64,000 bases of DNA from a bacterium. Its GTDB lineage: Bacteria; Hinthialibacterota; Hinthialibacteria; OLB16. The notes under the pieces are model-generated. The model worked only from the letters and a program-made list of their open reading frames with translations, was not told the DNA's origin and did not search any database. Where the stretch lies: positions 124,001 through 188,000 of the forward strand of contig JAJVIK010000013.1 in NCBI GenBank assembly GCA_022072055.1, given 5' to 3'. How positions within the stretch are numbered: position 1 is the first letter of the stretch; every line of letters starts with the position of its first letter. A program made the position numbers and the translations under genes. This document shows, piece by piece, positions 1 through 64,000 of this stretch.

Positions 1-1221
1 CATCCGCTTGACGTTGTCGCCGTAGACACCAAGTGCATCCGGCAACGTAGGGCGCGAAAGGGCCGCCGCGCGCGGATCCATGAGATAGCACCAATGCGAG
101 GGATAGATCGTTCCGTGTTGAAGGGAAACAGTCCGGATGCCCGCCGCCCGCGCGGCGGCGCAGAGAATTCGTCCGTCGGTGTAAACCTCGTCCTTGAGCA
201 AGATTCCCCCGGGGCGGAGCTTCCGGAGCGCGCTCTTGAGGGCCTCATAGCGGAGGACACCACGCATGGCTTCGCGCGGGGCGCGATGGACTGCCGGGAG
301 CGCGATCGGCCCGAAGTCCCAACCTCGATAGCAAAAGGGGGTGGAGGCGGACCCGCGCAACCAGCTCGCGAGTCGCCTAGCGACTCCCCGACACCATCCC
401 TGAGCGCGAAGGGCAGTCCGTAGGCTGATATACGCGAGAGAATGGACTCCTCCCTTTTCCGAGAGGGTTAAGCGAAGGAACTCGGTCCACTCCGCCTCGC
501 GAGCCCGCGAAGGGGGTGAGGCCACCACAAGCGGACGAGCATCCCGGAAGACCTGCTTCTCCAACAGCTCCTCAATAGCATCCGCAAGGTACCGGTGCCT
601 CCCATCCCCAGGAATCTGCCATTCGCTGGGGGCCACCGTGTAGAGCAGTGTCTCCGGGCCAGTGTCTTGGGAACCCCAACTCTTTTCGTTTCGCGCGTAA
701 GGCGCATGAACGAACCATGCGAGAAAGGAGTCCATTCCTTTAATCATTCGCTCAAACAACCCGGCGCTCGGGCGTGGACGGGAGACCATCCGCGCCTCAA
801 GCCCGTTAGCCCTGAGCACGCCCGCAAGCCCCGGTTCATGTCCGAGAATTCGTACCGCGCTGATCTTCCCGGATTGCGCCATCTCCAATGTTCTCTCGGC
901 AAGGAGAAGTCGCGGGAAGGTCCAGAAGTCGGGATACATGACAAGGATATCGGTGAACCAAAGGGCGCTCGCCCCATCCCACTCGAACAGTTCATGCAGA
1001 CAGAGTCCGGAGGCGTTCGGCGTCGAAAAAAGCGATTGCCACCAGAGACAGGCCTCTTTCCCATCTTTCACATAATTCTCGCCGAAAAACTCGCGCCGGG
1101 AGATGCTTGCCGGTATCTCCCCCTCCCCTGAGTCGTTGCACCGGACCCGCAACGTGCTGGGTTCGGACACCCCATTTACAATGTCGGGATCGAAGATCAG
1201 TTCAAGCGCTTTGACGGACAT
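1..1221 (-). CDS. GT-B-like surface polysaccharide glycosyltransferase (C-terminus cut by window edge)
   Basis: An uninterrupted 407-codon frame runs from ATG at 1221 to the first base of the window without a stop, so the C-terminus is missing. The visible end holds the stretch GIRTVSLQHGTIYPSHW followed by LPDALGVYGDNVKRM. A hydrophobic strand leading into QHG, then a later 'vyGd' strand, is typical of GT-B-fold capsule or surface-carbohydrate proteins, where it forms part of the sugar-nucleotide domain. The first 250 residues show no motif I recognise and no signal peptide, fitting a cytoplasmic enzyme. It begins 24 bases after the kelch gene's stop on the same strand, so the two are probably cotranscribed. 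I see no clear Shine-Dalgarno. Being a real ORF is near certain; the glycosyltransferase call is an inference from one motif region. Confidence 0.6.
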   Translation of the reverse strand, partial: MSVKALELIFDPDIVNGVSEPSTLRVRCNDSGEGEIPASISRREFFGENYVKDGKEACLWWQSLFSTPNASGLCLHELFEWDGASALWFTDILVMYPDFWTFPRLLLAERTLEMAQSGKISAVRILGHEPGLAGVLRANGLEARMVSRPRPSAGLFERMIKGMDSFLAWFVHAPYARNEKSWGSQDTGPETLLYTVAPSEWQIPGDGRHRYLADAIEELLEKQVFRDARPLVVASPPSRAREAEWTEFLRLTLSEKGGVHSLAYISLRTALRAQGWCRGVARRLASWLRGSASTPFCYRGWDFGPIALPAVHRAPREAMRGVLRYEALKSALRKLRPGGILLKDEVYTDGRILCAAARAAGIRTVSLQHGTIYPSHWCYLMDPRAAALSRPTLPDALGVYGDNVKRM

Positions 1222-1245
1222 GGAGGCGATCAGGGAGAACCAAGG

Positions 1246-2232
1246 TCAGCGCGCGCGCCAGGCCGAGGCGCAGCCCGCCGGGCAGAAGGAGTCATGATGA
1301 GCGGTGGCGCCGAAACCTTCCACCGGCCCGCCGCCGGGGATATGGATTCTGCCGCCGAAAACCGCCGAGCCGATGCCATGACGTGGGAACGGCATCGGAG
1401 TTTCGGCGCGCCAGGCGTTTGTTGACGGATTGTAGGCCTCGACCTGGTGGAAGACCCCATTGGGATCAGCGGGGTTCCCTTCCCCACCGAAGACATAGAT
1501 TTCTCCCCCGAGTTCCGCCGCCGCGATCCCGCCGCGAGGGGTGGGGATCGGCGCGCGCGCGCTCCACATCCCGGCGATGGGGTCAAACATTTCGTTGGCG
1601 GAGCGCAATGCGAAACCCGATCTGCCGCTGATCGCGTGGAATTTGCCCTCAAGGGAGGCCGCCGCAAGGTGGTCTCGGGAGGTCGGCATCAATGGGAGCA
1701 CGGTCCACTCATCTGATTCCGGATCATACTTCGCGAAATCCCTGCCGCGCGCGGTGGGGTACCCGCCCGCCGCGTAGATCAGGCCCTCGATCACCGCCAC
1801 CCCCATCGCCCCACGCTCGGTCGGCATGTCCGCCTTGTTTGACCAAGAGTTTGAATCGGGGTCATAACAAAAGACCCAGTTCACTCCCGTGAAGTTCTGG
1901 CGCAATCCCCCCACGACATACAGTTTCCCGTTGACCGAGGCCGCGCCCACATGATTGATCGGATTCGTGGCCGGGATGGGCAGGACCGCCTCCCATTGAT
2001 CGCTTGTGGGATCATACCGCTCCACGGTGTTCACGGACTGCGTGTTGGAGTCGAAGCCTCCGACCACATAGATCTTGCCGGCCACCTCGGCGACTCCGAC
2101 TTCCTGACGGCCCGACGGGAGCGGCGAATGGTCGATCCAGACCCCGGCGCCAGGGGAGGCGCGGGCCGAAAGACCCAATGCGAAAAAAACCAGCACGCGT
2201 CGGAATCGCGCGCATTGACTCGCATCCCACAT
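1246..2232 (-). CDS. Secreted kelch-repeat beta-propeller protein
   Basis: The 328-residue product opens with a signal peptide (about residues 1-26, hydrophobic run VLVFFALGLSARA). It then carries six kelch repeats, each with a strand ending in GG (for example KIYVVGG, KLYVVGG, EIYVFGG) followed by YDP or YNP and a W about eight residues on. Six units are enough for a closed propeller filling the whole mature protein. Kelch propellers are usually binding scaffolds, sometimes sugar-processing; no catalytic residues can be assigned here. The ATG at 2232 gives a complete signal peptide. The gene is divergent from the photolyase across a 144-base gap and lies directly upstream of the glycosyltransferase-like gene. 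The last 15 residues after the sixth blade look like a nonspecific tail. Confidence 0.85.
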   Translation of the reverse strand: MWDASQCARFRRVLVFFALGLSARASPGAGVWIDHSPLPSGRQEVGVAEVAGKIYVVGGFDSNTQSVNTVERYDPTSDQWEAVLPIPATNPINHVGAASVNGKLYVVGGLRQNFTGVNWVFCYDPDSNSWSNKADMPTERGAMGVAVIEGLIYAAGGYPTARGRDFAKYDPESDEWTVLPLMPTSRDHLAAASLEGKFHAISGRSGFALRSANEMFDPIAGMWSARAPIPTPRGGIAAAELGGEIYVFGGEGNPADPNGVFHQVEAYNPSTNAWRAETPMPFPRHGIGSAVFGGRIHIPGGGPVEGFGATAHHDSFCPAGCASAWRAR

Positions 2233-2376
2233 GAGCTTCTCGTCAATCCCTCCCTCACGCCCCGAGGCGCCGCCAGTCCTCGCATCCGATCAGCCGATTC
2301 GAGATTGCTTCCCAATCATCCCCAAATCGACCACGATGCACAAGGCGGCGAATTCGCCGGACAGGAGTGTTCCGCC

Positions 2377-3849
2377 ATGGGTGGGAAGCCCTCAATTGTC
2401 TGGTTTCACCAAGACTTGCGCCTGAAAGACAATCCGGCGCTGGTCGAGGCGATCAAGCAAGGAGGGGCTGTCATTCCCTTATACATTTGGGAACTCAGCG
2501 AGGAGGGCGAATGGGGTCCCGGCGGGGCATCGCGGGTCTGGCTGCATCAGTCACTCAAGTCACTCGACATGTCCTTGCGCGCGAGGGGCTCAGCCTTGGT
2601 GCTTCGTCGGGGAGAGTCCATACCAGTGCTCCGCTCGGTGATCCGCGAAACGGGGGCCGATGCTGTTTACTGGAACCGCCGGTATGAACCTCATGCCATA
2701 GGGATGGACCAACAGGTCAAGACCGAACTGCGGTCGAATGGGATTCACGCGGAAAGCTTTTGCGCCAGCCTCCTGTTCGAGCCCTGGGACGTGAGAACGC
2801 GACAGGGAACCCCATTTAAGGTCTTCACCCCGTTCTGGAAGGCCTGCCTTGCCGCGCCGGACCCGCCTTTTCCTTTGTCCGTTCCGAGCACGATTCCATC
2901 GCTCAAACACCGCCCCCAAACTCTTTCATTGGAGGACCTTCGCCTAAAGCCGCAAATGGAGTGGGTTCAGGGGATTTTGAAGGCATGGGATGTTGGAGAA
3001 GAAGCCGCCCACAATGCGTTGCTACGTTTCCTGAAACGAGGAATTGGCGTGTATTCCAAGGATCGGGAACGACCTGATCGAACCGGAAGCTCGCGTCTGT
3101 CACCCTATCTTCATCATGGGGAACTCAGTCCCCGGACTGTGTGGCATCTGGTCTCCAAGTGGCGGGAAATGCATAAGGGCGGGGTGGAAGCCGCGCAAGA
3201 CTATCTGCGCGAGCTGATCTGGCGCGAGTTTGCTTACCATCTCCTCTTTCATTTCCCCGAAACCGTGAGCGCGCCGCTACGCGCCGAGTTTGCCGCGTTT
3301 CCTTGGAAGCAGGACCGATTCGGTTTGCTGGCTTGGCAGAGGGGAAAGACCGGTTATCCCTTGGTCGACGCGGGGATGCGTGAATTGTGGGCCACGGGCT
3401 GGATGCACAATCGAGTCCGGATGGTGGCGGCGTCTTTTCTCACCAAGCACCTCCGCATTCGGTGGCAAGAGGGGGCGAGGTGGTTTTGGGACACGCTCGT
3501 GGACGCCGATTTGGCCAACAACACGTTGGGGTGGCAATGGACCGCTGGCTGCGGAGCGGATGCCGCTCCATTCTTTCGGATCTTCAATCCCTCCTCGCAG
3601 GGTGAGCGCTTCGACCCGGAAGGGCGGTATGTGCGTCGCTGGGTCCCTGAGCTGGGCGGGCTCCCCGATAGATGGATCCACCGCCCCTGGGAAGCCCCTG
3701 CATCCGTTCTTAATGAAGCCGGTGTGACCTTGGGGAAGGATTACCCCTTTCCGATAGTGGACCATGCCATGGCGAGAACCGAAGCCTTGGAAGCCTACCG
3801 GGAACTCAGGGCGCGAAACACCTTCTCCACAGGCACAATCCAAAGCTAA
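2377..3849 (+). CDS. phrB: Deoxyribodipyrimidine photolyase
   Basis: This 490-residue cytoplasmic flavoprotein uses blue light to split cyclobutane pyrimidine dimers. The N-terminal antenna domain starts SIVWFHQDLRLKDNPAL (residues 5-21). The C-terminal FAD/DNA domain shows RTGSSRLSPYLHHGELSPR, ELIWREFAYH, TGYPLVDAGMRELWATGWMH, ANNTLGWQWTAGCGADAAP and RIFNPSSQGERFDP, the diagnostic blocks of class I photolyases, including the Trp residues of the electron path. I chose ATG 2377 because AGGAG lies ten bases upstream and homology starts here; the frame is open back to 1951, but that part is antisense to the kelch gene. Its stop overlaps the convergent adaptor gene's stop by four bases. Photolyase and cryptochrome are hard to tell apart, but the motifs fit repair. 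Confidence 0.93.
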   Translation: MGGKPSIVWFHQDLRLKDNPALVEAIKQGGAVIPLYIWELSEEGEWGPGGASRVWLHQSLKSLDMSLRARGSALVLRRGESIPVLRSVIRETGADAVYWNRRYEPHAIGMDQQVKTELRSNGIHAESFCASLLFEPWDVRTRQGTPFKVFTPFWKACLAAPDPPFPLSVPSTIPSLKHRPQTLSLEDLRLKPQMEWVQGILKAWDVGEEAAHNALLRFLKRGIGVYSKDRERPDRTGSSRLSPYLHHGELSPRTVWHLVSKWREMHKGGVEAAQDYLRELIWREFAYHLLFHFPETVSAPLRAEFAAFPWKQDRFGLLAWQRGKTGYPLVDAGMRELWATGWMHNRVRMVAASFLTKHLRIRWQEGARWFWDTLVDADLANNTLGWQWTAGCGADAAPFFRIFNPSSQGERFDPEGRYVRRWVPELGGLPDRWIHRPWEAPASVLNEAGVTLGKDYPFPIVDHAMARTEALEAYRELRARNTFSTGTIQS

Positions 3850-4928
3850 TCCGCGAACACCGCCACTCGATCCCCAGCGGACACCCCCGAGAGCACCTCA
3901 AGCTGACCCTCGCGCTTCCCTTCTCCCAGGTGAACCACTTGGCGCGCCGAGGATGGCTCTCCGCTCATGAGTGTCACGTAACTGAGTTGACCAACCGTTT
4001 GAACCGCCTTCTCCGGAACAAAGAGAGAATCTGTCTCGCCGGTTTGGATCACCGCGCGTCCGAACATTCCAGGGTAGACTCGATCATCCAGCGGAAGGGC
4101 GATCTTCACGAGAAAGGCGCGCGCCCCTGGCTCGGCCTGGGGGACAATCTCCTCCACTCGCCCCGAGAGCGAACCCCCAAGGGCGTCGATAACCACTTCA
4201 ATCTCGGCCCCGCGCTGGAGCCTTGTCGCCAGGGATTCCCGGACATAGGTTTCCAAACGCAACTCGGAGGGATCATAAATCCTCAGAAGGGGTTGTCCCG
4301 GAATCGCGGTGTCGCCCGGTTCGGCCAAGCGATCCACCACGCGCCCATCCTTTGGCGCGGCGATTCGGGCGTGAGTTTGCGCCACCCGCGCTTCGGCCAA
4401 CGCTTCCTTGGCGCTGTCCACAAGCGCGGAGGCGACTCGATAGGCCCGTTCCACCCGATCAAATTGAGCGAGAGGGACCACGTTCTGACGGTACAACGCC
4501 TGGACTCGGGCGTATTCCTTGCTGGACTCGGCAAGCTGCGCTTGAGCGGCTTCGAGCTGGCGCTCGGCCTGGAGTTCCCGAGCCTCCAGGTCCCGGCTGT
4601 CAAGGATGATCAACGGCGACCCCTCTCGGATGGAGTCCCCTGAGCGGACGAGGACATCCTCAATGGTGGCCAGAATCCGGGAGGAAACCGAAATCTCGTG
4701 CTTGGCCTCGACCGTTCCCGGAATCCGCTCCACCACCTTCTCGCGGACCGCCTCGACCCGACCTTCGGAGTGCATCGGAAGAACAACTTGGCGTGGCGCT
4801 TCAGGCGTGTCGGTTGGCTGGATCTTCTCGGTGAACACCCCAGCGAGATAAGCGACGATCAACACAAGGGCCGCCAAGCCACCCAGCCAAACCAACGCGG
4901 TTTTCAGAGCGCGCAGCAGGGATTTCAT
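3846..4928 (-). CDS. RND efflux periplasmic adaptor (membrane fusion protein)
   Basis: The 360-residue adaptor links an inner-membrane RND pump to an outer-membrane channel. An N-terminal membrane anchor spans about residues 11-31. Then come the first lipoyl half (around 70-115), a coiled-coil hairpin rich in Glu, Ala and Gln (about 115-185, AERQLEAAQAQLAESSKEY), the second lipoyl half (APKDGRVVDRLAEPGDTAI) and beta-barrel domains with a G-MFGRAVI signature. Length and domain order match HlyD/AcrA-type proteins. Its ATG overlaps the permease stop by four bases, so translation is likely coupled. Unusually, the permease gene precedes the adaptor, and no TolC-like gene is in the window. Substrate unknown. 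Confidence 0.92.
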   Translation of the reverse strand: MKSLLRALKTALVWLGGLAALVLIVAYLAGVFTEKIQPTDTPEAPRQVVLPMHSEGRVEAVREKVVERIPGTVEAKHEISVSSRILATIEDVLVRSGDSIREGSPLIILDSRDLEARELQAERQLEAAQAQLAESSKEYARVQALYRQNVVPLAQFDRVERAYRVASALVDSAKEALAEARVAQTHARIAAPKDGRVVDRLAEPGDTAIPGQPLLRIYDPSELRLETYVRESLATRLQRGAEIEVVIDALGGSLSGRVEEIVPQAEPGARAFLVKIALPLDDRVYPGMFGRAVIQTGETDSLFVPEKAVQTVGQLSYVTLMSGEPSSARQVVHLGEGKREGQLEVLSGVSAGDRVAVFAD

Positions 4929-7900
4929 GATTCCTCCTCCATCGGGACCGGGACTCCATGCCCTGGCTTGTTCTTATAGGCGAGGTTATAGACCACCGGA
5001 ATTACACCCAAGGTAAACAACGTGGAGGCGGCGATTCCGAAGATGATCGACCAGGCCAGACCCGAGAAGATCGGGTCCAGAGTGATCACCACATTCCCCA
5101 GGAAGGTGGTTCCGGCGGTGAGAAAGATCGGGCGCATGCGGATGGCCCCGGACCGCACCAGCGCCTCCTCCAAATCCATCCCCTCGCGCAGGGCGTGATG
5201 GACAAAGTCGATAAGCACTACAGAGTTCCTCACCACAATTCCCGCCAGGGCGATCATCCCGATCATCGCCGTGGCGGTGAAAAAAGTGGGATTGGGAAAG
5301 CCGCCCACCAGACGGTCCCCGAGCCGGTTCAGCAGCCAGAAGCCGGGCATGATCCCGATCATGGTGAGCGGGATCGCGGTCATGATGATGCCGGTGAGGG
5401 AAGCCGACCCGGTTTGCATGAAGAGAACCATGAAGATCCCAAGCAAGGCCGCCCCGAAGGCGATCCCGAGGTCACGGAACACGTCGAGAGTAATCTTCCA
5501 CTCCCCTTCCCCGTTCCAGACCGCTTCGGTCCCAGTGGGGAGATTCCAGGGATCCCCGCCACCGATCGAAAAGTAGGTCCGGTCCTGAAGGGGGACCACT
5601 CGCGCTTGGGTTTCCGGAGAGAGATCGGCTCCGACATCGAGGATCGCGTCCGCCGGGGCGCGTCCCGCCATCTCCGCGAAGGTGTAGGCAACCGGGCGGA
5701 GGTTCTTGTGATAGATCGTCTTGTCCACTTGGGTGGACTCGAATTCGCCGAGCTCCCGAATCTGCACCACCGGCAGCGGCGCATCCCGGAGATTTCCGCC
5801 TTCGCGCACCTTGGCGATGCCGGGCCGCCCCTTGACATAAAGCGATCCGAGAGCCTCTGCTGAGGAGCGCCGTTCGCGGGGAAGACGGAGGGTGAGGGCC
5901 AGAGGGTGGGCCTCGGAGGGAACCTGAAGGAAATGCCCTTTCGATCCCTCAAGGGCGATCTGCAGAGTCCGGGCGATGTCCTCCGTGGAGACCCCGGAGA
6001 GCGCCGCCTTCTCCTTGTCGGTGACAAAGACCAGTTCCTCCCAATCCTCCTCGACCGTGGTGTCCACATCCACCACGAAGGGCTCGCGCCTGAGTCGCTC
6101 CGCCACCTGCTTGGCCCCCTGCAGAAGGGTCGCGTAGGGGGTCTGCTCCTCGCCGTAGACTTCCACCGCGAGCGTGGAGATCACCGGCGGACCGGGAGGA
6201 GACTCCACGATCTTGATGTTCGCGCCATGGGCCTCGGCGACGGCCTCGAGCTCCTCTCGGAGGCGCAGGACAATCTCGTGAGACTGGTGAAGCCGCTCCG
6301 CCTTGGGCGCGAGGTTGACCCGAATTTCCGCCGTGTGTCCCCCTTGGCGGAGATAGTAGTGTCTCACCAAGCCGTTGAAATCCATCGGCGCGGGAACGCC
6401 AACAAACTGGACGAAATTGCGGACCTCCGGCGCGGAGCGAAGGACCCCTCCCAGCGCCCCGGCCACCCGGTCGGTTGATTCGAGGGTGGTCCCCTCGGGC
6501 ATGTCGATCACAATCTGGAATTCGTTCTTGTTGTCGAACGGCAGCATCTTGAGGGGGACCGCGCGGAAGGCGGGCAGGAGCACCGAAGCGATGAAAAGCG
6601 CGAGCACCAGGAGAAGAAAACCCCACGAAAGCGTCCGGCTGCGGATCACCGGGCGAAGCAAGGCGTTGTAGACGCGATAAAGCGGGGTCCTCCGGACATC
6701 ATATTCCTCTTCATGGTTTGGACCGCTCTTGAGCAGACGGAGCGAAAGGTATGGGGTCACGCAGAACGCCACCACCATGCTCATCAAGATGGTGAGTGGA
6801 ACATTGAGGGCCATGGGACGCATATACGGGCCCATCATTCCGGTGATGAAAAACATCGGCGCGAAGGAGAGCACGATCGCGATGGTGGACATGATCAGCG
6901 CCGGGCGCACCTCCTGCACCGCGAGGAGCACATTGCGCCGCGGCTTGAAGCGCCCCATCGCGAAGTACCGTTCGATGTTCTCCACATCCGTGATCGGGTC
7001 ATCGACCAACAGGCCGAGCGCGAGGATCAGGGCGAAGAGGGTCACCCGGTTGATCGAGTAACCGGCGAGGAGATTGATGGCCAGGGTGGCGCCATAGCAG
7101 ACAGGAATCGCAAGCGCGATCACAAAAGCCGCGCGCCAGCCGAGGATCATCCCGATGAAGATCACCACGGTGAGCACCGCGACCGCGAGCCCCTCCACGA
7201 GTTCGTTGACCTTATCGTTGGCAGTTTCGCCATAGTCGCGAGTGATCTGGAAATGCACTCCTTCCGGGAAGAACGACTCTTTAAGCTCCTCGAGCTTGCG
7301 TTCGACCTCGCGCGCCACCCAAACCGCGTTGGTCCCCTTCTTCTTGGCGACCGCGACGCTCACCGCGGGAAGGACCCCGTCCGGGCGCTCGCCCTCGCAG
7401 ACCGGTCCGAACGCGATCCGTGAGTAACTGGTCGGCTCCGCGGGGCCATCCAGGACCTTGGCCACATCCTTGAGATACACCGGAATCCCATCCACCACGT
7501 TGACGACCAAATTCCGGAGTTCCTCCGGAGTCCCCACGAAGTCCCCCGCGCGAGTTTGGACCGTGCGATTGAGACGGTCGAACGAACCGCTCTCCAGGCG
7601 GAGGTTGGAGGCCCTCAGGGCGAAATCGAGGTCCAGTGGGGAGGTCCGATGCGCGGCCAGGGCCTCCGGGTCCATCTCGATCCGGATGGCCCGAGGCCTG
7701 CCCGAAACCACGCTGATCGAACCCGTGTTTGGAACGGATTGGAGACGAATCTCCACTTCCTCCGCGAGCCGTCTCAGCAGGTGGTCGTCGCACTTGTCCG
7801 GGTCCTCGCCATAAAGAGTCGCCACGATGATCGGGACATCATCGATCTCCACCGGCTTGACCACCCAAGCCTCGACCACCTTGGGGGCGATATCGACGTT

Positions 7901-8281
7901 GGAGAAGACCTTGTTGTAAATCTTGATCAGGCTTTTCTCACGGTCCTCGCCGACATAAAAGCGCACGGTCACGATCGCGCGGCCCGGCATGGACATCGAG
8001 TAGACATACTCCACTCCATCAATCTGGTAGAGGAGCTTCTCGAGAGGGGTGGCGACCTGTCGTTCGACCTGCCGCGCGGAAAGCCCGGGGGCGCTGACCA
8101 GAACATCGGCCAGCGGCACCACAATCTGCGGCTCTTCCTCGCGCGGGGTGAGATACAACCCGGCCAGCCCCGCAATCAGGGAAACGAGGATGATGAGAAC
8201 CGGCAGGGGGCCATCGAGGAACCGGTCCACAATCCGCGCGGACAAGGGCAGCTGGTCTTGGTGGCTCGCTGAGGCGCTCAC
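4925..8281 (-). CDS. RND efflux transporter permease (AcrB family)
   Basis: This 1,118-residue proton-driven inner-membrane pump has the family's duplicated layout: TM1 near residue 30, a large periplasmic loop, TM2-6, TM7 around residue 540, a second periplasmic loop and TM8-12. The TM4 proton-relay pair is visible in LALGLLVDDPITDVENIER (D-D kept, with P-I-T-D after it where AcrB has A-I-V-V), and the second half ends in LTAGTTFLGNV and a final helix. Family length is about 1,000-1,050, so the periplasmic loops are slightly enlarged. The start codon is GTG at 8281. It is followed by its adaptor with a four-base overlap. Substrate class (drug, metal or lipid) cannot be read from sequence; the desaturase and ceramidase-like genes upstream make a lipid-related cargo possible but unproven. 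Confidence 0.93.
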   Translation of the reverse strand: MSASASHQDQLPLSARIVDRFLDGPLPVLIILVSLIAGLAGLYLTPREEEPQIVVPLADVLVSAPGLSARQVERQVATPLEKLLYQIDGVEYVYSMSMPGRAIVTVRFYVGEDREKSLIKIYNKVFSNVDIAPKVVEAWVVKPVEIDDVPIIVATLYGEDPDKCDDHLLRRLAEEVEIRLQSVPNTGSISVVSGRPRAIRIEMDPEALAAHRTSPLDLDFALRASNLRLESGSFDRLNRTVQTRAGDFVGTPEELRNLVVNVVDGIPVYLKDVAKVLDGPAEPTSYSRIAFGPVCEGERPDGVLPAVSVAVAKKKGTNAVWVAREVERKLEELKESFFPEGVHFQITRDYGETANDKVNELVEGLAVAVLTVVIFIGMILGWRAAFVIALAIPVCYGATLAINLLAGYSINRVTLFALILALGLLVDDPITDVENIERYFAMGRFKPRRNVLLAVQEVRPALIMSTIAIVLSFAPMFFITGMMGPYMRPMALNVPLTILMSMVVAFCVTPYLSLRLLKSGPNHEEEYDVRRTPLYRVYNALLRPVIRSRTLSWGFLLLVLALFIASVLLPAFRAVPLKMLPFDNKNEFQIVIDMPEGTTLESTDRVAGALGGVLRSAPEVRNFVQFVGVPAPMDFNGLVRHYYLRQGGHTAEIRVNLAPKAERLHQSHEIVLRLREELEAVAEAHGANIKIVESPPGPPVISTLAVEVYGEEQTPYATLLQGAKQVAERLRREPFVVDVDTTVEEDWEELVFVTDKEKAALSGVSTEDIARTLQIALEGSKGHFLQVPSEAHPLALTLRLPRERRSSAEALGSLYVKGRPGIAKVREGGNLRDAPLPVVQIRELGEFESTQVDKTIYHKNLRPVAYTFAEMAGRAPADAILDVGADLSPETQARVVPLQDRTYFSIGGGDPWNLPTGTEAVWNGEGEWKITLDVFRDLGIAFGAALLGIFMVLFMQTGSASLTGIIMTAIPLTMIGIMPGFWLLNRLGDRLVGGFPNPTFFTATAMIGMIALAGIVVRNSVVLIDFVHHALREGMDLEEALVRSGAIRMRPIFLTAGTTFLGNVVITLDPIFSGLAWSIIFGIAASTLFTLGVIPVVYNLAYKNKPGHGVPVPMEEES

Positions 8282-8374
8282 GTTCCGGCCCGTTCAAGGG
8301 TTGGATTCACATTCCATCCTTGGCCATTGTCGCCCCAGACTCCGGTCGGCGGGGCCACGGATGAAACAGTGGTA

Positions 8375-8944
8375 TCATTGTACCATATTCGGACGCGGAA
8401 GAACCGGTGTTGGCTTGTACACGGAGCACTCGTCCTCAAGCGGAACCCACGAAACACAACCCCCATGGGCCTCAGTCACCCGGATAATGGGGGGGTCGGG
8501 CAGGCGGAACACGCGCAGCAGGATGACATGCAGCGGCTTCTCGGGTTTGTAGGCCAAGCGCATCTCCAGGTATAGGTCGGACCAGATGTGAAACTCGCTC
8601 AGGCCCCTGAGCGCGGCGAGCGTCCGCGCCTCCTGAACCGAGACCACTTCGGAATAGGCTGGCAGGATCAGCCGCCCCGCTGAAGCCCCCCAGCTCGCGG
8701 AATGGCCGATCAGGTCGTGGTGTTCGGGACGGATGAAATCCGGTTTCTGGTGTTCGTAAGTGGGAAACAGGAAGAAGCGCTCGTGCTCCAGATGAAAACC
8801 GCCTTCATGGATTCCCCCCTTACGGAGCAGGATCGAGTGTCTTCCCTCGAGCAATCCCAGCACCACCGCCGCCCATTCCTTGAGCGCGATGGCGCAAGTG
8901 GTGGGGAAGTCACTCGGTCTTTCCGAGGAGATCGATTCGGGCAT
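8375..8944 (-). CDS. DUF1802 family protein
   Basis: This 189-residue soluble protein opens with ALKEWAAVVLGLLEGRHSI then LLRKGGIHEGGF, FFLFPTYEHQKPDF and a C-terminal W-V-PLE segment, which I recognise as DUF1802, a family of unknown function found in many phyla. There is no signal peptide or membrane helix. The ATG at 8944 lies inside the 3' end of the preceding secreted-protein gene (35-base overlap), suggesting coupled translation; a slightly later start is possible because the conserved domain only begins near residue 20. It sits between an unknown secreted protein and the RND permease. The domain call is from memory of the family pattern. Confidence 0.75.
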   Translation of the reverse strand: MPESISSERPSDFPTTCAIALKEWAAVVLGLLEGRHSILLRKGGIHEGGFHLEHERFFLFPTYEHQKPDFIRPEHHDLIGHSASWGASAGRLILPAYSEVVSVQEARTLAALRGLSEFHIWSDLYLEMRLAYKPEKPLHVILLRVFRLPDPPIIRVTEAHGGCVSWVPLEDECSVYKPTPVLPRPNMVQ

Positions 8945-10277
8945 GGGACAACACGGTGGAATCGCGCGTGACTCCGAACAGGTCGAGAGTGTATGAGGGT
9001 CTTGATCCGCCGCGCTCCGTGGCGGTGAAAAAGGTGCTGAAATTGTCCTTCAGGCGCACCCTCACCGGATGTTCGCGGTCCAGCTCCGGATAGACCGTCA
9101 TCAAGTGGAGCGCGGTTTCCATCGCTCCGGACTCGTTCGGGGATTCCCCGAAATAAACCGCCCAAAGCCTTCCATCCGGGGTCGAGTGAAAGCGGCCATA
9201 GGTGACCGGGCCGGTCGCCAGGCCCTCTCCGCTGATGTGCAGCATTTGCCGTCGCGCAACCTTTCCCTCTCTCACCACCACATATTCCAGGCTCCGGAGT
9301 TGGGGAAGCCCCGGGAAATGCCTGTCGCGGAGGACAGGCGTGGTGTTCGAGCGGATATACAGGATATGGGACGCGCCATCCGGGGCGATCCAGAGGTCGA
9401 GGTTGGAGAGGTGACCGGCGGTCGCATCCACATTGTCGATTTCCAGCGGGTCGGAAAAGTCCTGAGCGGCCACATCGGGAACGTGGGAGTAATAGAGCTT
9501 CCGGAACACATAATCCCAGGCTCGACCACTCTGCTCGTGCTTGAACTTCCTCCATTCCTCGATCGGTTCCACGATGTCACTGACCGCGAGCACATGCGCG
9601 GCGCCGTTGCGCAAGGCCACCTGGGGATAGCAGGAGCGAATCGGGTGCGTGATCGAGCTCTGCCGGACCCACTTCCCCCCGGAGTTCCGGAATGAGGAAT
9701 GAAGCACGCTGGTCTTGGCGTCGATGTTGACCCAGAGGAGCTCGCGGCGGTCCCCATCCACCGCGAAGCCGCGATAGGAATGGTCCGTGAAATAGGGGTC
9801 CCCCGCCCAGAGAGGATGCTCCACGATTGGGTTGGAGTCCAAGTTCTTGGGATCGAAGGTCAGCAGCTCGGTGGCGCACCGCCCATACTCTGTCCCGGGA
9901 GGCTCCACCGAGGGGGTGGTCGAGAGAAACAGAGCGCCGCCGGGAAACCCACCCAGCGGGGAGGGCTCCCTCAATCGGAAACCCTCGGCGGCGCGAACCA
10001 GTTTCCAGCCCTCCCTCCCGCGATGGAACAGACGCCAGCGGGTGTTGCACAGCGGTTTCACCTCCGGGCTGGACTCCATGATGCTCGCATACACATCCTC
10101 GCCGTCGCGGTAGATCAGGGGCGCGCCGAAGCACCACAAAGGACCCGCCCCGTTGTCGGGCGGCAGGCAAGTCGCGATGGTTTCCTCGCTCACCACGACC
10201 GGGGCGAGCGCGGGGACCCCTTCCGCGCGGGCGGACGCCGCGAAGATGGCGCTGAGTAGAAACAAACAGACCTGCAT
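8910..10277 (-). CDS. Secreted protein of unknown function, BNR-propeller-like
   Basis: The 455-residue product begins with a clean signal peptide (MQVCLFLLSAIFAASARA, cut near residue 18). The mature part is rich in short beta strands with recurrent W, G and D, such as RWRLFHRGREGWKLV, GALFLSTTPS and RLWAVYFGES, which resembles Asp-box or BNR-type propellers that read out secreted glycan-active enzymes, but I see no regular Asp-box series and no catalytic set. It lies 22 bases downstream of the ceramidase-like gene and overlaps the DUF1802 gene, so it belongs to the same transcription unit. No specific function can be assigned. Confidence 0.6.
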   Translation of the reverse strand: MQVCLFLLSAIFAASARAEGVPALAPVVVSEETIATCLPPDNGAGPLWCFGAPLIYRDGEDVYASIMESSPEVKPLCNTRWRLFHRGREGWKLVRAAEGFRLREPSPLGGFPGGALFLSTTPSVEPPGTEYGRCATELLTFDPKNLDSNPIVEHPLWAGDPYFTDHSYRGFAVDGDRRELLWVNIDAKTSVLHSSFRNSGGKWVRQSSITHPIRSCYPQVALRNGAAHVLAVSDIVEPIEEWRKFKHEQSGRAWDYVFRKLYYSHVPDVAAQDFSDPLEIDNVDATAGHLSNLDLWIAPDGASHILYIRSNTTPVLRDRHFPGLPQLRSLEYVVVREGKVARRQMLHISGEGLATGPVTYGRFHSTPDGRLWAVYFGESPNESGAMETALHLMTVYPELDREHPVRVRLKDNFSTFFTATERGGSRPSYTLDLFGVTRDSTVLSHARIDLLGKTE

Positions 10278-10299
10278 CCCGGTTCCCCCTTTTCGTAAG

Positions 10300-12027
10300 C
10301 TACTCCAGCCCCTCCAGCATCAGAATCGCCGTGTCCCGAATCACCGGGGCCGCCGCCGGACCTTGCGACATGGATTCCTCGTAGGAGTCCTGACGGAAAT
10401 CATAGGGCGGGATGATGTATCCGAGCTGATCGTTGGCGAGACCGATGAACATGCGCGGAAAACCCTTCATCTTCTCGAGGATCTCGAAGCTGACCTCCGG
10501 AAGGACCTCCCCCGGGAGGGTGACCATCCGGCATTCCCCAAGGGTGAACAGAGTCATTTCGGTGACCACCCTGCCGTCCTCAAGTGGACGTTTCTCGCTG
10601 AAGAGAGGGAGGAATTTCTCGTTGGTCATGGGGATTTCCACACGCCTTGTCTCCGCCTTGAACTCGAATTCGGCCGGCGGTTGGGCGGTGGCGATCAACT
10701 CCTTGGCCAAGGCGGCGAAGGCCAGGCCCATCTTCTCGGTCTCCGCATGGGTCCGCGCGTTGCTGTCGCCGCTCACCATACCGCCCAAGGCGCCGTTCAG
10801 AAACACCGGCTGCCCGCCTCCATCCTTGCGGACCTGAGCGCAGAGATAGCCCGGAAAATCCGCGCTCAGCTCCACTACCCCCGCTTCAAGACCTTCGGGG
10901 TGGCAGGCGAAATTGACTAAGGTGCAGATCGGAAGCCCATCCTCGCCGATAGCTTGGAGCACGGACATCGTAGGATCGAGGAGCCCCGGGTTCCGGGCGT
11001 TGCGTATCAGGCCGATCACTCGCGCCCCATCCATCGGGAGTTCCCGCGAGGCGGCCCGCAATTCCTTCACCCGCCTCATCGAGGAACGGGCCTGATCGAG
11101 GGCCGCTCCGACCTGTTGCTGGATGTATTGGACATGCTCGGCGGGATAGTGACCGTAAACCCCGATGTCGTCCGGTGCGCTGTGGGTGTGCGACATGCCG
11201 AAGACCAGATGCTCGACACCTTTCTCGCGCGCGGCCTCGATCATGGGGCGAATGTCCGAATAGCTTATCCCAAAGATGTCCGCGCCGACCAGCGCCACGG
11301 TGAGTCCATCCTTCTCGAACACCGCGCAGCGCGCCCAGAGGTCGTCGTGCGGATTGTAGGCCTCACGGTAAGCGGGACTAATCCAGGATCGGTCCAGGGG
11401 AGTGAGTTTGACCTCCGAAACGCCAACTTGAAGCCCTTCGGGCGAGGCTGGATTTTCAGGAGGAGGCTGAGGGCCTTGGCGTAGCGAACTCAAGTCAATC
11501 AGCCGGCGCGCGCCCTCATGCACCCTGGGACGGACCCGGGGGAAATAGGCGACCCCGATGGCCTTGTTTCCCCGGTTGAGGATGAAGCGCAGCCCCTTCG
11601 CGCTGTAATCGAGGAGGGTGAAGGTGGCCATGCGGAGCTCAAACTCGGGACGTCCCAGCGCGGCCTCGATCTTCTCGCGGGTTTCATAACCATCGGGGAT
11701 CGTGGCCGCCTCGGCGCAGGCGAACACGCCGTCCTTGTTCGAGAGATGCAGGGAGTCGGTCAGCCCCGGCCTCCCCACCGAGGGAAAGACCATCTTGTAG
11801 GCATACCAATCAGCCTCGGAGAGCGGCGGTCCCAGGGTCTTGCGCACCTCCTCGGCGCGCGAGAGACCCGGAATCAAGCCGTGAAAGGTGAGCGGGGGCT
11901 TGGGCGAGTCCGCGGTGACTCTTCCCTTTGGGGCCTGGGCGGGCAGCGCCGCCTCCCACGCGAGGGCCACGGCGCTCAGCGCCGCAGCCATGAACCTTCT
12001 CATCCTCAGTTGCTTGCGCTGATTCAT
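10300..12027 (-). CDS. Neutral/alkaline ceramidase-like exported protein with extra N-terminal domain
   Basis: The 575-residue exported protein has a signal peptide (about residues 10-30). Residues about 200-540 resemble the neutral/alkaline non-lysosomal ceramidase family: LQVGVSEVKLTPLD at the start, VALVGADIFGIS, FGMSHTHSAPD with the likely zinc-binding histidines, CTLVNFACHPEG and FLNGALGGMVSGDS. Ceramidases split ceramide into sphingosine and fatty acid, but bacterial relatives often have unknown substrates. Residues 35-190 form a separate domain with no match I recognise. The family's usual C-terminal immunoglobulin-like domain seems absent. It follows the heparinase-like gene by 12 bases. 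Family confident; substrate not. Confidence 0.75.
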   Translation of the reverse strand: MNQRKQLRMRRFMAAALSAVALAWEAALPAQAPKGRVTADSPKPPLTFHGLIPGLSRAEEVRKTLGPPLSEADWYAYKMVFPSVGRPGLTDSLHLSNKDGVFACAEAATIPDGYETREKIEAALGRPEFELRMATFTLLDYSAKGLRFILNRGNKAIGVAYFPRVRPRVHEGARRLIDLSSLRQGPQPPPENPASPEGLQVGVSEVKLTPLDRSWISPAYREAYNPHDDLWARCAVFEKDGLTVALVGADIFGISYSDIRPMIEAAREKGVEHLVFGMSHTHSAPDDIGVYGHYPAEHVQYIQQQVGAALDQARSSMRRVKELRAASRELPMDGARVIGLIRNARNPGLLDPTMSVLQAIGEDGLPICTLVNFACHPEGLEAGVVELSADFPGYLCAQVRKDGGGQPVFLNGALGGMVSGDSNARTHAETEKMGLAFAALAKELIATAQPPAEFEFKAETRRVEIPMTNEKFLPLFSEKRPLEDGRVVTEMTLFTLGECRMVTLPGEVLPEVSFEILEKMKGFPRMFIGLANDQLGYIIPPYDFRQDSYEESMSQGPAAAPVIRDTAILMLEGLE

Positions 12028-12039
12028 AAACCGCTCCTT

Positions 12040-13938
12040 TCATGGAAGGGGAATCATCTTCAATCGGCACTCGAAAGCTTCCGAGGGCTGCTTTCCTCGA
12101 AAGGCAATTCGGCGGATGGTCGGGTTTTCCTTCGCGGTCGGGAGCTTGGCCTCAGCCGCATCAAACTCGGTCACCTCCACGGTGAATTGCTCCGGATTGT
12201 ATTCGACCCGTAGTCCCCCATTTTCACCCTTGAGCAGGACCGCTCCAGCGGGTCTTGTGTCCGCTTCGGCATAGGTGATCAGGGCGCTCTCAAAGGTGGC
12301 GGAAGAGACATTGAAGGCGGCGGTGTCGTGGAGCTCGATCCACCCTTCTCCCTGGTCACGGTGTAGCGCGACCGTTCGGATGAGGCGCGCGAGCCCCGCG
12401 CCGGGCGGATACACGGAAGTGATATCGGCGTGAAACGTGTCAACTTCCTTGGTGTGAGTGACTTGGGTGATCGAGGCCGCTGTCTTTCCGGCGAATTGCT
12501 CGAACCCGGTCACCAGCGGAACCGAGTGCCCCAGAGATCGAGCGACAAGATAAGTGTAACGTTGGGGACTGAAAAAGCCTCGATCGTAGATGGGCGCGCC
12601 AAGGTCCACCACCAGCGACTCACCCCGGTAATGAACAATCGGGGTTCCCACATCGTTGTGATTATGGTTTTCCCCGTTGTTTCCGCCCTGGACCGCGAGG
12701 ACAAGCCCATCCGGGTTGTCGGGATTCGCGCGGGAGATCATCCAATCGATTCCCCGGAGGTAATTGAACGGTTCCGGGACAAACCGGTCCGAGGCCGAGG
12801 CCGGAGGCGCCAGAAGCGCGACCTCCAGGAAGCTGTCAAGCTCGTTGGGAGGCTGGGCGAATTCATTCCGCGCGCCGACAAACGCTCGCAGCGTGGGCAG
12901 ATCCAAGGCGTCCGCGGCATGCAAGACCCACCCTGGCGAAAACCCTCTGGCCTCGCCGCCATCCGAGAAACTCGGGTACTTTCCAGGCGAGAGTTCGATC
13001 CTTACCGGGAATTGTGCGATCTCCCGGACCCTTGCGGGAGCGAGGAGGTTCAAACGCCCATCACTGTAAAGGTTCAGCAAGTGCGCGGCGGTGATGTAGT
13101 GACTGAAGCCGTAATTCCAGTAGGAGATCCCCTCGGCGGTCCCCCCATCCTGGTCGAACCCTGTGAGATACAGGCACAGCGCGTTCTGGGCGTGCACAAT
13201 GATTTTCGCGATCCGGGTGCTGTCCTCCACCTCCAGCAGCGCGGCCTTGAGAATGTTGCCGTTGCACACCGAATTCCAGTTGTGGGTGGCCCGGAGCCAG
13301 CCGAAGTCGCGGGTCAGGTAAGGCTCGAACAGGCGACGGTCCAGTTCATGCCGAAGGCGTCGTCTCAGCTCGGGTGGAAGCGCTTCACCAAGAACTCGGT
13401 CGATCAGCGCTAGATGAAACCCGACCCGCGTGGAGCGGAGGTCCACCGGAGGCTCGTTCGGGTCAAGCAGGCCCTTGGTGTGCGCGGGCATGCACCAGTC
13501 GCTCTCCTCGCAGAAAGCCCAGATGACATCGAGCAAGGGGTCCAGGTACTCGCCCGTTCCAAGCGCGCATTCCGCCAGCGCGAAGGCGTGGAGGAAATCC
13601 TCACGTCGCCGTTGCAGGCTCTGGAAGGCGGTTCGCCTTCCGGTCCTCTGGTAGTCCAGATAGGCCGTGGCGGGCAGCGCGGGGAAGGTTTCGTCGCGCA
13701 GTTTGCGGGCGCGCTCCACGGCGGCATCGAGAACTTCTCGGAGTTCCGTTCTTTCGCGGAAGGCATCCCAGCGCGCTCTCTCCGACCAGGCGGGATAGGG
13801 GTGGAAGGCGGCGCTTGCCCCGATGGCCTCGGCGACCTGCTGCTCGGTCCAGGGTTCCATCAAATCAGATCCCAGGGCGGGGAGGGTCACCAAGAGAAGG
13901 GTTAGGGGAATGAGTCTCGGGGATCGCATGGTGGCCAT
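12040..13938 (-). CDS. Heparinase II/III-like exported polysaccharide lyase
   Basis: The product is about 632 residues. A signal peptide follows ATG 13938 (or ATG 13929): RLIPLTLLLVTLPALG. The frame is open to a TTG at 13968 overlapping the upstream stop, but the ATGs give a better leader. The N-terminal half is an alpha/alpha toroid with WLRATHNWNSVCNGNI and GGTAEGISYWNYGFSHY, matching the Asn/Tyr/His active-site region of heparinase II/III-type lyases. The C-terminal half is a beta sandwich with NGENHNHNDVGTPIVHYRG, the conserved His-rich metal or substrate site. Such enzymes cleave uronate-containing chains, among them heparan and alginate. Bacterial homologues are diverse and the exact glycan cannot be read. 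It lies between the GH13-like and ceramidase-like genes on one strand. Confidence 0.85.
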   Translation of the reverse strand: MATMRSPRLIPLTLLLVTLPALGSDLMEPWTEQQVAEAIGASAAFHPYPAWSERARWDAFRERTELREVLDAAVERARKLRDETFPALPATAYLDYQRTGRRTAFQSLQRRREDFLHAFALAECALGTGEYLDPLLDVIWAFCEESDWCMPAHTKGLLDPNEPPVDLRSTRVGFHLALIDRVLGEALPPELRRRLRHELDRRLFEPYLTRDFGWLRATHNWNSVCNGNILKAALLEVEDSTRIAKIIVHAQNALCLYLTGFDQDGGTAEGISYWNYGFSHYITAAHLLNLYSDGRLNLLAPARVREIAQFPVRIELSPGKYPSFSDGGEARGFSPGWVLHAADALDLPTLRAFVGARNEFAQPPNELDSFLEVALLAPPASASDRFVPEPFNYLRGIDWMISRANPDNPDGLVLAVQGGNNGENHNHNDVGTPIVHYRGESLVVDLGAPIYDRGFFSPQRYTYLVARSLGHSVPLVTGFEQFAGKTAASITQVTHTKEVDTFHADITSVYPPGAGLARLIRTVALHRDQGEGWIELHDTAAFNVSSATFESALITYAEADTRPAGAVLLKGENGGLRVEYNPEQFTVEVTEFDAAEAKLPTAKENPTIRRIAFRGKQPSEAFECRLKMIPLP

Positions 13939-13964
13939 GACTATGGGAACCGAGTCCGGGAGCG

Positions 13965-16900
13965 TCAAGCGGACCGAGCCTTCGCCGCACGCCGCGCGCG
14001 AGGCTTTTTCCCGGTCTCGGAGGGGGGACTCAAGATGGCGATCATCCTGTCCACCCGGTAGCCGGCCTCCGCGGCCACCGCGGCCAGCCTGCGCGTGGAT
14101 CGGTGAACCTCTTCGATCTTATCAAGGAGGGGCCGGGTCACTCGGGTCTTCCCGGTGAGTCTTGTAAGCGAGTTCACAGCGAAGAGGTGGTCCAAGAAGG
14201 TCTCGAGACGCTCCTTGTTGATCCAGAGCACGCCATCGTATTCGTGCAGCAGCAGGTAATCCGAGGCGGCCCGATTCGCGGCCAGCGCCAACCACTCCAA
14301 GGGAAGACTCTGATCCGCGCCACTGAAAAGATCCGAGGTTTGAAGGAGCGCTCGTTGGAGCTGGGAATCCCATCCCAACCGGTGCGCCGGGCCGTCCAAG
14401 GACATCAAGGCGCGGTCGATCGACGGCCAGGCCACCCAATCACCGATCCAATCCGGTTTCTCGCGTTTGGCCCCCTTGGTCCTGAAGACCGGCTCGATGG
14501 CGCGGAGAATCGTAAACAGCCCATGGAATGACAGCGCGCGGGTGCGCTCGGGGTCCCCTCCCGGAATCAACTCCTCCAGGCGATCGCGCACATCGGCGGA
14601 AAGGGACTCTCTCTCCTTGAGGCTCTCCAAAAGTTCAAGGCCATTCAGGTCTCGTTCGAGCGTTTTCCAGATCGAAAGGGGTGGGGGCGGTTTGAGACCC
14701 CGAACCTTCGCCGCGTCACAAAGCCTGGCAATTCCGGCGCGCGCCTCCTGCTCCAGGGAGTCCCGTCGATCTTCCTCAAGCGGGGGATCCGAAAGCCCTC
14801 GAACCAGATGCGGCAAGAGCAGGGCCCTTAGAGGCTCCAGGATCGGCGCGAGTTCGAGCTCCCGCCGCGCAAGCTCCATGTCGGGAACCCCCTTGCCCTC
14901 AAGGCGCCCGGCGAGTCGTCCCCAAGAGCCATCCGAGTCGATCACTTCGCGGAAATCCACGAAAGCGTGGTACTGGTAGCCGCGCAGGTGAACAAACAAC
15001 CCCTTTTCCGCGAGCTCCTTGGCCGACCGAAGGTACTCCAGCCCTTCGGCGTGGTCCTGGAAGATGAGGAAACGGGTCTCCTCGGCGCCAATTCCGAGCG
15101 CCTCGGTGAGGGTCCTTCTCACCAGCTGCGTTTCCTCCTGGCGGCCCATGTTGATGGCGGTCGATTCGCGGATCCAACCGGAGGTTGTGTGATAGGAGTT
15201 GTTGTAGAGGATGATCGCCCGGTCCGCGTCCACTCGATTGGAATACGCGAACACATTCTCATTGACATGCCCCTCCGGGGCGTGGAAATCGTAGAGCGCG
15301 AAGTTCTCCACCCCGCTGAAAAGGAACCGCCGCCGGAGAAGGGGAAAAATCTCCGCCTCGTGGCGATGCAGGAGCTCCCCGTCCTCGGTTTCGTTCCAAT
15401 AGGCTCGGCGATACTCCATCCCGTATTTCTCCGCGAACCCCTCAATCTGGCCGTGACCAAACATCGGAAGCCCCGGCAAGGTCGCCATCATCATGCAGAT
15501 TCCGAAATACTTGTCCCCTTTCCCGAACTGCTCCACGGCGGTCTTTTCATCCGGATTGTTCATGAAGTTGACAAAGCGCTTGAGCACCTCGGGGCTGAAT
15601 TCGAGCACGTTCTTGAGGGTCTCGCGGTACTTGGCGTTGTCTTCGTCCTTGAGCATGTTCATGAACGCGCTGTTGTAGACTCGGTGCATGCCCAGGGTGC
15701 GGACAAAGTACCCCTCCATCAGCCAGAACGCCTCCGCGAGCAGCAGGGTTTCGGGGACCTCGGCGGCCACTCGGTCCACCACCTCGCGCCAGAACTCCTC
15801 GGGCATGGCGGCATCGAAGGCCGCGCGGGAAAGCCCGTGCTCGGAGCGCGAGGGGATGTCGCCGCCGTGCCCCGGCGGAGGAAACCACAGGCGCTGGTAG
15901 TGGCGCTTGGTCAGAGTCATGGCGGCATCGAAGCGGATGATCGAAAACATTCGGGCCACATGGAGGATGGTTTGAATCACCGCCTCGCGGACCTCAGGGA
16001 GGAGGTAATTGAGCTGCGCTGTGTCGTTCCAGGGCATGTGGGTGCCGTCATTGCCGTGATAGATGTAGCGCGACTCTCTGGTCCAGCGATCGAGGCGCTT
16101 GAACACCACGGCGGCGTCGCTGTGATCCCAGTAACCATCCTCAAGAAACACGCCGACCCGGCCATCGCGTGAAAGGTCGGCTCCCGTGAAGCGATTATTC
16201 GGGAACGGAGGATGGGGGACTTGGATAAACCACTCGGGATGCTCGATGACCCAGCGCGAATCCAGGCCCATGTGGTTCGGGACCATGTCGCTCGCGAGAC
16301 GGATCCCCCAGCGCAGGGCGCGCCCCTTAAGGTCCAGGTAGGCCGCCTCGCCCCCCAGGTCCGCCGCGATCTCGTAGTCGTGAAGCGAGTAGGCCGAGGC
16401 CAGCGCCTCCGGGTTTCCACGCATCCGCTTGATCGCTCGCGAGGCGTGGGAGCGCTCCCAAACCCCGATCAGCCACAGCGAATTGAATCCCCAGCGCGCC
16501 AAGCGCTCGAGCTCCTCCTCCGGAATCTGATCGAGGCGGTGAATCTCGCGCGAATACTTGCGCGAGAGCTGATCGAGCCAGACGAAAGTGGACTTTGCGA
16601 TCATCACCACATTCGACATCCAGTCGCGGTCCGGCGAGAAGCGCTCGAACTCCGGATAGAAACCCACCCCTTCCTCGGGCCCCTTCCCGAAGGTCAGGAC
16701 CGTTGCGGGTCCCGGCCCGAAACCGCGCGGTTTGGTCTCCTCGCGGAGCACATCCCGGCTGAGCAGCAGACGAACCCGCAATATTTCAGGGAGCAGCTCC
16801 GCCCAGTGACGCAGGATGTAGTCGAGCTGGCCATCGAGCGAGTATGGGCTGGCCGTGACCGGAGCGCGGAGCGCCTCAAAGAGTCGCAATCCGAGCTTTG

Positions 16901-17528
16901 CCAAGGGCGGCTTGGTCTGGAAGAAAGTCTCCAAGCGTTCCACCAGGATCGTGTAGGGGGTTCGAGCGCGTAGGTCCGCGTCATCGAAAAGGCGCTGGAA
17001 GGGGCGCATCGCGGGGTTGCCCATCGAAAGCAGCAGGAGCGCCATTTCCCGCACCGCCACAAGGCGGTTGGGAAGCGGCCCCTTGGCGCGGGAGATAAAG
17101 GCCGACCCGGACTCGGTTCCCGCAAGGACCGGCAAAGGGGGAAACAGCTCCAGAAAAACGGGGAGGGTCGCCTCCTCAAGGCGCGCTCGCGCGGTGTTCT
17201 CCGCCCATTCCACCCCTTCGGCGAAGGACCGCGGTTGCTCCTCCACCGTATAGTGGTCGATCAGATAGCGGAGGATCTCCTCGATCAGGCCCAGCGCGAG
17301 GAGGTGGCCGGGGGAAATGAATGGGGCCTCTTCGCCGGATCGGGAGTCGTTCAGGCGCGCGGCGGTCGCGCGAGCGGTCTGAATCTCCCACACATGGCGC
17401 GGTTCCTCCCCACGGTAAAGCAGATCACCGAGCGCAAGCTCCTCCCAGGCCGCGCGCGAGACCGGGTATCCAAATGGAAAATAGGGGTCGCCTCTCTGGG
17501 GGAGCGCGCTTCGACCAGGGGTCTCCAT
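13965..17528 (-). CDS. Giant GH13 alpha-amylase family protein (about 1,187 residues)
   Basis: A central GH13 catalytic barrel (about residues 330-720) carries the four amylase regions: DMVPNHM (I), IIRFDAAMTL with the nucleophile Asp (II), LLLAEAFWLM with the acid/base Glu (III) and FMNNPDEKT with the transition-state Asp (IV; the usual N-H-D reads N-P-D). It is flanked by about 330 N-terminal and 400 C-terminal mostly helical residues I do not recognise. Most GH13 enzymes are 450-700 residues. No signal peptide is visible, suggesting a cytoplasmic role in glycogen or oligosaccharide handling. ATG 17528 is preferred over an upstream in-frame TTG at 17573. It lies 61 bases after the desaturase. 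Catalytic residues look intact; specificity is unknown. Confidence 0.85.
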   Translation of the reverse strand: METPGRSALPQRGDPYFPFGYPVSRAAWEELALGDLLYRGEEPRHVWEIQTARATAARLNDSRSGEEAPFISPGHLLALGLIEEILRYLIDHYTVEEQPRSFAEGVEWAENTARARLEEATLPVFLELFPPLPVLAGTESGSAFISRAKGPLPNRLVAVREMALLLLSMGNPAMRPFQRLFDDADLRARTPYTILVERLETFFQTKPPLAKLGLRLFEALRAPVTASPYSLDGQLDYILRHWAELLPEILRVRLLLSRDVLREETKPRGFGPGPATVLTFGKGPEEGVGFYPEFERFSPDRDWMSNVVMIAKSTFVWLDQLSRKYSREIHRLDQIPEEELERLARWGFNSLWLIGVWERSHASRAIKRMRGNPEALASAYSLHDYEIAADLGGEAAYLDLKGRALRWGIRLASDMVPNHMGLDSRWVIEHPEWFIQVPHPPFPNNRFTGADLSRDGRVGVFLEDGYWDHSDAAVVFKRLDRWTRESRYIYHGNDGTHMPWNDTAQLNYLLPEVREAVIQTILHVARMFSIIRFDAAMTLTKRHYQRLWFPPPGHGGDIPSRSEHGLSRAAFDAAMPEEFWREVVDRVAAEVPETLLLAEAFWLMEGYFVRTLGMHRVYNSAFMNMLKDEDNAKYRETLKNVLEFSPEVLKRFVNFMNNPDEKTAVEQFGKGDKYFGICMMMATLPGLPMFGHGQIEGFAEKYGMEYRRAYWNETEDGELLHRHEAEIFPLLRRRFLFSGVENFALYDFHAPEGHVNENVFAYSNRVDADRAIILYNNSYHTTSGWIRESTAINMGRQEETQLVRRTLTEALGIGAEETRFLIFQDHAEGLEYLRSAKELAEKGLFVHLRGYQYHAFVDFREVIDSDGSWGRLAGRLEGKGVPDMELARRELELAPILEPLRALLLPHLVRGLSDPPLEEDRRDSLEQEARAGIARLCDAAKVRGLKPPPPLSIWKTLERDLNGLELLESLKERESLSADVRDRLEELIPGGDPERTRALSFHGLFTILRAIEPVFRTKGAKREKPDWIGDWVAWPSIDRALMSLDGPAHRLGWDSQLQRALLQTSDLFSGADQSLPLEWLALAANRAASDYLLLHEYDGVLWINKERLETFLDHLFAVNSLTRLTGKTRVTRPLLDKIEEVHRSTRRLAAVAAEAGYRVDRMIAILSPPSETGKKPRARRAAKARSA

Positions 17529-17589
17529 GGGCTGAGTGTCCCGGTATCGCCGCTTGGAGTGAAGACCCGTCAACTGGACTTGTCGGGAC

Positions 17590-18531
17590 CTACCTCAAAG
17601 TCTTGCGTCCTTGACACCGCGCCTCCTCATAGATCGAAGGCGGCGGCTCCCTTAAGTCCCACACCAGACGGAACCACGAGAGAACCTTCAGGATATAGTG
17701 GGTGAGATCGATCTCCCACCAATAGAAGCCCTGACGCTCGGAGGCGGGATAGCGATGGTGGTTGTTGTGCCACCCCTCGCCCATTGAGAGAACCGCGAGC
17801 AGAAGGCTGTTGCGGCTGCTGTCTTCGGTCGGGAAACGCCGTCGTCCGATGGTGTGCGCCAAGGAGTTGATCGTGAAGGTGCAGTGGTACAGGACGACCG
17901 TGCTGAGGAAAAAGCCCCAGGCCACCATCTGAAAGGCGGAGGTCTCCCAATGCGGCATGTGGATGTCCAAGACCAGGCCGGACACCGCGAGGGCGGCGGC
18001 GAGCAGAACCGGCGGAATCATGTAGTGCTTGTTGAGAAAGCGAAGCTCGGGAAACTTGGCGAAGTCGCGCACCGCGGCCAGGTTGGTCGGCTCATTGATC
18101 GTGGCCATGATCCACCCCATGTGGGAGTACCAGAAGCCTTGGACCGCCGGGGTGTGGATATCCCGCTCGGTGTCCGAGTAACGATGGTGGTTGCGATGGT
18201 GCGCCGCCCACCAAAGGGGGCCCATCTGCGCCGAGGAGGCCCCCAGCCATGCCAGCACGAACTGGAACCAGCGTGAAGTTTGATACGCCCGATGAGAAAA
18301 ATAACGGTGATATCCGCCGGTGATCCCGAACATCCGGGCGACCAAGGTCCCCAGGAAGGCGACAAAGGCCGCCCAGCTGAACCCCGAAAAAAACACCAAG
18401 ACACACCCTAGGTGAACGGACAGGAATGGGATGCTGCCCCACAGGTCGATCTTGGGGCGGGCAAACCTTGAGCTTCCCTCCGGAGGCGCCTCCCCCTGGG
18501 GCAACGGGTCCTTGGCCCGAGTTGAACTCAT
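17590..18531 (-). CDS. Acyl-lipid/acyl-CoA delta-9-type fatty acid desaturase
   Basis: This 313-residue integral membrane di-iron enzyme introduces a cis double bond into acyl chains. The three histidine boxes are complete: HRYFSH (GGYHRYFSHRAY), HHRNHHRYSDTERDIH and EGWHNNHH. Four hydrophobic segments surround them, as in stearoyl-CoA desaturases. ATG 18531 (MSSTRAKDP) is chosen over an upstream TTG at 18588. It lies 85 bases downstream of rpmG on the same strand and upstream of the GH13-like gene. Desaturases adjust membrane fluidity; no regulatory site was seen. High confidence in family, moderate in exact regiospecificity. Confidence 0.93.
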   Translation of the reverse strand: MSSTRAKDPLPQGEAPPEGSSRFARPKIDLWGSIPFLSVHLGCVLVFFSGFSWAAFVAFLGTLVARMFGITGGYHRYFSHRAYQTSRWFQFVLAWLGASSAQMGPLWWAAHHRNHHRYSDTERDIHTPAVQGFWYSHMGWIMATINEPTNLAAVRDFAKFPELRFLNKHYMIPPVLLAAALAVSGLVLDIHMPHWETSAFQMVAWGFFLSTVVLYHCTFTINSLAHTIGRRRFPTEDSSRNSLLLAVLSMGEGWHNNHHRYPASERQGFYWWEIDLTHYILKVLSWFRLVWDLREPPPSIYEEARCQGRKTLR

Positions 18532-18615
18532 GGTGAAATCTCCCCTCAACAAATGCTTGTCCTCGCCCCCTTTCTCCGTGCGAGGCAAGTCCCGCGAACG
18601 GAGGTGAAAGTGTGA

Positions 18616-18786
18616 CTACTTGAGGGGTTTTTCCTTGAAGACCACATGCTTGCGCGCCACGGGGTCATACTTCTTGAGCTCCAGCTTGCCGGTCACATTG
18701 GCCTTGTTCTTGACCGTGGTATAGAAAAAGCCGGTGCCCGCGGTGCTTTCCAGCTTGATTTTCTCGCGTTTACCCTTCTTTGCCAT
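18616..18786 (-). CDS. rpmG: 50S ribosomal protein bL33
   Basis: A 56-residue basic protein, [19 protein letters not shown] and on to [14 protein letters not shown], is a clear bL33. The frame is open far upstream, but the family always starts at this MAKK. It has no cysteines, so it is the zinc-free form of L33. The expected neighbours tRNA-Trp, secE and nusG are not present; instead the desaturase lies downstream. A weak promoter candidate sits about 55 bases upstream. Confidence 0.95.
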
Positions 18787-19114
18787 TTCGGCTTGCTCCC
18801 AATCGGATCTCAAACTCTGAGGCCGAACTCGGCCAAACCCTAAGTTTATCAAGAACCGGCATGAAGGCAAGCCGGACCCCAATCCGGAAGGCGCCAACTC
18901 GGGGGCCCGTTTTTCCCCTGACAGTCTCGGGAAAAGTTCCCTATGCTCCCCTTGGGCTGAGAGGATGGTTTTGTTGGGGGTCGGGGGAAACGGCGTGGTT
19001 CTTGCTTGCTCCGGATGTGGGTCCCCATAGTCACTTGTACTCTGCTCTCCGTCACTCTCGCCGACGGATCGAGATGTCGATCCGCACCGCCGGACCCAAC
19101 TTCCGAGGTCTTCG
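18787..19114. other. Divergent intergenic region rpmG / haem-motif protein
   Basis: This 328-base gap has no convincing gene. It holds the rpmG promoter candidate, a hairpin with perfect seven-base arms (TTTTCCC at 18911, GGGAAAA at 18929) that could stop transcription in either direction, and, just before 19115, a GAGG ribosome-binding site with seven-base spacing for the plus-strand gene. I could not identify a plus-strand promoter with confidence. Confidence 0.5.
18843..18870 (-). promoter_or_regulatory. Candidate sigma70-type promoter for rpmG
   Basis: On the minus strand TTGCCT and TAAACT (4/6 matches each) are separated by 16 bases, giving a transcript start near 18836 and a leader of about 50 bases to rpmG. 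A promoter is expected for this gene; the site itself is only suggestive. Confidence 0.3.
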
Positions 19115-20059
19115 ATGCCGTTTCGGAACACGCGCTCCCTGGTCGCCGCTCTTCTTGTCCAATTGCTTCTCTTTCTGCCTGGGGCGGAGGCCCGCCGGCA
19201 CCGTCAACACATGCTCCCCAACGCCAAGAAGGTCGCCAACCTTCGCACAGGCACCAACGCCTGCATCATTTGCCATGTCACCACCAATGGGGACTCCGAC
19301 CGGAACGCCTTCGGCCAAGATGTGGAGGAGATCACTGGAAGTGAGGATAACGATGTGGCTTTCTGGGGTCCCGCCCTGGCCGCGATGGACTCCGATGGCG
19401 ACGGATACACCAACGGCGAAGAGCTTCAGGATCCGACTGGACTAGCCCTCCAAGCGCTTTTCAACAAGCCGCTTGACCAGGACTTTCCCCGGCTCTCCCC
19501 AACCCCTTCGCTGAATTCCCTGCTGATTGGGAATCAGGATCTGGTGAGCCATCCGGGAGATCCGAACAGCACCCCGCCACCCCCATCCGGACCCACGGTC
19601 ACGGAGACTCCCGTTCCTCCCTCGGCGACTCCGACCCCTTCGCCTTCTTCGACCGAGACCTCAGCTCCCAGCTTCACTGCAACGGAAACCGCAACCGAAA
19701 CGACCGTCGAGGAGCCTTCCAGCACCGAGACCTCAACGCACACGGCAACCCTCACCCTGGTCCCATCCGACACCTTGATCAGCACCCCATCTCCCACTGA
19801 AACCTCAACTCTTGAGGCCACTGCGACGTCCACAAATGAGCCAACAGTGACCCAGACCGTGGCAAACTCTGTGACAGCCACCTCAACCCTTTCCGGAGGC
19901 GAGGACACCCCGACCCCGACCCAAACCACCTTGGATTTCAACCGCGATGCATTCCCGATCATTGATGCGCGCGACCTCGAGAAGCTCTTGGGTGAGGGAA
20001 TGACTCCTGAGAACTGGTTCCTCTTTGCCGCTTTTTGGAGGTCGGCCAATCTGCCTTAG
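19115..20059 (+). CDS. Secreted CxxCH protein with Ca-binding repeat, TPS linker and dockerin-like end
   Basis: This 314-residue exported protein has a signal peptide at 1-26, then a c-type haem motif CIICH (residues 50-54). A calcium-loop repeat of thrombospondin type 3 or EF-hand style follows ([17 protein letters not shown], about 91-107). A Thr/Pro/Ser-rich linker spans roughly 150-270, and a C-terminal segment [19 protein letters not shown] resembles one half of a dockerin. The short N-terminal domain around the haem motif has no recognisable cytochrome fold, so haem attachment is inference. It precedes the PSD/DUF1501 cluster by 313 bases on the same strand. It is probably periplasmic or extracellular. 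Confidence 0.7.
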
Positions 20060-20372
20060 AATTGCGGAGAATGTCGCCGGGTGGAGATCCCGAAGCCTCA
20101 TGAGAGAGACCGAAGAGCCAGTCGCCCGCGCAAGGAGCGGCCCGGATTGTGGAAGCCGGTTCGGGCCGCTCCATCCGCCTTTCGCACGCACCGGTGCAAG
20201 GTCGAGCTCGGGTTATGGTATGGATCATGCTGGGCTTGAAGGTCACCTTAGCGGCATGAATTGCCTCTCTCTCGCCTGGGCACACAGGGGTTGCGGGATC
20301 GCGCGCGAGCGCGTCCATCCCCGACCGCCGAACCGTTGAGTCGGAGTTTCAAGGAGCGAGGCGCCACAATTC
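20060..20372. other. Intergenic region with strong hairpin
   Basis: No gene is supported in these 313 bases. A perfect 11-base inverted repeat (arms 20134-20144 and 20162-20172, loop 17) lies 75 bases past the preceding stop, and a perfect ten-base palindrome GCACCGGTGC sits at 20188-20197. The next gene's GAGG site is at about 20359. Confidence 0.5.
20134..20172 (+). terminator. GC-rich hairpin, possible terminator
   Basis: Arms GGAGCGGCCCG and CGGGCCGCTCC pair perfectly. No U-tract follows, so intrinsic termination would be weak; it may instead protect the 3' end of the upstream mRNA. Confidence 0.3.
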
Positions 20373-22100
20373 ATGATCGGGCCAATAACGGACCGGGGAA
20401 CCCATAGAGGGGCCGCCCTTCCCTTCCTCCGCCGCGCGATCCTGTGCGCCACCCTCGCTTGGGCCGCCGCGCCGGCTCACGCCGAACCGCCGCTCACCGA
20501 AACCGGCAAATACATCCTCGTTCCCACCAACGAATATGTGGTCCGGATGGCCATGGACCTCCTCGGCGCGCATCCGACAGTGGAACAACTCGATGGGGTG
20601 CTCCAGGGCACGCTCCCCATCGAGGACCTCCTCAGTCAATTCCTGGATGACCCCCGGTTCCACCGGCGACTGGAGTGGATTGCCAACGATTTCTTCCTCA
20701 CCGAGCGGATCAATGTGCCCTTCTTCCAAGAAGCCCTTGGGGAAATGGACGAAGAGGAAGCGGCCGCCTCGCTCGGCAAGGAGCCGCTTAAACTGTTCTC
20801 ATACTTGGTCGAGCACGACCTCCCGATGACCGATCTGGTGACCGCCGACTACACCATCGCGGACTCCACCTTGGCGTCCTTCTGGAATATCGACTACCCC
20901 GGACCACCCGGCGGCTCCGAGTGGCTCAAGGCGCGCTACCGGGATGGTCGCCCCCATGCCGGCGTGCTTTCAATGCAGTCCTTCTATTACCGCTACGGGA
21001 GCACCGCCTCCAACAAGCAGCGTGGGCGCGCCAACGCCATCACGCGGATTTTCCTCGATGATGACCACTTCCAGCGCAATGTGGCCTTCGAGTTTCGCCT
21101 CGCGGCCAATCAGGAGGCCGACCTGGACCGCGCGGTCCGCTACAACCTGGGGTGTCTTGCCTGTCACGCCTCCTTGGAGGGAGTCGTGGCTCATCTTCAG
21201 GCCATTCAAATCGGCCCGGTCGGTGATGACATCGAGGACCGTGATGATTTTGAACACTACAGCAAGCAAGGGGTCGAACGCTGGCAGCTCATCAATGAGC
21301 GGGTTCCGGCCTATTACGGTCGCCCCAGCGACGGGAATCTGAAGACCCTTGGAGGTTACATCGCGCAAGACCCTCGTTTCGCGCTCACTCTCACCAAGCG
21401 GGTCACCGGGAGTCTCACCCAAACCACGCTCGACCACAGGGACCGTGACCTGCTCCTTGCGCTAAACGATGTCTTCGTGCAAAGCGGGTTTCGTCTCAAG
21501 GACCTGGTGCGCGCGATTGCGCGCTCCGATTATTACCGCGCGGCGGGCGCCACTCCGCCGGCGAGCCCGGAGGAGGCCCGCAACCTTCAACCCTTCCGGA
21601 TGGCGACTCCCGAACAGATGGCTTCGCTATGCATGGACCTCACCGGCCAGACCTGGGGCAACCGGGAACGTCCCAGTCTCGAATACGATCCCGAGTTCAA
21701 GATACCCGCGGGGGGGTATGACGGCGAGGTCATCACCAAGCGCAGCTTCGCGATCACGCCGATCTATCTCCTCACCTATCAGCGCAATGCCGAGGCGCTG
21801 GCCAACGCGGTCTACAACGCCGAACTCACCGGAAACGAGCCACCGGTCGAGGAACGCAAGGTTTTCACTCTGATCAGCGGGCGCGAGGACCCGGTCGCCA
21901 ACGCCGCCGCGGTCCGAGCTCAAATCGCGCATTGGTTCAAGCGCTTCTATGGGGAGTCCGTATCCCCTGATGGTCCGGAGGCGACTCAAATCTACAACCT
22001 CCTGCTGGACTTCCGCGCGGACCGTGGGAACAACACCCGCCAGGGGTGGAGGGATGTCCTCGCCCTGCTGCTACGAGACCCGAAACTCTATTTTTATTGA
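20373..22100 (+). CDS. Exported haem-motif protein paired with DUF1501 (PSD/DUF1800-type partner)
   Basis: The 575-residue exported protein has a signal peptide ending near residue 37 (AAPAHA). It is mostly helical with a single c-type haem motif CLACH near residue 262 (RYNLGCLACHASLEG). The arrangement of short helices with 'FLDDPRFHRR' and 'LVRAIARSDYYR' recalls the DUF1549/1553/1585/1592 and DUF1800 families of planctomycetes, which are habitually encoded beside DUF1501 proteins, exactly as here. The biochemical role of this pair is not established. Its stop lies 11 bases before the DUF1501 ATG, indicating one operon. The RBS is GAGG about ten bases upstream of ATG 20373. Confidence 0.65.
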   Translation: MIGPITDRGTHRGAALPFLRRAILCATLAWAAAPAHAEPPLTETGKYILVPTNEYVVRMAMDLLGAHPTVEQLDGVLQGTLPIEDLLSQFLDDPRFHRRLEWIANDFFLTERINVPFFQEALGEMDEEEAAASLGKEPLKLFSYLVEHDLPMTDLVTADYTIADSTLASFWNIDYPGPPGGSEWLKARYRDGRPHAGVLSMQSFYYRYGSTASNKQRGRANAITRIFLDDDHFQRNVAFEFRLAANQEADLDRAVRYNLGCLACHASLEGVVAHLQAIQIGPVGDDIEDRDDFEHYSKQGVERWQLINERVPAYYGRPSDGNLKTLGGYIAQDPRFALTLTKRVTGSLTQTTLDHRDRDLLLALNDVFVQSGFRLKDLVRAIARSDYYRAAGATPPASPEEARNLQPFRMATPEQMASLCMDLTGQTWGNRERPSLEYDPEFKIPAGGYDGEVITKRSFAITPIYLLTYQRNAEALANAVYNAELTGNEPPVEERKVFTLISGREDPVANAAAVRAQIAHWFKRFYGESVSPDGPEATQIYNLLLDFRADRGNNTRQGWRDVLALLLRDPKLYFY

Positions 22101-22111
22101 GGATGGCGAGA

Positions 22112-23371
22112 ATGGACAGGCGACACTTTCTCAAGCACATGGCGGCGGTGGCTTCTGGCGGGATTTGCACCCCCGAGTTCCACCGCTTATTCGCCCTTGC
22201 GCAGAAGGGTTTGGACAACCCGCATTTCTTTCTGTTCATCTTCGCGGGTGGCGGCTGGGACATCACGCAGGTGTTTGAGTCCGATAAGGAGGGACTCCAG
22301 ACGGTGGATGTCCCCACCGGAACGCGAACCCAGTTCGGCTTAACCCCCAACGACACCTTCTGGAACGATCCCCAGGGGCGACCCGCGGTGACTCAGTTCT
22401 TTCAGGATTTCGGGGATCGCACCGCGATTGTGAACGGGGTCAATGTCCGCACCCTGAGCCATGACCTCGGGCGGGAGATGGTCCTGACCGGAAGCATGGG
22501 AAACAACGCCGCCGATTGGCCGACTCAGATCGCGGCGCGCAAGGCCTCCGACAAGCTCCTCCCACACCTGGCAATCTCCGGCCCCTCGTTCGCGGGAACC
22601 TTGGGGGGAATCACGACCTCGGGATCAACCTTCAATCGTCTGCTCTTTCCGAATGGATACACCCCGACCTCCGAGCAGGACTCCCAAATGGAGACCTATC
22701 TCGATCAGCGCCTGGCTCATCTCCTGGACACGGCGCAAGAGCGCGGTTTCACGACCGGGCGCGCCGATGAGCTTGCGAGCGGTTATCTGCGTTTCGAGAA
22801 CATTAAGACCACCCGAAACGATCTCAACTTCCAAGGAGGGGGTTTCACCAACCAGGCGCTTTCCGCAATCAACGCATTTCAGAACGGGATCAGTGTGACC
22901 GCCACCCTTTCCGCCCCCGGAGGGTACGACACCCACAACGACAACAACCCACAGCAGGCCAACAACTTTCAGCAGACCTTTGCGGGTCTCAACACGATTG
23001 TGACCCAACTGGCCTCGCGCCCCGGCGCCACCGGGACCGGGACGCTGCTGGATCAGACCACGGTGTGCCTGCTGTCGGAGTTCGGAAGGACCCCGCGTCT
23101 GAATGGGGACGCGGGCAAGGACCACTGGCCGGTCACCAGCTTGATGTTTGTCGGAGGTGGAATTCGCGGGGGACGGGTCTTTGGGGGAACCGACACCAAC
23201 CAGAACCTCCGCAAGGTCGATTTCACGACCGGGCTGCCGGATGACGCGAACGGGCTGGAGTTGAGGACTCCGAGCATCGGGGCGGCGCTGCTCGCCCTTG
23301 CCGGGATTGACCCGACGCCGATCCTGCCGGGAATCCCGGTGTTCACCCCGCTTGTGGACTTGGGGGCCTGA
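22112..23371 (+). CDS. DUF1501 family Tat-exported protein
   Basis: This 419-residue protein starts MDRRHFLKHMAAVASGG, a twin-arginine signal, implying export in folded form. The body shows FLFIFAGGGWDITQVFE and a C-terminal LLSEFGRTPRLNGDAGKDHW, the metal-binding arylsulfatase-like core of DUF1501 proteins. Their reaction is unknown; the fold relates them to alkaline-phosphatase-type hydrolases. ATG 22112 is chosen because GAGG lies nine bases upstream; ATG 22103 is possible. It lies between two haem-motif genes, and its stop shares its A with the next gene's leader. Confidence 0.88.
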   Translation: MDRRHFLKHMAAVASGGICTPEFHRLFALAQKGLDNPHFFLFIFAGGGWDITQVFESDKEGLQTVDVPTGTRTQFGLTPNDTFWNDPQGRPAVTQFFQDFGDRTAIVNGVNVRTLSHDLGREMVLTGSMGNNAADWPTQIAARKASDKLLPHLAISGPSFAGTLGGITTSGSTFNRLLFPNGYTPTSEQDSQMETYLDQRLAHLLDTAQERGFTTGRADELASGYLRFENIKTTRNDLNFQGGGFTNQALSAINAFQNGISVTATLSAPGGYDTHNDNNPQQANNFQQTFAGLNTIVTQLASRPGATGTGTLLDQTTVCLLSEFGRTPRLNGDAGKDHWPVTSLMFVGGGIRGGRVFGGTDTNQNLRKVDFTTGLPDDANGLELRTPSIGAALLALAGIDPTPILPGIPVFTPLVDLGA

Positions 23372-23375
23372 GGTG

Positions 23376-24983
23376 ATGCTCCGCCGCGCGCTCATTCCCG
23401 CCCTCGCGCTGTTTCTCGGCTCCTTGACCTGGGCCGCGACTCCTCCCACTTACGAGAATTTCGCAGAGCGGTTCTTCACCACCTATTGCACCAGCTGCCA
23501 TCACTCGACACGTCCCCCGGAGGAGCGTCACGGCGCGCCCGAGGGCATTGATTTCGACAACCTCGAACTGATCCGGGAGCAGTGGGACGCCATCGCCGGG
23601 GCGGCGCTGGGCGAGGAGCCCTTCATGCCCCCCGCCAATGGGGTCTGGGACTGGGACCGCGCGCTCCTGGCTGAGTGGATCGCGGCGGAGCTCCCCGGCG
23701 AGGGCGAGGAACACCTCCCCGCCAAGGAACTCCCTCCGCCCGGAGAGATCAGCCGGTGGTATGAACGGATGCGGATGGATGTCACACGTCCGAGCGGGAT
23801 GCCCACCAACCAGCGCAAGGTTCACATTGTCGGACTTCAGCATTTCACCGGCAAACAGAATGTATTGGAGGAGGACATCGAACTCCGCCGCGAGGCGGAT
23901 GCGTCGGTGGTCCTCCTGAGCCAGCGGCGACGTCGCGATGGAGTCCCGACGAACCCGTTCCTGAAGTACATCTACAACCCGCCTGTTCCCGTGGTCTTCG
24001 CCGACATGCGGGCCGGGCAAAGCTGGGAGCAGACGGTTCAGGCGACTCCCCGCTTTGATGACGGCTCCACGGGCCCGGCGGCGAGCATCAGCTTCCGGGT
24101 CACGGCCGAAGGCTTGGAGACTTTGGATAACGGGGTCGGGGCGCCGGTGGAGGCGTTCCGGGTTCGGATCAAGTCCCACAACCCGAACGACCGTCGAAAC
24201 CCGGACTCGGAGGAGATCTGGTGGTTCTCCATTGGCGCCGGTCCGGTCCGCTTCGCGCGAGTGGTCAGCCCCCTGCTTTACACCGATGTTCCGAACGCGG
24301 TCGCAGGGATGGACAAGGCGTATCTCGCCGCGGCCCCTGAGATTCGCAACGACACCCAGTCGTACTTCCCCTTTGAGAATGGAACGCGGGTGTACAGTTT
24401 CGAGCACCAGCGCAAGATCTATCTGGACGGGCCGCCACCCGGAGAGCCAACGGAAACTCCAACGCTCGGTCCGGATTACACGCGCACCCGCACACCCTCC
24501 CCGACAACGACTCAGTCCTTCACGGTGACTCCCACACCAACCAGGACGGGAACCGACACGGCGACACCGCTCTTCACCGGAAGCGCCACCGAAACCCCGT
24601 CGCAGTCCGCCAGCTCCTCGGAGACCCCACCGCCCTCCGAGTCCCCGACCGCAGGCGCGAGCGCCACGGAAACCCCCAATCTTTCCCCAAGCGAGACTGT
24701 GTCCACGACGCCAACGGAGACCCCCACAGCCAGTCGGGTCGCCACCGAGACGCCGGAGGCCACGGAAACACCGGAATGGAAACCGGAATACGCGGATCAA
24801 GATGGGAACAGTCTGGTCAACGGCACGGACCTACTCATGCTCTTGGGTCACTGGGGCATGGAGCCGCCTCCCGACCTTTCGGGAGATCCGCCGCCGGGCG
24901 ACCCAGGGCGGTCGGACATGAACTCAGATGGAGAGGTGTCCCTGCTCGATCTCTTGGGATTCGCCTTGGAGTGGGAGCGCTAG
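23376..24983 (+). CDS. Secreted CxxCH protein with TPS linker and dockerin-like C-terminus
   Basis: The 535-residue exported protein has a signal peptide at 1-20, a haem motif CTSCHH (residues 38-43) in an N-terminal cytochrome-like domain with a possible distal Met in PFMPPANG, and a middle beta-rich domain (about 150-370). A Thr/Pro/Ser linker of about 110 residues follows. The C-terminal 55 residues contain two calcium-loop-plus-helix units (DQDGNSLVNGTDLLMLLGHW and DMNSDGEVSLLDLLGFALEW), an excellent dockerin type I pattern. It starts four bases after the DUF1501 stop. The beta domain resembles copper type II monooxygenase or PSD accessory folds only loosely. It is probably displayed on the cell surface. 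Confidence 0.75.
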   Translation: MLRRALIPALALFLGSLTWAATPPTYENFAERFFTTYCTSCHHSTRPPEERHGAPEGIDFDNLELIREQWDAIAGAALGEEPFMPPANGVWDWDRALLAEWIAAELPGEGEEHLPAKELPPPGEISRWYERMRMDVTRPSGMPTNQRKVHIVGLQHFTGKQNVLEEDIELRREADASVVLLSQRRRRDGVPTNPFLKYIYNPPVPVVFADMRAGQSWEQTVQATPRFDDGSTGPAASISFRVTAEGLETLDNGVGAPVEAFRVRIKSHNPNDRRNPDSEEIWWFSIGAGPVRFARVVSPLLYTDVPNAVAGMDKAYLAAAPEIRNDTQSYFPFENGTRVYSFEHQRKIYLDGPPPGEPTETPTLGPDYTRTRTPSPTTTQSFTVTPTPTRTGTDTATPLFTGSATETPSQSASSSETPPPSESPTAGASATETPNLSPSETVSTTPTETPTASRVATETPEATETPEWKPEYADQDGNSLVNGTDLLMLLGHWGMEPPPDLSGDPPPGDPGRSDMNSDGEVSLLDLLGFALEWER

Positions 24984-24993
24984 TCGGACAACC

Positions 24994-25449
24994 CTATCGA
25001 TCCACGCGGGCCCAGTTGTACGGAATCTCCGGGGTCCCCACCGGGAGGCGAAACTCATCCGGGTTCTTGTAGTCATAGAGCTCCGAGGGGACATTGATGC
25101 AGATGGCCTCGCGCTCGCTGATGCATTTGAAGCCGTGGTACACCAGGTTCGGAATCGTGAGACGCACCGTGTTGTAAACCCCAAGAAAGAATTCATTGAC
25201 CTCCCCCTTGGTGGGAGAGTCTTCCCTCGGGTCGAACAGCACCACCTTCATCATGCCATGGACCACGATAAAGTTGTCCACTTGCTTCTTGTGGTAGTGC
25301 CACGCCTTGACCACGCCGGGGTAGGCGGTGGTCATGTAGAGTTGCCCGAAGCGCAGGAAGTTGGGATCATCCGAGCGGTACATCTCCATCAACCTTCCGC
25401 GCTCATCCGCCATCACGCGAAGGGGGGTGACTATGGCTCCGTGAATCAT
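24994..25449 (-). CDS. dTDP-4-dehydrorhamnose 3,5-epimerase family protein
   Basis: This 151-residue RmlC-type cupin has the active-site His in KAWHYHKKQVDNF, a following FIVVHGMMKVVLFDPR and NLVYHGFKCI, and a C-terminal Tyr-rich segment. RmlC converts dTDP-4-keto-6-deoxyglucose to the L-rhamnose precursor; related cupins act on other nucleotide sugars, and this one is shorter than RmlC (about 180). ATG 25449 is preceded by a strong GGAGGAG on the minus strand. It converges with the dockerin-like gene across ten bases and is immediately downstream of the esterase. No other rml genes are nearby, so the sugar is unknown. Confidence 0.82.
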   Translation of the reverse strand: MIHGAIVTPLRVMADERGRLMEMYRSDDPNFLRFGQLYMTTAYPGVVKAWHYHKKQVDNFIVVHGMMKVVLFDPREDSPTKGEVNEFFLGVYNTVRLTIPNLVYHGFKCISEREAICINVPSELYDYKNPDEFRLPVGTPEIPYNWARVDR

Positions 25450-25471
25450 ATCCGTGCTCCTCCGGATGTTT

Positions 25472-26374
25472 CTAACGACTGCCGGATGACACAAGTGTCT
25501 TGAGAAACCACTCTGCCATCACCTCGACCTCTTCGTTCAGGGTGGGCCACGGGTGAGCTCCGCCCGGCTTCACAATCAGCTCCACCTCGCCCCCCACCTT
25601 GCGGACCGCCTCGACGAGCTTCTCCGACTGGCTCAGCGGCACCACGGTGTCCGAGTCCCCATGGATCAGGAGCATCGGCGGCGGTGGGAACTTGATCAAC
25701 CGCGCGGGAGACAACGACTCGACCTTGGCAAGGACCTGATCCTCGGGAACCCCCTCGATCCCGCACTTGAAGTACAGGTCGGGGAGCTTGCGGTATCCGT
25801 CCTTCTCACCGCCCCAGTCCAGCAAGTCGGTCGGGGGAAAGAAGATGCCCGCAGCCGCCAACTTCGTGTCAGGCCGCTCCAACTGGTTTTCGGCGGCGGG
25901 GTTTCCCTCCTCCGCGGTCACCAGACACATGAGCGCAAGATGCCCCCCCGCCGAGGCCCCCATGATCCCCAAGCGGGCAGGATCCACCTTATACTCGGCG
26001 GAATGCGCCTTCACCCAGCGGATGCCGGTTTTCATGTTCTTCACCATCTCCTCTCCGGTGAACAGGGTCCGAGAGCCTGGACGAATCATGAACACGGTGA
26101 ACCCGCGCGAGCAGTAGGCCTCGAAAACCTTGGCGCGGAAATGGGCTCGGAGTTGCGCCTCCTCGGAATACCAGGCCCCACTCATGACGTTCACGATCCC
26201 GAGCCCGTTGGTCCCTTGCTTGGGCTGAAAGATATCCAGAATCAGGCCCACTCCATCCCGCACGGAGTACACGACATTCTCCGTTCGGCTGTAGACTGAA
26301 TCCTCGGCTCGGACACAAGTCGCCTCTCCGAACAGAAAGACAAGGACGCATGTTGCCGACAAAACTCTCCGCAT
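25472..26374 (-). CDS. Secreted alpha/beta-hydrolase esterase (BD-FAE/lipase-like)
   Basis: The 300-residue exported esterase has a signal peptide at about residues 1-23. The catalytic triad is visible: nucleophile Ser in GIMGASAGGHLAL, Asp in LLIHGDSDTVVPL and His in KPGGAHPWP. There is a lid-poor core typical of acyl esterases of the BD-FAE type, which remove acyl or feruloyl groups from plant polysaccharides. The ATG at 26374 (MRRVLSA) is chosen; the frame is open to 26431. It sits between the Nudix gene and the epimerase. Substrate is unknown; the carbohydrate-active neighbours favour an acylated glycan. Confidence 0.85.
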   Translation of the reverse strand: MRRVLSATCVLVFLFGEATCVRAEDSVYSRTENVVYSVRDGVGLILDIFQPKQGTNGLGIVNVMSGAWYSEEAQLRAHFRAKVFEAYCSRGFTVFMIRPGSRTLFTGEEMVKNMKTGIRWVKAHSAEYKVDPARLGIMGASAGGHLALMCLVTAEEGNPAAENQLERPDTKLAAAGIFFPPTDLLDWGGEKDGYRKLPDLYFKCGIEGVPEDQVLAKVESLSPARLIKFPPPPMLLIHGDSDTVVPLSQSEKLVEAVRKVGGEVELIVKPGGAHPWPTLNEEVEVMAEWFLKTLVSSGSR

Positions 26375-26427
26375 CGCCTTATTTCCTTTCCTTGACTCGC
26401 GGATGTTCCCCGTGGGGTTGAACCGTG

Positions 26428-26868
26428 TCAACCGCGCGCGGCGCTCGCGGTTTCCGTGAGCCGCTCGAGTCGCGGGACAAGGGGCATGTCCGCCGGGAGC
26501 AAGGGCAGAGTCCGCATCTCCTCAACAGAGCACCATCGCAGCGCCTGCCCCTCCCTGCCGTGAGGTTCTCCACTCGCCAGCTCGCAGTGAAAGAAGAGCA
26601 GCAGGACAGCGCGGTCGGGATATCGATGGAACAGGACCTCTTCGATCTCCCCGACGGTCACTTCAACACCGAGCTCCTCCCGGATCTCACGCGCGAGCCC
26701 GGCGCGGGGATCCTCAGCGGCCTCCACCTTTCCGCCCGGAAACTCCCAAAAGCCCTCCATCCAGCTCCCAGGCGGGCGCTGTGCGAGGAGATACTTCCCG
26801 CGCGCGCGGATCAGCCCAGCGGTGACAAGCAGTGGAAGTGAATGGGTGCTGTTGGGAAAACTGTCCAT
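26428..26868 (-). CDS. mutT: Nudix hydrolase, MutT/8-oxo-dGTPase-like
   Basis: This 146-residue protein holds the complete Nudix box in GGKVEAAEDPRAGLAREI and then REELG (pattern G-x5-E-x7-R-E-x2-E-E-x-G), preceded by LLAQRPPGSWMEGFWEFPGG, characteristic of MutT enzymes that hydrolyse 8-oxo-dGTP or related nucleotides. ATG 26868 is preferred to an upstream TTG at 26898. It stops 54 bases before the esterase start. The hairpin at 26907-26933 separates it from whatever is transcribed upstream. Confidence 0.88.
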   Translation of the reverse strand: MDSFPNSTHSLPLLVTAGLIRARGKYLLAQRPPGSWMEGFWEFPGGKVEAAEDPRAGLAREIREELGVEVTVGEIEEVLFHRYPDRAVLLLFFHCELASGEPHGREGQALRWCSVEEMRTLPLLPADMPLVPRLERLTETASAARG

Positions 26869-26899
26869 GAGGTCGCCCCTGGAAAAAACCGGCCCCAAA

Positions 26900-26933
26900 T
26901 AAATCAGGGCCCGAAGTAGGGTGCTTCGGGCCC
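26900..26933 (-). terminator. Rho-independent-type terminator (minus strand)
   Basis: Read on the minus strand, perfect ten-base arms (GGGCCCGAAG / CTTCGGGCCC, 26907-26916 with 26924-26933, loop seven) are followed by TGATTTATTTGG, a modest T-rich tail. It would end a transcript coming from 27.2 kb rather than one of the annotated neighbours. Confidence 0.5.
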
Positions 26934-26994
26934 CTAGGGGATGAGATCCCTTCTGAGCTGGAAAGGGATCTCTGGGGGAGAATCTATTCGTATC

Positions 26995-27180
26995 CTACTT
27001 CAAGCAGGGCGGCTCGTGAATGGTTTCCCAAATGTGAATTTCAGGGGTGGCTGGACCGGCGGGGTCTTTCCCGCCAAATCCCTTACGGAGATGCCCTTTC
27101 CCAGCGAATTCGGTATTCGCCTTTCGGAGCACCCGGACCCGCGAACCGCTGGGGGTCCTTTGATAAGACACCTCACCCAC
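26995..27180 (-). CDS. Possible small basic protein inside the candidate RNA unit
   Basis: A 61-codon frame starts at GTG 27180 (or GTG 27171, which has an AGAGG-type site at the right distance) and ends with TAG. The product is basic (many Arg/Lys) with no cysteine pair, membrane helix or known motif. It is the only frame in the unit with a start, ribosome site and stop. I do not recognise it and rank it as an alternative to a structured RNA. Confidence 0.25.
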   Translation of the reverse strand: MGEVSYQRTPSGSRVRVLRKANTEFAGKGHLRKGFGGKDPAGPATPEIHIWETIHEPPCLK

Positions 27181-27240
27181 CTCTATTCACAAACTCACAA
27201 TGCCCTGTGGAGTGAACAACACTCCGCCTGAAGCAACGCA

Positions 27241-27269
27241 ACTATGGGATAAACGAGGGGGGTTGTCAA
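27241..27269 (-). promoter_or_regulatory. Sigma70-type promoter for the 26.9-27.2 kb unit
   Basis: On the minus strand a perfect TTGACA (27264-27269) and CATAGT (27241-27246, 4/6) are separated by exactly 17 bases. No annotated gene lies immediately downstream other than the candidate small RNA or protein. Confidence 0.45.
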
Positions 27270-27461
27270 GAGGAAAAGAAGCATTGCCCACAGCCTTTTC
27301 ACAGGTGGGCACACCAGTCTCAAGCCCAAATGGACCCCGTGTCGGATTCCCATCCAGGCTGGAATGTGATATCAAAAGATGCTGATTCTTTTCCGGTTGG
27401 TCAAGTTGAGCTCGTTCATGGCTCAGCGGGGGGTGTTTTTAGGCAACAGGAGGTTTGGACC

Positions 27462-27962
27462 ATGCCGATTTATCTTTTCCGTCATGGGGAGGCCCACGCT
27501 GTCGGGGAGCGCGGGATTGAAAGCGATGCCGAGCGCCCCCTCACCCCCAAAGGCAAAGAGTTGACCCAAGCCGTCTGTCACGGTTTACGCGCTTTGGGGG
27601 TGGAGTGCGATGAGATCTGGCACAGCCCGCTGGTCCGGGCCAAGCAGACCGCCGAAATCGTTCGTCGGGAGTTCGGACTGCGCAAGATGGTGGAACAGGA
27701 TGGCCTTGCTTACCTGACTGAGGCCGAACACCTGTTCCTCTCACTGGCAGATATCCCCTCGGATAAGAATCTGTTCCTGGTTGGCCATCAGCCTCAACTG
27801 GGAGACTGGGTGGTTCGACTGGTGAGCAACGCGAGGGGGGGAAATGTGGCGCTGTCCAAGAGTGGGGTGGCGCGGATCGACCTCCTACGCTCCCCCGCCG
27901 GTCCTCCGAGGGGCGAATTGAAGTGGATGCTGAACGCCAAGATTCTGCGCCGTCTCGCGTGA
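27462..27962 (+). CDS. sixA: Phosphohistidine phosphatase SixA-like
   Basis: This 166-residue histidine phosphatase has the RHG nucleophile motif at its start (PIYLFRHGEAHAVGERG), the second Arg in SPLVRAKQTAEIV and a late His in FLVGHQPQLGDW, the compact SixA layout without inserted cap domain. SixA removes phosphate from histidine in phosphotransfer proteins, for example ArcB or the nitrogen PTS. ATG 27462 has an AGGAGG 12-13 bases upstream; the frame is open back to 27330 without homology. Its end overlaps the start of the flippase gene, so the two are probably coupled although functionally unlinked in other bacteria. Confidence 0.88.
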   Translation: MPIYLFRHGEAHAVGERGIESDAERPLTPKGKELTQAVCHGLRALGVECDEIWHSPLVRAKQTAEIVRREFGLRKMVEQDGLAYLTEAEHLFLSLADIPSDKNLFLVGHQPQLGDWVVRLVSNARGGNVALSKSGVARIDLLRSPAGPPRGELKWMLNAKILRRLA

Positions 27963-29515
27963 CCCACGAACCCGCTCCTCCCATTCCGCCAAGCGTCGGC
28001 GAAGCCCGCGGGCGGGCGCTCCCGCATGTCCTCTTCATGACCGCCGGGATGGCCTCGGCCCGGGTGTTCGGGGTGGTCTCGACTTTTCTGGTGGCCAACC
28101 TGCTCGGGCGAGAGGGCATGGGGGTCTGGGGAGTCCTCCGGTTGATCTATGTCTATGGCGGGATCTCCCATCTGGGGGTTTTGGAGGCCTATCGCAAGGA
28201 GGTTCCGCGGCTGCGCAGCGCGGGAGAAGACGTGGAGGCCGGTCGAGTCGAGTCGCTCGCTTTGGGGATGGCGCTGCTCAGCTCAACCCTGGTGACCCTC
28301 CTTTCCATCCTGGTCGTGGCCGCGGCGCGAGTCTTTCGGTCGCAGTCCTCCCTGGCGGTCCATTCGCTTTCGATCCTGGCCATGTTCCTCTCCGTGTTCG
28401 GCGGGATCCTGGGAACCCTTTTCTTCGACCGCTTCACCATCCGTCACTTCTTTGAACAAGCCTCGATTCTTCGGGGGCTGCGCGGCACGGTCTACCTGGT
28501 GTTTCTTCCGCTCGGAGCTTGGCTGGGCGGAGTCACCGGCGCGGCCCTCGGCTTCGCCGCCTCGGAATGGGCGGTGACCTTCGCGGCGGTTGTCCTCGCC
28601 CGGGGGAAATGCCCGCCGGTCCTCCCCCAAGTGGATGTCAAGCGACTCGCTCAACTCATCGCCATCGGGTTGCCGATCACCCTGGTCTGGACCGCATACC
28701 TCCTGGAGAGCACCTTCGACCGGATTGTGACCATGTCGCTTCTCGGGAGCGCCCAAACCGGGCTTTATTTCATGGGGGTCACTCTCGCCTCAGTGATTCA
28801 GATGCTTCCGGAGGCGCTCAGTCGGGTGTTCAATCCGCGACTCAACGAACGAATGGGGGCAAGCTCCGACCCGTCCGAGGTGGCGGCCCTGGTCTGGCGG
28901 CCCGCCAGGACGTTGGCGTGGATCCTGCCGCTCGCCACAGGAATGGTGGCGATTTGCCTTGACCCGCTTTACCGGACCCTGCTTCCCGACTTTGTTCCGG
29001 GGGTCGAAAGCGCGCGGATTCTGGTCCTCGGGGCGCTGATGCCCGCGCTGCTCTACCTGGGGATTGATTTCATGGTGGCGATCAACGAACAACGCAAGCT
29101 CCTGGTGGTCATCCCCGCGAGCATTGCCTTCAACCTGATCGGAAACTGGAGTGTGGTGAAGCTCGGCTTCGGGATCGAGGGGGTGGCCGCCATCACGGTC
29201 CTCACCAACGCGCTGGTCGCTCTGTACCTCTGGGCGCGCGCCGGGAGCTGCCTCGAGGACCAGGGACGTTGGCGGACACTGCTTCTGCTCGGAGCGGGTT
29301 GGGGAGCCAGCGCCGCCTTGGTGGCCGCCTACACCGCGTTAGCCGGGACGAGAGCGCCGGGGTGGGGTCCGGCGCTGATCGGGGGGGGCCTGTTTGCCCT
29401 TGTCTATGTCATGGCGCTTCTCAGCTTTCCGACTTCCCGCCATTGGGTGCGTGAAGACCTTGCCCAGATCTTGTCATTCGGCAGGGGTCTGGCTCGACCC
29501 GGCTCCAGCCGGTAG
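27923..29515 (+). CDS. Polysaccharide flippase, Wzx/MATE-like
   Basis: This 530-residue multi-pass membrane protein has about 12-14 hydrophobic segments. It opens with HVLFMTAGMASARVFGVVST and LVANLLGREGMGVWGVL, the N-terminal signature of oligosaccharide flippases that move undecaprenyl-linked glycans across the inner membrane. The start is ATG 27923, overlapping sixA by 40 bases; a GTG at 27959 would give a four-base overlap and is equally plausible. The gene is apart from glycosyltransferases, but a GT-like gene lies at the left window edge and an epimerase at 25 kb. Family clear, cargo unknown. Confidence 0.87.
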   Translation: MDAERQDSAPSRVTHEPAPPIPPSVGEARGRALPHVLFMTAGMASARVFGVVSTFLVANLLGREGMGVWGVLRLIYVYGGISHLGVLEAYRKEVPRLRSAGEDVEAGRVESLALGMALLSSTLVTLLSILVVAAARVFRSQSSLAVHSLSILAMFLSVFGGILGTLFFDRFTIRHFFEQASILRGLRGTVYLVFLPLGAWLGGVTGAALGFAASEWAVTFAAVVLARGKCPPVLPQVDVKRLAQLIAIGLPITLVWTAYLLESTFDRIVTMSLLGSAQTGLYFMGVTLASVIQMLPEALSRVFNPRLNERMGASSDPSEVAALVWRPARTLAWILPLATGMVAICLDPLYRTLLPDFVPGVESARILVLGALMPALLYLGIDFMVAINEQRKLLVVIPASIAFNLIGNWSVVKLGFGIEGVAAITVLTNALVALYLWARAGSCLEDQGRWRTLLLLGAGWGASAALVAAYTALAGTRAPGWGPALIGGGLFALVYVMALLSFPTSRHWVREDLAQILSFGRGLARPGSSR

Positions 29516-29525
29516 GCTCACTCCC

Positions 29526-29822
29526 ATGACCGAGCCGCGCTTTGAAAGGGACCGCTACCTGGTCCTCAAGAGGGAATACGCCGAGCGACTCCTCTCGCCC
29601 ACGACATTGGCGGAGCTGGAGGAGGCCATCCGGAAGCAGAATCACACGTACTTCGTGGTCAATCTGGATGAGGCCGAGGGGCGCACCGCCATGGAGACCT
29701 ATTTCGAAAAACGCTACCATGAGTCCCCGGATCGCTGCCCGGAATGCGGCAGCATTCTGGCCCACCGCGCGGGTTGCACGGAGTGTCCGAACCCGGCCTG
29801 CGGCTGGGCCGCCTGTCCCTAA
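29526..29822 (+). CDS. Small zinc-ribbon protein
   Basis: A 98-residue protein follows the flippase by ten bases. The N-terminal 65 residues are charged and helical. The C-terminus holds CPECGSILAHRAGCTECPN then PACGWAAC, at least four cysteines spaced as a zinc ribbon. The ribbon resembles the C-terminal tail of adenosylcobalamin-dependent ribonucleotide reductases, but nothing else of that enzyme is present, so this may be a free-standing ribbon or a relic. ATG 29526 is the natural start. Function unknown. Confidence 0.6.
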   Translation: MTEPRFERDRYLVLKREYAERLLSPTTLAELEEAIRKQNHTYFVVNLDEAEGRTAMETYFEKRYHESPDRCPECGSILAHRAGCTECPNPACGWAACP

Positions 29823-29955
29823 CAGCCCGTTGAAAATGTCCGTCTCATATATCTGTCATTCCGAGTGACTGCGAGGAATCTCAACGTTTTGTTGCGCTCC
29901 ATGGCGGGTTGAGATCCTTCACTTACGTTCAGGATGACATTTCCAACGGACTGCT
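29821..29955. repeat. Palindromic MITE/REP-like element (about 135 bp)
   Basis: Terminal arms AACAGCCCGTTGAAAATGTC (29821-29840) and the reverse complement of 29936-29955 match at 17 of 20 positions. Inner arms (CTGTCATTCCGAGTGACTG from 29853 against the reverse complement of the stretch ending in AGGATGACAT at 29940) also pair, so the whole element folds into one long imperfect hairpin. Such intergenic palindromes are dispersed in many environmental genomes and probably spread with a transposase supplied in trans. No ORF is inside. The element starts within the stop region of the zinc-ribbon gene. Confidence 0.7.
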
Positions 29956-30174
29956 AAACCCCCGTCCCGTCCATCCGCAATTGCGACACTGGCGTCCCAT
30001 CCGTTGGGTCAGTCCTGTCCCATCGATGCCCGATTCCGGGCACCCGCACCCTGGGGACTTGCGGGGAAATCGGTGGTTTGGACGGATTTCCGACAGCTCG
30101 GCGCGAGAATTCTAGACCATTTCTCCCTGATTCTTGAGATTTCTCTCCTTGGCATGGGGGCTGCTCTAACCCCC

Positions 30175-30265
30175 GCTGTCACCGTGAAAAAGCCGAATAT
30201 CACGGCCTCCGGGGACACCAAGGCGAAGGGAATCAAGCCGGAAAGCCCGCCATCCCGGAGACAGC
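30175..30265 (+). promoter_or_regulatory. Structured RNA leader candidate upstream of the prepilin
   Basis: Directly upstream of the prepilin ribosome-binding site, three nested stems form a three-way junction: closing stem GCTGT/ACAGC (30175-30179 with 30261-30265), hairpin CCGTGA/TCACGG (30182-30187 with 30200-30205) and stem CTCCGGG/CCCGGAG (30207-30213 with 30254-30260) carrying an inner GGC/GCC. It does not match the cyclic-di-GMP riboswitch consensus, so no ligand can be named. Confidence 0.35.
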
Positions 30266-30305
30266 CCGGAGGCGCAGCAAGAAAATGGAAGAGGAGGAAA
30301 CAAAC

Positions 30306-30785
30306 ATGATGAACCTCAAAGACAGAAATCGTGGTTTTACCCTGGTGGAGATTATGATCGTTCTGGCGATCATCGGTCTGATCGTGTCGATCGCGGTCCC
30401 GGCGTTCCTGAAGAACCGCCGTGACGCGCAAGGGAGCGCCTGCAACGGCCAGCTCGATTCGATCTTCTCCGCCAAGGAGCAGGTTGCCTTCAAGAAGAAT
30501 GTCCGCCCCGGCGGGCCGGTGATTGCGTTTGACGCCGATCAGATCAACAGCTATCTGCGCGGCACGAATGTCGGCGATCCGTGCCCCGGCGGCGGAACCT
30601 ACACGGTGGGTGACATCAATGACGCCAACGGCCAGGTGATCATCCCGACTTGCAGCATGTCCGCCGATGACGCGGGTGGCGGGGTGACCTTCGAGCAGGA
30701 AGGCCTCCACATTCACCGTCGCTCCTACGATCAAGACGCCAACGGCGATTACCAGAGGAACACCAACTACACCTTCGCGAGCTAA
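30306..30785 (+). CDS. Type IV prepilin / GspG-like major pseudopilin
   Basis: A 159-residue protein with the class III prepilin leader: a short basic stretch, then cleavage G before F in RNRGFTLVEIMIVLAIIGL, with Glu at mature position 5. The hydrophobic helix is followed by a small globular domain with two cysteines (CNGQL and CPGGGTY) and an Asp-rich C-terminal loop (DQDANGDYQ) that could bind calcium as in GspG. The start is ATG 30306 with AGGAGG at about 30293. It is monocistronic with its own leader and a strong terminator, which fits a highly expressed major subunit. It may be the missing GspG of the secretion operon or a pilus subunit. Confidence 0.85.
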   Translation: MMNLKDRNRGFTLVEIMIVLAIIGLIVSIAVPAFLKNRRDAQGSACNGQLDSIFSAKEQVAFKKNVRPGGPVIAFDADQINSYLRGTNVGDPCPGGGTYTVGDINDANGQVIIPTCSMSADDAGGGVTFEQEGLHIHRRSYDQDANGDYQRNTNYTFAS

Positions 30786-30810
30786 TCCTCCCGGAACGAT
30801 TGGCTGCTTG

Positions 30811-30850
30811 GAGGGCGGCATCTTCGGATGCCGCCCTCTCTGATTTTTTG
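30811..30850 (+). terminator. Strong intrinsic terminator of the prepilin gene
   Basis: A perfect 12-base stem GAGGGCGGCATC/GATGCCGCCCTC capped by a TTCG tetraloop is followed by TCTGATTTTTTG. It lies 25 bases past the prepilin stop. Confidence 0.92.
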
Positions 30851-30884
30851 CGGGGCATTCGACCACTTCAGCCTGGCCTATTCA

Positions 30885-30930
30885 CACTGAGCCTGTCGGA
30901 GGGTCCGTCTGTACTTCGACAAGCTCGCCA
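30885..30930. repeat. REP-like palindromic fragment
   Basis: CACTGAGCCTGTCGGAGG and GTACTTCGACAAGCTCG, 10-15 bases apart, are imperfect inverted repeats (TGAGCCTGTCGGAG against CGAGCTTGTCGAAG). The 'cttcgacaagctc' type palindrome is common between genes in many environmental genomes. It sits between the prepilin terminator and the end of the next minus-strand gene. Confidence 0.45.
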
Positions 30931-30975
30931 CAAAAGCAAAAGGTGGAGCGATCGGATGAAAATCGGATCAGAGGA

Positions 30976-33477
30976 TCACCGTACCGGCTCGATATCCTCC
31001 ATCCAGAAAAAAGGATAGAAGTAAGGGCTTCGTCCGAAGGGTGGACCGGAGTAGCTCGGGGAAGCGCGCGAGCTGCCGAAAGTGTAGACCCCTCCGAACT
31101 TATCAAGTGTATAAATCCCATCCCCTGTTCGACAGAACTCAATGTCCACGAAGATGGAATTCACGTCCGCGGAGGATTCGGCCTCGTTCGGAACTGTTTC
31201 GGGATCATCAAAGCCAACGGTCACATAGGGCATGCCGACCGTGGTGAGCGGGATGTGGCTGTCCACGGCGGTTTCGTTGCGGAGGAACCGGACATAGGAC
31301 TCTTGCCGCGCGGGAACAGGATGGATCCCGCCCCAACCATCCAAGACCACGAGCGAGGTGGGAGGGTTCCCGATGGGATGGACCTCGATATCGCGCGCGA
31401 TGTCGAGCCCAGGGAAGAAGGGAAAGGGAAGATTCGGATCGAGCAACTGTTCGCTAGACGCACCGATGCCACGACCACCGTGGCTGTCGCGTATCGAGTT
31501 CCCTTCTCCATCAAAGACATAAGTTCCGCCCTGTGAGTCCATGAGGATGAATCCATGTGGCATGGCGTTGTTCCCGCTCTCGATCACCACCAAACCCACC
31601 GCGCGAATGGTGGCGCCATCATTGGGATCGGTGAACCTGGAACCCCGCATCGGACCGAAGGGAATCGGGAGCATATCGCAAAGATCATCGGCGTCATTTC
31701 CGAGTTGCGGGTCACCCGGATCAGCATTGCCGCCACGGAAGATTCCACCGCCCTCGGTAAGGACCCAGAAGGAGAGTGAGTCGGCGCTCATCACCAGGTC
31801 CACGGCAGGGCCGCAGGGGGTGTTACCCGCTGGGAAGGCGAAAGATTGAGGCGGTGAAGAAGGCGGATCGGCAATGAATCGGACCACGCCAAAGTGATCC
31901 AGGATGGCGAGGTCCGGATTCCCTCCCGAGCTGCTTGCCAGTTCCATGTCGCCAAACAACTTCCGCCCAGGTGTGATAGCGGAACCTGAAATGTCAGGCG
32001 GATGGCCAACCGGGATGTGCTCCCCGAAGGAGGTCAGGAGGTAATAGCCGATGTCATCGCACGGGGCGAGGGTTTCGGTCGGGGAGGGGGTTGGGGTCGG
32101 AGTTCTGGTGTTGCGGAGGGTTCTTGTCGGAGTTTCAGAGAGGGTAGCAGTGTGTGTGGTGCTCGACCTTGGAGTCGGCGTTCTGGAGACGCAGGGAGCC
32201 GGTCCTTCGGGGAGAATTTGTATGGCTGCCTCGACCTCCCTGAGGAGAGGCGAAATATGATCTCCCAAACCAAACAGATAAGCCTCGCTATTAATGACCA
32301 CCCCCAATGAGTGATCCTCCTCAGAGCCTTGAAATGAAACGTCTATGCTCCGTCCTTCCGAACCAGGGTCAACAAGAGTCACATCGAAGGTGAAGAGACA
32401 GAGATTTCCAGAAGCGTCGATTCGGACGGGGGGCGGATTGGCATTCTCCCACTTAATCAAGTTTCCGGAAACGGCCCCCCTTAAGTTGGCGGGATTCTCT
32501 CCTCGTATTCCACAGGCATCCAGAGAAGGTCGCATGTTTCGTTCATCCGGAACGAGAACCGGCAAATGTGGATGGCTTAGATCCCTAAAACGGATGGCTG
32601 TAAAGTTGGAGCTGATCGCCAATCCAGGCGCAGCGTTCAAGACGACCTCTCCGAGGATTTGCGGTTCGCACGGCTCAGTAGTCAGCTCGGACTGAATTCC
32701 AGGTGAGAATCGGTCGAGGTCGATGAGGACAGTGGGGGGTTCGGGTGTATGAGTTCGCGTCGCGGTTGGGGTGGTCGGCGTCGGTGTAGGCGAAACAAGG
32801 GGAGTAAGCGTGCGCGTAGCACTAAGACTTGGAGTCGGCGTTCTTGTCTCAGAAGGAACGGGCCCTTCACGGAGAATTCGCAAGGTGCCCTCCACCTCCC
32901 CAAGGAGGGGCGAAACAAAATCTCCCAAACCAAACAGATGAGCCGCGCTATTGATGACCACCCCCAATGTGTCATCCTCCTCGGAGCCTTGAAAGGAAAC
33001 TTCAATATTTCGTCCTTCCGAACCAGGGTCAACAAGAGTCACATCGAATGTGAAAAGACAGACAACCCCTGGAGGTTGGACAGTGACCGCTCCTTCAGAA
33101 CGCACGATATTGCGCCACCTGATCCCGTTTGCCGAGAACATTTCCTCAAAGTTGGCTTCTGTGGTGGGAATTCCACAAGCGTCCATGTCCGTGTTAGGCG
33201 CATCCGGAACAAGAACTGGATTTCCGGCTTGGTTCATATCCCGAAAGCGTAGGAGCGTTGAATTGGTTGCTACCATATTCCCGGGCAAGGCTTCCAAGAC
33301 AACCGCTCCGAAAACTCGCAGCTCACTTCGCTCCGTTACCAGCTCGGACTGAATTCCAGGTGAGAACCGGTCAAGGTCAATCAAAACGGTCGCGCATCCC
33401 CCATTGTCCACAGTAAGAACTAAGGAAACACTTATTAGGAAAAACGGATGGATGGTGCAACGTTCCGCGTGGCGCAT
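30976..33477 (-). CDS. Secreted protein: two cohesin-like domains, TPS linkers, C-terminal beta-propeller
   Basis: This 833-residue exported protein starts at ATG 33477 (AGGAGG upstream; the frame is open to a TTG at 33504). After a signal peptide (about 1-28) come two tandem domains of about 190 residues, both opening VLIDLDRFSPGIQSEL and ending with CLFTFDVTLVDPGSEGR. They are separated and followed by Thr/Pro linkers. The domain shape, a beta sandwich beginning with 'PGIQ', suggests cohesin-like or carbohydrate-binding modules. The last 330 residues show six variants of a strand pair with the pattern [LV]LD-x2-GG-[VI] (VLDGWGGIHPV, TLDKFGGVYTF), likely a six-bladed propeller. No catalytic residues are evident. 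A surface binding or scaffold role is inferred. Confidence 0.75.
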   Translation of the reverse strand: MRHAERCTIHPFFLISVSLVLTVDNGGCATVLIDLDRFSPGIQSELVTERSELRVFGAVVLEALPGNMVATNSTLLRFRDMNQAGNPVLVPDAPNTDMDACGIPTTEANFEEMFSANGIRWRNIVRSEGAVTVQPPGVVCLFTFDVTLVDPGSEGRNIEVSFQGSEEDDTLGVVINSAAHLFGLGDFVSPLLGEVEGTLRILREGPVPSETRTPTPSLSATRTLTPLVSPTPTPTTPTATRTHTPEPPTVLIDLDRFSPGIQSELTTEPCEPQILGEVVLNAAPGLAISSNFTAIRFRDLSHPHLPVLVPDERNMRPSLDACGIRGENPANLRGAVSGNLIKWENANPPPVRIDASGNLCLFTFDVTLVDPGSEGRSIDVSFQGSEEDHSLGVVINSEAYLFGLGDHISPLLREVEAAIQILPEGPAPCVSRTPTPRSSTTHTATLSETPTRTLRNTRTPTPTPSPTETLAPCDDIGYYLLTSFGEHIPVGHPPDISGSAITPGRKLFGDMELASSSGGNPDLAILDHFGVVRFIADPPSSPPQSFAFPAGNTPCGPAVDLVMSADSLSFWVLTEGGGIFRGGNADPGDPQLGNDADDLCDMLPIPFGPMRGSRFTDPNDGATIRAVGLVVIESGNNAMPHGFILMDSQGGTYVFDGEGNSIRDSHGGRGIGASSEQLLDPNLPFPFFPGLDIARDIEVHPIGNPPTSLVVLDGWGGIHPVPARQESYVRFLRNETAVDSHIPLTTVGMPYVTVGFDDPETVPNEAESSADVNSIFVDIEFCRTGDGIYTLDKFGGVYTFGSSRASPSYSGPPFGRSPYFYPFFWMEDIEPVR
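32202..33393. repeat. Intragenic tandem duplication (two units, about 660 bp apart)
   Basis: The two cohesin-like domains are also repeated at DNA level. Near-identical blocks occur at both ends of each unit (around 33340-33390 and 32685-32735; around 32870-33030 and 32210-32370), separated by about 659 bases. This indicates a recent duplication or ongoing gene conversion. Confidence 0.75.
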
Positions 33478-33818
33478 CGCTGCCTCCTGAAACCCAATCG
33501 ACAACTGACCAAAATCCTGGGCGGATGGACCACAAATTAAGGAAGTTCGGTCACATTGTTAGGATTGCGACCTTAGGGGAAGATTCTACAGGCTTGGGGG
33601 TTCTAAATCAAGTAGAAGATTGCCGGAATTGGATTGGATCTGCAGCCCGAAACTCGGTGCTGAGATATTCCGGGAGACAATGGGGCCTTTCGAGGCACGT
33701 GATAATACCCACAAGACCCACTCTCAACGCGCCGCGAACATCTCCCTCACTGTCCCCGCCAGCTCCGACGGCGAAACAGTCACCTGTCCCACCTTGCCAG
33801 ATTTACTAGGTCCCCCCG
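33478..33818. other. Intergenic region, no supported gene
   Basis: This 341-base stretch between the propeller gene's start and the GH28 gene's end is less GC-rich than its surroundings around 33520-33640. A minus-strand frame ending at 33724 could be a decayed remnant, but it has no start or homology. No convincing promoter for the propeller gene was identified. Confidence 0.4.
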
Positions 33819-35408
33819 TCACTCTCCCTCCACCCAAACCGCAGTCTCCCCCACCTCCGCCGCGCGCTCCAAGACCCTGCTCGCCCGGCTGAGGTCGTTC
33901 CCCGAAAGCCGGATCCCCTCGGACCCCGGTCCACGAACGAGCAGGAAAGGGTCCGCGCCCGAGGCCGCCACACACCCTCGAACAAATCCCCCTCGGACCC
34001 CATCAAAACGGATGATAGAAGCGGCGCCCCCGGCGAAGGGCGCGCACAGGTTGTCGATATTCAGACCCTCCACATCCTCGAAAACCGTGGCGTGGCGCAG
34101 GTCGGTCTCCGTGCAAACCACCTGGATGTTGCGGAGGGTGAGGTTGGCGGCGTGACGGCAGAAGAGGCCATCCGCGGGGAGCTGCTTGAACATGTTGGGG
34201 TTGGGGTAGGCGGCGACCCTTTCAGGCGGGTCGATCTCCGCCGCGCCGCGTCCCGCTCCGCCCCGATAGGTCACGCGAATATCCGACAAGCTGATGTTCT
34301 CCACCGGGTGCCCCGGAATCCCCGCCAAGGTGCAGGCGTACGTGGCATCCCGCGCCACCACATTGCTGATCAGCACATTCCTCAGCGTTCCGGGGGTGGG
34401 GGTCTCCATGTCCCGTCCCCGATTGCCGAGCCGGATGAAGATCGGCATGTCCGCCTCCAGCATGGAAAAATTGCTGACCGCTACCCCATCGATGTGAGAG
34501 CCATCCACGGACTCAATCGCGATTCCGCTCATCGGGGGGCGATATCCCGGGATGGGAAAGACCACACAGTTGCTGACCGTGATGTACTTGAAGTCGCCGC
34601 GCGATTCGGTCCCCAGCTTGAAGGCGTTGCAGGCGGTGCCGAGCTGGCAGTTGGTGACGGTCAGATACTCGGTCGAGCGGACCTCGCCGAGCGAAAAGCT
34701 CGCCTTGGGCACAATCGCGTCATCCCAGGTCTCGATGTGGCAGTTGGAGATGCGCACATGGCGGCAACAGTCGGGGTCGATCCCATCGCAGTAGCCGTTG
34801 AGCAGGGAGACCCCATCAATGTTCACATAATCGGTCCCCAACATGCTGATGCAGTAATTGGGAGCGTTCCGGATGGTGATGTCGCGGATGGTCACATGGC
34901 GGCAGCGCTTGAGGGCAATCGGCTTGGGGCCGCCGCGCTTCTCACGGTTCGAGTCGATCTCCCCCCTCCCGATGATCCCAATGTCCTCCACCTCCTCTCC
35001 CCAGATCAGGGCGTGGTGGAAATAGGTCGTCTCGTTGTCGGAATCGTTCTCGAACTCGAGTTTTTCGTACGGGTCATAGTCCGTCTCCTCCTTGCTCCCG
35101 AGAAGAACCGCCCCGGCATCCAAGTGCAGGGTGACATGGCTCTTTAGGTGAAGGCTTCCGGAGAGATATCGTCCGGGCGGAAAGAGCACCGTCCCACCGC
35201 CGGACTGGGCGCACGCATCCATGGTGGCCTGGATCGCGGCGGTGTCCTTTGCCTGGCCATCCCCAACCGCGCCGTGGGCGCGAACCGAATAGGCCGCGGC
35301 CGGAGCGGAGTCCGCCGCGCGCGCTAGACCGGACGCGAGCGGGAGACCGGTAAGGGCGATCAATATGAGGAGGGCTGGGCTAGAAACGGTGGTTGGATTG
35401 GGACGCAT
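33819..35408 (-). CDS. Glycoside hydrolase family 28-type polygalacturonase
   Basis: The 529-residue exported right-handed beta-helix protein has a signal peptide about 1-32 after ATG 35408 (AGGAAAGG upstream). VRAHGAVGDGQAKDTAAIQ and FPPGRYLSGSLHLKSHVTL are the classic opening of GH28 or pectate-lyase-superfamily proteins. GYCDGIDPDCCRHVRISNC and WDDAIVPKAS fit the catalytic Asp clusters (normally NTDG, DD, GHG), but the third motif G-H-G is not obvious. GH28 enzymes hydrolyse pectic galacturonan. Downstream of a Gfo/Idh gene on the same strand, separated by a palindromic repeat. The altered motifs mean the substrate may not be plain homogalacturonan. Confidence 0.82.
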   Translation of the reverse strand: MRPNPTTVSSPALLILIALTGLPLASGLARAADSAPAAAYSVRAHGAVGDGQAKDTAAIQATMDACAQSGGGTVLFPPGRYLSGSLHLKSHVTLHLDAGAVLLGSKEETDYDPYEKLEFENDSDNETTYFHHALIWGEEVEDIGIIGRGEIDSNREKRGGPKPIALKRCRHVTIRDITIRNAPNYCISMLGTDYVNIDGVSLLNGYCDGIDPDCCRHVRISNCHIETWDDAIVPKASFSLGEVRSTEYLTVTNCQLGTACNAFKLGTESRGDFKYITVSNCVVFPIPGYRPPMSGIAIESVDGSHIDGVAVSNFSMLEADMPIFIRLGNRGRDMETPTPGTLRNVLISNVVARDATYACTLAGIPGHPVENISLSDIRVTYRGGAGRGAAEIDPPERVAAYPNPNMFKQLPADGLFCRHAANLTLRNIQVVCTETDLRHATVFEDVEGLNIDNLCAPFAGGAASIIRFDGVRGGFVRGCVAASGADPFLLVRGPGSEGIRLSGNDLSRASRVLERAAEVGETAVWVEGE

Positions 35409-35468
35409 GCCTTTCCTCCGGGGTCGAGCATTGAGGCGGTATCCGATGTTCCTCTTCGGAACGACCGA

Positions 35469-35531
35469 CCGTACCGCGCGCGTAAGCAAGCGGGTCGTGC
35501 ACCCACCCGCTCCCTCACGGTCGCGGTACGG
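35469..35531. repeat. Palindromic intergenic element
   Basis: The left arm from CCGTACCGCGCGCGTAAGC (35469) and the reverse complement of the right arm ending ACGGTCGCGGTACGG (to 35531) match over about 27 bases with a few changes, separated by roughly nine bases. It lies upstream of the GH28 gene. The arm sequences have the look of dispersed palindromes common in planctomycete-like genomes. Confidence 0.6.
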
Positions 35532-35582
35532 ATGTCGCGCCTCGGATATCCCGACGCGGGTCGTATCCGGGGCCACCCGCTT

Positions 35583-36887
35583 TCAAGCCAACGGATCGAG
35601 GATCTCGAACCCATCCTCGGCGAAACGCGCGGTCACCGGCGCGCCCTTCCCTTCCCGGGCGTACCCCAGGTTGAGCTCCGCCACCATCGCCGCCGATTCG
35701 AGAATCATGGTGATCCAGCGCTGCTCGGAGGCCGAGGGATAAGTTCCCGCGAGCTCCTCAAGCGGCTCTCCAAGCACACGGCGGCGAATGATGGCGAGGA
35801 AGCAAGCCGCCAGCGAGGCCTTCCCGTATCCGAAAAGCTCCGCGCCCCCATCCGGCCCCAGGACCACTCCGCCGAAAGCCGGGTTGCGCGTGCGCGAGCC
35901 CTCCCCGGTGATCGCTTCCCGAAAACCCCGGTCCTGCTGATCCACCATCCCGCGCCCCAGGCAGCCGATGACCTCGATCTCCTGGTTCACCGCCCCCTCG
36001 AACTCCATCGGGTTGATCCAGGCATTGTTGAAATCCCCGCGCATGCCGTTGTCGTAGGTGATGTTCACGTTCATGGAATCCCAAGTGTGGATCGGGCCTG
36101 TCTTCTTGAGGGTGGAGGGGTCCTTGCCTCGGTGCGCCGCGATCAGCGGGCCGAACCGGTCCCAGTTTTCAAGGAGGTTCTTTTCGCCAGTGGCGTAAAG
36201 CGCCACCGGGCGAACCTTCAGATAGTGCTCAACCACATCCAGCCAATGGCAGCCGACATAGGTGAACGGATTGGATTTCTCGGCCCAGGCGAAAACCTCG
36301 GTGGAAACCGCGAGCGGCTCCTCCAGCACACAGCGCACTCGGTTCAAGGGACCGTACTTCGGAATCGAGTGCGTCATCAGGTGGCGCACAAACGGGTCAT
36401 AGCGCTTGTGCATGTCCACTCCGACTAAGCGTTCCGCTTCGATGGCCTTGGCGATGATCTTGTCCGCCTCGGGAAGCGACAGACACAGCGGCTTCTCGGT
36501 GATGACATCCGCGCCGGCCTCGAGGGCGGCCAGAATCGCCGGGGTGTGAAGGTCATCGGGGGTGGCGACAATCAGGAGGTCTGGGGTTTCCTTCTCCAGG
36601 ATCTCTTCCCACACGGCTCGACCGTAGTAAGCGTTCGGTCCCCCGTTTCCGAGGACCTCCGCCGAGCGGCGGCGGATTTGCTCGGCGGTTCCCGAGGCCT
36701 GATTCCGTGTCCCGATGGCGCAAAACTCGATGGGAACCGCAGCCACCTGGGGGCCGAAATGGCTCATCCCGATGCTCGAAAGCGCGCCCGCAATCCCGCC
36801 CCGACAGAAATCCATGAGGGCCGGTCCGATGATCTCATCGAAAAACATTCCCCCGCCCACCACGGCAACCCGAACAGCTTCCGACAT
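35583..36887 (-). CDS. Gfo/Idh/MocA family oxidoreductase
   Basis: This 434-residue NAD(P)-dependent oxidoreductase has an N-terminal Rossmann fold: VRVAVVGGGMFFDEIIGPA (dinucleotide-binding glycines), LLIVATPDDLHTPAILAAL and the family-diagnostic EKPLC near residue 135 (ITEKPLCLSLPEAD). The catalytic His region is in WLDVVEHYLKV. These enzymes oxidise or epimerise sugars and cyclitols such as inositol. ATG 36887 is the start; the frame is open upstream to 37463 without homology. It is upstream of the GH28 gene with 174 bases between. The nearby inositol oxygenase locus makes a role in inositol or uronate handling plausible but unproven. Confidence 0.9.
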   Translation of the reverse strand: MSEAVRVAVVGGGMFFDEIIGPALMDFCRGGIAGALSSIGMSHFGPQVAAVPIEFCAIGTRNQASGTAEQIRRRSAEVLGNGGPNAYYGRAVWEEILEKETPDLLIVATPDDLHTPAILAALEAGADVITEKPLCLSLPEADKIIAKAIEAERLVGVDMHKRYDPFVRHLMTHSIPKYGPLNRVRCVLEEPLAVSTEVFAWAEKSNPFTYVGCHWLDVVEHYLKVRPVALYATGEKNLLENWDRFGPLIAAHRGKDPSTLKKTGPIHTWDSMNVNITYDNGMRGDFNNAWINPMEFEGAVNQEIEVIGCLGRGMVDQQDRGFREAITGEGSRTRNPAFGGVVLGPDGGAELFGYGKASLAACFLAIIRRRVLGEPLEELAGTYPSASEQRWITMILESAAMVAELNLGYAREGKGAPVTARFAEDGFEILDPLA

Positions 36888-36989
36888 GCCATCCTCCAAC
36901 CCAGGAATGGACGGAAGGTTACCCCCCGGCCTAGCGGATGGGAAACCCCTTCGGTACCATACTTGTGGAGCGGGGCCCCTCTTCTTCCC

Positions 36990-37550
36990 ATGCCGAAAAA
37001 AGCCATTGGTCGCTCGCGACGCCCCAACCTTGCCTTCTCCCTGGGACTGATCTTTGTCTCCGCCGCGGGAGTTCTTTTTGCGTTGACTTTCCTCCCGTGG
37101 TTTGAATACCTCCGACCCAGTCCCAACGAGAATCCCTATGATCTGGTGGCGCTGGAGAAGCTCCCCGAGGGGGATCGGGAGAAGCGGGTCGAAGAGTGGG
37201 CTGCGGAGTTTGAGGCGCTCACGGAGGAGGAGAAGGCGGAACGCGCCGACATGTACATCGAATCCGTGGTTGACTTTCTGGACAAGAAGCTCGACCTGGG
37301 GCGTGGTCAACGTGTGGAAACCGAGGGGCTGATCAAGAGCGGCGCCCTGGTGGCCACCCAGAGCGGGCTGCGCGAAGAAGATTTTCCAGACCGGGACAAG
37401 GCCTTCCAGAGGCTGCGCGAACAGATGCGCGGCGAACTCGAGAAGATCCTCTCTCCGGAGCAAAGGACCAAGCTTCAGGGGATTGTGGAGGAGCGAGAAC
37501 GGATCCTGCGCGCGCGCCGTGAGCGCTTCGAGGCGCGGAGGCGGGGATGA
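36990..37550 (+). CDS. Membrane-anchored protein with Spy/CpxP-like C-terminal helices
   Basis: The 186-residue protein has one N-terminal transmembrane helix (about 17-36, LGLIFVSAAGVLFALTFLPW) and then charged helices. The end LEKILSPEQRTKLQGIVEER resembles the 'LTxxQ' repeat of periplasmic chaperone-like Spy/CpxP proteins. It overlaps the following pseudopilin by four bases (ATGA), so it is translationally coupled and perhaps assists pilin handling. It is not a known secretion component. Function not assigned. Confidence 0.6.
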   Translation: MPKKAIGRSRRPNLAFSLGLIFVSAAGVLFALTFLPWFEYLRPSPNENPYDLVALEKLPEGDREKRVEEWAAEFEALTEEEKAERADMYIESVVDFLDKKLDLGRGQRVETEGLIKSGALVATQSGLREEDFPDRDKAFQRLREQMRGELEKILSPEQRTKLQGIVEERERILRARRERFEARRRG

Positions 37551-38071
37551 GGCGCGGCTTTACCCTGGTGGAGACGCTCGTGGTGATCGGGATCATTCTG
37601 ATCCTGACCGCGATCGCGGTTCCGCGCTTTCTTGATGCGCTCCTTCGGGCCAAGATCGCGCGCGCGCAATCCGACCTGGTGGTCCTCGGTCATGCGCTGG
37701 AAGCCTACCGAACCGATTACCCCGAATACCCCAAGAGCATCTTCGCGGATCTCGGCTCCATCAGCATCGAGCTGGGAATCTTCGCGACCCTCCCCAAGCT
37801 CACCTCACCGATCTCGTACCTTCAGGACCTGCCGCGCGATCCCTTCACCTCGGTGAACTACCAGTATTTCTCCACGATCATCAATGACCGATTGGACCTT
37901 CCGTTCCAGCGGATCTATGGCCAATGGGTGCTCCTATCGGTCGGACCGGACCAGGACTTGAATCTGAACGCAATCACCGGCCGACTGATCCACTACAGTC
38001 CCACCAACGGCTCCCTCAGCAAAGGAGACATTGTCCGGAGCCAGAGAGAATCCCGCCATGAACGTGGTTGA
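37547..38071 (+). CDS. Type II secretion/pilin-type pseudopilin
   Basis: This 174-residue protein begins MRRGFTLVETLVVIGIILI, a six-residue-or-less leader cut after G with mature Glu5. Its globular part has the GspG-type layout: a long helix with ALEAYRTDYPEYPKS and a loop DPFTSVNYQYF near a Pro-Arg-Asp-Pro, then VGPDQDLNLNAITG, which recalls the GspG calcium loop. It is a second GspG candidate for the operon at 49-64 kb, which lacks one. It is coupled to the upstream membrane protein by an ATGA overlap and runs 14 bases into the next gene. Confidence 0.83.
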   Translation: MRRGFTLVETLVVIGIILILTAIAVPRFLDALLRAKIARAQSDLVVLGHALEAYRTDYPEYPKSIFADLGSISIELGIFATLPKLTSPISYLQDLPRDPFTSVNYQYFSTIINDRLDLPFQRIYGQWVLLSVGPDQDLNLNAITGRLIHYSPTNGSLSKGDIVRSQRESRHERG

Positions 38072-38972
38072 AACACGCGGTCTGACCAAGTGCTTTGGAA
38101 AGAAGGTCGCGGTCAAGAACCTCTCCATGACCGTGACCGAAGGGGAGATTTACGGATTCCTCGGAGAGAACGGAGCGGGCAAGAGCACCACGTTCCGGAT
38201 GCTGCTCGGATTCATCTGGCCTGACCAAGGAGAGGCTTTTCTGCGGGGCGTGGAGGTCAGTCCCGGCTCCGGGAAAGCGCTCATGGGGGTGGGGGCGATG
38301 ATGGAGGCGCCCTATTTTTACGGCCATCTCAGCGCCGAGGAGAATCTGCGCCTCTTCGCCGAGCTTTCCGGCCCGGTCACCAAGGCGCGCATCGATGAAG
38401 CCATCTCGCTGCTCGGACTTGAAGAGCAGCGGGGACAGAAGGCCGGGACCCTGTCGCACGGTCAGCGGCAGCGCCTGGGGATCGCGCAGGCGCTCCTTCC
38501 CGACAACAGACTGCTGCTTCTGGACGAACCCCAGAACGGATTGGACCCGCTGTGGGTGAAAAAGCTCCGCGAGCTCCTGCGCGACCTCGCCGCCAAAGGG
38601 GTCACCATCCTCATCAGCAGCCACAGACTGCATGAGATTGAGCAGGTCTGCGACCGGGTTGGGATCATCCACAAGGGGGACCTCCTCTATGAAGGGCCGG
38701 TGGCACCCCTGCTTGCGCTCGCCGAGTATGTGGAGGTGCGCTGCGACCGCCCCACGGAAGCGGCCGCTCACCTGATGGCGCAAGGCTTCGAGGTGAAGCC
38801 CTCGACCAACGGCTCCCTTTCGGCCCGCGCGCCCGAGGGGCGCGATGCGGCCCGCCTTAACCGATTCCTTCTCGAGGCTGGATTCGAGGTCTCCGAGATG
38901 GTTCGGAAGAGGGTCACCCTGGAGGAGATCTTCCTCGAACTCACCTATGGCCGTGAGGAGACCCCACGGTGA
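38058..38972 (+). CDS. ABC transporter ATP-binding protein
   Basis: The 304-residue ATPase has Walker A GENGAGKSTT, Q-loop, signature LSHGQRQRLGIAQALL (variant of LSGGQ), Walker B LLLLDEPQNGLDP and switch SSHRLHEIE, plus a C-terminal extension typical of ABC-2 exporters such as the bacitracin or Nos/CcmA types. ATG 38058 starts at the conserved N-terminus; an earlier in-frame TTG at 38031 has a better Shine-Dalgarno but adds only nonspecific residues. The GTGA overlap with the permease fixes it as one transporter. Confidence 0.93.
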   Translation: MNVVETRGLTKCFGKKVAVKNLSMTVTEGEIYGFLGENGAGKSTTFRMLLGFIWPDQGEAFLRGVEVSPGSGKALMGVGAMMEAPYFYGHLSAEENLRLFAELSGPVTKARIDEAISLLGLEEQRGQKAGTLSHGQRQRLGIAQALLPDNRLLLLDEPQNGLDPLWVKKLRELLRDLAAKGVTILISSHRLHEIEQVCDRVGIIHKGDLLYEGPVAPLLALAEYVEVRCDRPTEAAAHLMAQGFEVKPSTNGSLSARAPEGRDAARLNRFLLEAGFEVSEMVRKRVTLEEIFLELTYGREETPR

Positions 38973-39832
38973 GAATACTGCGCATGGAGTTCTATAAGGT
39001 CCTCCACCAGCGGCGGATGATCCTGGTGGTTGCCGCCCTCGGACTCTTTTCGTTTGTTCTTCAGCTCGGGTTCCGCTTTCAGGGAAGAAATCCGCTGGTG
39101 TTCGTGGCGCGACGCGCGAACCTCGATCCGGATCTGATCTTGAACGCGATCAACTCGACCCGGTTGATTATGAATTCCTGCTACTATCTGTTCCTGCCGC
39201 TGCTCACCGCGATGATCTTCGCCGGGATGATCGCGGGCGAACGCGCCTCCGGGACGCTCTGGGGAGTACTGTCAAGGCCGGTTTCCCGTCAAGGTCTGCT
39301 CGCGGCCAAGTTCGCGGTTTCGACCTTCACCCTGTGCCTGGTGGTCCTCTTCTTTGTCGGGTTCACTCTCGCGGTGGGGGTGACCCTTTTCGGAGTCCAT
39401 GATTTCATGACCGCCTCGGTGGTCTTTGAACTCTTGGACACGGACAACCGGGCGGTGCTCCCCTTCTCCGAGGGGGTGTTCCGCCTGTTCCTATGCGCGA
39501 TGTTGCTGACCTATCTCCTTCTTCCCATGGGCGCGCTCTCGTTCTACTGCAGCGTGCTTTTTCGGAACACCCACTCGGCCATGGCCGCGGCGTTGCTCCT
39601 GTTCTTCATGAGCTACATCCTCCAGGGGCTTGGATCGATTGACTGGCTGCCGGTGTTCGGGACCATACGCCCATTCCTCTTCACGACCGCGATGGAATCC
39701 TGGATGTATGTGTTCCAACCCGAAATCGGCTGGGGGGACATCTGGCCGCGCGCCGTTCTGCACGCGGTCTATATCGGCGCGCTGTTCTCGGCCGCGATGG
39801 TTCACTTCCAACAGATCGATCTTTGCGAATAA
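38969..39832 (+). CDS. ABC-2 type transporter permease
   Basis: This 287-residue inner-membrane protein has about six transmembrane segments (around 18-38, 70-95, 120-145, 170-190, 205-230, 262-282) and the motif GERASGTLWGVLSRPVSRQG that links the permease to its ATPase in ABC-2 systems (E-R-x-x-G-T). GTG start overlapping the ATPase stop by four bases. Cargo is unknown. Confidence 0.88.
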   Translation: MRILRMEFYKVLHQRRMILVVAALGLFSFVLQLGFRFQGRNPLVFVARRANLDPDLILNAINSTRLIMNSCYYLFLPLLTAMIFAGMIAGERASGTLWGVLSRPVSRQGLLAAKFAVSTFTLCLVVLFFVGFTLAVGVTLFGVHDFMTASVVFELLDTDNRAVLPFSEGVFRLFLCAMLLTYLLLPMGALSFYCSVLFRNTHSAMAAALLLFFMSYILQGLGSIDWLPVFGTIRPFLFTTAMESWMYVFQPEIGWGDIWPRAVLHAVYIGALFSAAMVHFQQIDLCE

Positions 39833-39851
39833 TGTCACGAAGGAACATTGA

Positions 39852-41267
39852 ATGAATCGCGAAGCCGGCCCTTCCTCTTTTGAACTCGCCCGAAACCGGC
39901 GCCGAGGGAAGATCCTCGCCGTAGTCGGGACCCTCTTGTTTGGGGTGGGTGTCTGGGGGTTGTGGATGGACCTCGAATGGATCGCCCAACCCTTTTACGC
40001 CTACGCGTGGTGGGGCTACATCCTGGTCCTGGATGGTTTCGTGGCCCTCCGGCGCGGCCACTCGCTATTCACCGCGCGCCGTAAACACCTCATTCCGGTG
40101 TTGATCGGGTCGGTCACGTTCTGGTACTTCTTTGAGCTGCTCAACCTGAGGTTCAAGAACTGGTACTACGTCGGAGTCTACGAAAGCCCCGTGATCGGAT
40201 ATCCGTTTTCCCTGGTCTGTTTTTCCACGGTCCTGATCGGGATGTTCGAGACCTTCGAGGCGGTGACCGCGCTGGGACTGTTTCGGAGATGGCGCGGCGA
40301 GCCGGGAAGACTGCCGGGGTGGGCCAGTTACGCGGTCCAGGCGGTGGGCGCGTTGATGGTCACCCTCTCGCTTGTGTTTCCGACTTATCTCGCGCCGCTG
40401 GTGTGGGGGAGCCTATCGTTCCTATTGGACCCCTGGAATTACCGTCGCGGCGCCCGCTCGATCCTGCGCGACTTCGAGGCGCGTGATTTTGGCCTGGTGG
40501 CTCGCCTGCTCCTCGCGGGACTAATTTGCGGCGGGTTTTGGGAAAGCATGAACTTCCTCGCCCCGCAGAAGTGGATATACACCGTGCGGGGACTGGAGGA
40601 TTTCAAGCTTTTCGAGATGCCGCTGCTGGGGTTCCTCGGTTTTCCCGCGCTCGCGTTGGATGGGATGGCGTTTTACTCGCTGATCGCCTACTGGTTTCTG
40701 AACAACGAGACCTGGGAGCATCCCGCGGATCTTCGTTATGGACTCCGATCCCACTCCGCCTTTTCCCCGCGGGCCTTTTACCGAATCATCCCGATCCAAC
40801 TCGCGTTCGGAATCCTTGTGCTTGTGGGGGTCCGCCAGGTCAACATGGCCTCGATCCGACTCGACCTGTGGGACCTTCCCTCCATGACCCCCGCGCTCGC
40901 CACTCTGCTTGAGGCCGAGGGGATCCGAAGGCCGATCCGCCTGGTGCGTGAGACGAAGGACCCGGAAAGGCGCCGGATGCTCCTTTCGAGGAGTGGGCTT
41001 GAGCCGGAGGAATTCCAGCGCCTTTTGGAGGAGGCGGAGTTGTACGCGTTCAAGGGGATCGGCGCGGCGCATGGCGCCTTGCTTCGGGAGGTTGGGGTGA
41101 CCCGGGTCTCCGAGCTCGCGGACTGGAGCGCGGAGGACCTTCACTCGGCCCTAGTTCGGATCGCCGACCAAGAAGGGGCGCGTCTGCCTCGGCTCGACAT
41201 GGTGCGGGTGTGGGTGCTCGCGGCCAGGGATCGAGGTTTTGTGATGAGGACGGCGCGGGGGGAGTGA
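39852..41267 (+). CDS. Multi-pass membrane protein with DUF4332/helix-hairpin-helix-like tail
   Basis: The 471-residue protein has about eight hydrophobic segments between residues 20 and 330 with many aromatic residues (WYFFELLNLRFKNWYYVG), no match to a transporter class. The last 120 residues form a soluble domain with LYAFKGIGAAHGALLREVG and a later repeat of the same fold (ELADWSAEDLHSALVRIA), typical of DUF4332-type helix-hairpin-helix domains (known from other bacteria next to diverse partners). It starts 19 bases after the ABC-2 permease stop, so it is likely part of the same operon. Function unknown; the joining of the two parts is unusual. Confidence 0.62.
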   Translation: MNREAGPSSFELARNRRRGKILAVVGTLLFGVGVWGLWMDLEWIAQPFYAYAWWGYILVLDGFVALRRGHSLFTARRKHLIPVLIGSVTFWYFFELLNLRFKNWYYVGVYESPVIGYPFSLVCFSTVLIGMFETFEAVTALGLFRRWRGEPGRLPGWASYAVQAVGALMVTLSLVFPTYLAPLVWGSLSFLLDPWNYRRGARSILRDFEARDFGLVARLLLAGLICGGFWESMNFLAPQKWIYTVRGLEDFKLFEMPLLGFLGFPALALDGMAFYSLIAYWFLNNETWEHPADLRYGLRSHSAFSPRAFYRIIPIQLAFGILVLVGVRQVNMASIRLDLWDLPSMTPALATLLEAEGIRRPIRLVRETKDPERRRMLLSRSGLEPEEFQRLLEEAELYAFKGIGAAHGALLREVGVTRVSELADWSAEDLHSALVRIADQEGARLPRLDMVRVWVLAARDRGFVMRTARGE

Positions 41268-41338
41268 CGTGAAAATGGATCCGATGCGCGCGATTGATGA
41301 GGTCCGCGGCATGCCGGAAACACATGGACCGGCGATTC

Positions 41339-42319
41339 TTACCTCTTGAAGGAGAGGGAAAAAGTTGCCCGGAAAGAAGGCGACCAGGCATACCGTTTTC
41401 TGAACTGCATCCGCCCACAACCGCAGCGACCAGCGGTCGCACTCATTCCCGGACAGGGGGGATAGGGGAACATCCGACTTCGTTGTCGGCGCGAATCGCC
41501 CCTATCAGCCTTGCCCTTTTCTTCAGCTGCCTTAAGCGCCCCCACCATCTCGCCATCCCCGTTGTCTTTCGCGATCGACATCGCGGTTCGACCGTGCGCG
41601 GTGGCGAAGGATGGATTCGCGCCGCGGTCGAGCAGCAGCCGGGCCAGCTCCACATGGTTGTGGTCCGCCGCGATCATCAGCGCGGTGAGCCCGTTCACCG
41701 AACGGGCGTTCGGATCGGCCCCCTTGTCCAGCAGGAGACGGACAATCTCCACATGCCCTTCAAGGACGGCGTGCATAAGCGGCGGCCAGCCGAAAGAGTT
41801 CTTCATCTCCAGGTCTGCCCCATGCGCCACAAGCGCCTCGATCATTTCCGGCTGCGCGAGCTGGGATGCGGAGATGAGCGGGGTCCAACCGGCCCGCGTT
41901 CGCGCGTTCGGGTCCGCGCCTCTCGCAAGGAGCTCGCGCGCGATGTCCGCGCGACGCTCCTCGATGGCGAAGATCAGCGCGGTCCAACCGGTGTCATCCG
42001 CCGCATTGACATTCGCTCCGCGCTCCAAGAGCAATCGCACCAGTTCGAGGTGTCCGCCCAAGGCAGCCGCCATGAGCGCGGTGAGTCCATCCTCGGCGGT
42101 GGCGTCCGTTGGCGCCCCGGCGTCCAAAAGGGAGCGTACAAGCGTCGCGTTTCCGATCTCGGCGGCTCCAATCAGCGCCTCGGCGGAAATCTCCACCCCC
42201 GGGCTCGTTGAGGCGATGGCGTGAGACGCTTGCCCCCATCCGCGAGGGCAATGGAGGATCAACACGGCCAAGAGCGCGATCCGAAGCCCCGGCGCACCTC
42301 CGGTGGCCCTTCTCACCAC
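41339..42319 (-). CDS. Exported ankyrin-repeat protein
   Basis: The 326-residue protein has a signal peptide (about 1-30), then six to seven ankyrin repeats of 33 residues (pattern G-x-TALM-AA-x-G-H-x-E-LVRLLL-x-GA-D-x-N-A). Ankyrin stacks bind proteins. The last 50 residues are cysteine- and arginine-rich, not repeat-like, and their DNA contains a perfect hairpin (GCGACC/GGTCGC at 41426-41440), so the reading frame may run past an ancestral stop. The GTG start overlaps the inositol oxygenase stop by seven bases. No toxin or phospholipase partner is nearby. Confidence 0.75.
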
Positions 42320-43182
42320 TGAAGCTTCCCCGGGGCGAACTCTTCGATCAAATCTTCATAGTAGGGTCGAAGCGCCGCGACGCTCGGCGGCTCCTCCCCT
42401 TTTGAGTAGAGGTCATAAGGGTTGAACTTCCGGACCCACTCGAACATCTCCCGGTCGTGGTCGTCCATCAGGTGCTCATATTCCCTTTCGCGATGGGCGG
42501 GGTAGAAGGAGTGGTAGCGCAGCATGTACAGCGCTTCATCAGGGAGACGGTCCTTCATGACACGGTAGATGTATTCATCATGCCCCCAGGACATGTGCAC
42601 ATTCCGTAATCCGCAGCCCTCGCTATACACCCCGCAAGGACTGCTGAGCGCGGGATCGGAACTGTCCGGGTTCTCCGAGAAGAACTCCGGAAACACGATC
42701 TTCTCCGAAAAACGGCATCCCACGGGGAATGTATCCCCCACCACGGCCCATTGCGGCTCGCCGAAAAGACAGAGCACCTTGCCCAGGTCATGGACCAGCC
42801 CTGCGAAGATGAACCAACGCGGATGGCCATCCCGTCGGATCGCCTCCGAGGTTTGCAGCAGATGCTCAATCTGTGAAAGCGAGGTGTCCGGATCGCTGTC
42901 ATCGACAAGCGTGTTCAGAAACTCCATCGCCTCCCAAACCGTCATTTCGGTCTTCCGGAGCGGAAGGTACTCCCGCTCCTTGGCGAGGACGAAATCATAG
43001 GTCTGAAACCTGTGATTCAAACGGTAGAATTCCCGGACTGTCGAACTTGCCTCTTCATAGTTCCGGAATTCCTCCTTTGTCTTGGAGGGTTTTCCGCCGG
43101 AGGGTTCCGGATAGCGGAGGTGAAGCGATTCCTCCCAGTCGTCCAGGCGCTCCATCGGCTGATTCACATTTCCGTCGATCAT
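42313..43182 (-). CDS. Inositol oxygenase (MIOX family)
   Basis: The 289-residue non-haem di-iron enzyme converts myo-inositol plus oxygen to D-glucuronate. Diagnostic segments: [55 protein letters not shown] (metal-binding HD), [33 protein letters not shown] and [10 protein letters not shown] at the substrate site. Length equals eukaryotic MIOX (about 285). It starts at ATG 43182, with a GTG six bases further upstream directly after the stop of the IolE-like gene, so they are coupled. MIOX is widespread in eukaryotes and rarer in bacteria, which makes lateral acquisition possible, but base composition is normal here. Confidence 0.93.
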
Positions 43183-43188
43183 GTTCAC

Positions 43189-44091
43189 TCACACCCCCAT
43201 TTTGAGTAGGAATTCACGATTCCGCTTGGCGCACTGAGCCGGAGAGTCCATCCCCGGCAAGATCTTCTGCTCCACAACCACCCAGCCGGAATAGTCCAGG
43301 CCCTCCAGTTCCATCAGGAAGTCCTGGAGGTCTAGCCCGCCTTGCCCCAACGCGGGGAAAAGACCGCTTTCAACCGCCTGGAAGTAATCCAGCTCCTCTG
43401 TCCTGGCCCGCTCAGCCACCTCCCGGCTCATGTCCCGCAGATGGATATGCCGCAATCGGTCGCCATGTTTGTACAATGCAGTCAAGGGGTCCCCGCCGGC
43501 ATAGGCGAAGTGCCCGGTGTCCAGGCACAGTCCGATCAGATCCGGTTCGGTCCAATCGAGGAACCGCTCAACCTCCTCCGGGGTCTCAATAAGAGTGGCG
43601 CAATGAGGGTGCAGCAAGGTTCTCAGCCCACACTGGTCCCGAGCCGCGCGGGCAAGCGTCTGGGCCGCCTGGATCAAGGCATGCCATTCCGAGTCGCTGG
43701 GTGCATCCGTGGCCTCAATTCGACCGGCGTGAGCGGTCCGCCTGGGATCCGCGCCAATGGCATCCGACAGGATCAGCCATGCCGAAGGGTTTACCGCGGA
43801 CACAAGCGTCGCCACCTCCAGGACACGATCCAGGTGGGAACGGTCGGCGTTAACCTCGATGAGCGGCGCCTGAACGAAACCAGCCACCAGCGCAAGGCCA
43901 TGGGATTGGAGTAGGTCCGACAGTTCGACGGGGTCTTGGGGAAGAAACCCAAATTCCCCGAGCTCCGTCCCGGCGTAACCGGCGTCCACAATCTCTTCCA
44001 CCATTTGGAGTGGACCCACCCAATCCGCCGCCTGGGATGCCGTGGACACGCCCCATGAACAGGGCGCGGTCGCTACCTGGATTGAGGCCAT
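43189..44091 (-). CDS. Sugar phosphate isomerase/epimerase, IolE (inosose dehydratase)-like
   Basis: A 300-residue TIM barrel of the AP-endonuclease-2 fold. The start VATAPCSWGVSTASQAADWV, GYAGTELGEFGFLP, TLLHPHCATLIETPEEVERF and IGLCLDTGHFAYAGGDP (metal-binding Glu/Asp/His) are the pattern of inosose dehydratase IolE and close relatives that act on cyclitols or keto sugars. Its stop is immediately followed by the inositol oxygenase start, so a role in inositol degradation is well supported by context. The metal-binding residues appear intact. Alternative: a hydroxypyruvate- or xylose-type isomerase. Confidence 0.85.
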   Translation of the reverse strand: MASIQVATAPCSWGVSTASQAADWVGPLQMVEEIVDAGYAGTELGEFGFLPQDPVELSDLLQSHGLALVAGFVQAPLIEVNADRSHLDRVLEVATLVSAVNPSAWLILSDAIGADPRRTAHAGRIEATDAPSDSEWHALIQAAQTLARAARDQCGLRTLLHPHCATLIETPEEVERFLDWTEPDLIGLCLDTGHFAYAGGDPLTALYKHGDRLRHIHLRDMSREVAERARTEELDYFQAVESGLFPALGQGGLDLQDFLMELEGLDYSGWVVVEQKILPGMDSPAQCAKRNREFLLKMGV

Positions 44092-44125
44092 GGTTGCATC
44101 TCCGAGGAAGTGGTAGCCCTAATTG

Positions 44126-44154
44126 ACCGTATCGCCAGGTCCGATTCCTGTCAA
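44126..44154 (-). promoter_or_regulatory. Sigma70-type promoter for the IolE-like/inositol oxygenase operon
   Basis: On the minus strand, perfect TTGACA (44149-44154) and TACGGT (44126-44131, TA...T core) are spaced by 17 bases. The predicted leader to ATG 44091 is about 28 bases. Confidence 0.45.
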
Positions 44155-44299
44155 TCGTAACTTTTGTCAAATAATCGCCACACACTCGGTCAGGGACCCT
44201 TTTCAGAACGGCCATGCCGCCCGCATGTGTCTCTCGTCAAGCCGTCATCCCAGCTCTATCGTCATTTCCATCACTCTCATGGGAAGCGAGAATGCAAAC

Positions 44300-45283
44300 A
44301 TGAAGCAACTCCGGCTGGGGCTTGAGATTCTGATGGTGGCGGCGGTTGCCGTGACCGCGACGCCCTCGGAAGCGGATTCCAATCGAACTCTGCGGTACAC
44401 CTCCCGGTCGGCCGAGGCGGCGCGAGAGTGGCAAAACGACCTGCGTGGGAAATTCGCGACGCTCCTCAAGATTGAGGATCTCCTCACCTCAAGGGTCAAC
44501 CTTCCCAATGCCACCACGACCCTCTCCGAGGAGGATCGTGGGTCCTATCTCCGCCGTGAGATCGAGTTTGCGTCCACTCCGGGGAGACGGATTCGCGCGA
44601 TTCTGACCCTTCCGAAAGACACCCCCGCTCCGAGTCCCGCGGTGGTGTGCATACATGGGCATGGTCATGACCGAACCGCGGTCCACGATCCCGCGTTGAT
44701 CTATCGCGGCTTCGCGACTCGGCTCGCGGAGCGCGGAGCGGTTACCATCGCGGTGGATGTCGGCCAGCACCAGGTGTATGAGGAGGGTCGAACCCTGATG
44801 GGGGAGCGCTTGTGGGATCTGATCCGCTGTGTGGACCTTGTGAGCTCGCTGCGCTCCGTGGACCGGCAACGACTCGGGTGCGCGGGCCTCTCCTTGGGGG
44901 GCGAAATGGCGATGTGGTTGGGAGCCATGGACACGCGCGTGTCGGCGGTCTTGAGCAGCGGGTTTCTGACCACGATGGACCAGATGGAAAAGGGGCACTG
45001 CATGTGTTGGAAGTTCGAGGGACTCCGTGAACTGGCCGACTGGGCGGATGTTTATTCGCTGATCGCCCCTCGGGCGTTGTTGTGCCAGAACGGGCTCAAG
45101 GAGCCCCCGACCGACTTCACTGTCCCTCTCGCGGAGAAGGCCCTCGCCGAGGTGCGTCTGATCTACACGGACCTCGGCGCGGAGGACAAGGTCGGACTCG
45201 TCGCCCACCCCGAGGGGCATGTGGTCAACCTTCCCACCCTACTGGATTTCTTCGATAAAACCCTTGGCATCCGTGAGCGCTAG
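44300..45283 (+). CDS. Secreted alpha/beta hydrolase (acetyl-xylan-esterase/dienelactone-hydrolase-like)
   Basis: The 327-residue exported hydrolase has a signal peptide of about 25 residues after ATG 44300 (an in-frame ATG at 44279 is possible). Core: AVVCIHGHGHDRTAVHDPA (oxyanion region), nucleophile Ser in LGCAGLSLGGEMAMWLGA, and a late His in VAHPEGHVVNLP. The layout matches abhydrolase families that deacetylate plant glycans. It is divergent from the inositol operon across 208 bases and convergent with the uronate isomerase-like gene, where the stops overlap by four bases. Confidence 0.8.
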   Translation: MKQLRLGLEILMVAAVAVTATPSEADSNRTLRYTSRSAEAAREWQNDLRGKFATLLKIEDLLTSRVNLPNATTTLSEEDRGSYLRREIEFASTPGRRIRAILTLPKDTPAPSPAVVCIHGHGHDRTAVHDPALIYRGFATRLAERGAVTIAVDVGQHQVYEEGRTLMGERLWDLIRCVDLVSSLRSVDRQRLGCAGLSLGGEMAMWLGAMDTRVSAVLSSGFLTTMDQMEKGHCMCWKFEGLRELADWADVYSLIAPRALLCQNGLKEPPTDFTVPLAEKALAEVRLIYTDLGAEDKVGLVAHPEGHVVNLPTLLDFFDKTLGIRER

Positions 45284-46632
45284 GTTACGGAGCGCGGCCT
45301 GATTCCGAGTAGGCTCTGGGGCGACTCGAAGAGAATCTCACGCGCGATGGAGAGGGCCTCCTCCATCGAGTACTGCCCTCGCCGAATCCTGTCGCTCAAA
45401 ACCGCCGCCAACTGTTTTCGGAGCAGGGTCGCCTTGCCATAGCTCCACTCCACGCAATAAGCGTCCGAGAAAAATCCGATCTGCTTATTCAAGGGAAGCA
45501 TGTCGAGACGTTCGCCCATGACCTCGCGGATGGCATCCGGGAAGAAGTTGTGCCACCAGCACCCGATCAGGCTCAGGTTCGGGAGTTCGCGCGCGAGTGT
45601 GCAGAGGGCCTGGTTGGCGGGGCGGCTCGCGAGGAAACACTGGAAGCGGACGCGCGGATGGCGCGCGACCATCTCGGCGAGTTGCGCGAGGGTTCGATGC
45701 GAAAGGCGGCTCCCGGTCTCGAAGGGAAGCGGTTCGGCCCCAAACGAAAACTGGAACGCCAATGTGTCCGCATGCGGCTCAAGTTCATGGAGGAAGCGCT
45801 CGTGGACATAGCTCGCGTAAATGTCGCGCTCCTCGGGACCGGCCTGTTCACGGCGCTTCAGCGCCTGTTCCATTTCCGTCTCTCCGACAACCCGGTAGTC
45901 GATATCCGTGGACAGGTGCGTGGCGTGAGCCACCAGGCAGTCGTAGGGGATGGAGTTCACATAGTGGTCCAGCGCGGCGTGAACATCCGCCAGGGAACGA
46001 ATTCTTCGCTCCCCCTCCACGCGCCGTCCCTTGCCGATCCCCGTCGGGCTTTGGGGTGACTTGCCCCAAGAGTGCTCCAATTCATACAGCGCGGTGTCGA
46101 ATTCCCCCCACTGGCAGCGCGTGAAAAAGGCCCACTCCAGGGCGTATTGGAGGCGGTCGTCATCCACTCCCTCTCCGCGACGGGCGTATTCGGTGACAGT
46201 CCGACGGATGTTCAAGCGGTCCAGAACCGAATGGCCCCAGGAGCGATCCTCGGCGCGCTCCCGCACCAGCGCATCGAGGTTCCGCCAGTTCTCACGGGTG
46301 ATCGGTTCTTCCCAGGCATACAGGTCTTTGAGGATGATACGAATCGCCCAGCTGGCGCTCGTGTTCCGGACCCTCGGAAGGAATGGAATCGCCTCCTCGA
46401 TGCGCCGGATCGCCTCCTCCCGCGTGGGCCAGCCGGGGAATTCGGTGAGACGATTCCCGCTGGGGCAACCGGCGGCGTAGAGATCAGTCACCGCCATGTG
46501 GTACAGAAGAATGTCCTCTAGGCCGCGCGCGCCGAACCTCCCGCCCACCAGATGGGTGTGAGCGTCGATGAGCGGGAGCTCCGCAAGCCCCGCCTCAACC
46601 TCCTCCGCGAGAAACCTGTCGCGAACTGTCAT
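45280..46632 (-). CDS. Uronate isomerase-like amidohydrolase-superfamily protein
   Basis: This 450-residue protein has DAHTHL at residues 23-28 (metal-binding His pair), then ILLYHMAVTDLYAAGCP and a C-terminal FFSDAYCVEWSYGKATLLRK, the pattern of the uronate isomerase branch (UxaC) of metal-dependent amidohydrolases. UxaC interconverts D-glucuronate with fructuronate and galacturonate with tagaturonate. Length fits UxaC (about 470). Identity to canonical UxaC is clearly distant, so the sugar acid could differ. Start ATG 46632; the open frame up to 46809 has no homology. The product of the inositol oxygenase next door would be its natural substrate. Confidence 0.72.
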   Translation of the reverse strand: MTVRDRFLAEEVEAGLAELPLIDAHTHLVGGRFGARGLEDILLYHMAVTDLYAAGCPSGNRLTEFPGWPTREEAIRRIEEAIPFLPRVRNTSASWAIRIILKDLYAWEEPITRENWRNLDALVRERAEDRSWGHSVLDRLNIRRTVTEYARRGEGVDDDRLQYALEWAFFTRCQWGEFDTALYELEHSWGKSPQSPTGIGKGRRVEGERRIRSLADVHAALDHYVNSIPYDCLVAHATHLSTDIDYRVVGETEMEQALKRREQAGPEERDIYASYVHERFLHELEPHADTLAFQFSFGAEPLPFETGSRLSHRTLAQLAEMVARHPRVRFQCFLASRPANQALCTLARELPNLSLIGCWWHNFFPDAIREVMGERLDMLPLNKQIGFFSDAYCVEWSYGKATLLRKQLAAVLSDRIRRGQYSMEEALSIAREILFESPQSLLGIRPRSVT

Positions 46633-46799
46633 CGGGAACCAATTTGAGGGATCTGCGGCGGCAAGACAACAACCGCGTGGAGGGGTTCGGACGCGCGCCG
46701 CCGTCCGGGAACAGCTCCCACTTCCCTTCGCGCCATGAAACCCGATTTCTTTGTGTCCTAACAACCTTGAATTACAGGGGTTAGTCGATTTTACCTGAT

Positions 46800-46816
46800 C
46801 TAAAATCAAATTTTAG
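46800..46816. promoter_or_regulatory. Palindromic operator candidate
   Basis: CTAAAAT and ATTTTAG form a perfect seven-base inverted repeat with a CAA centre, two bases upstream of the -35 box of the plus-strand promoter. Its AT-richness stands out in this GC-rich DNA. Confidence 0.3.
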
Positions 46817-46818
46817 CC

Positions 46819-46847
46819 TTGACAGCTTAAGCTCAAGGGAGCAGAAT
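46819..46847 (+). promoter_or_regulatory. Sigma70-type promoter for the TPR protein/murQ operon
   Basis: TTGACA (46819-46824) and CAGAAT (46842-46847, 4/6) are spaced by 17 bases. A start near 46855 gives a leader of about 31 bases to ATG 46886. Confidence 0.5.
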
Positions 46848-46885
46848 GGTTATGATCCTTTCTAGGGGGTGTCTGGGGAGACACA

Positions 46886-48043
46886 ATGGGATCGCTGGTC
46901 TTGATGGGGGGCTGCTTGCTGGGTCTACTCGGATTGGAGTGGGCCCGGCGAAATCTCTTTCCCGGCCATCCGCCACCCAGCAGGTGGTGGACAGGGAGGT
47001 CCCGTAGCCGGGGAAGCCGACTGGGCGGTCCGGACCACCGGACCGCCCTTCTTCATCAGTCCTCGGAAACGCTCGACTCCTTCTTTTCGAACAGCGCCCA
47101 GCTTGCCGAAGAACAACTCCGCAAGGCCCTGCTGGAGAGCCGGAGCGCCACGGAGCGAGTCCGAATTCTCTGTCTGCTATCCGACCTTGCCTCGCGTAAG
47201 GGGGAACGTCAGGACTGCCTCGCATTCCTGGAGGAGGCCGAGGAGGCGCTGAGATCGGACTGGAAGCCGCTAGACCGAGGATGTCTTCAAGCCCTTGAGG
47301 CGCTACTCCGAACCAAAACCCTCGCCCACCTCCAGGAAGGAGCTCCCGCGGAGTCGCTTCAGTGTCTCCAGGAGTCGGAATCCGTCTTGGGTCTCAGCCC
47401 CTGGGGCCTCCGCGTTCGCTCTGAGTGCCACCTCCTCGCTGGAAGAACGGAGGAAGCCCTGTCCGACCTCACAAGACTTGAATCCCTCGGCTGGGACAAG
47501 AGCGCGGAGTTTCACTTGCTCCGCGCTGAGTGTCATCTGCGGGCGCGGGATTACGATGCCCTGGACTGGTCCCTGAAGGCGGCGGACCTGCTTTCTCCCT
47601 ATCCAGACCGAGAGAAGGTGATCGCAGCCTCTTTGCGGATCGAGCGCGCGCTCCATGATGGGAGCATCGCGAGCGCGTGGCGGGCGGTGGGAGTGATCCA
47701 CGAGTGTCTGAGCCGAAAGGTGGGCGATACCGGATTCCGCCGCGCGTTTCATCTCGGCTGCGCGCGGGTGCATCTCGCGGAGGGGGACCTGGTCGAGGCG
47801 CACCGTCACCTGCAACTGGCGGAGAACAACGCCCCCTACCCAGTGGCTCTCTGGGATGTCCATCTGCTCCTGGGCGCGGTCCTGGAGGCGGAGGATCGCA
47901 CCGAGGAGGCGCGCGCGGTCTGGGAGCGTCTCATCTCCGAGGCGCGCGGAACCTATTTCGCCGGAGTGGCGGAAGCGCGCCTATTGCGGCAGAATCCTCC
48001 ACGATGTCTCAAGATCCCAGGGCTTGAAACCATCTTGAAATGA
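46886..48043 (+). CDS. Membrane-anchored TPR-type protein
   Basis: The 385-residue protein has a short N-terminal hydrophobic segment (about 2-18) and a charged linker, followed by helix pairs of TPR style from residue 65 to the end (for example RVRILCLLSDLASRKGERQD, FHLLRAECHLRARDYDALDW, WDVHLLLGAVLEAEDRTEEA). TPR stacks bind other proteins. It ends with ATGA overlapping murQ, so it is coupled to cell-wall recycling and could be a periplasmic or membrane scaffold. No enzymatic motif. Confidence 0.7.
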   Translation: MGSLVLMGGCLLGLLGLEWARRNLFPGHPPPSRWWTGRSRSRGSRLGGPDHRTALLHQSSETLDSFFSNSAQLAEEQLRKALLESRSATERVRILCLLSDLASRKGERQDCLAFLEEAEEALRSDWKPLDRGCLQALEALLRTKTLAHLQEGAPAESLQCLQESESVLGLSPWGLRVRSECHLLAGRTEEALSDLTRLESLGWDKSAEFHLLRAECHLRARDYDALDWSLKAADLLSPYPDREKVIAASLRIERALHDGSIASAWRAVGVIHECLSRKVGDTGFRRAFHLGCARVHLAEGDLVEAHRHLQLAENNAPYPVALWDVHLLLGAVLEAEDRTEEARAVWERLISEARGTYFAGVAEARLLRQNPPRCLKIPGLETILK

Positions 48044-48960
48044 GCGATCCCTCGGACCGCTACGCGGCCCTTTCGACCGAGCAACCGAACCCGGCCAGCC
48101 TTGAACTGGACCTACTCTCTCCGCTTGAACTCGTGGACCTCATGCAGCGGGAGGATGTGCGCGCCTTGGATGCCCTGCAACGGGTCCGAGAGGATCTGGC
48201 CGAATGCATTGCCCTTCTGGCCGACAGATTTCGGAATGGAGGAAGGTTGTTTTACGCCGGAGCGGGCACCAGCGGGCGCTTGGGGATGCTCGACGCCACC
48301 GAGTGCCCGCCGACCTTCGGGGTCCCGCGCGACCTGGTCCAGGCGATCCTCGCGGGTGGGCACGAGTGCCTGGTTCGCTCGGTGGAAGGCGCTGAGGACG
48401 ATGGGGAGTCCGGGGAGCGCGCCGTGACCGAGCGAGGGATCACCGCGAAGGATGTGGTGGTCGGGATTGCCGCCAGCAGCACCACCCCCTTTGTCCGGGG
48501 GGTGCTTAGGAGGGCTGGCGGCATCGGAGCCTCCACGGTCCTGCTCACCTGCAACGAAGTGGGGGACCTGGACTTCCCCGTAGGGAAGATTGTAGTGCTC
48601 CAAACCGGTCCCGAGGTCTTGGCCGGGTCCACTCGCCTCAAAGCCGGGACCGCCACCAAACTCTTCCTGAACCGACTCACCACCGGGGCCATGGTCCGGA
48701 TCGGGAAGGTCTACAGAAACCGAATGGTGGACCTGTATCTGACCTGCGACAAGCTCCGAGAGCGGGCCATCCGAACCACGCGCGAGTTCACCGGACTGCC
48801 CCGTGAGGAAGCGATTGAGCTACTCGAAAGGGTCGGCGGTTCAGTAAAGGTCGCTATCTTTTCACACCTAAAGAGCCTGAGTCCAGAGGAAGCCCGAGAA
48901 CGTCTGGACTCCGCCGGGGGCCATTTGCGCCGAGCCCTGCAAGATTTCGGCGGAGATTAG
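48040..48960 (+). CDS. murQ: N-acetylmuramic acid 6-phosphate etherase
   Basis: The 306-residue SIS-domain enzyme cleaves the D-lactyl ether of MurNAc-6-phosphate, giving GlcNAc-6-phosphate in peptidoglycan recycling. It shows RLFYAGAGTSGRLGMLDATE with the sugar-phosphate-binding TSGR and catalytic Glu (about residue 88), GIAASSTTPFVRGVL and VLAGSTRLKAGTATKLFLN, all MurQ hallmarks. Length matches the family. It is coupled to the TPR gene. No anmK, murP or transporter is seen nearby. Confidence 0.95.
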   Translation: MSDPSDRYAALSTEQPNPASLELDLLSPLELVDLMQREDVRALDALQRVREDLAECIALLADRFRNGGRLFYAGAGTSGRLGMLDATECPPTFGVPRDLVQAILAGGHECLVRSVEGAEDDGESGERAVTERGITAKDVVVGIAASSTTPFVRGVLRRAGGIGASTVLLTCNEVGDLDFPVGKIVVLQTGPEVLAGSTRLKAGTATKLFLNRLTTGAMVRIGKVYRNRMVDLYLTCDKLRERAIRTTREFTGLPREEAIELLERVGGSVKVAIFSHLKSLSPEEARERLDSAGGHLRRALQDFGGD

Positions 48961-49230
48961 TGGCACCCGATAACCCAGTAGTTTCGCCCCGATCTCACCC
49001 CATCCCCAAGGTCTCATTTCACTTGGCTTAGATGAGACAGCGTGCCATCCGACGTCAATCCTAAGTGATTCAAAACGCTGGATTTAGAAATCAAGCCTGG
49101 GGAATCGCCTAGCCCCAAACGAAGATTTCATCTTGCGTCCGGAGAAAGGGCTACCGTAAGCTTCTTGCCGTACGCAGGTCCGGCCCTAAGAGAGCATTCC
49201 GGGACCCGAGACCAATGGGATGGGAGAACC

Positions 49231-50916
49231 ATGGAGTACAACAAAATCGGCAGCGTGTTGATCTCGAGAGGGCTGATCTCTGAGGGGGACTGGGAGAACT
49301 TGTCCTCCAAGGGCCCCAGCACCTTGGCCGAGGTCTCGGAGGCATTGGTCGAAACCGGAAAGGTCTCGGAGACCGACTGGGCCACGACCGTGGCGGAGGC
49401 CTATGAGCTCCCCTACCTCCCGGAGATCACCGAAGTGGACCAGGAGCTCCTGTCCAAGGTCCCGAGCGATCTGGCGTTCAAGCGCCTGGCCCTCCCGATC
49501 CGCCGCGACAACGGCTCGATCGTGGTGGCGGTCACCGACCCTGAACCCGAGCAAGTCTATGAGGACTTCCGGATTCTCACCGGACAGAGGATTCGGGTCG
49601 AAATCGCCGCCGAGAAGACCCTCCGGCAGGCAATCCAGAAGAGCTATGGGGCGACGGTTGAGCGGATGGCCGCCGACCTGGGGGGCGGAGAGAAGCTCGG
49701 AGAGGGAACGGATGAGGCCGAGCTCGAGGTGGACCACGATATTGGGAACCTACGGGAGCTCGCGGGCGAGCCGACCGTGGTCAACCTGGTCAACTTGATC
49801 CTCTTCGAGGCGATCCGAGACCGCGCCAGCGACATTCACATTGAGCCGTTCGAGTCCGAGCTCAAGCTCCGCTACCGGATGGACGGCATCCTCAAGGAGA
49901 TGCCACCTCCGCCGCGCCACCTTCGCCTGGCGATCACTTCCCGCATCAAGATCATGGCGGGGATGAACATCGCCGAGCGCTTCGTGCCCCAGGATGGACA
50001 CATCAAGCTCTCGGTGGAGGGGCGTTCGATCGACTTGCGCGCGTCGTGCTGTCCGACCATCTACGGCGAGAGCGTGGTTTTGCGCATCCTGGACAAGAGC
50101 GCGCTGATTCTCGACATCGAACAACTCGGTCTCGCGGAGGAGGATCGCGCGGCCTTTAACGAGGTGATCCGCCGCCCCCACGGCATCTTCCTGGTGACCG
50201 GCCCAACCGGTTCGGGAAAAACCACCACGCTTTACACGGCGCTCAGCCAGATATTCTCTCCGGAGCTCAAGATCATCACGGTCGAGGACCCGGTCGAGTA
50301 TCACCTTAACGGCGTGTGCCAGATTCAGGTCAACCCCAAGCGGGGGGTGACCTTCGCCACCGGGCTGCGCTCGATCATGCGCCAAGACCCCGATGTGATC
50401 ATGGTGGGTGAGATTCGTGACGGCGAAACCGCGGAGATCGCGATTCGCTCGGCGCTCACCGGCCACTTGGTCTTCAGCACCCTACACACGAACACCGCCG
50501 CCGGCGCCATCCCCAGGCTGTTGGACATGGGGATTGACCCCTTCCTGATCAGCTCCTCGCTCAACGGGGTCCTCGCGCAACGCCTAGTGCGCCGGATCTG
50601 CTCCGACTGCAAGGAGGAGTACAAGCCCTCGGCCGAAGAGAAGATGCTTTGCCGCTGGCAGCATATCGACAAGATCAAGTTCTACAGGGGCGCGGGATGC
50701 GAGACATGCGGAGGCTCCGGATTCAAGGGGCGAGTGGGAATCTTCGAACTCATTCTCTTGGATGACCCGATCCGCGAACTGATCCTCAAGCGCCCCTCGG
50801 CCAGCATGATCGCACAAGCCGCCAAGACCCGCTCCTTCCGCGAGGATGGTTGGAGCAAGGTCGGAGCCGGCATCACCACACTCGATGAGGTTCTCCGCGT
50901 GGCCGTGGACGATTAA
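49231..50916 (+). CDS. gspE: Type II secretion ATPase GspE
   Basis: The 561-residue cytoplasmic ATPase drives pseudopilus assembly. The N-terminal regulatory domain covers about 1-150. The C-terminal ATPase has Walker A GPTGSGKTTT (about 325), Asp box ITVEDPVEYHLNGVCQIQV, Walker B QDPDVIMVGEIRDGETAEIA, His box LVFSTLHTNTAAGAI and the four-cysteine zinc finger CSDC/CETC typical of GspE and PilB. ATG 49231 with GGGAG upstream is chosen over an earlier in-frame start at 49165. First gene of the secretion operon. Confidence 0.95.
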   Translation: MEYNKIGSVLISRGLISEGDWENLSSKGPSTLAEVSEALVETGKVSETDWATTVAEAYELPYLPEITEVDQELLSKVPSDLAFKRLALPIRRDNGSIVVAVTDPEPEQVYEDFRILTGQRIRVEIAAEKTLRQAIQKSYGATVERMAADLGGGEKLGEGTDEAELEVDHDIGNLRELAGEPTVVNLVNLILFEAIRDRASDIHIEPFESELKLRYRMDGILKEMPPPPRHLRLAITSRIKIMAGMNIAERFVPQDGHIKLSVEGRSIDLRASCCPTIYGESVVLRILDKSALILDIEQLGLAEEDRAAFNEVIRRPHGIFLVTGPTGSGKTTTLYTALSQIFSPELKIITVEDPVEYHLNGVCQIQVNPKRGVTFATGLRSIMRQDPDVIMVGEIRDGETAEIAIRSALTGHLVFSTLHTNTAAGAIPRLLDMGIDPFLISSSLNGVLAQRLVRRICSDCKEEYKPSAEEKMLCRWQHIDKIKFYRGAGCETCGGSGFKGRVGIFELILLDDPIRELILKRPSASMIAQAAKTRSFREDGWSKVGAGITTLDEVLRVAVDD

Positions 50917-50947
50917 TCGTCCCCCCATTGCGCTTGGTCTTCATCCC

Positions 50948-52168
50948 ATGCCGATCTACAGCTATCAGGCCCTCACCCCCGAGGGCAAGGAAACCGCCGG
51001 GAAACTCGAGGCCCCCGACCGCGCGTCGGTTCTGAAGACTCTCAAGGGCCAAGGGCTGGTCCCGGTGGATGTGGTCGACTCCGCCGAGGCGGTGGCCAAG
51101 CGGGCGGCGGGGGCCGGACGCAAACGCCGCAAGCTCAAGACCCGCGAACTGGTGATGTTCACCCACCAGATGAACTCGGTCCTCAAGGCCAACATCCCGC
51201 TCACCCAGGCCCTGGCGATCATCGCCGGCCAGGCCGAGTCCGAGGTCCTGCGCGAGGTCCTCACCGAGGTTCGAGAGGATATTGAGGAAGGCTCTTCGCT
51301 CGCGGACGCCATGCGCGAGCACCCGGGGGTGTTCCCTCCCCTTTATGTGAACACGGTTCGCATGGGGGAGGAGGGCGGGGTTCTCGATCAGGTGATGGCG
51401 CAGCTCGCGACCTTCATCGAGTCGAGCTACGAGCTCAACTCGGAGGTCAAGTCGGCGATGTATTACCCCGCGGCGATCGTGGGCATGGCGATGCTCTCGG
51501 TGAGTTTCATTCTGATCTTCGTGATGCCCAAAATGACCGCCGTGTTCCTGGAGAGCGGCGCGCGCTTGCCCTGGGCCACCCGGATGCTCATCAGCCTGGG
51601 GGATTTCATGAGCACTCGGGGTTGGGTGATTCCGATTGTCGGGGTGGGAATCTTCCTGGGCATGCGTGAAATCCTCAAGCAGGAGTCGGGTCGGTATTAC
51701 TGGTATCGCCTGATCCGATCCCTTCCGGCGGTCGGGGTTTTCGTCCAGAAGGTGGGGGTGACCCGAATCGCGCAGACGATGGCGAGCCTGCTTCAGAGCG
51801 GAGTCCCCGCCCTGGATGCCCTGCGGCTTGTGGCGGGGACCCTGAACGACGCCGTGGTGCGGAGGGCCCTTTCCGACATCTGCGACAAGGTTCAAAAGGG
51901 CCAGGGAATTGCGCGCCCCTTGGCCCAATCGGGGGTCTTCCCGACCTTGTTTGTGCAGATGGTGCGTGTGGGCGAGGAGTCGGGCGAGCTCGAGAGCATG
52001 TTTTCCCATGTGGCCAGCGCCTATAGCCTCGATGTGCGTTATGCGATCAAGAATTTCGTGAGCTTGATGGAGCCGATGATCATCGGCGTCATGGCGGTGG
52101 TGGTCATGTTCATCGTCCTGGCGCTCGCCCTCCCGATGATGCAGATCGGGCAAACCATGGGGCACTGA
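50948..52168 (+). CDS. gspF: Type II secretion inner-membrane protein GspF
   Basis: This 406-residue platform protein has the two GspF domains (KTRELVMFTHQMNSVLKANI and TRIAQTMASLLQSGVPALDA), each followed by VNTVRMGEEGG and VQMVRVGEESG, and three transmembrane segments near residues 175-200, 225-240 and 375-400. It anchors GspE. ATG 50948 opens MPIYSYQALTPEGKETAG, the family start. It lies 31 bases after gspE. Confidence 0.94.
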   Translation: MPIYSYQALTPEGKETAGKLEAPDRASVLKTLKGQGLVPVDVVDSAEAVAKRAAGAGRKRRKLKTRELVMFTHQMNSVLKANIPLTQALAIIAGQAESEVLREVLTEVREDIEEGSSLADAMREHPGVFPPLYVNTVRMGEEGGVLDQVMAQLATFIESSYELNSEVKSAMYYPAAIVGMAMLSVSFILIFVMPKMTAVFLESGARLPWATRMLISLGDFMSTRGWVIPIVGVGIFLGMREILKQESGRYYWYRLIRSLPAVGVFVQKVGVTRIAQTMASLLQSGVPALDALRLVAGTLNDAVVRRALSDICDKVQKGQGIARPLAQSGVFPTLFVQMVRVGEESGELESMFSHVASAYSLDVRYAIKNFVSLMEPMIIGVMAVVVMFIVLALALPMMQIGQTMGH

Positions 52169-52169
52169 G

Positions 52170-52826
52170 ATGTCGAATCGCGGTTTCACGCTCCTTGAGC
52201 TGATTTTGGTGTTCGCCATCATGGCCCTGGTGATCGGGATGTCGGTCCCCGCGCTTTCAAGCTTCAAGCGTGAGCGCGACCTTGCCGCCGCGAGCGAAAT
52301 CGCGGCCTCCGCCTGCAACTATGCCCGCAGCCTCGCGGTCACCACTGGGAGGAGGACCCGACTGGGGCTGGATCGGGAGAATGGACGGATCGATCTGTTG
52401 GTCGAGGAGGACCCGCTGACCGATCCGGGAACCTTCAACCCGATCCAGTGGCCGGTCGGCCTCACCGGGACGCTGCCCAAGGGGGTGATGATCGAACAAG
52501 TCTATTACCCGGTTGTGCGCGATATCCCCGAGGAGGAGCAGGCCGAGGAGCCCAAGGGCGAGGAAGGGCCGGAGGTGATCTCGGCGGCCGAGGCGGCCGA
52601 GGAGCGTAAGTCAGTCCTGGTCTTCAACCCAGATGGCTCCGCGCGGGACACCTTCATCTATCTGAACGTGGGGGACGCCTCCAGCGTGCTGGAGGCCCCC
52701 GCCGAGGAGCAAGCAGAGCGGGATCTGTTCACGGTCGCCATTGTGGGGGCCATTGGGGTAACCGTGATCGTGCCCAGGTACACCGAGGAGATTTTCGAGG
52801 TCTATGACACGCCCGAGCTGCGCTAG
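52170..52826 (+). CDS. gspH: Pseudopilin GspH-like
   Basis: The 218-residue pseudopilin has leader MSNRG then FTLLELILVFAIMALVIG; the mature region has the long helix with EIAASACNYARSLAVTTGRR and a beta domain interrupted by a Glu-rich loop of about 40 residues. Position 2 bases after gspF and before gspI fits GspH. A large acidic insertion (EEEQAEEPKGEEGPE) is not usual. Confidence 0.82.
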   Translation: MSNRGFTLLELILVFAIMALVIGMSVPALSSFKRERDLAAASEIAASACNYARSLAVTTGRRTRLGLDRENGRIDLLVEEDPLTDPGTFNPIQWPVGLTGTLPKGVMIEQVYYPVVRDIPEEEQAEEPKGEEGPEVISAAEAAEERKSVLVFNPDGSARDTFIYLNVGDASSVLEAPAEEQAERDLFTVAIVGAIGVTVIVPRYTEEIFEVYDTPELR

Positions 52827-53202
52827 ACCTTCCCACTGTGAGTCGAGGAGGGAACGCGCCTTCACGCTCTTTGAGGTGGTGGCCGCGATCACCATCATGG
52901 CCATCGGGGTGACCGCCGTCCTGGCCTCCTTCAACGGGATGAATGAAACCCATCGCTTGATGGAACGCCGGACCGAAGCCGCGCTTCACGCGCGCTCCGT
53001 AATGACCCTTGTGCGAACCGGCGCGCTCACCCCCAAGACTGAGGAAAAGGAGGGGACCTTTGAGGGCGCCGACTACCGGTTCTCAGTCTCGTTCGCCGAG
53101 ACCGAGTGGACCAACCTCTACGCGGTGGGAGTTCAAATCGCGTGGGGCGCGGATGAGGGCGCGGGCAAAATCAATCTCTACACGCTGCAATACTATGAGT
53201 GA
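52804..53202 (+). CDS. gspI: Pseudopilin GspI-like
   Basis: The 132-residue pseudopilin has a leader ending before AFTLFEVVAAITIMAIGVTA; here the residue before F is Ala rather than Gly, an uncommon cleavage site seen in some minor pseudopilins. The start is ATG 52804, overlapping gspH by 23 bases. A short beta domain follows. It is part of the tip complex with GspJ and GspK. Confidence 0.78.
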   Translation: MTRPSCARPSHCESRRERAFTLFEVVAAITIMAIGVTAVLASFNGMNETHRLMERRTEAALHARSVMTLVRTGALTPKTEEKEGTFEGADYRFSVSFAETEWTNLYAVGVQIAWGADEGAGKINLYTLQYYE

Positions 53203-53932
53203 GTCGCGTGGCTTCGCATCCACAAACTGGGGGGTAAGATCACCTCGCGGGGGCTTCACCTTGGTGGAGCTCCTGGTGTCGATGGCCGCGGCGGCGCTGA
53301 TCCTGGGGGCGGCGTACACCGCGCTGCTTTCGGGGCTTCGCTCCTATTCGGCCAGCGCGTACCGCTCGGAGATCTACACGGTCCTCGAGCGCTCACTCCA
53401 TCGGATTTTCGAGGATCTCACGGACGCCCACATGGGGGAGGGAGAATATCGTTTCCAATTGATCGACGACACCCTGGAGATCGAGGGGCTCCCGGAGCTG
53501 CCCAACGACCGTCTCTTGTTCACCTCCAATCGCGCCCGAACCGAATGGAGAAACATTCCCCAGAGCGACCTTTCCGAGGTCGAGTATTACATCGACACGG
53601 ACGAGGAGACCCCCGCGCGCTGGCTCGTGCGACGCACCGACTCCCCCCCGGACTCCGACCCGACCTCCGGCGGCGAAATTCACCTGATCGGCCCCAAAGT
53701 GGTCGGAATGCAGATCGAAGCTTTCGATGGCGCCAAGTGGCTCGCCGAATGGGATTCCACCGACAACATGCCCAAGGCGGTCCGGGTCAGCCTGTACATG
53801 TTGCCGGGACGAGAGTCTCTGACCCCAGGAAAGCTTGAGACCCTCGGCTCGATGGTCTGGCTCCCGCGAGGGCAGGCCACCAAGCCTTCGGCCACGCCGG
53901 GCACAGCGAGCGAACCGGAGCCGACCTCATGA
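53195..53932 (+). CDS. gspJ: Pseudopilin GspJ-like
   Basis: The 245-residue pseudopilin starts at ATG 53195 (8-base overlap with gspI) and has leader ...RSPRGG then FTLVELLVSMAAAALILG. It is the only one in the operon with a 30-residue leader before the cleavage site. Length and gene position match GspJ. The C-terminus is Pro/Ser/Thr-rich. Its stop overlaps gspK. Confidence 0.82.
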   Translation: MSESRGFASTNWGVRSPRGGFTLVELLVSMAAAALILGAAYTALLSGLRSYSASAYRSEIYTVLERSLHRIFEDLTDAHMGEGEYRFQLIDDTLEIEGLPELPNDRLLFTSNRARTEWRNIPQSDLSEVEYYIDTDEETPARWLVRRTDSPPDSDPTSGGEIHLIGPKVVGMQIEAFDGAKWLAEWDSTDNMPKAVRVSLYMLPGRESLTPGKLETLGSMVWLPRGQATKPSATPGTASEPEPTS

Positions 53933-55398
53933 AAACCGAAACCACCAAGGGTCTGATCCTGCTCATTGTCCTGTGGGTCATGGTGGTTTTGACCATCCTG
54001 GGCACGAGCTACTTCCATCTGGCCAGCCTGAACTACCAAACCTCCCGGAACATCCTTGACAAGTATCAGGCGCACCTCCTGGCGGAAGGGGTCCTGGAGC
54101 TCGCCCTTTCGGAACTCTCCCAGTCCGGTTCGGTCGGATACCACGATCTCTCGGGGGATTGGTCCGGCGCCGGTAAGCTCTTCGAGGCGGCCTCGCTGGG
54201 GGATGGACTGATGCAGATCTACACCCCCGATCTTGATTCGGAGCAAGGCGGCACTCGCTTCGGACTTCGCGATGAATCCTCCAAGCTCAATATCAATATG
54301 GCCACCAAGGAAATGCTGGAGAAGCTTCCCAACATGACCAGCGCGATGGCCGCCTCGATTCTCGACTGGCGTGACAAGGACAATCAGGTGACTCCGGGCG
54401 GGGCGGAGGAGGACTACTATGCCGAGCGCACGCCGCCCTATGAGCCTCGCAATGGACCGTTTCAAACCCTCGGGGAGCTCCTTCAGGTCAAGGGATTCAC
54501 CCCTTCCCTGCTCCTCGGTGAGGATGTGAACATGGATGGAGTTCTTCAAACCGCGGAGGATGACGGCGCCGAGAATGATCCCCCCGATGACGGGGATGGG
54601 ACCCTGGACCAGGGCCTTGGCGCCTATCTGACCCTGTACTCGTATGATCTCAATCAGAACCCGGCGGGCGAGAAACGCCTGAACATCAATTCCGCCTCGG
54701 AGGAAACCCTTCGCGCCCGTCTGGAGGGCAAGGTCTCCGAGGAATCGGTCAAGAAGATTCTCGCCTATAAGAAGGACAACCAGATCGACAGCCTGGCGCA
54801 GCTCCTCACCGGGAAACCCTCCGAGAAGAAAAAGGAAACCGAGGAGCAGACCACGGATGAAAAGGAGCCTCAATCGCGCCCCATCGGAGAATCGAGCGGA
54901 GGCGCAAACAAATCAGAAGGCGGCAGCCGGAAAATCGGCACGACCTCCAAGCCGATCGGAAGGGAGGAGGAGGAGAAGCCGGAGACCGAAGTGGACACCT
55001 CCGGGGCGCTGGTGACCAAGGATGAATTCACCGCGATCGTGGATGAACTCACGACCAGCGACGAGGAGCGCTTGCCCGGTCTTGTCAACATCAACACAGC
55101 CCCGCGCGAGGTGTTGATGGGCCTCCCGGGGATGACTGAAAACCTGGCGGACGCGATCCTGGGGCGGCGCGGCGCCGATGGACAGGCCTTCACCTCGGTG
55201 GGGGAGCTTGTCTCGCTTGAGGGGATGAACCTTGATACATTGGCCGAGATGCTCCCCCATATGACAGTCCGCTCGTATGTGTTCGAGGCGCGCGCGGTGG
55301 GATATGTCCCGGCGACCAAGGCTTACGCCGCGATTTACGCGATCCTGGATCGTGGGGGCGGGGAGAACAAGTTCTTGAACTACCGGGTGCTCCGGTAA
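53929..55398 (+). CDS. gspK: Pseudopilus tip protein GspK-like
   Basis: The 489-residue protein begins with the N-terminal helix GLILLIVLWVMVVLTILGTS, a leader with G-L rather than G-F as expected for GspK. Three helix-hairpin-helix-like segments follow: LNINMATKEMLEKLPNMTSA, LNINSASEETLRARL and VNINTAPREVLMGLPGMTEN. The usual GspK has two such parts and about 330 residues, so this one is enlarged by a Lys/Glu-rich segment around residues 280-350 (possibly a flexible linker). ATGA coupling with gspJ. Confidence 0.85.
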   Translation: MKTETTKGLILLIVLWVMVVLTILGTSYFHLASLNYQTSRNILDKYQAHLLAEGVLELALSELSQSGSVGYHDLSGDWSGAGKLFEAASLGDGLMQIYTPDLDSEQGGTRFGLRDESSKLNINMATKEMLEKLPNMTSAMAASILDWRDKDNQVTPGGAEEDYYAERTPPYEPRNGPFQTLGELLQVKGFTPSLLLGEDVNMDGVLQTAEDDGAENDPPDDGDGTLDQGLGAYLTLYSYDLNQNPAGEKRLNINSASEETLRARLEGKVSEESVKKILAYKKDNQIDSLAQLLTGKPSEKKKETEEQTTDEKEPQSRPIGESSGGANKSEGGSRKIGTTSKPIGREEEEKPETEVDTSGALVTKDEFTAIVDELTTSDEERLPGLVNINTAPREVLMGLPGMTENLADAILGRRGADGQAFTSVGELVSLEGMNLDTLAEMLPHMTVRSYVFEARAVGYVPATKAYAAIYAILDRGGGENKFLNYRVLR

Positions 55399-55409
55399 GG
55401 ATGTGAGAG

Positions 55410-56945
55410 ATGCTCTGGAAGCAAACTGAGGCGGCGATTCGAGTCGGCGCGGATGGGGTCGAGTGGCTGGTCTGGCAGTCCAAGACCGAACGTCTGCTCT
55501 CGGCTCGCATGACTCCGGGTTACAGTGTCGGCGCGGCGCTGGATCAGTGGCTTGCGCGCGCGGCGCGGCTACGCATGAAACCCAAGCGCATCTGGCTTAT
55601 CGCGGGCGCGGCGGAGTGCGCCCACCGCAGCATCACCTTGCCTGGAACGGATCCGAAAGTGATCGGACGCGCCATTCCCCTCGCCATCGAGGAGGACCTG
55701 CCGCTTCCGCTGAGCCAGATGCACTGGACTTACCGGACCACGCCGAACGAGGAGACCCAGTCCACCGTGGTGGATGTGGTGGCCACTCCGATCCACCTTT
55801 ATACGGAATGGGAAGAGGCCATCCGAGAGCGAAAGCTCGACCTTGGCGGACGAATCCCGGAGGGGCCCCATCTCTGGCATGAGATGGCTGCGATTCGCGG
55901 CTCGGAGATCGACCTTCTCGCGGTTTGGGGCGAGCGACGGGTCACCCTGATCCGAGGCAATGAAAAGGGAATGAGCTCCCTTCAGGCCTTTGTGCGGGAG
56001 CCGGGCGAGTCTTGGGAGGCGCTGCTCAACGACCTTCGCCGCCCGTTCCAAGGCCGTGACGAGTCCAAGACCATTCTTTCCATCTTCACCTCCGAGCGCC
56101 TGAGGAAGCGTGTCCTGGCCCTTCCGGATCTTGTCCCGCCGACCGCCGAGACTTATCTGAACACCGACCTGTTCCTCGGTGTGAGCGAGCAGGTGGTGGT
56201 TCCTGTGAGCCTCTTGGCGCTACGCCGTCAACGCCTGGAGGGACGCGCCCCGGCGGTTTTGTTCGGGGATGCCGAGCTCATGCGCCCGCGAGTCGAGCTC
56301 AAGAAGGTGGCAACGGGCCTGGAGGTGCCGGTTCCCGCCTTTGGAATGGCCGCCCTGGTCGTGATTTCCCTGGCGCTGGCATGGTCGCATTGGCGTGTGG
56401 GGGGGAGGCACGCCAAGGAGTTGAGCGGGCAAGTCGAGATGATGGACGCTCAATGGACCCTGCTCGATCAGCAGCACGAGGCTCTCAAGGATCTGGCCAA
56501 GGCGCGCGCCGACTGGGGGAGTGTCTGGTTGCAGCTTTCCGAACAGCTCCCCAAGCAGACTCTCTTTAAGAGCTTCTCATACGGTCTGGGGGCGGGAATT
56601 CGTGTGGACGGCACCACGGAGGGCCAGGCGGGAGTCGATCAGTTGGTTACCCTGCTGCGCGAGGTCGGCTATCTGGACAATGTCCGTGTCCCCAAGACCG
56701 AAGCGGCGGAGAAGAAGCTCTCCTTTGAAATCCGCGCGGACATCGCGCCGAGCAAAATCAAGTATTACGAGGTAAAGAATCCCTCTTCCCCCACGGCCCC
56801 AGGGGCTTCTCCCGACCCAAACCAACCGAAGAAGAATAAACCCCCTGAGCGGCGACGCCGCCAGCTCAATGTGGGGAGCGCCGCCCCGTCGTCCCCAACC
56901 TTCCGACTGGCGGAGGACTCAGGAAACAAGGGGGGCCGGTCATGA
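55410..56945 (+). CDS. gspL: GspL-like assembly protein (PilM/PilN-type)
   Basis: The 511-residue protein has an N-terminal actin-like cytoplasmic domain (about 1-290, with LPGTDPKVIGRAIPLAIEED, the helix typical of GspL), a single transmembrane segment (about 310-327, FGMAALVVISLALAW), a coiled region and a periplasmic ferredoxin-like domain (about 370-465, GAGIRVDGTTEGQAGVDQLV). In GspL these functions are fused in one protein, in pili split as PilM and PilN. The C-terminal 50 residues are Pro/Lys-rich and unexplained. Confidence 0.8.
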   Translation: MLWKQTEAAIRVGADGVEWLVWQSKTERLLSARMTPGYSVGAALDQWLARAARLRMKPKRIWLIAGAAECAHRSITLPGTDPKVIGRAIPLAIEEDLPLPLSQMHWTYRTTPNEETQSTVVDVVATPIHLYTEWEEAIRERKLDLGGRIPEGPHLWHEMAAIRGSEIDLLAVWGERRVTLIRGNEKGMSSLQAFVREPGESWEALLNDLRRPFQGRDESKTILSIFTSERLRKRVLALPDLVPPTAETYLNTDLFLGVSEQVVVPVSLLALRRQRLEGRAPAVLFGDAELMRPRVELKKVATGLEVPVPAFGMAALVVISLALAWSHWRVGGRHAKELSGQVEMMDAQWTLLDQQHEALKDLAKARADWGSVWLQLSEQLPKQTLFKSFSYGLGAGIRVDGTTEGQAGVDQLVTLLREVGYLDNVRVPKTEAAEKKLSFEIRADIAPSKIKYYEVKNPSSPTAPGASPDPNQPKKNKPPERRRRQLNVGSAAPSSPTFRLAEDSGNKGGRS

Positions 56946-57475
56946 ATCTCGCCGGCAAGGAGCTCTCCACGCGGGAGGTGGTCCTCCTTGGGATCACCGT
57001 GGCGGTCGCGCTCGGCTTCGGACTCATGTGGTTGGGGCGGCAGCTCGGCGGGACCGGCGGCGGGGTCAGCCAGGTCATGGATGACTTGGCTCGAAGCTCC
57101 TCCCGGCTGCAAAACACCACCAAGAACATCGAGGACCTCAAGAAGAAACTGAAGATCGGGAAGTTCCAGCTCCCCTCCACCGAGGACTCGCCCAAGGTCT
57201 TGTCCCATATCGACAAGGTCGCGCGGGAAAGCGGCCTTGGCTTCAGCACCCTATCGGCGACCGCGCCGAAGAAGGGGCGGAAGTTTCAAACCATCACCTA
57301 CAAATTCACCAGCACCTCGGAGCTCAAGTCCCTGGTCAAGTTCGTGGACGCCATCCAGCTGGGGGTCTACCTGATCTGCCTGGAGACTTGGGACATGAAG
57401 CCCGCCGAGGATCCCAAGAATGTCCAGGCAAACCTGACTCTGCGCGCCTATTTCCGTCAGGCGGAGGGCAAGTGA
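56942..57475 (+). CDS. gspM: GspM/PilO-like assembly protein
   Basis: This 177-residue protein has one transmembrane helix (about 14-32), a coiled coil and a periplasmic ferredoxin-like domain with TITYKFTSTSELKSLVKFVD. This is the GspM or PilO pattern of partner to GspL. ATGA overlap with gspL. Family assignment is structural and by position. Confidence 0.78.
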   Translation: MNLAGKELSTREVVLLGITVAVALGFGLMWLGRQLGGTGGGVSQVMDDLARSSSRLQNTTKNIEDLKKKLKIGKFQLPSTEDSPKVLSHIDKVARESGLGFSTLSATAPKKGRKFQTITYKFTSTSELKSLVKFVDAIQLGVYLICLETWDMKPAEDPKNVQANLTLRAYFRQAEGK

Positions 57476-57477
57476 CC

Positions 57478-57906
57478 ATGGATTTTCCAAGGAATCGCGT
57501 GGAGCTTGTGGATATGGTCAAGAGGCGTGGCTGGACAGCCGCGCTCGCGCTTATGCTCCTATTGGTCGCTTGGCAGGGGTTGACACTCTTCGGGTACGTG
57601 CAAAGCTGGCGGCTGCTCGAAGACAAGGTGCGACTGGCGCTCGCCGGGGGGGGAATTCGTGAGGCCAAGCCAGCCCCAGTTTCTTCCCCCGAAAAGCGCC
57701 AGATCGAGGCCACGTTTTTCCACCGGCCTCAACCCAATTACACCCTTTCCGCGATCTTCGATGATCGCGCGGTGGTGAATGGGATAGAGGTGCGGGTCGG
57801 GGACCGCATCGAGAAGGCGGTGGTGGAAAAGATCGGTATCGGCTCGATCACCATCCGTGAGGATGGCGCGAAAGACCCGCGTGAGATTGTGATGCACCCG
57901 GGGTGA
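57478..57906 (+). CDS. gspC: GspC/PilP-like periplasmic connector
   Basis: The 142-residue protein has an N-terminal transmembrane helix (about 20-40) and a C-terminal beta domain with NYTLSAIFDDRAVVNGIEVR and GDRIEKAVVEKIGIGSITI, the homology region of GspC or PilP that binds the N0 domain of the secretin. It lacks the PDZ or coiled end of classic GspC, so it is the short form. It lies directly before the secretin gene with a 200-base leader between. Confidence 0.78.
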   Translation: MDFPRNRVELVDMVKRRGWTAALALMLLLVAWQGLTLFGYVQSWRLLEDKVRLALAGGGIREAKPAPVSSPEKRQIEATFFHRPQPNYTLSAIFDDRAVVNGIEVRVGDRIEKAVVEKIGIGSITIREDGAKDPREIVMHPG

Positions 57907-57958
57907 TGTTGCGTTTGGTGTGAGGAGAGTGAAACGGGATTCCTGGAATCGGTTTGAA

Positions 57959-58058
57959 AGGACCGAACCCAGGGCCCTCTCGAGATTTTCGCCACGCTGG
58001 GACCAAGCGGCTGGGGAGACGGTCGGTCCTGGTGTCCGGGAAGCGTGAGCTTGCCCGG
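57959..58058 (+). promoter_or_regulatory. Structured leader candidate upstream of gspD
   Basis: In the 200-base gap between gspC and gspD, AGGACCGA (57959-57966) pairs with TCGGTCCT (58023-58030) around an inner CCCAG/CTGGG stem. Next to it is a hairpin CCGGG-AAGC capped by a GTGA tetraloop (58036-58058). Such spacing is odd in an otherwise tightly coupled operon. It could be regulatory or an internal promoter region. Confidence 0.3.
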
Positions 58059-58106
58059 CGGGAGTCCCCATTGGCGGGGATGTGGATTGGGAAAACGAGG
58101 GGAAAC

Positions 58107-61100
58107 ATGAGGACCCATTTGCAGCGCGGGGCGGCTTTGGCCGTCTCTTTGGCATTTGCTTGTTTTGCACAGGGAGCGCCGCCCTCAGGTCAACCTGAGA
58201 CAGATCCCTGGTCAACTCCTTCCGGCGCGGCGGCCCGACGCGGATCCGCGGACTCCTCCGCAAATCCATTTCTATTGGTCGCGCAGGCCGTCCAGCCCGC
58301 CACAGCCCCGGCTCCCACGCCGACGCCCACGTCCGCCGAACCGGGCAAGAGCCCGCTGAATTTCAACAACGCCGAACTGAACGTGGTCCTGAAGTACATC
58401 TCGGACAAGACCGGCAAGCCGGTGGTCCAGACGGGCGAACTCAAGGACAAGAAGATCACCATCATCAACCCCCGGACTCAGACGGATCAGGAGAATCTGC
58501 AGCTTCTTTACAAGATGCTGTCTCTTCAAGGCATCGCCGTGGTGGACATGGACGAGTTGATCAATGTGATGCCGTTGGTGGATGCCCGCAAAGGGATGCT
58601 GCCCATCGCGGGCGAGGCCAAGGAGCCTTCCAAGGTCGAGGAGCCGATCACCTACTCGCGCCGGCTCAGGTATGTGAAGGCGCCGGAGCTTGTGGATCGG
58701 CTCAAACCATTGGTTCGCGATCCGGATGGACTGCTCGCGGACGCCGGGACAAACACGATTCTGTACACGGACACGCGCTCATTCGTGAACCGTTTTGAAG
58801 AGCTGGTCACACACCTCGACACCGAGCCGTTCCAGGAGATCACCACTTCCGCCCGCCCGGTCCGCAATGTCCCGGCCGCGGAGCTTGTCCCGGTCGCCCA
58901 ACGCTTCCTGCGGACCTTTGCCGGGATCGCCGGCGAGGCCACCCCGCAAACCGTCGTGCGCGTGGAGCCAAGCCTCAACACTCTGATCCTCAAGGGCCCC
59001 GCCCGCGAGGTTCAGGCGCTCACCGCCGTGCTGGATAGGCTGGATGACCGCCCCCGGAGAGAACTCCAATTCACAACCCAGCGCCGAAAGGTGAACCACG
59101 CGGATCCCGAGACCTTGATCCGAGAGGGCAACGCGTTCCTCCACCGCCAGTCCGCGCTGCTCGATTTCATGGGGGATATGTCCAAGACCACCATGATGTA
59201 TGAGCCGGTCACCCGCGAGCTGGTCATTCGCGGTCCCTCGGCGGAGATCGAGGCGCTTGTCCCATTCCTGGACGAGCTCGACGCCCCGCTTGTCTCGCGT
59301 CCCAGAAAGATCAACTACGCCGAACCGCAACCCCTTGTGGATGACTCCCTCAAAATGCTGGTGGAGCAATACGCCGAGGAGGGGCGTAAGGACTTCAAAC
59401 ACTCGATCACTTGGAAGACCGACTCCTTCGATCCCTCGACCCTGATCTTCCGAGGACCCGCCGCGGAATTGGACCGGCTCTTCCCAATCCTGGACCGCTT
59501 TGACAAACCGACGACCACGCGGTCGCGGCGGTTCTACAAGAGTCCCGAGGAGGTCTTCCCGGAGGCTTTCGATCTCTTGCTCGATCAGTATCTCCAGGAG
59601 GGACGGCCCTCCTACAAACACGCCATCACCTGGCGTCGCGATCCGCTCAACGCCGCCAATATCGTGATTCGAGGGCCGGAGGAGGAACTCAACCGTCTGT
59701 TCTCAATCCTCGACCGCTTGGACAAATCGGTCACTCAGCGAACCCGGCAGATTTACAGCGCCACGCCCGAAGTGGTGATCCCACAAGCGCTCGAGCGCGT
59801 CATCAAGATGTTCGCGGAGGAAGGGGTCGCGGATCTTGAACCCTCGATTCAGTGGAAACGAGACGATTTCAACCCCTCGCTGATCGTGTTCCGCGGCCCT
59901 CCGGACGAGCTCGACCATCTCTTCCAGGCGCTCGACCTGTTGGACAAACCGACCACAACCCAGCAGCGGCGCTTTTACAATCGCTCGGCTGAAGAGGTGA
60001 TACCCGAGGCGCTTGCCTTGATGCTCGACCAATACAAGCAGGAGGGGCGCCCGGATTACCGTCACTCGATCACCTGGCGGCGCGACACCCTCAATCCCGC
60101 GCTGATGATTTTCAAAGGTCCGCCCGAAGAGCTCGCCCGACTCATGGCGTTCATTGAGCAGCTCGACAAGGTGACGACCGAGCGCTCGCGTCGGTTCTAT
60201 ACGCTCAAGCCGGAGGAAGCCATTCCGCAGGCGATATCCCTCCTCATTGATCGCATGGCCGAACAGGGCCAGTCGGATTACCGCCCCTCGCTCAAGTGGA
60301 AGCCGGACCGCTTCAACCCCTCCATGATCGTCTTCCAGGGCCCGCCGGCGGAGTTGGATGGTCTGATTCCCCTGCTCGATCAGATCGACAAACCGACCGT
60401 GGTGCAGCAGCGCCGCTTCTTCGGAAAATCCCCCGAGGAGGTCCTACCGAGGGCTTATGAACTGCTCCTGAAGCAGTACGAGCAGGAAGGGTGGCCGGGA
60501 TATCAACACTCGCTTTCGTGGACCCGTGACCCGCTCAACCCGGCTCTGATCAACCTGAAGGGTCCGCAGGAGGAACTCTCGCGTCTCGCCCCGCTGCTCG
60601 AACGCCTGGACAAGACGCTCACCGAAAGGTCCAGAGTCATCCAGGACGCTTCCCCGGAACAGGTGATCCCGGACGCGATCGCCCGGATGATTGAACAGTT
60701 CGCGCGCGATGGTCAGCCAAACTATGAGCACTCGATTGAGTGGCGGCGCGACGAGTTCAACCCCGCGCAAATCATTTTCCGCGCGCCTCCGGCGGAGCTC
60801 GATGCCCTTTTCCCGATCCTGGACAGGGTGAATCCGCCGCTGGTGATCAGCAGCCGGGCGATTCAGAACATGACTCCGGAGCTGATCATTCAACCCGCCC
60901 GGGAGCGTCTCAAGCAATACTTTGTCGATCAAAACCGTCCGGAATACGAACCCAAGACCACCTTCCGGATCGACCCGCTCAACCGGAACCTGGTGCTGCG
61001 CGGTCCGCAGGAGGAGATCACCGCGCTCACGACCATCCTCTCGGAGCTGGACACCCCTCGGATGCAGCACATCGCGGTGACCACTCAAGAATTCCCTTAC

Positions 61101-64000
61101 GGCTTCGCGGAGCCGGCCGATCTCATCCAGGCGGCCAGTCAGTATCTCACCCGCCGCGTGGCCTTTGAGGGCAAACCCGGCGATAAGCCTGGCGTCACCT
61201 TCCAGGTCAACCCACTCACTCGCTCGATCACCCTGCGGGGTCCGGCGACCCAACTGTCGTGGGTCACTCCGATCCTCTCCGCGGTGGAGCAGACCACCCG
61301 CCGAGGGATGAAACCGCTGGTGATCTATCCCAAGAAGACCAGCGCCACGGTCCTGTACAGCGAACTCTATCAGTTGGTTTCGAGTTACTACCCGGGCCCC
61401 TCGATCCCGCAGATCCTCCAGCTTCCTCGTCTGGACGCCGTCCTGGTGTCGGCTCGCGACGAGGACATGCCGAGGATCAAGGAATGGGTCGAGATGCTGG
61501 ATCGCGAAGGGGGAGAAAACTGGGCGATTCGCGTGGTCCCGATCAAGAATTCGGTCCCCTCCACGGTCGCCTCCGCCGTGCGAACCCTCATTCCGCCCAC
61601 CGGCGGGGTAATGCACACGGATGACGCCGCCGCGCGGATCATCATCCGGGATTCCACTCCCGCCATTGAGCGCATTGTCCACCTCATTGACCAGATCGAT
61701 CAACCGGTCGAGGGCGAAGACCTGGTCATGCAGGTGAAGAACCTCAAGACCGCCAGTGCATATTACGCCTATAACGCCCTCAACGAGTTCTCCCAGCAGC
61801 TCGCGCTGATCCGCGGCAAGTCCAAGACCAAGGCGCGCGTGGTTTACGAACCGACCTCCTCCTCGATCCTCTTCTTCGGGACTCGGCAGGATGTGGACGA
61901 GCTGATGCAGGTCGCTGAAAAACTGGATCGCGTGGCCCTTGCCGACACGAAACCGCGGATCGTGAAGCTGAACAACGCTCAAGCGTCGACGCTCTATGGT
62001 CAGCTCTCCTCGGTCCTGCCGAGGATCACCAGCCAACAGTCGCCGCCCGTGCTGATTCCCGATACGCGCCTCAACGCGCTGATCGTGGCCACCGCCCCCT
62101 CCGACGCCACCAAGGTGCTCGACCTGATCCGAAGCCTCGATAGTCCGGGCGGAGAGGGGTTCGTGCCCAAGTTTGTTCGCCTCAAGAACGCGGAGCCGTA
62201 TGCGGTCTCCTCCGCGCTCTCTCCGATCCTTTCCGGTTCGGCCAAGATCATCCCGGATCAGCGCACCAGCAGCCTGATCATCTACGACAGCACCGAGAAC
62301 GTGCAGCGCCTCATGCCCTTTATCGAGCAGTTGGACGCGACGGATGGACTCGAGGACTTTGTCCTTGAAACCTACAAGCCGACCTCGGCCTATTCGTACT
62401 ACCTCTACCTCACCCTGAGCCAATACGCCTCGCTTGTGGCGCCGAAGAAGGGCAAGACGCGCACCAAGACCGTGGTCCAATACGACACCTACACCAACAT
62501 GGTGATCCTGATGGGCCCCAAGGAGGAGGTCCACGACCTGATCGAGCTGGCCAAGAAACTCGACACGGTCACCTTCCAAGAGGCGAGACCCAAGATCATT
62601 CCCCTCAAAAACCTGAGCGCGCCCCAGTTCACGAGCCGACTATCCACGATCACTCAGGGGGTGACGAGCAGGCAGACGCCCCCCATGGTCATCCCGGACG
62701 CCCGTCTGAATTCGCTGATTGTCGCGGGAACCCCGGCCGATGTCTCAAAGATTGTGGAAATTGTTCAGCTACTGGATATCCCCGGCACGGGTGAGCTCTC
62801 CCTCCACATCCACCCGCTCAAAAACGCCGAGGCAAGCACGCTGACGGGCACGATTTCCTCCTTCATCACCTCCTTTTCCGAGGTCGGGAAGGTTTTCCCC
62901 GAGCCGAGAACGAATAGCCTGCTCATTTTGGACAGCACCGAGACCATTCAGAGGCTGATCCCGATCATCGAGGGGTTTGACACCGCGGAGTCCAGGGAGC
63001 GCTTTGTGGTGGATGTCATCCCGACAAAGACGGCGAACGTCTACGCGGTCTACAACCCCCTTTCAATGTACGCGCAGCAGCTCTCCAGCCTACGCGCCAA
63101 CCCAAGGTCCAGACCCCAGGTGATTGTGGATCCCTCCACTCAGTCGATCATTGTGATCGGACGGCGCGAGGATGTGGACGACATCAAGCGGATCGCGGAA
63201 GACCTGGACAAGCTCCAGTGGGGCGAGGGGATCGAGCCGGAATTCATCCCGCTCAAGAACGCCACCGCCTCCACCGTGGCCTCCTCGATCAGTCGCATTC
63301 TACCGTCGGTGGCCAAGGGCGGCGCCTCCGTGCAGGTTGTCCCGGATGACCGCATCAACCAAGTGATCGTGGTCACCAAACCCGATGATCTCGCCCGGAT
63401 CAAGGGGCTGATTGAGAAGCTCGACATGCCCGACGCTGTGGACCTGGAGACTCGCATCATTCCCATCGAGAACGCGGTCGCCTCCTATGTTTACAGCGCG
63501 ATCTACTCCCTCAAGAGCCCGCGCGGCATGGTCACTTACGATGTGACCACCAACTCGGTCATCCTCCGCGACAATCCCTCCGCTCTGGAGCGCCTCGTCA
63601 AATTGGTTAAGGAGCTCGACGTCAAAGAGGGCGCGGGTCTGGTCACCAAGATCATCCCGCTCAAGAACTCCAGCGCCTCCTCGGTGTACTACCCGGTCAC
63701 GACACTCAAGTCGGCCCGGGGGTACGTCAATGTGGACGTGAACTCCAACTCGCTGATTATCCGCGACACCTCGCCCTCGATGGCGATGCTGGAGGAGATC
63801 ATCGCGGATCTGGACATGCGCGACGCCCCCTCGGAATGGGTGACCGAGATCAAGCGGCTTCGTCACCTAGACCCCAACACGGTCTCGAATCTTGTAACCC
63901 AGCTCTCGACACAGATCTACCAACGCCAAGGGCGGCAACGCCCCAGGAGCTTCGCCTATCCGGAGCCGTCCTCGAATTCGGTGGTCATCATCGGGGTCAC
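58107..64000 (+). CDS. gspD: Giant GspD-position secretin-like protein, C-terminus beyond window
   Basis: From ATG 58107 (GAGG upstream) the frame stays open to the window end: at least 1,964 residues, no stop. A signal peptide covers about 1-23, then a Pro/Thr linker, then an N0 domain (about 82-155, LNFNNAELNVVLKYISDKTG). After it come two N1-type modules, eight or so near-identical-length modules of 74 residues (about 397-988), then a second array of 65-78-residue modules with the secretin-N pattern I-x-PLKN-x2-A-x3...V-x-D-x2-[TS]N-[SA]-[LV]-I-[IV] to the edge. Known GspD/PilQ are about 600-750 residues with three or four N domains. The pore-forming secretin domain lies beyond the window, so the call rests on N-domains and operon position. 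Confidence 0.82.
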   Translation, partial: MRTHLQRGAALAVSLAFACFAQGAPPSGQPETDPWSTPSGAAARRGSADSSANPFLLVAQAVQPATAPAPTPTPTSAEPGKSPLNFNNAELNVVLKYISDKTGKPVVQTGELKDKKITIINPRTQTDQENLQLLYKMLSLQGIAVVDMDELINVMPLVDARKGMLPIAGEAKEPSKVEEPITYSRRLRYVKAPELVDRLKPLVRDPDGLLADAGTNTILYTDTRSFVNRFEELVTHLDTEPFQEITTSARPVRNVPAAELVPVAQRFLRTFAGIAGEATPQTVVRVEPSLNTLILKGPAREVQALTAVLDRLDDRPRRELQFTTQRRKVNHADPETLIREGNAFLHRQSALLDFMGDMSKTTMMYEPVTRELVIRGPSAEIEALVPFLDELDAPLVSRPRKINYAEPQPLVDDSLKMLVEQYAEEGRKDFKHSITWKTDSFDPSTLIFRGPAAELDRLFPILDRFDKPTTTRSRRFYKSPEEVFPEAFDLLLDQYLQEGRPSYKHAITWRRDPLNAANIVIRGPEEELNRLFSILDRLDKSVTQRTRQIYSATPEVVIPQALERVIKMFAEEGVADLEPSIQWKRDDFNPSLIVFRGPPDELDHLFQALDLLDKPTTTQQRRFYNRSAEEVIPEALALMLDQYKQEGRPDYRHSITWRRDTLNPALMIFKGPPEELARLMAFIEQLDKVTTERSRRFYTLKPEEAIPQAISLLIDRMAEQGQSDYRPSLKWKPDRFNPSMIVFQGPPAELDGLIPLLDQIDKPTVVQQRRFFGKSPEEVLPRAYELLLKQYEQEGWPGYQHSLSWTRDPLNPALINLKGPQEELSRLAPLLERLDKTLTERSRVIQDASPEQVIPDAIARMIEQFARDGQPNYEHSIEWRRDEFNPAQIIFRAPPAELDALFPILDRVNPPLVISSRAIQNMTPELIIQPARERLKQYFVDQNRPEYEPKTTFRIDPLNRNLVLRGPQEEITALTTILSELDTPRMQHIAVTTQEFPYGFAEPADLIQAASQYLTRRVAFEGKPGDKPGVTFQVNPLTRSITLRGPATQLSWVTPILSAVEQTTRRGMKPLVIYPKKTSATVLYSELYQLVSSYYPGPSIPQILQLPRLDAVLVSARDEDMPRIKEWVEMLDREGGENWAIRVVPIKNSVPSTVASAVRTLIPPTGGVMHTDDAAARIIIRDSTPAIERIVHLIDQIDQPVEGEDLVMQVKNLKTASAYYAYNALNEFSQQLALIRGKSKTKARVVYEPTSSSILFFGTRQDVDELMQVAEKLDRVALADTKPRIVKLNNAQASTLYGQLSSVLPRITSQQSPPVLIPDTRLNALIVATAPSDATKVLDLIRSLDSPGGEGFVPKFVRLKNAEPYAVSSALSPILSGSAKIIPDQRTSSLIIYDSTENVQRLMPFIEQLDATDGLEDFVLETYKPTSAYSYYLYLTLSQYASLVAPKKGKTRTKTVVQYDTYTNMVILMGPKEEVHDLIELAKKLDTVTFQEARPKIIPLKNLSAPQFTSRLSTITQGVTSRQTPPMVIPDARLNSLIVAGTPADVSKIVEIVQLLDIPGTGELSLHIHPLKNAEASTLTGTISSFITSFSEVGKVFPEPRTNSLLILDSTETIQRLIPIIEGFDTAESRERFVVDVIPTKTANVYAVYNPLSMYAQQLSSLRANPRSRPQVIVDPSTQSIIVIGRREDVDDIKRIAEDLDKLQWGEGIEPEFIPLKNATASTVASSISRILPSVAKGGASVQVVPDDRINQVIVVTKPDDLARIKGLIEKLDMPDAVDLETRIIPIENAVASYVYSAIYSLKSPRGMVTYDVTTNSVILRDNPSALERLVKLVKELDVKEGAGLVTKIIPLKNSSASSVYYPVTTLKSARGYVNVDVNSNSLIIRDTSPSMAMLEEIIADLDMRDAPSEWVTEIKRLRHLDPNTVSNLVTQLSTQIYQRQGRQRPRSFAYPEPSSNSVVIIGV
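59739..61070 (+). repeat. Coding tandem array with exact 222-base period
   Basis: Six consecutive units begin at 59739, 59961, 60183, 60405, 60627 and 60849, each precisely 222 bases (74 codons); a seventh, less similar, begins at 61071. A unit at 59520 precedes with 219 bases. Each encodes RxRxFY-x2-[SK]PEE-[VA]-[IFL]-P-x-A..., then W-x-[RK]-D-x2-NP-x-[LM]-I-x-[FL]-[KR]-GP and a closing LLD-x-[LI]-DK. Confidence 0.9.
61952..63850 (+). repeat. Second secretin-N array with three-module superrepeat
   Basis: Modules recur as a triad: one starting near 61952, 62586 and 63234 (PRIVKLNN, PKIIPLKN, EFIPLKN) with long QSPP/QTPP loops in the first two, one with short 'DSTE' strands, and one with YYAYNAL or YYLYLTL and basic KGK loops. 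The triad length is about 640 bases. An incomplete extra module continues to the edge. Confidence 0.75.

Follow-up and report, generated by a model that had tools for sequence, protein, structure and literature searches.

Can a locus in which three exported proteins bearing the haem motif CxxCH surround a DUF1501 protein be understood as an extracellular redox system, and how much of it belongs to a module that is already known? Nothing is known of the function of the PSCyt/PSD genes (PMC5615132). Together with their DUF1501/DUF1552 neighbours, these genes are numerous in planctomycetes and verrucomicrobia. The locus in question occupies positions 19115-24983 of the window, by which we mean the whole 64,000-nucleotide stretch of DNA that was analysed, and its features are as follows.

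19115-20059, + strand: gene 1, 314 aa, an exported Temptin_C-domain protein with a Pro/Thr linker and a degenerate dockerin-like tail (ORF, Pfam)
19262-19276, + strand: CIICH motif of gene 1 (translation)
19931-20056, + strand: C-terminal tail of gene 1, dockerin-like and degenerate (loop inspection)
20373-22100, + strand: gene 2, 575 aa, an exported protein of the PSD4/DUF1592-DUF1588-DUF1585 type (Pfam, homologues)
21153-21167, + strand: CLACH, the internal motif of gene 2, flanked by the PSD4 and PSD2 parts (alignment)
22103-23371, + strand: gene 3, 422 aa, a divergent DUF1501 protein whose signal bears the twin-arginine motif RRHFLK (Pfam, motif)
23376-24983, + strand: gene 4, 535 aa, an exported protein with a cytochrome c-like domain, a beta-rich domain, a Pro/Thr linker and a dockerin (ORF, homologues)
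23487-23501, + strand: CTSCH motif of gene 4, in the context CTSCHH (C38, C41 and H42 invariant in 5/5 homologues)
23625-23627, + strand: Met84 of gene 4, in MPP (invariant in 5/5 homologues)
23748-24446, + strand: beta-rich domain of gene 4, without a Pfam match (profile search)
24789-24956 (also C6:148789-148956), + strand: two-loop type I dockerin of gene 4 (Pfam, loops)

The four co-oriented reading frames follow one another in the order Temptin-CxxCH, PSD-CxxCH, DUF1501 and cytochrome-CxxCH, and with gaps of 2 bases between genes 2 and 3 and 4 bases between genes 3 and 4, genes 2-4 form a tight operon. Gene 1 lies 313 bases upstream of gene 2, and a search of this interval for a terminator-like site found none. 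The motifs CIICH, CLACH and CTSCH, reported by the first-pass annotation in three exported proteins, are present in the translations of genes 1, 2 and 4; its placing of DUF1501 in their middle is right in that they flank it, although as the third of four genes it is not strictly central. Once about 25 signal residues are removed, these three proteins contain 2, 3 and 2 cysteines, and shuffling the mature sequences yields a CxxCH in 5e-5 (gene 1), 2e-4 (gene 2) and 5e-5 (gene 4) of trials. These frequencies, together with the retention of the motif in the homologues read of all three genes, a point on which the first-pass annotation had made its reading depend, argue that the motifs are not there by chance.

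The identity of gene 2 sets the frame for the comparison with other genomes. Its match to PSD4/DUF1592 exceeds the Pfam cut-off (27.7 versus 23.3 bits), and those to PSD2, PSD1 and PSCyt2 all fall below theirs; an identity as PSD1/DUF1553 plus PSCyt2/DUF1549 was rejected at 17.5 versus 28.5 and 13.5 versus 29.8 bits, so that the PSD/DUF1553 pairs chosen earlier for comparison belong to the wrong sub-class. The internal motif reads CxxCH in 6/6 close homologues and in 16/16 distant PSD homologues that align over the column, including the two-motif proteins of loci L099 and L101, and it lies elsewhere in six further distant homologues. CLACH, at the DUF1588 position, aligns with the CASCH/CANCH of L101 and L099. 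An N-terminal CxxCH is absent from gene 2, the cytochrome c domain being found on gene 4 instead. Over the motif region, the PSD profile gives weak matches to chains of cytochrome c; searched singly, genes 2, 3 and 4 gave no sequence relatives in the PDB, and neither did L099 or L101. At about residues 320-385 of gene 2 (20373-22100), the same profile also picks up linker domains of phycobilisomes among PDB entries (best 3e-8), a similarity that hints at the fold of PSD2/DUF1585.

The assignment of gene 3 to DUF1501 (PF07394) is clear, at 76.6 bits against a cut-off of 27 with 158 residues matched. Its twin-arginine motif is visible by eye, with a sub-threshold score in the Pfam TAT model (14 versus 22.7 bits). 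Residues H120, D276, H278, D340 and H341 are invariant in 9/9 divergent homologues and D53 is kept in 8/9, a set that fits a putative metal site. When hand-separated sequence sets with trimmed signal peptides were compared by hhalign, the C-terminal part of DUF1501 matched sulfatases at 92.9% over 95 columns and DUF1501 matched DUF1552 at 93.2% over 328 columns, against 0.1% for unrelated controls. This supports, and falls short of proving, an alkaline-phosphatase/sulfatase-superfamily fold, the superfamily in which domain databases also place DUF1501. The AlphaFold model of DUF1501 has a pLDDT of 36.7, too low for fold comparison. The genome (5.86 Mb, 32 contigs) contains 20 DUF1501 matches in total, most of them canonical full-length copies. 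One of its loci (L021, 6651-9559) shows a second type of DUF1501 pairing, with a DUF1800-like protein and without any CxxCH; hhalign found no match between DUF1800, represented by one sequence, and PSD. For pairs of DUF1800 and DUF1501, some of which lie beside chitin synthase genes, the literature reports export by Tat and no known function (PMC5122149).

In gene 4, the signature of class I cytochromes c is found, namely CxxCH followed by a conserved methionine, and by analogy with that class Met84 is likely the distal haem ligand. None of the Pfam cytochrome c models exceeds its cut-off, the best being Cytochrome_CBB3 (E 0.012, in 2/5 members). The beta-rich domain that follows matches no Pfam family at E<=10; its strong matches are confined to three genera of one family, with one marginal match elsewhere (5e-4). 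An AlphaFold model of the protein is poor (pLDDT 45.0), and Foldseek with that model gave nothing at E<=0.001. The C-terminal dockerin scores 24.1 bits for Dockerin_1 (PF00404), marginally above the cut-off of 22.9, and both of its calcium loops match at 5/5 positions. The first-pass annotation had seen dockerin-like ends on two proteins, which is borne out for gene 4 and too loose for gene 1, whose tail has no Pfam match and, instead of two loops and a PF00404 score above cut-off, offers a single degenerate loop in which, read in one possible register, 4/5 positions agree. The three cohesin-like matches of the genome are weak, at about 24-25 bits, and cohesin-like domains lie near C5:312-315 kb. 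Locus L053 (7097-10577) encodes three adjacent cohesin-like proteins, two carrying dockerin-like tails of their own, and judged by these similarities they are possible docking partners. The idea that the tail is a universal export tag was discarded, since only about 14 of some 330 sampled ORFs, a sample chosen in part for dockerin hits, bear one. Elsewhere in the window (30976-33504, - strand), an 842-aa protein contains two near-identical repeats beginning VLIDLDRFSPGIQSEL, with Pro/Thr linkers between. Judged by title and abstract, the papers in the library searched that combine dockerin, planctomycetes and cytochrome apparently do not treat this subject.

Gene 1 matches Temptin_C (PF24784) over residues 26-108 with 48.4 bits against a cut-off of 27, and also, weakly, an NCBI diheme family. 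All Temptin_C homologues of the class whose ORFs were read keep the CxxCH, among them the orthologue at L050 (3491-4348), a CITCH Temptin protein adjoining the same operon. At another locus of the class (L118, 1372-2988), one protein joins a Temptin_C CxxCH domain to a dehydrogenase domain of the glucose/sorbosone (PQQ-type) kind, which hints that Temptin_C in bacteria may act as an electron carrier. A second Temptin_C protein of the window genome (L107, 1357-3261) combines DUF5666 repeats with another dockerin-like tail.

The operon is not confined to this locus. A paralogous three-gene version without gene 1 lies in the same genome (L022, 6143-11030), and among 14 genomes of the class strong matches fall in the same family only: L048, L049 and L051, which reaches a contig end, are of the three-gene type, and L050 is of the four-gene type. 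Both sub-types are held by the window genome and by MAG OFTM149 (filed as Omnitrophota), and the duplication thus probably predates the genera. In the MAG that contains L050, a further contig (L162) opens with a gene 4 fragment that ends in a two-loop dockerin and is probably the remainder of the gene 4 cut off in L050; the tails of the three-gene type have one loop, eroded in L049. The core of PSD with internal CxxCH, DUF1501 and cytochrome c recurs in two other genera of Candidatus Hinthialibacterota, to which Hinthialibacter belongs, and more remotely elsewhere.

Among 386 sampled genomes, the gene 2 profile found relatives in 13, and a broader profile in 18. In nearly every readable distant locus the PSD gene adjoins a DUF1501- or DUF1552-like gene; for part of these loci the DUF1501 profile used had also taken in sulfatases and DUF1552, and its hits there are to be read as DUF1501/DUF1552/ALP-like. 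In L147 and L148 the neighbour is a Tat-type protein without a Pfam match. The position of the cytochrome varies. PSD proteins with an N-terminal CxxCH occur in L096, L097, L099, L101, L104 and L105, whereas PSD proteins without one have a separate same-strand CxxCH protein nearby in L098, L103, L146, L147, L148, L150, L154 and the Hinthialibacterota operons; both arrangements occur in L097, neither in L151, and L149 ends at a contig edge. It is mainly this fused-or-separate pattern which suggests that the cytochrome domain of gene 4 works with gene 2 and which makes it look like the N-terminal domain of canonical systems, set apart on a protein of its own. At L097 (4751-11253), a separate CIYCH protein is accompanied by a cytochrome-PSD fusion with CBM60 and by DUF1501, and the separate protein ends in a JDVT-CTERM-like stretch scoring well under that model's cut-off. 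By presenting cytochrome, PSD and DUF1501 as independent expressible units, the split operon makes the function of the module easier to test, and it reveals which parts travel together.

The locus is real and conserved, and most of it can be explained as the split form of a module already known. Additions to that module are the Temptin_C partner, the dockerin tail of gene 4 and its beta-rich domain, which has strong matches only in this lineage. With a probability of about 0.5, we read this split PSCyt/PSD and DUF1501 module as an exported electron-transfer complex around a metallo-hydrolase-like protein. Gene 3, a predicted metal-binding member of the alkaline-phosphatase/sulfatase superfamily, would fold in the cytoplasm and be exported by Tat, while genes 1, 2 and 4 would leave by Sec and have haem attached by system II. 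Gene 2 would bind haem c through the CxxCH in its interior and would pair with gene 3, the two forming the constant pair, and the N-terminal His/Met cytochrome c of gene 4 would carry electrons to or from it, the job of the fused domain in canonical systems. Outside the inner membrane, the dockerin of gene 4 would tether that protein to a calcium-dependent partner, and gene 1 would be an accessory, probably an additional CxxCH electron carrier. Such a complex would likely oxidise or reduce a substrate, or exchange electrons with another exported enzyme, during the breakdown of external polymers.

Several observations lead to this reading. The cytochrome maturation genes on which the first-pass annotation had staked its case are present, ResB and a protein of the CcsA type being encoded side by side (L052) as system II, and so is TatC. 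To these are added the conservation of CxxCH, the duplication of the operon and its recurrence in the two other genera, the adjacency of PSD to DUF1501/DUF1552 with a cytochrome fused or nearby, the hhalign results for DUF1501, the two-loop dockerin on gene 4 and its probable orthologue, and the carbohydrate-binding modules on PSCyt genes (PMC5615132; CBM60 in L097). Counted against it are the weak Cytochrome_CBB3 match, the want of an evident distal ligand in genes 1 and 2, L151 without a separate cytochrome nearby, the weak cohesin-like scores and the want of an LPMO10. An extracellular redox system, as the first-pass annotation proposed, is supported in part and is the best reading in view of the maturation genes and conserved motifs. 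The dockerin would suggest that a redox protein docks in a calcium-dependent way, and one could speculate further that three haem-c sites are arranged around the alkaline-phosphatase-superfamily protein in a complex docked at the surface, with the dockerin plugging the cytochrome into a scaffold; we regard this extended form as rather unlikely, and if true it would be the redox counterpart of a cellulosome component.

Alternatively, the DUF1501 protein itself could do the chemistry, as a sulfatase- or phosphatase-like enzyme stripping side groups from external polymers, with the haem proteins peripheral, for instance in protecting or maturing it. The profile similarity to sulfatases, the sulfatases near PSCyt genes in verrucomicrobia (PMC5615132) and the existence of DUF1800 and DUF1501 pairs without CxxCH all speak for such a hydrolase system, yet the adjoining of a CxxCH-bearing PSD to DUF1501/DUF1552 in nearly every locus read suggests more than a peripheral role, and we hold it to be improbable. 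One may doubt instead that every motif binds haem: the CxxCH of gene 1, and perhaps of gene 2, could be a disulfide or metal site, given that the domain of gene 1 is named after Temptin, an animal secreted protein, and that neither protein has an evident distal ligand. This seems quite improbable in light of the full CxxCH kept in the Temptin_C homologues of the class, one of them fused to the dehydrogenase, and of the weak matches of gene 1 to an NCBI diheme family and of the gene 2 motif region to cytochrome c chains. We are slightly more sceptical still of an extracellular respiratory conduit, which would route electrons through the three haem proteins to an external acceptor and give DUF1501 an accessory role. 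It would account for three consecutive CxxCH proteins and for a cytochrome with a surface-type tail, whereas each protein has a single haem motif, and neither a multihaem wire nor a porin-cytochrome gene was seen among the neighbouring ORFs.

The electron-transfer reading can finally be set against known systems. LPMO10 was considered as the electron acceptor and dropped, none having been found in the window genome. Cbp2D and Cbp2E of Cellvibrio japonicus and TERTU_2913/3803 of Teredinibacter are secreted multidomain redox proteins linked to the use of polysaccharides (PMC8981238, PMC10916295, PMC12542752). They resemble the present locus in a His/Met cytochrome c domain (X183) and a second CxxCH domain of novel sequence (X132), and differ in that carbohydrate-binding modules replace the dockerin and, in the excerpts consulted, no DUF1501 partner is mentioned. 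The isolated His/Met X183 of Cbp2D is reported to be able to reduce an LPMO, and a figure legend names an N-terminal part of X132 'DUF1687' (PMC8981238, PMC10916295).

Closer are the seven split loci L098, L103, L146, L147, L148, L150 and L154, from unrelated genomes, which share the split cytochrome, the single internal CxxCH in PSD and a DUF1501-like or Tat-type neighbour; their cytochrome proteins carry other extra domains and no dockerin was seen in them. PSCyt genes may in turn carry carbohydrate-binding modules, and in verrucomicrobia lie near sulfatases, their function being unknown (PMC5615132). The canonical PSCyt3/PSD (DUF1592-1588-1585) systems with DUF1552/DUF1501 (PMC5615132; L099, L101) have the same internal CxxCH column in PSD and, like the window operon, an adjacent Tat-type DUF1501/DUF1552 gene and a cytochrome c domain. 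In those systems the cytochrome is fused to PSD, whereas here a gene of its own encodes it together with a beta-rich domain and a dockerin; the locus also has an extra Temptin_C CxxCH protein, and its DUF1501 belongs to a divergent branch.
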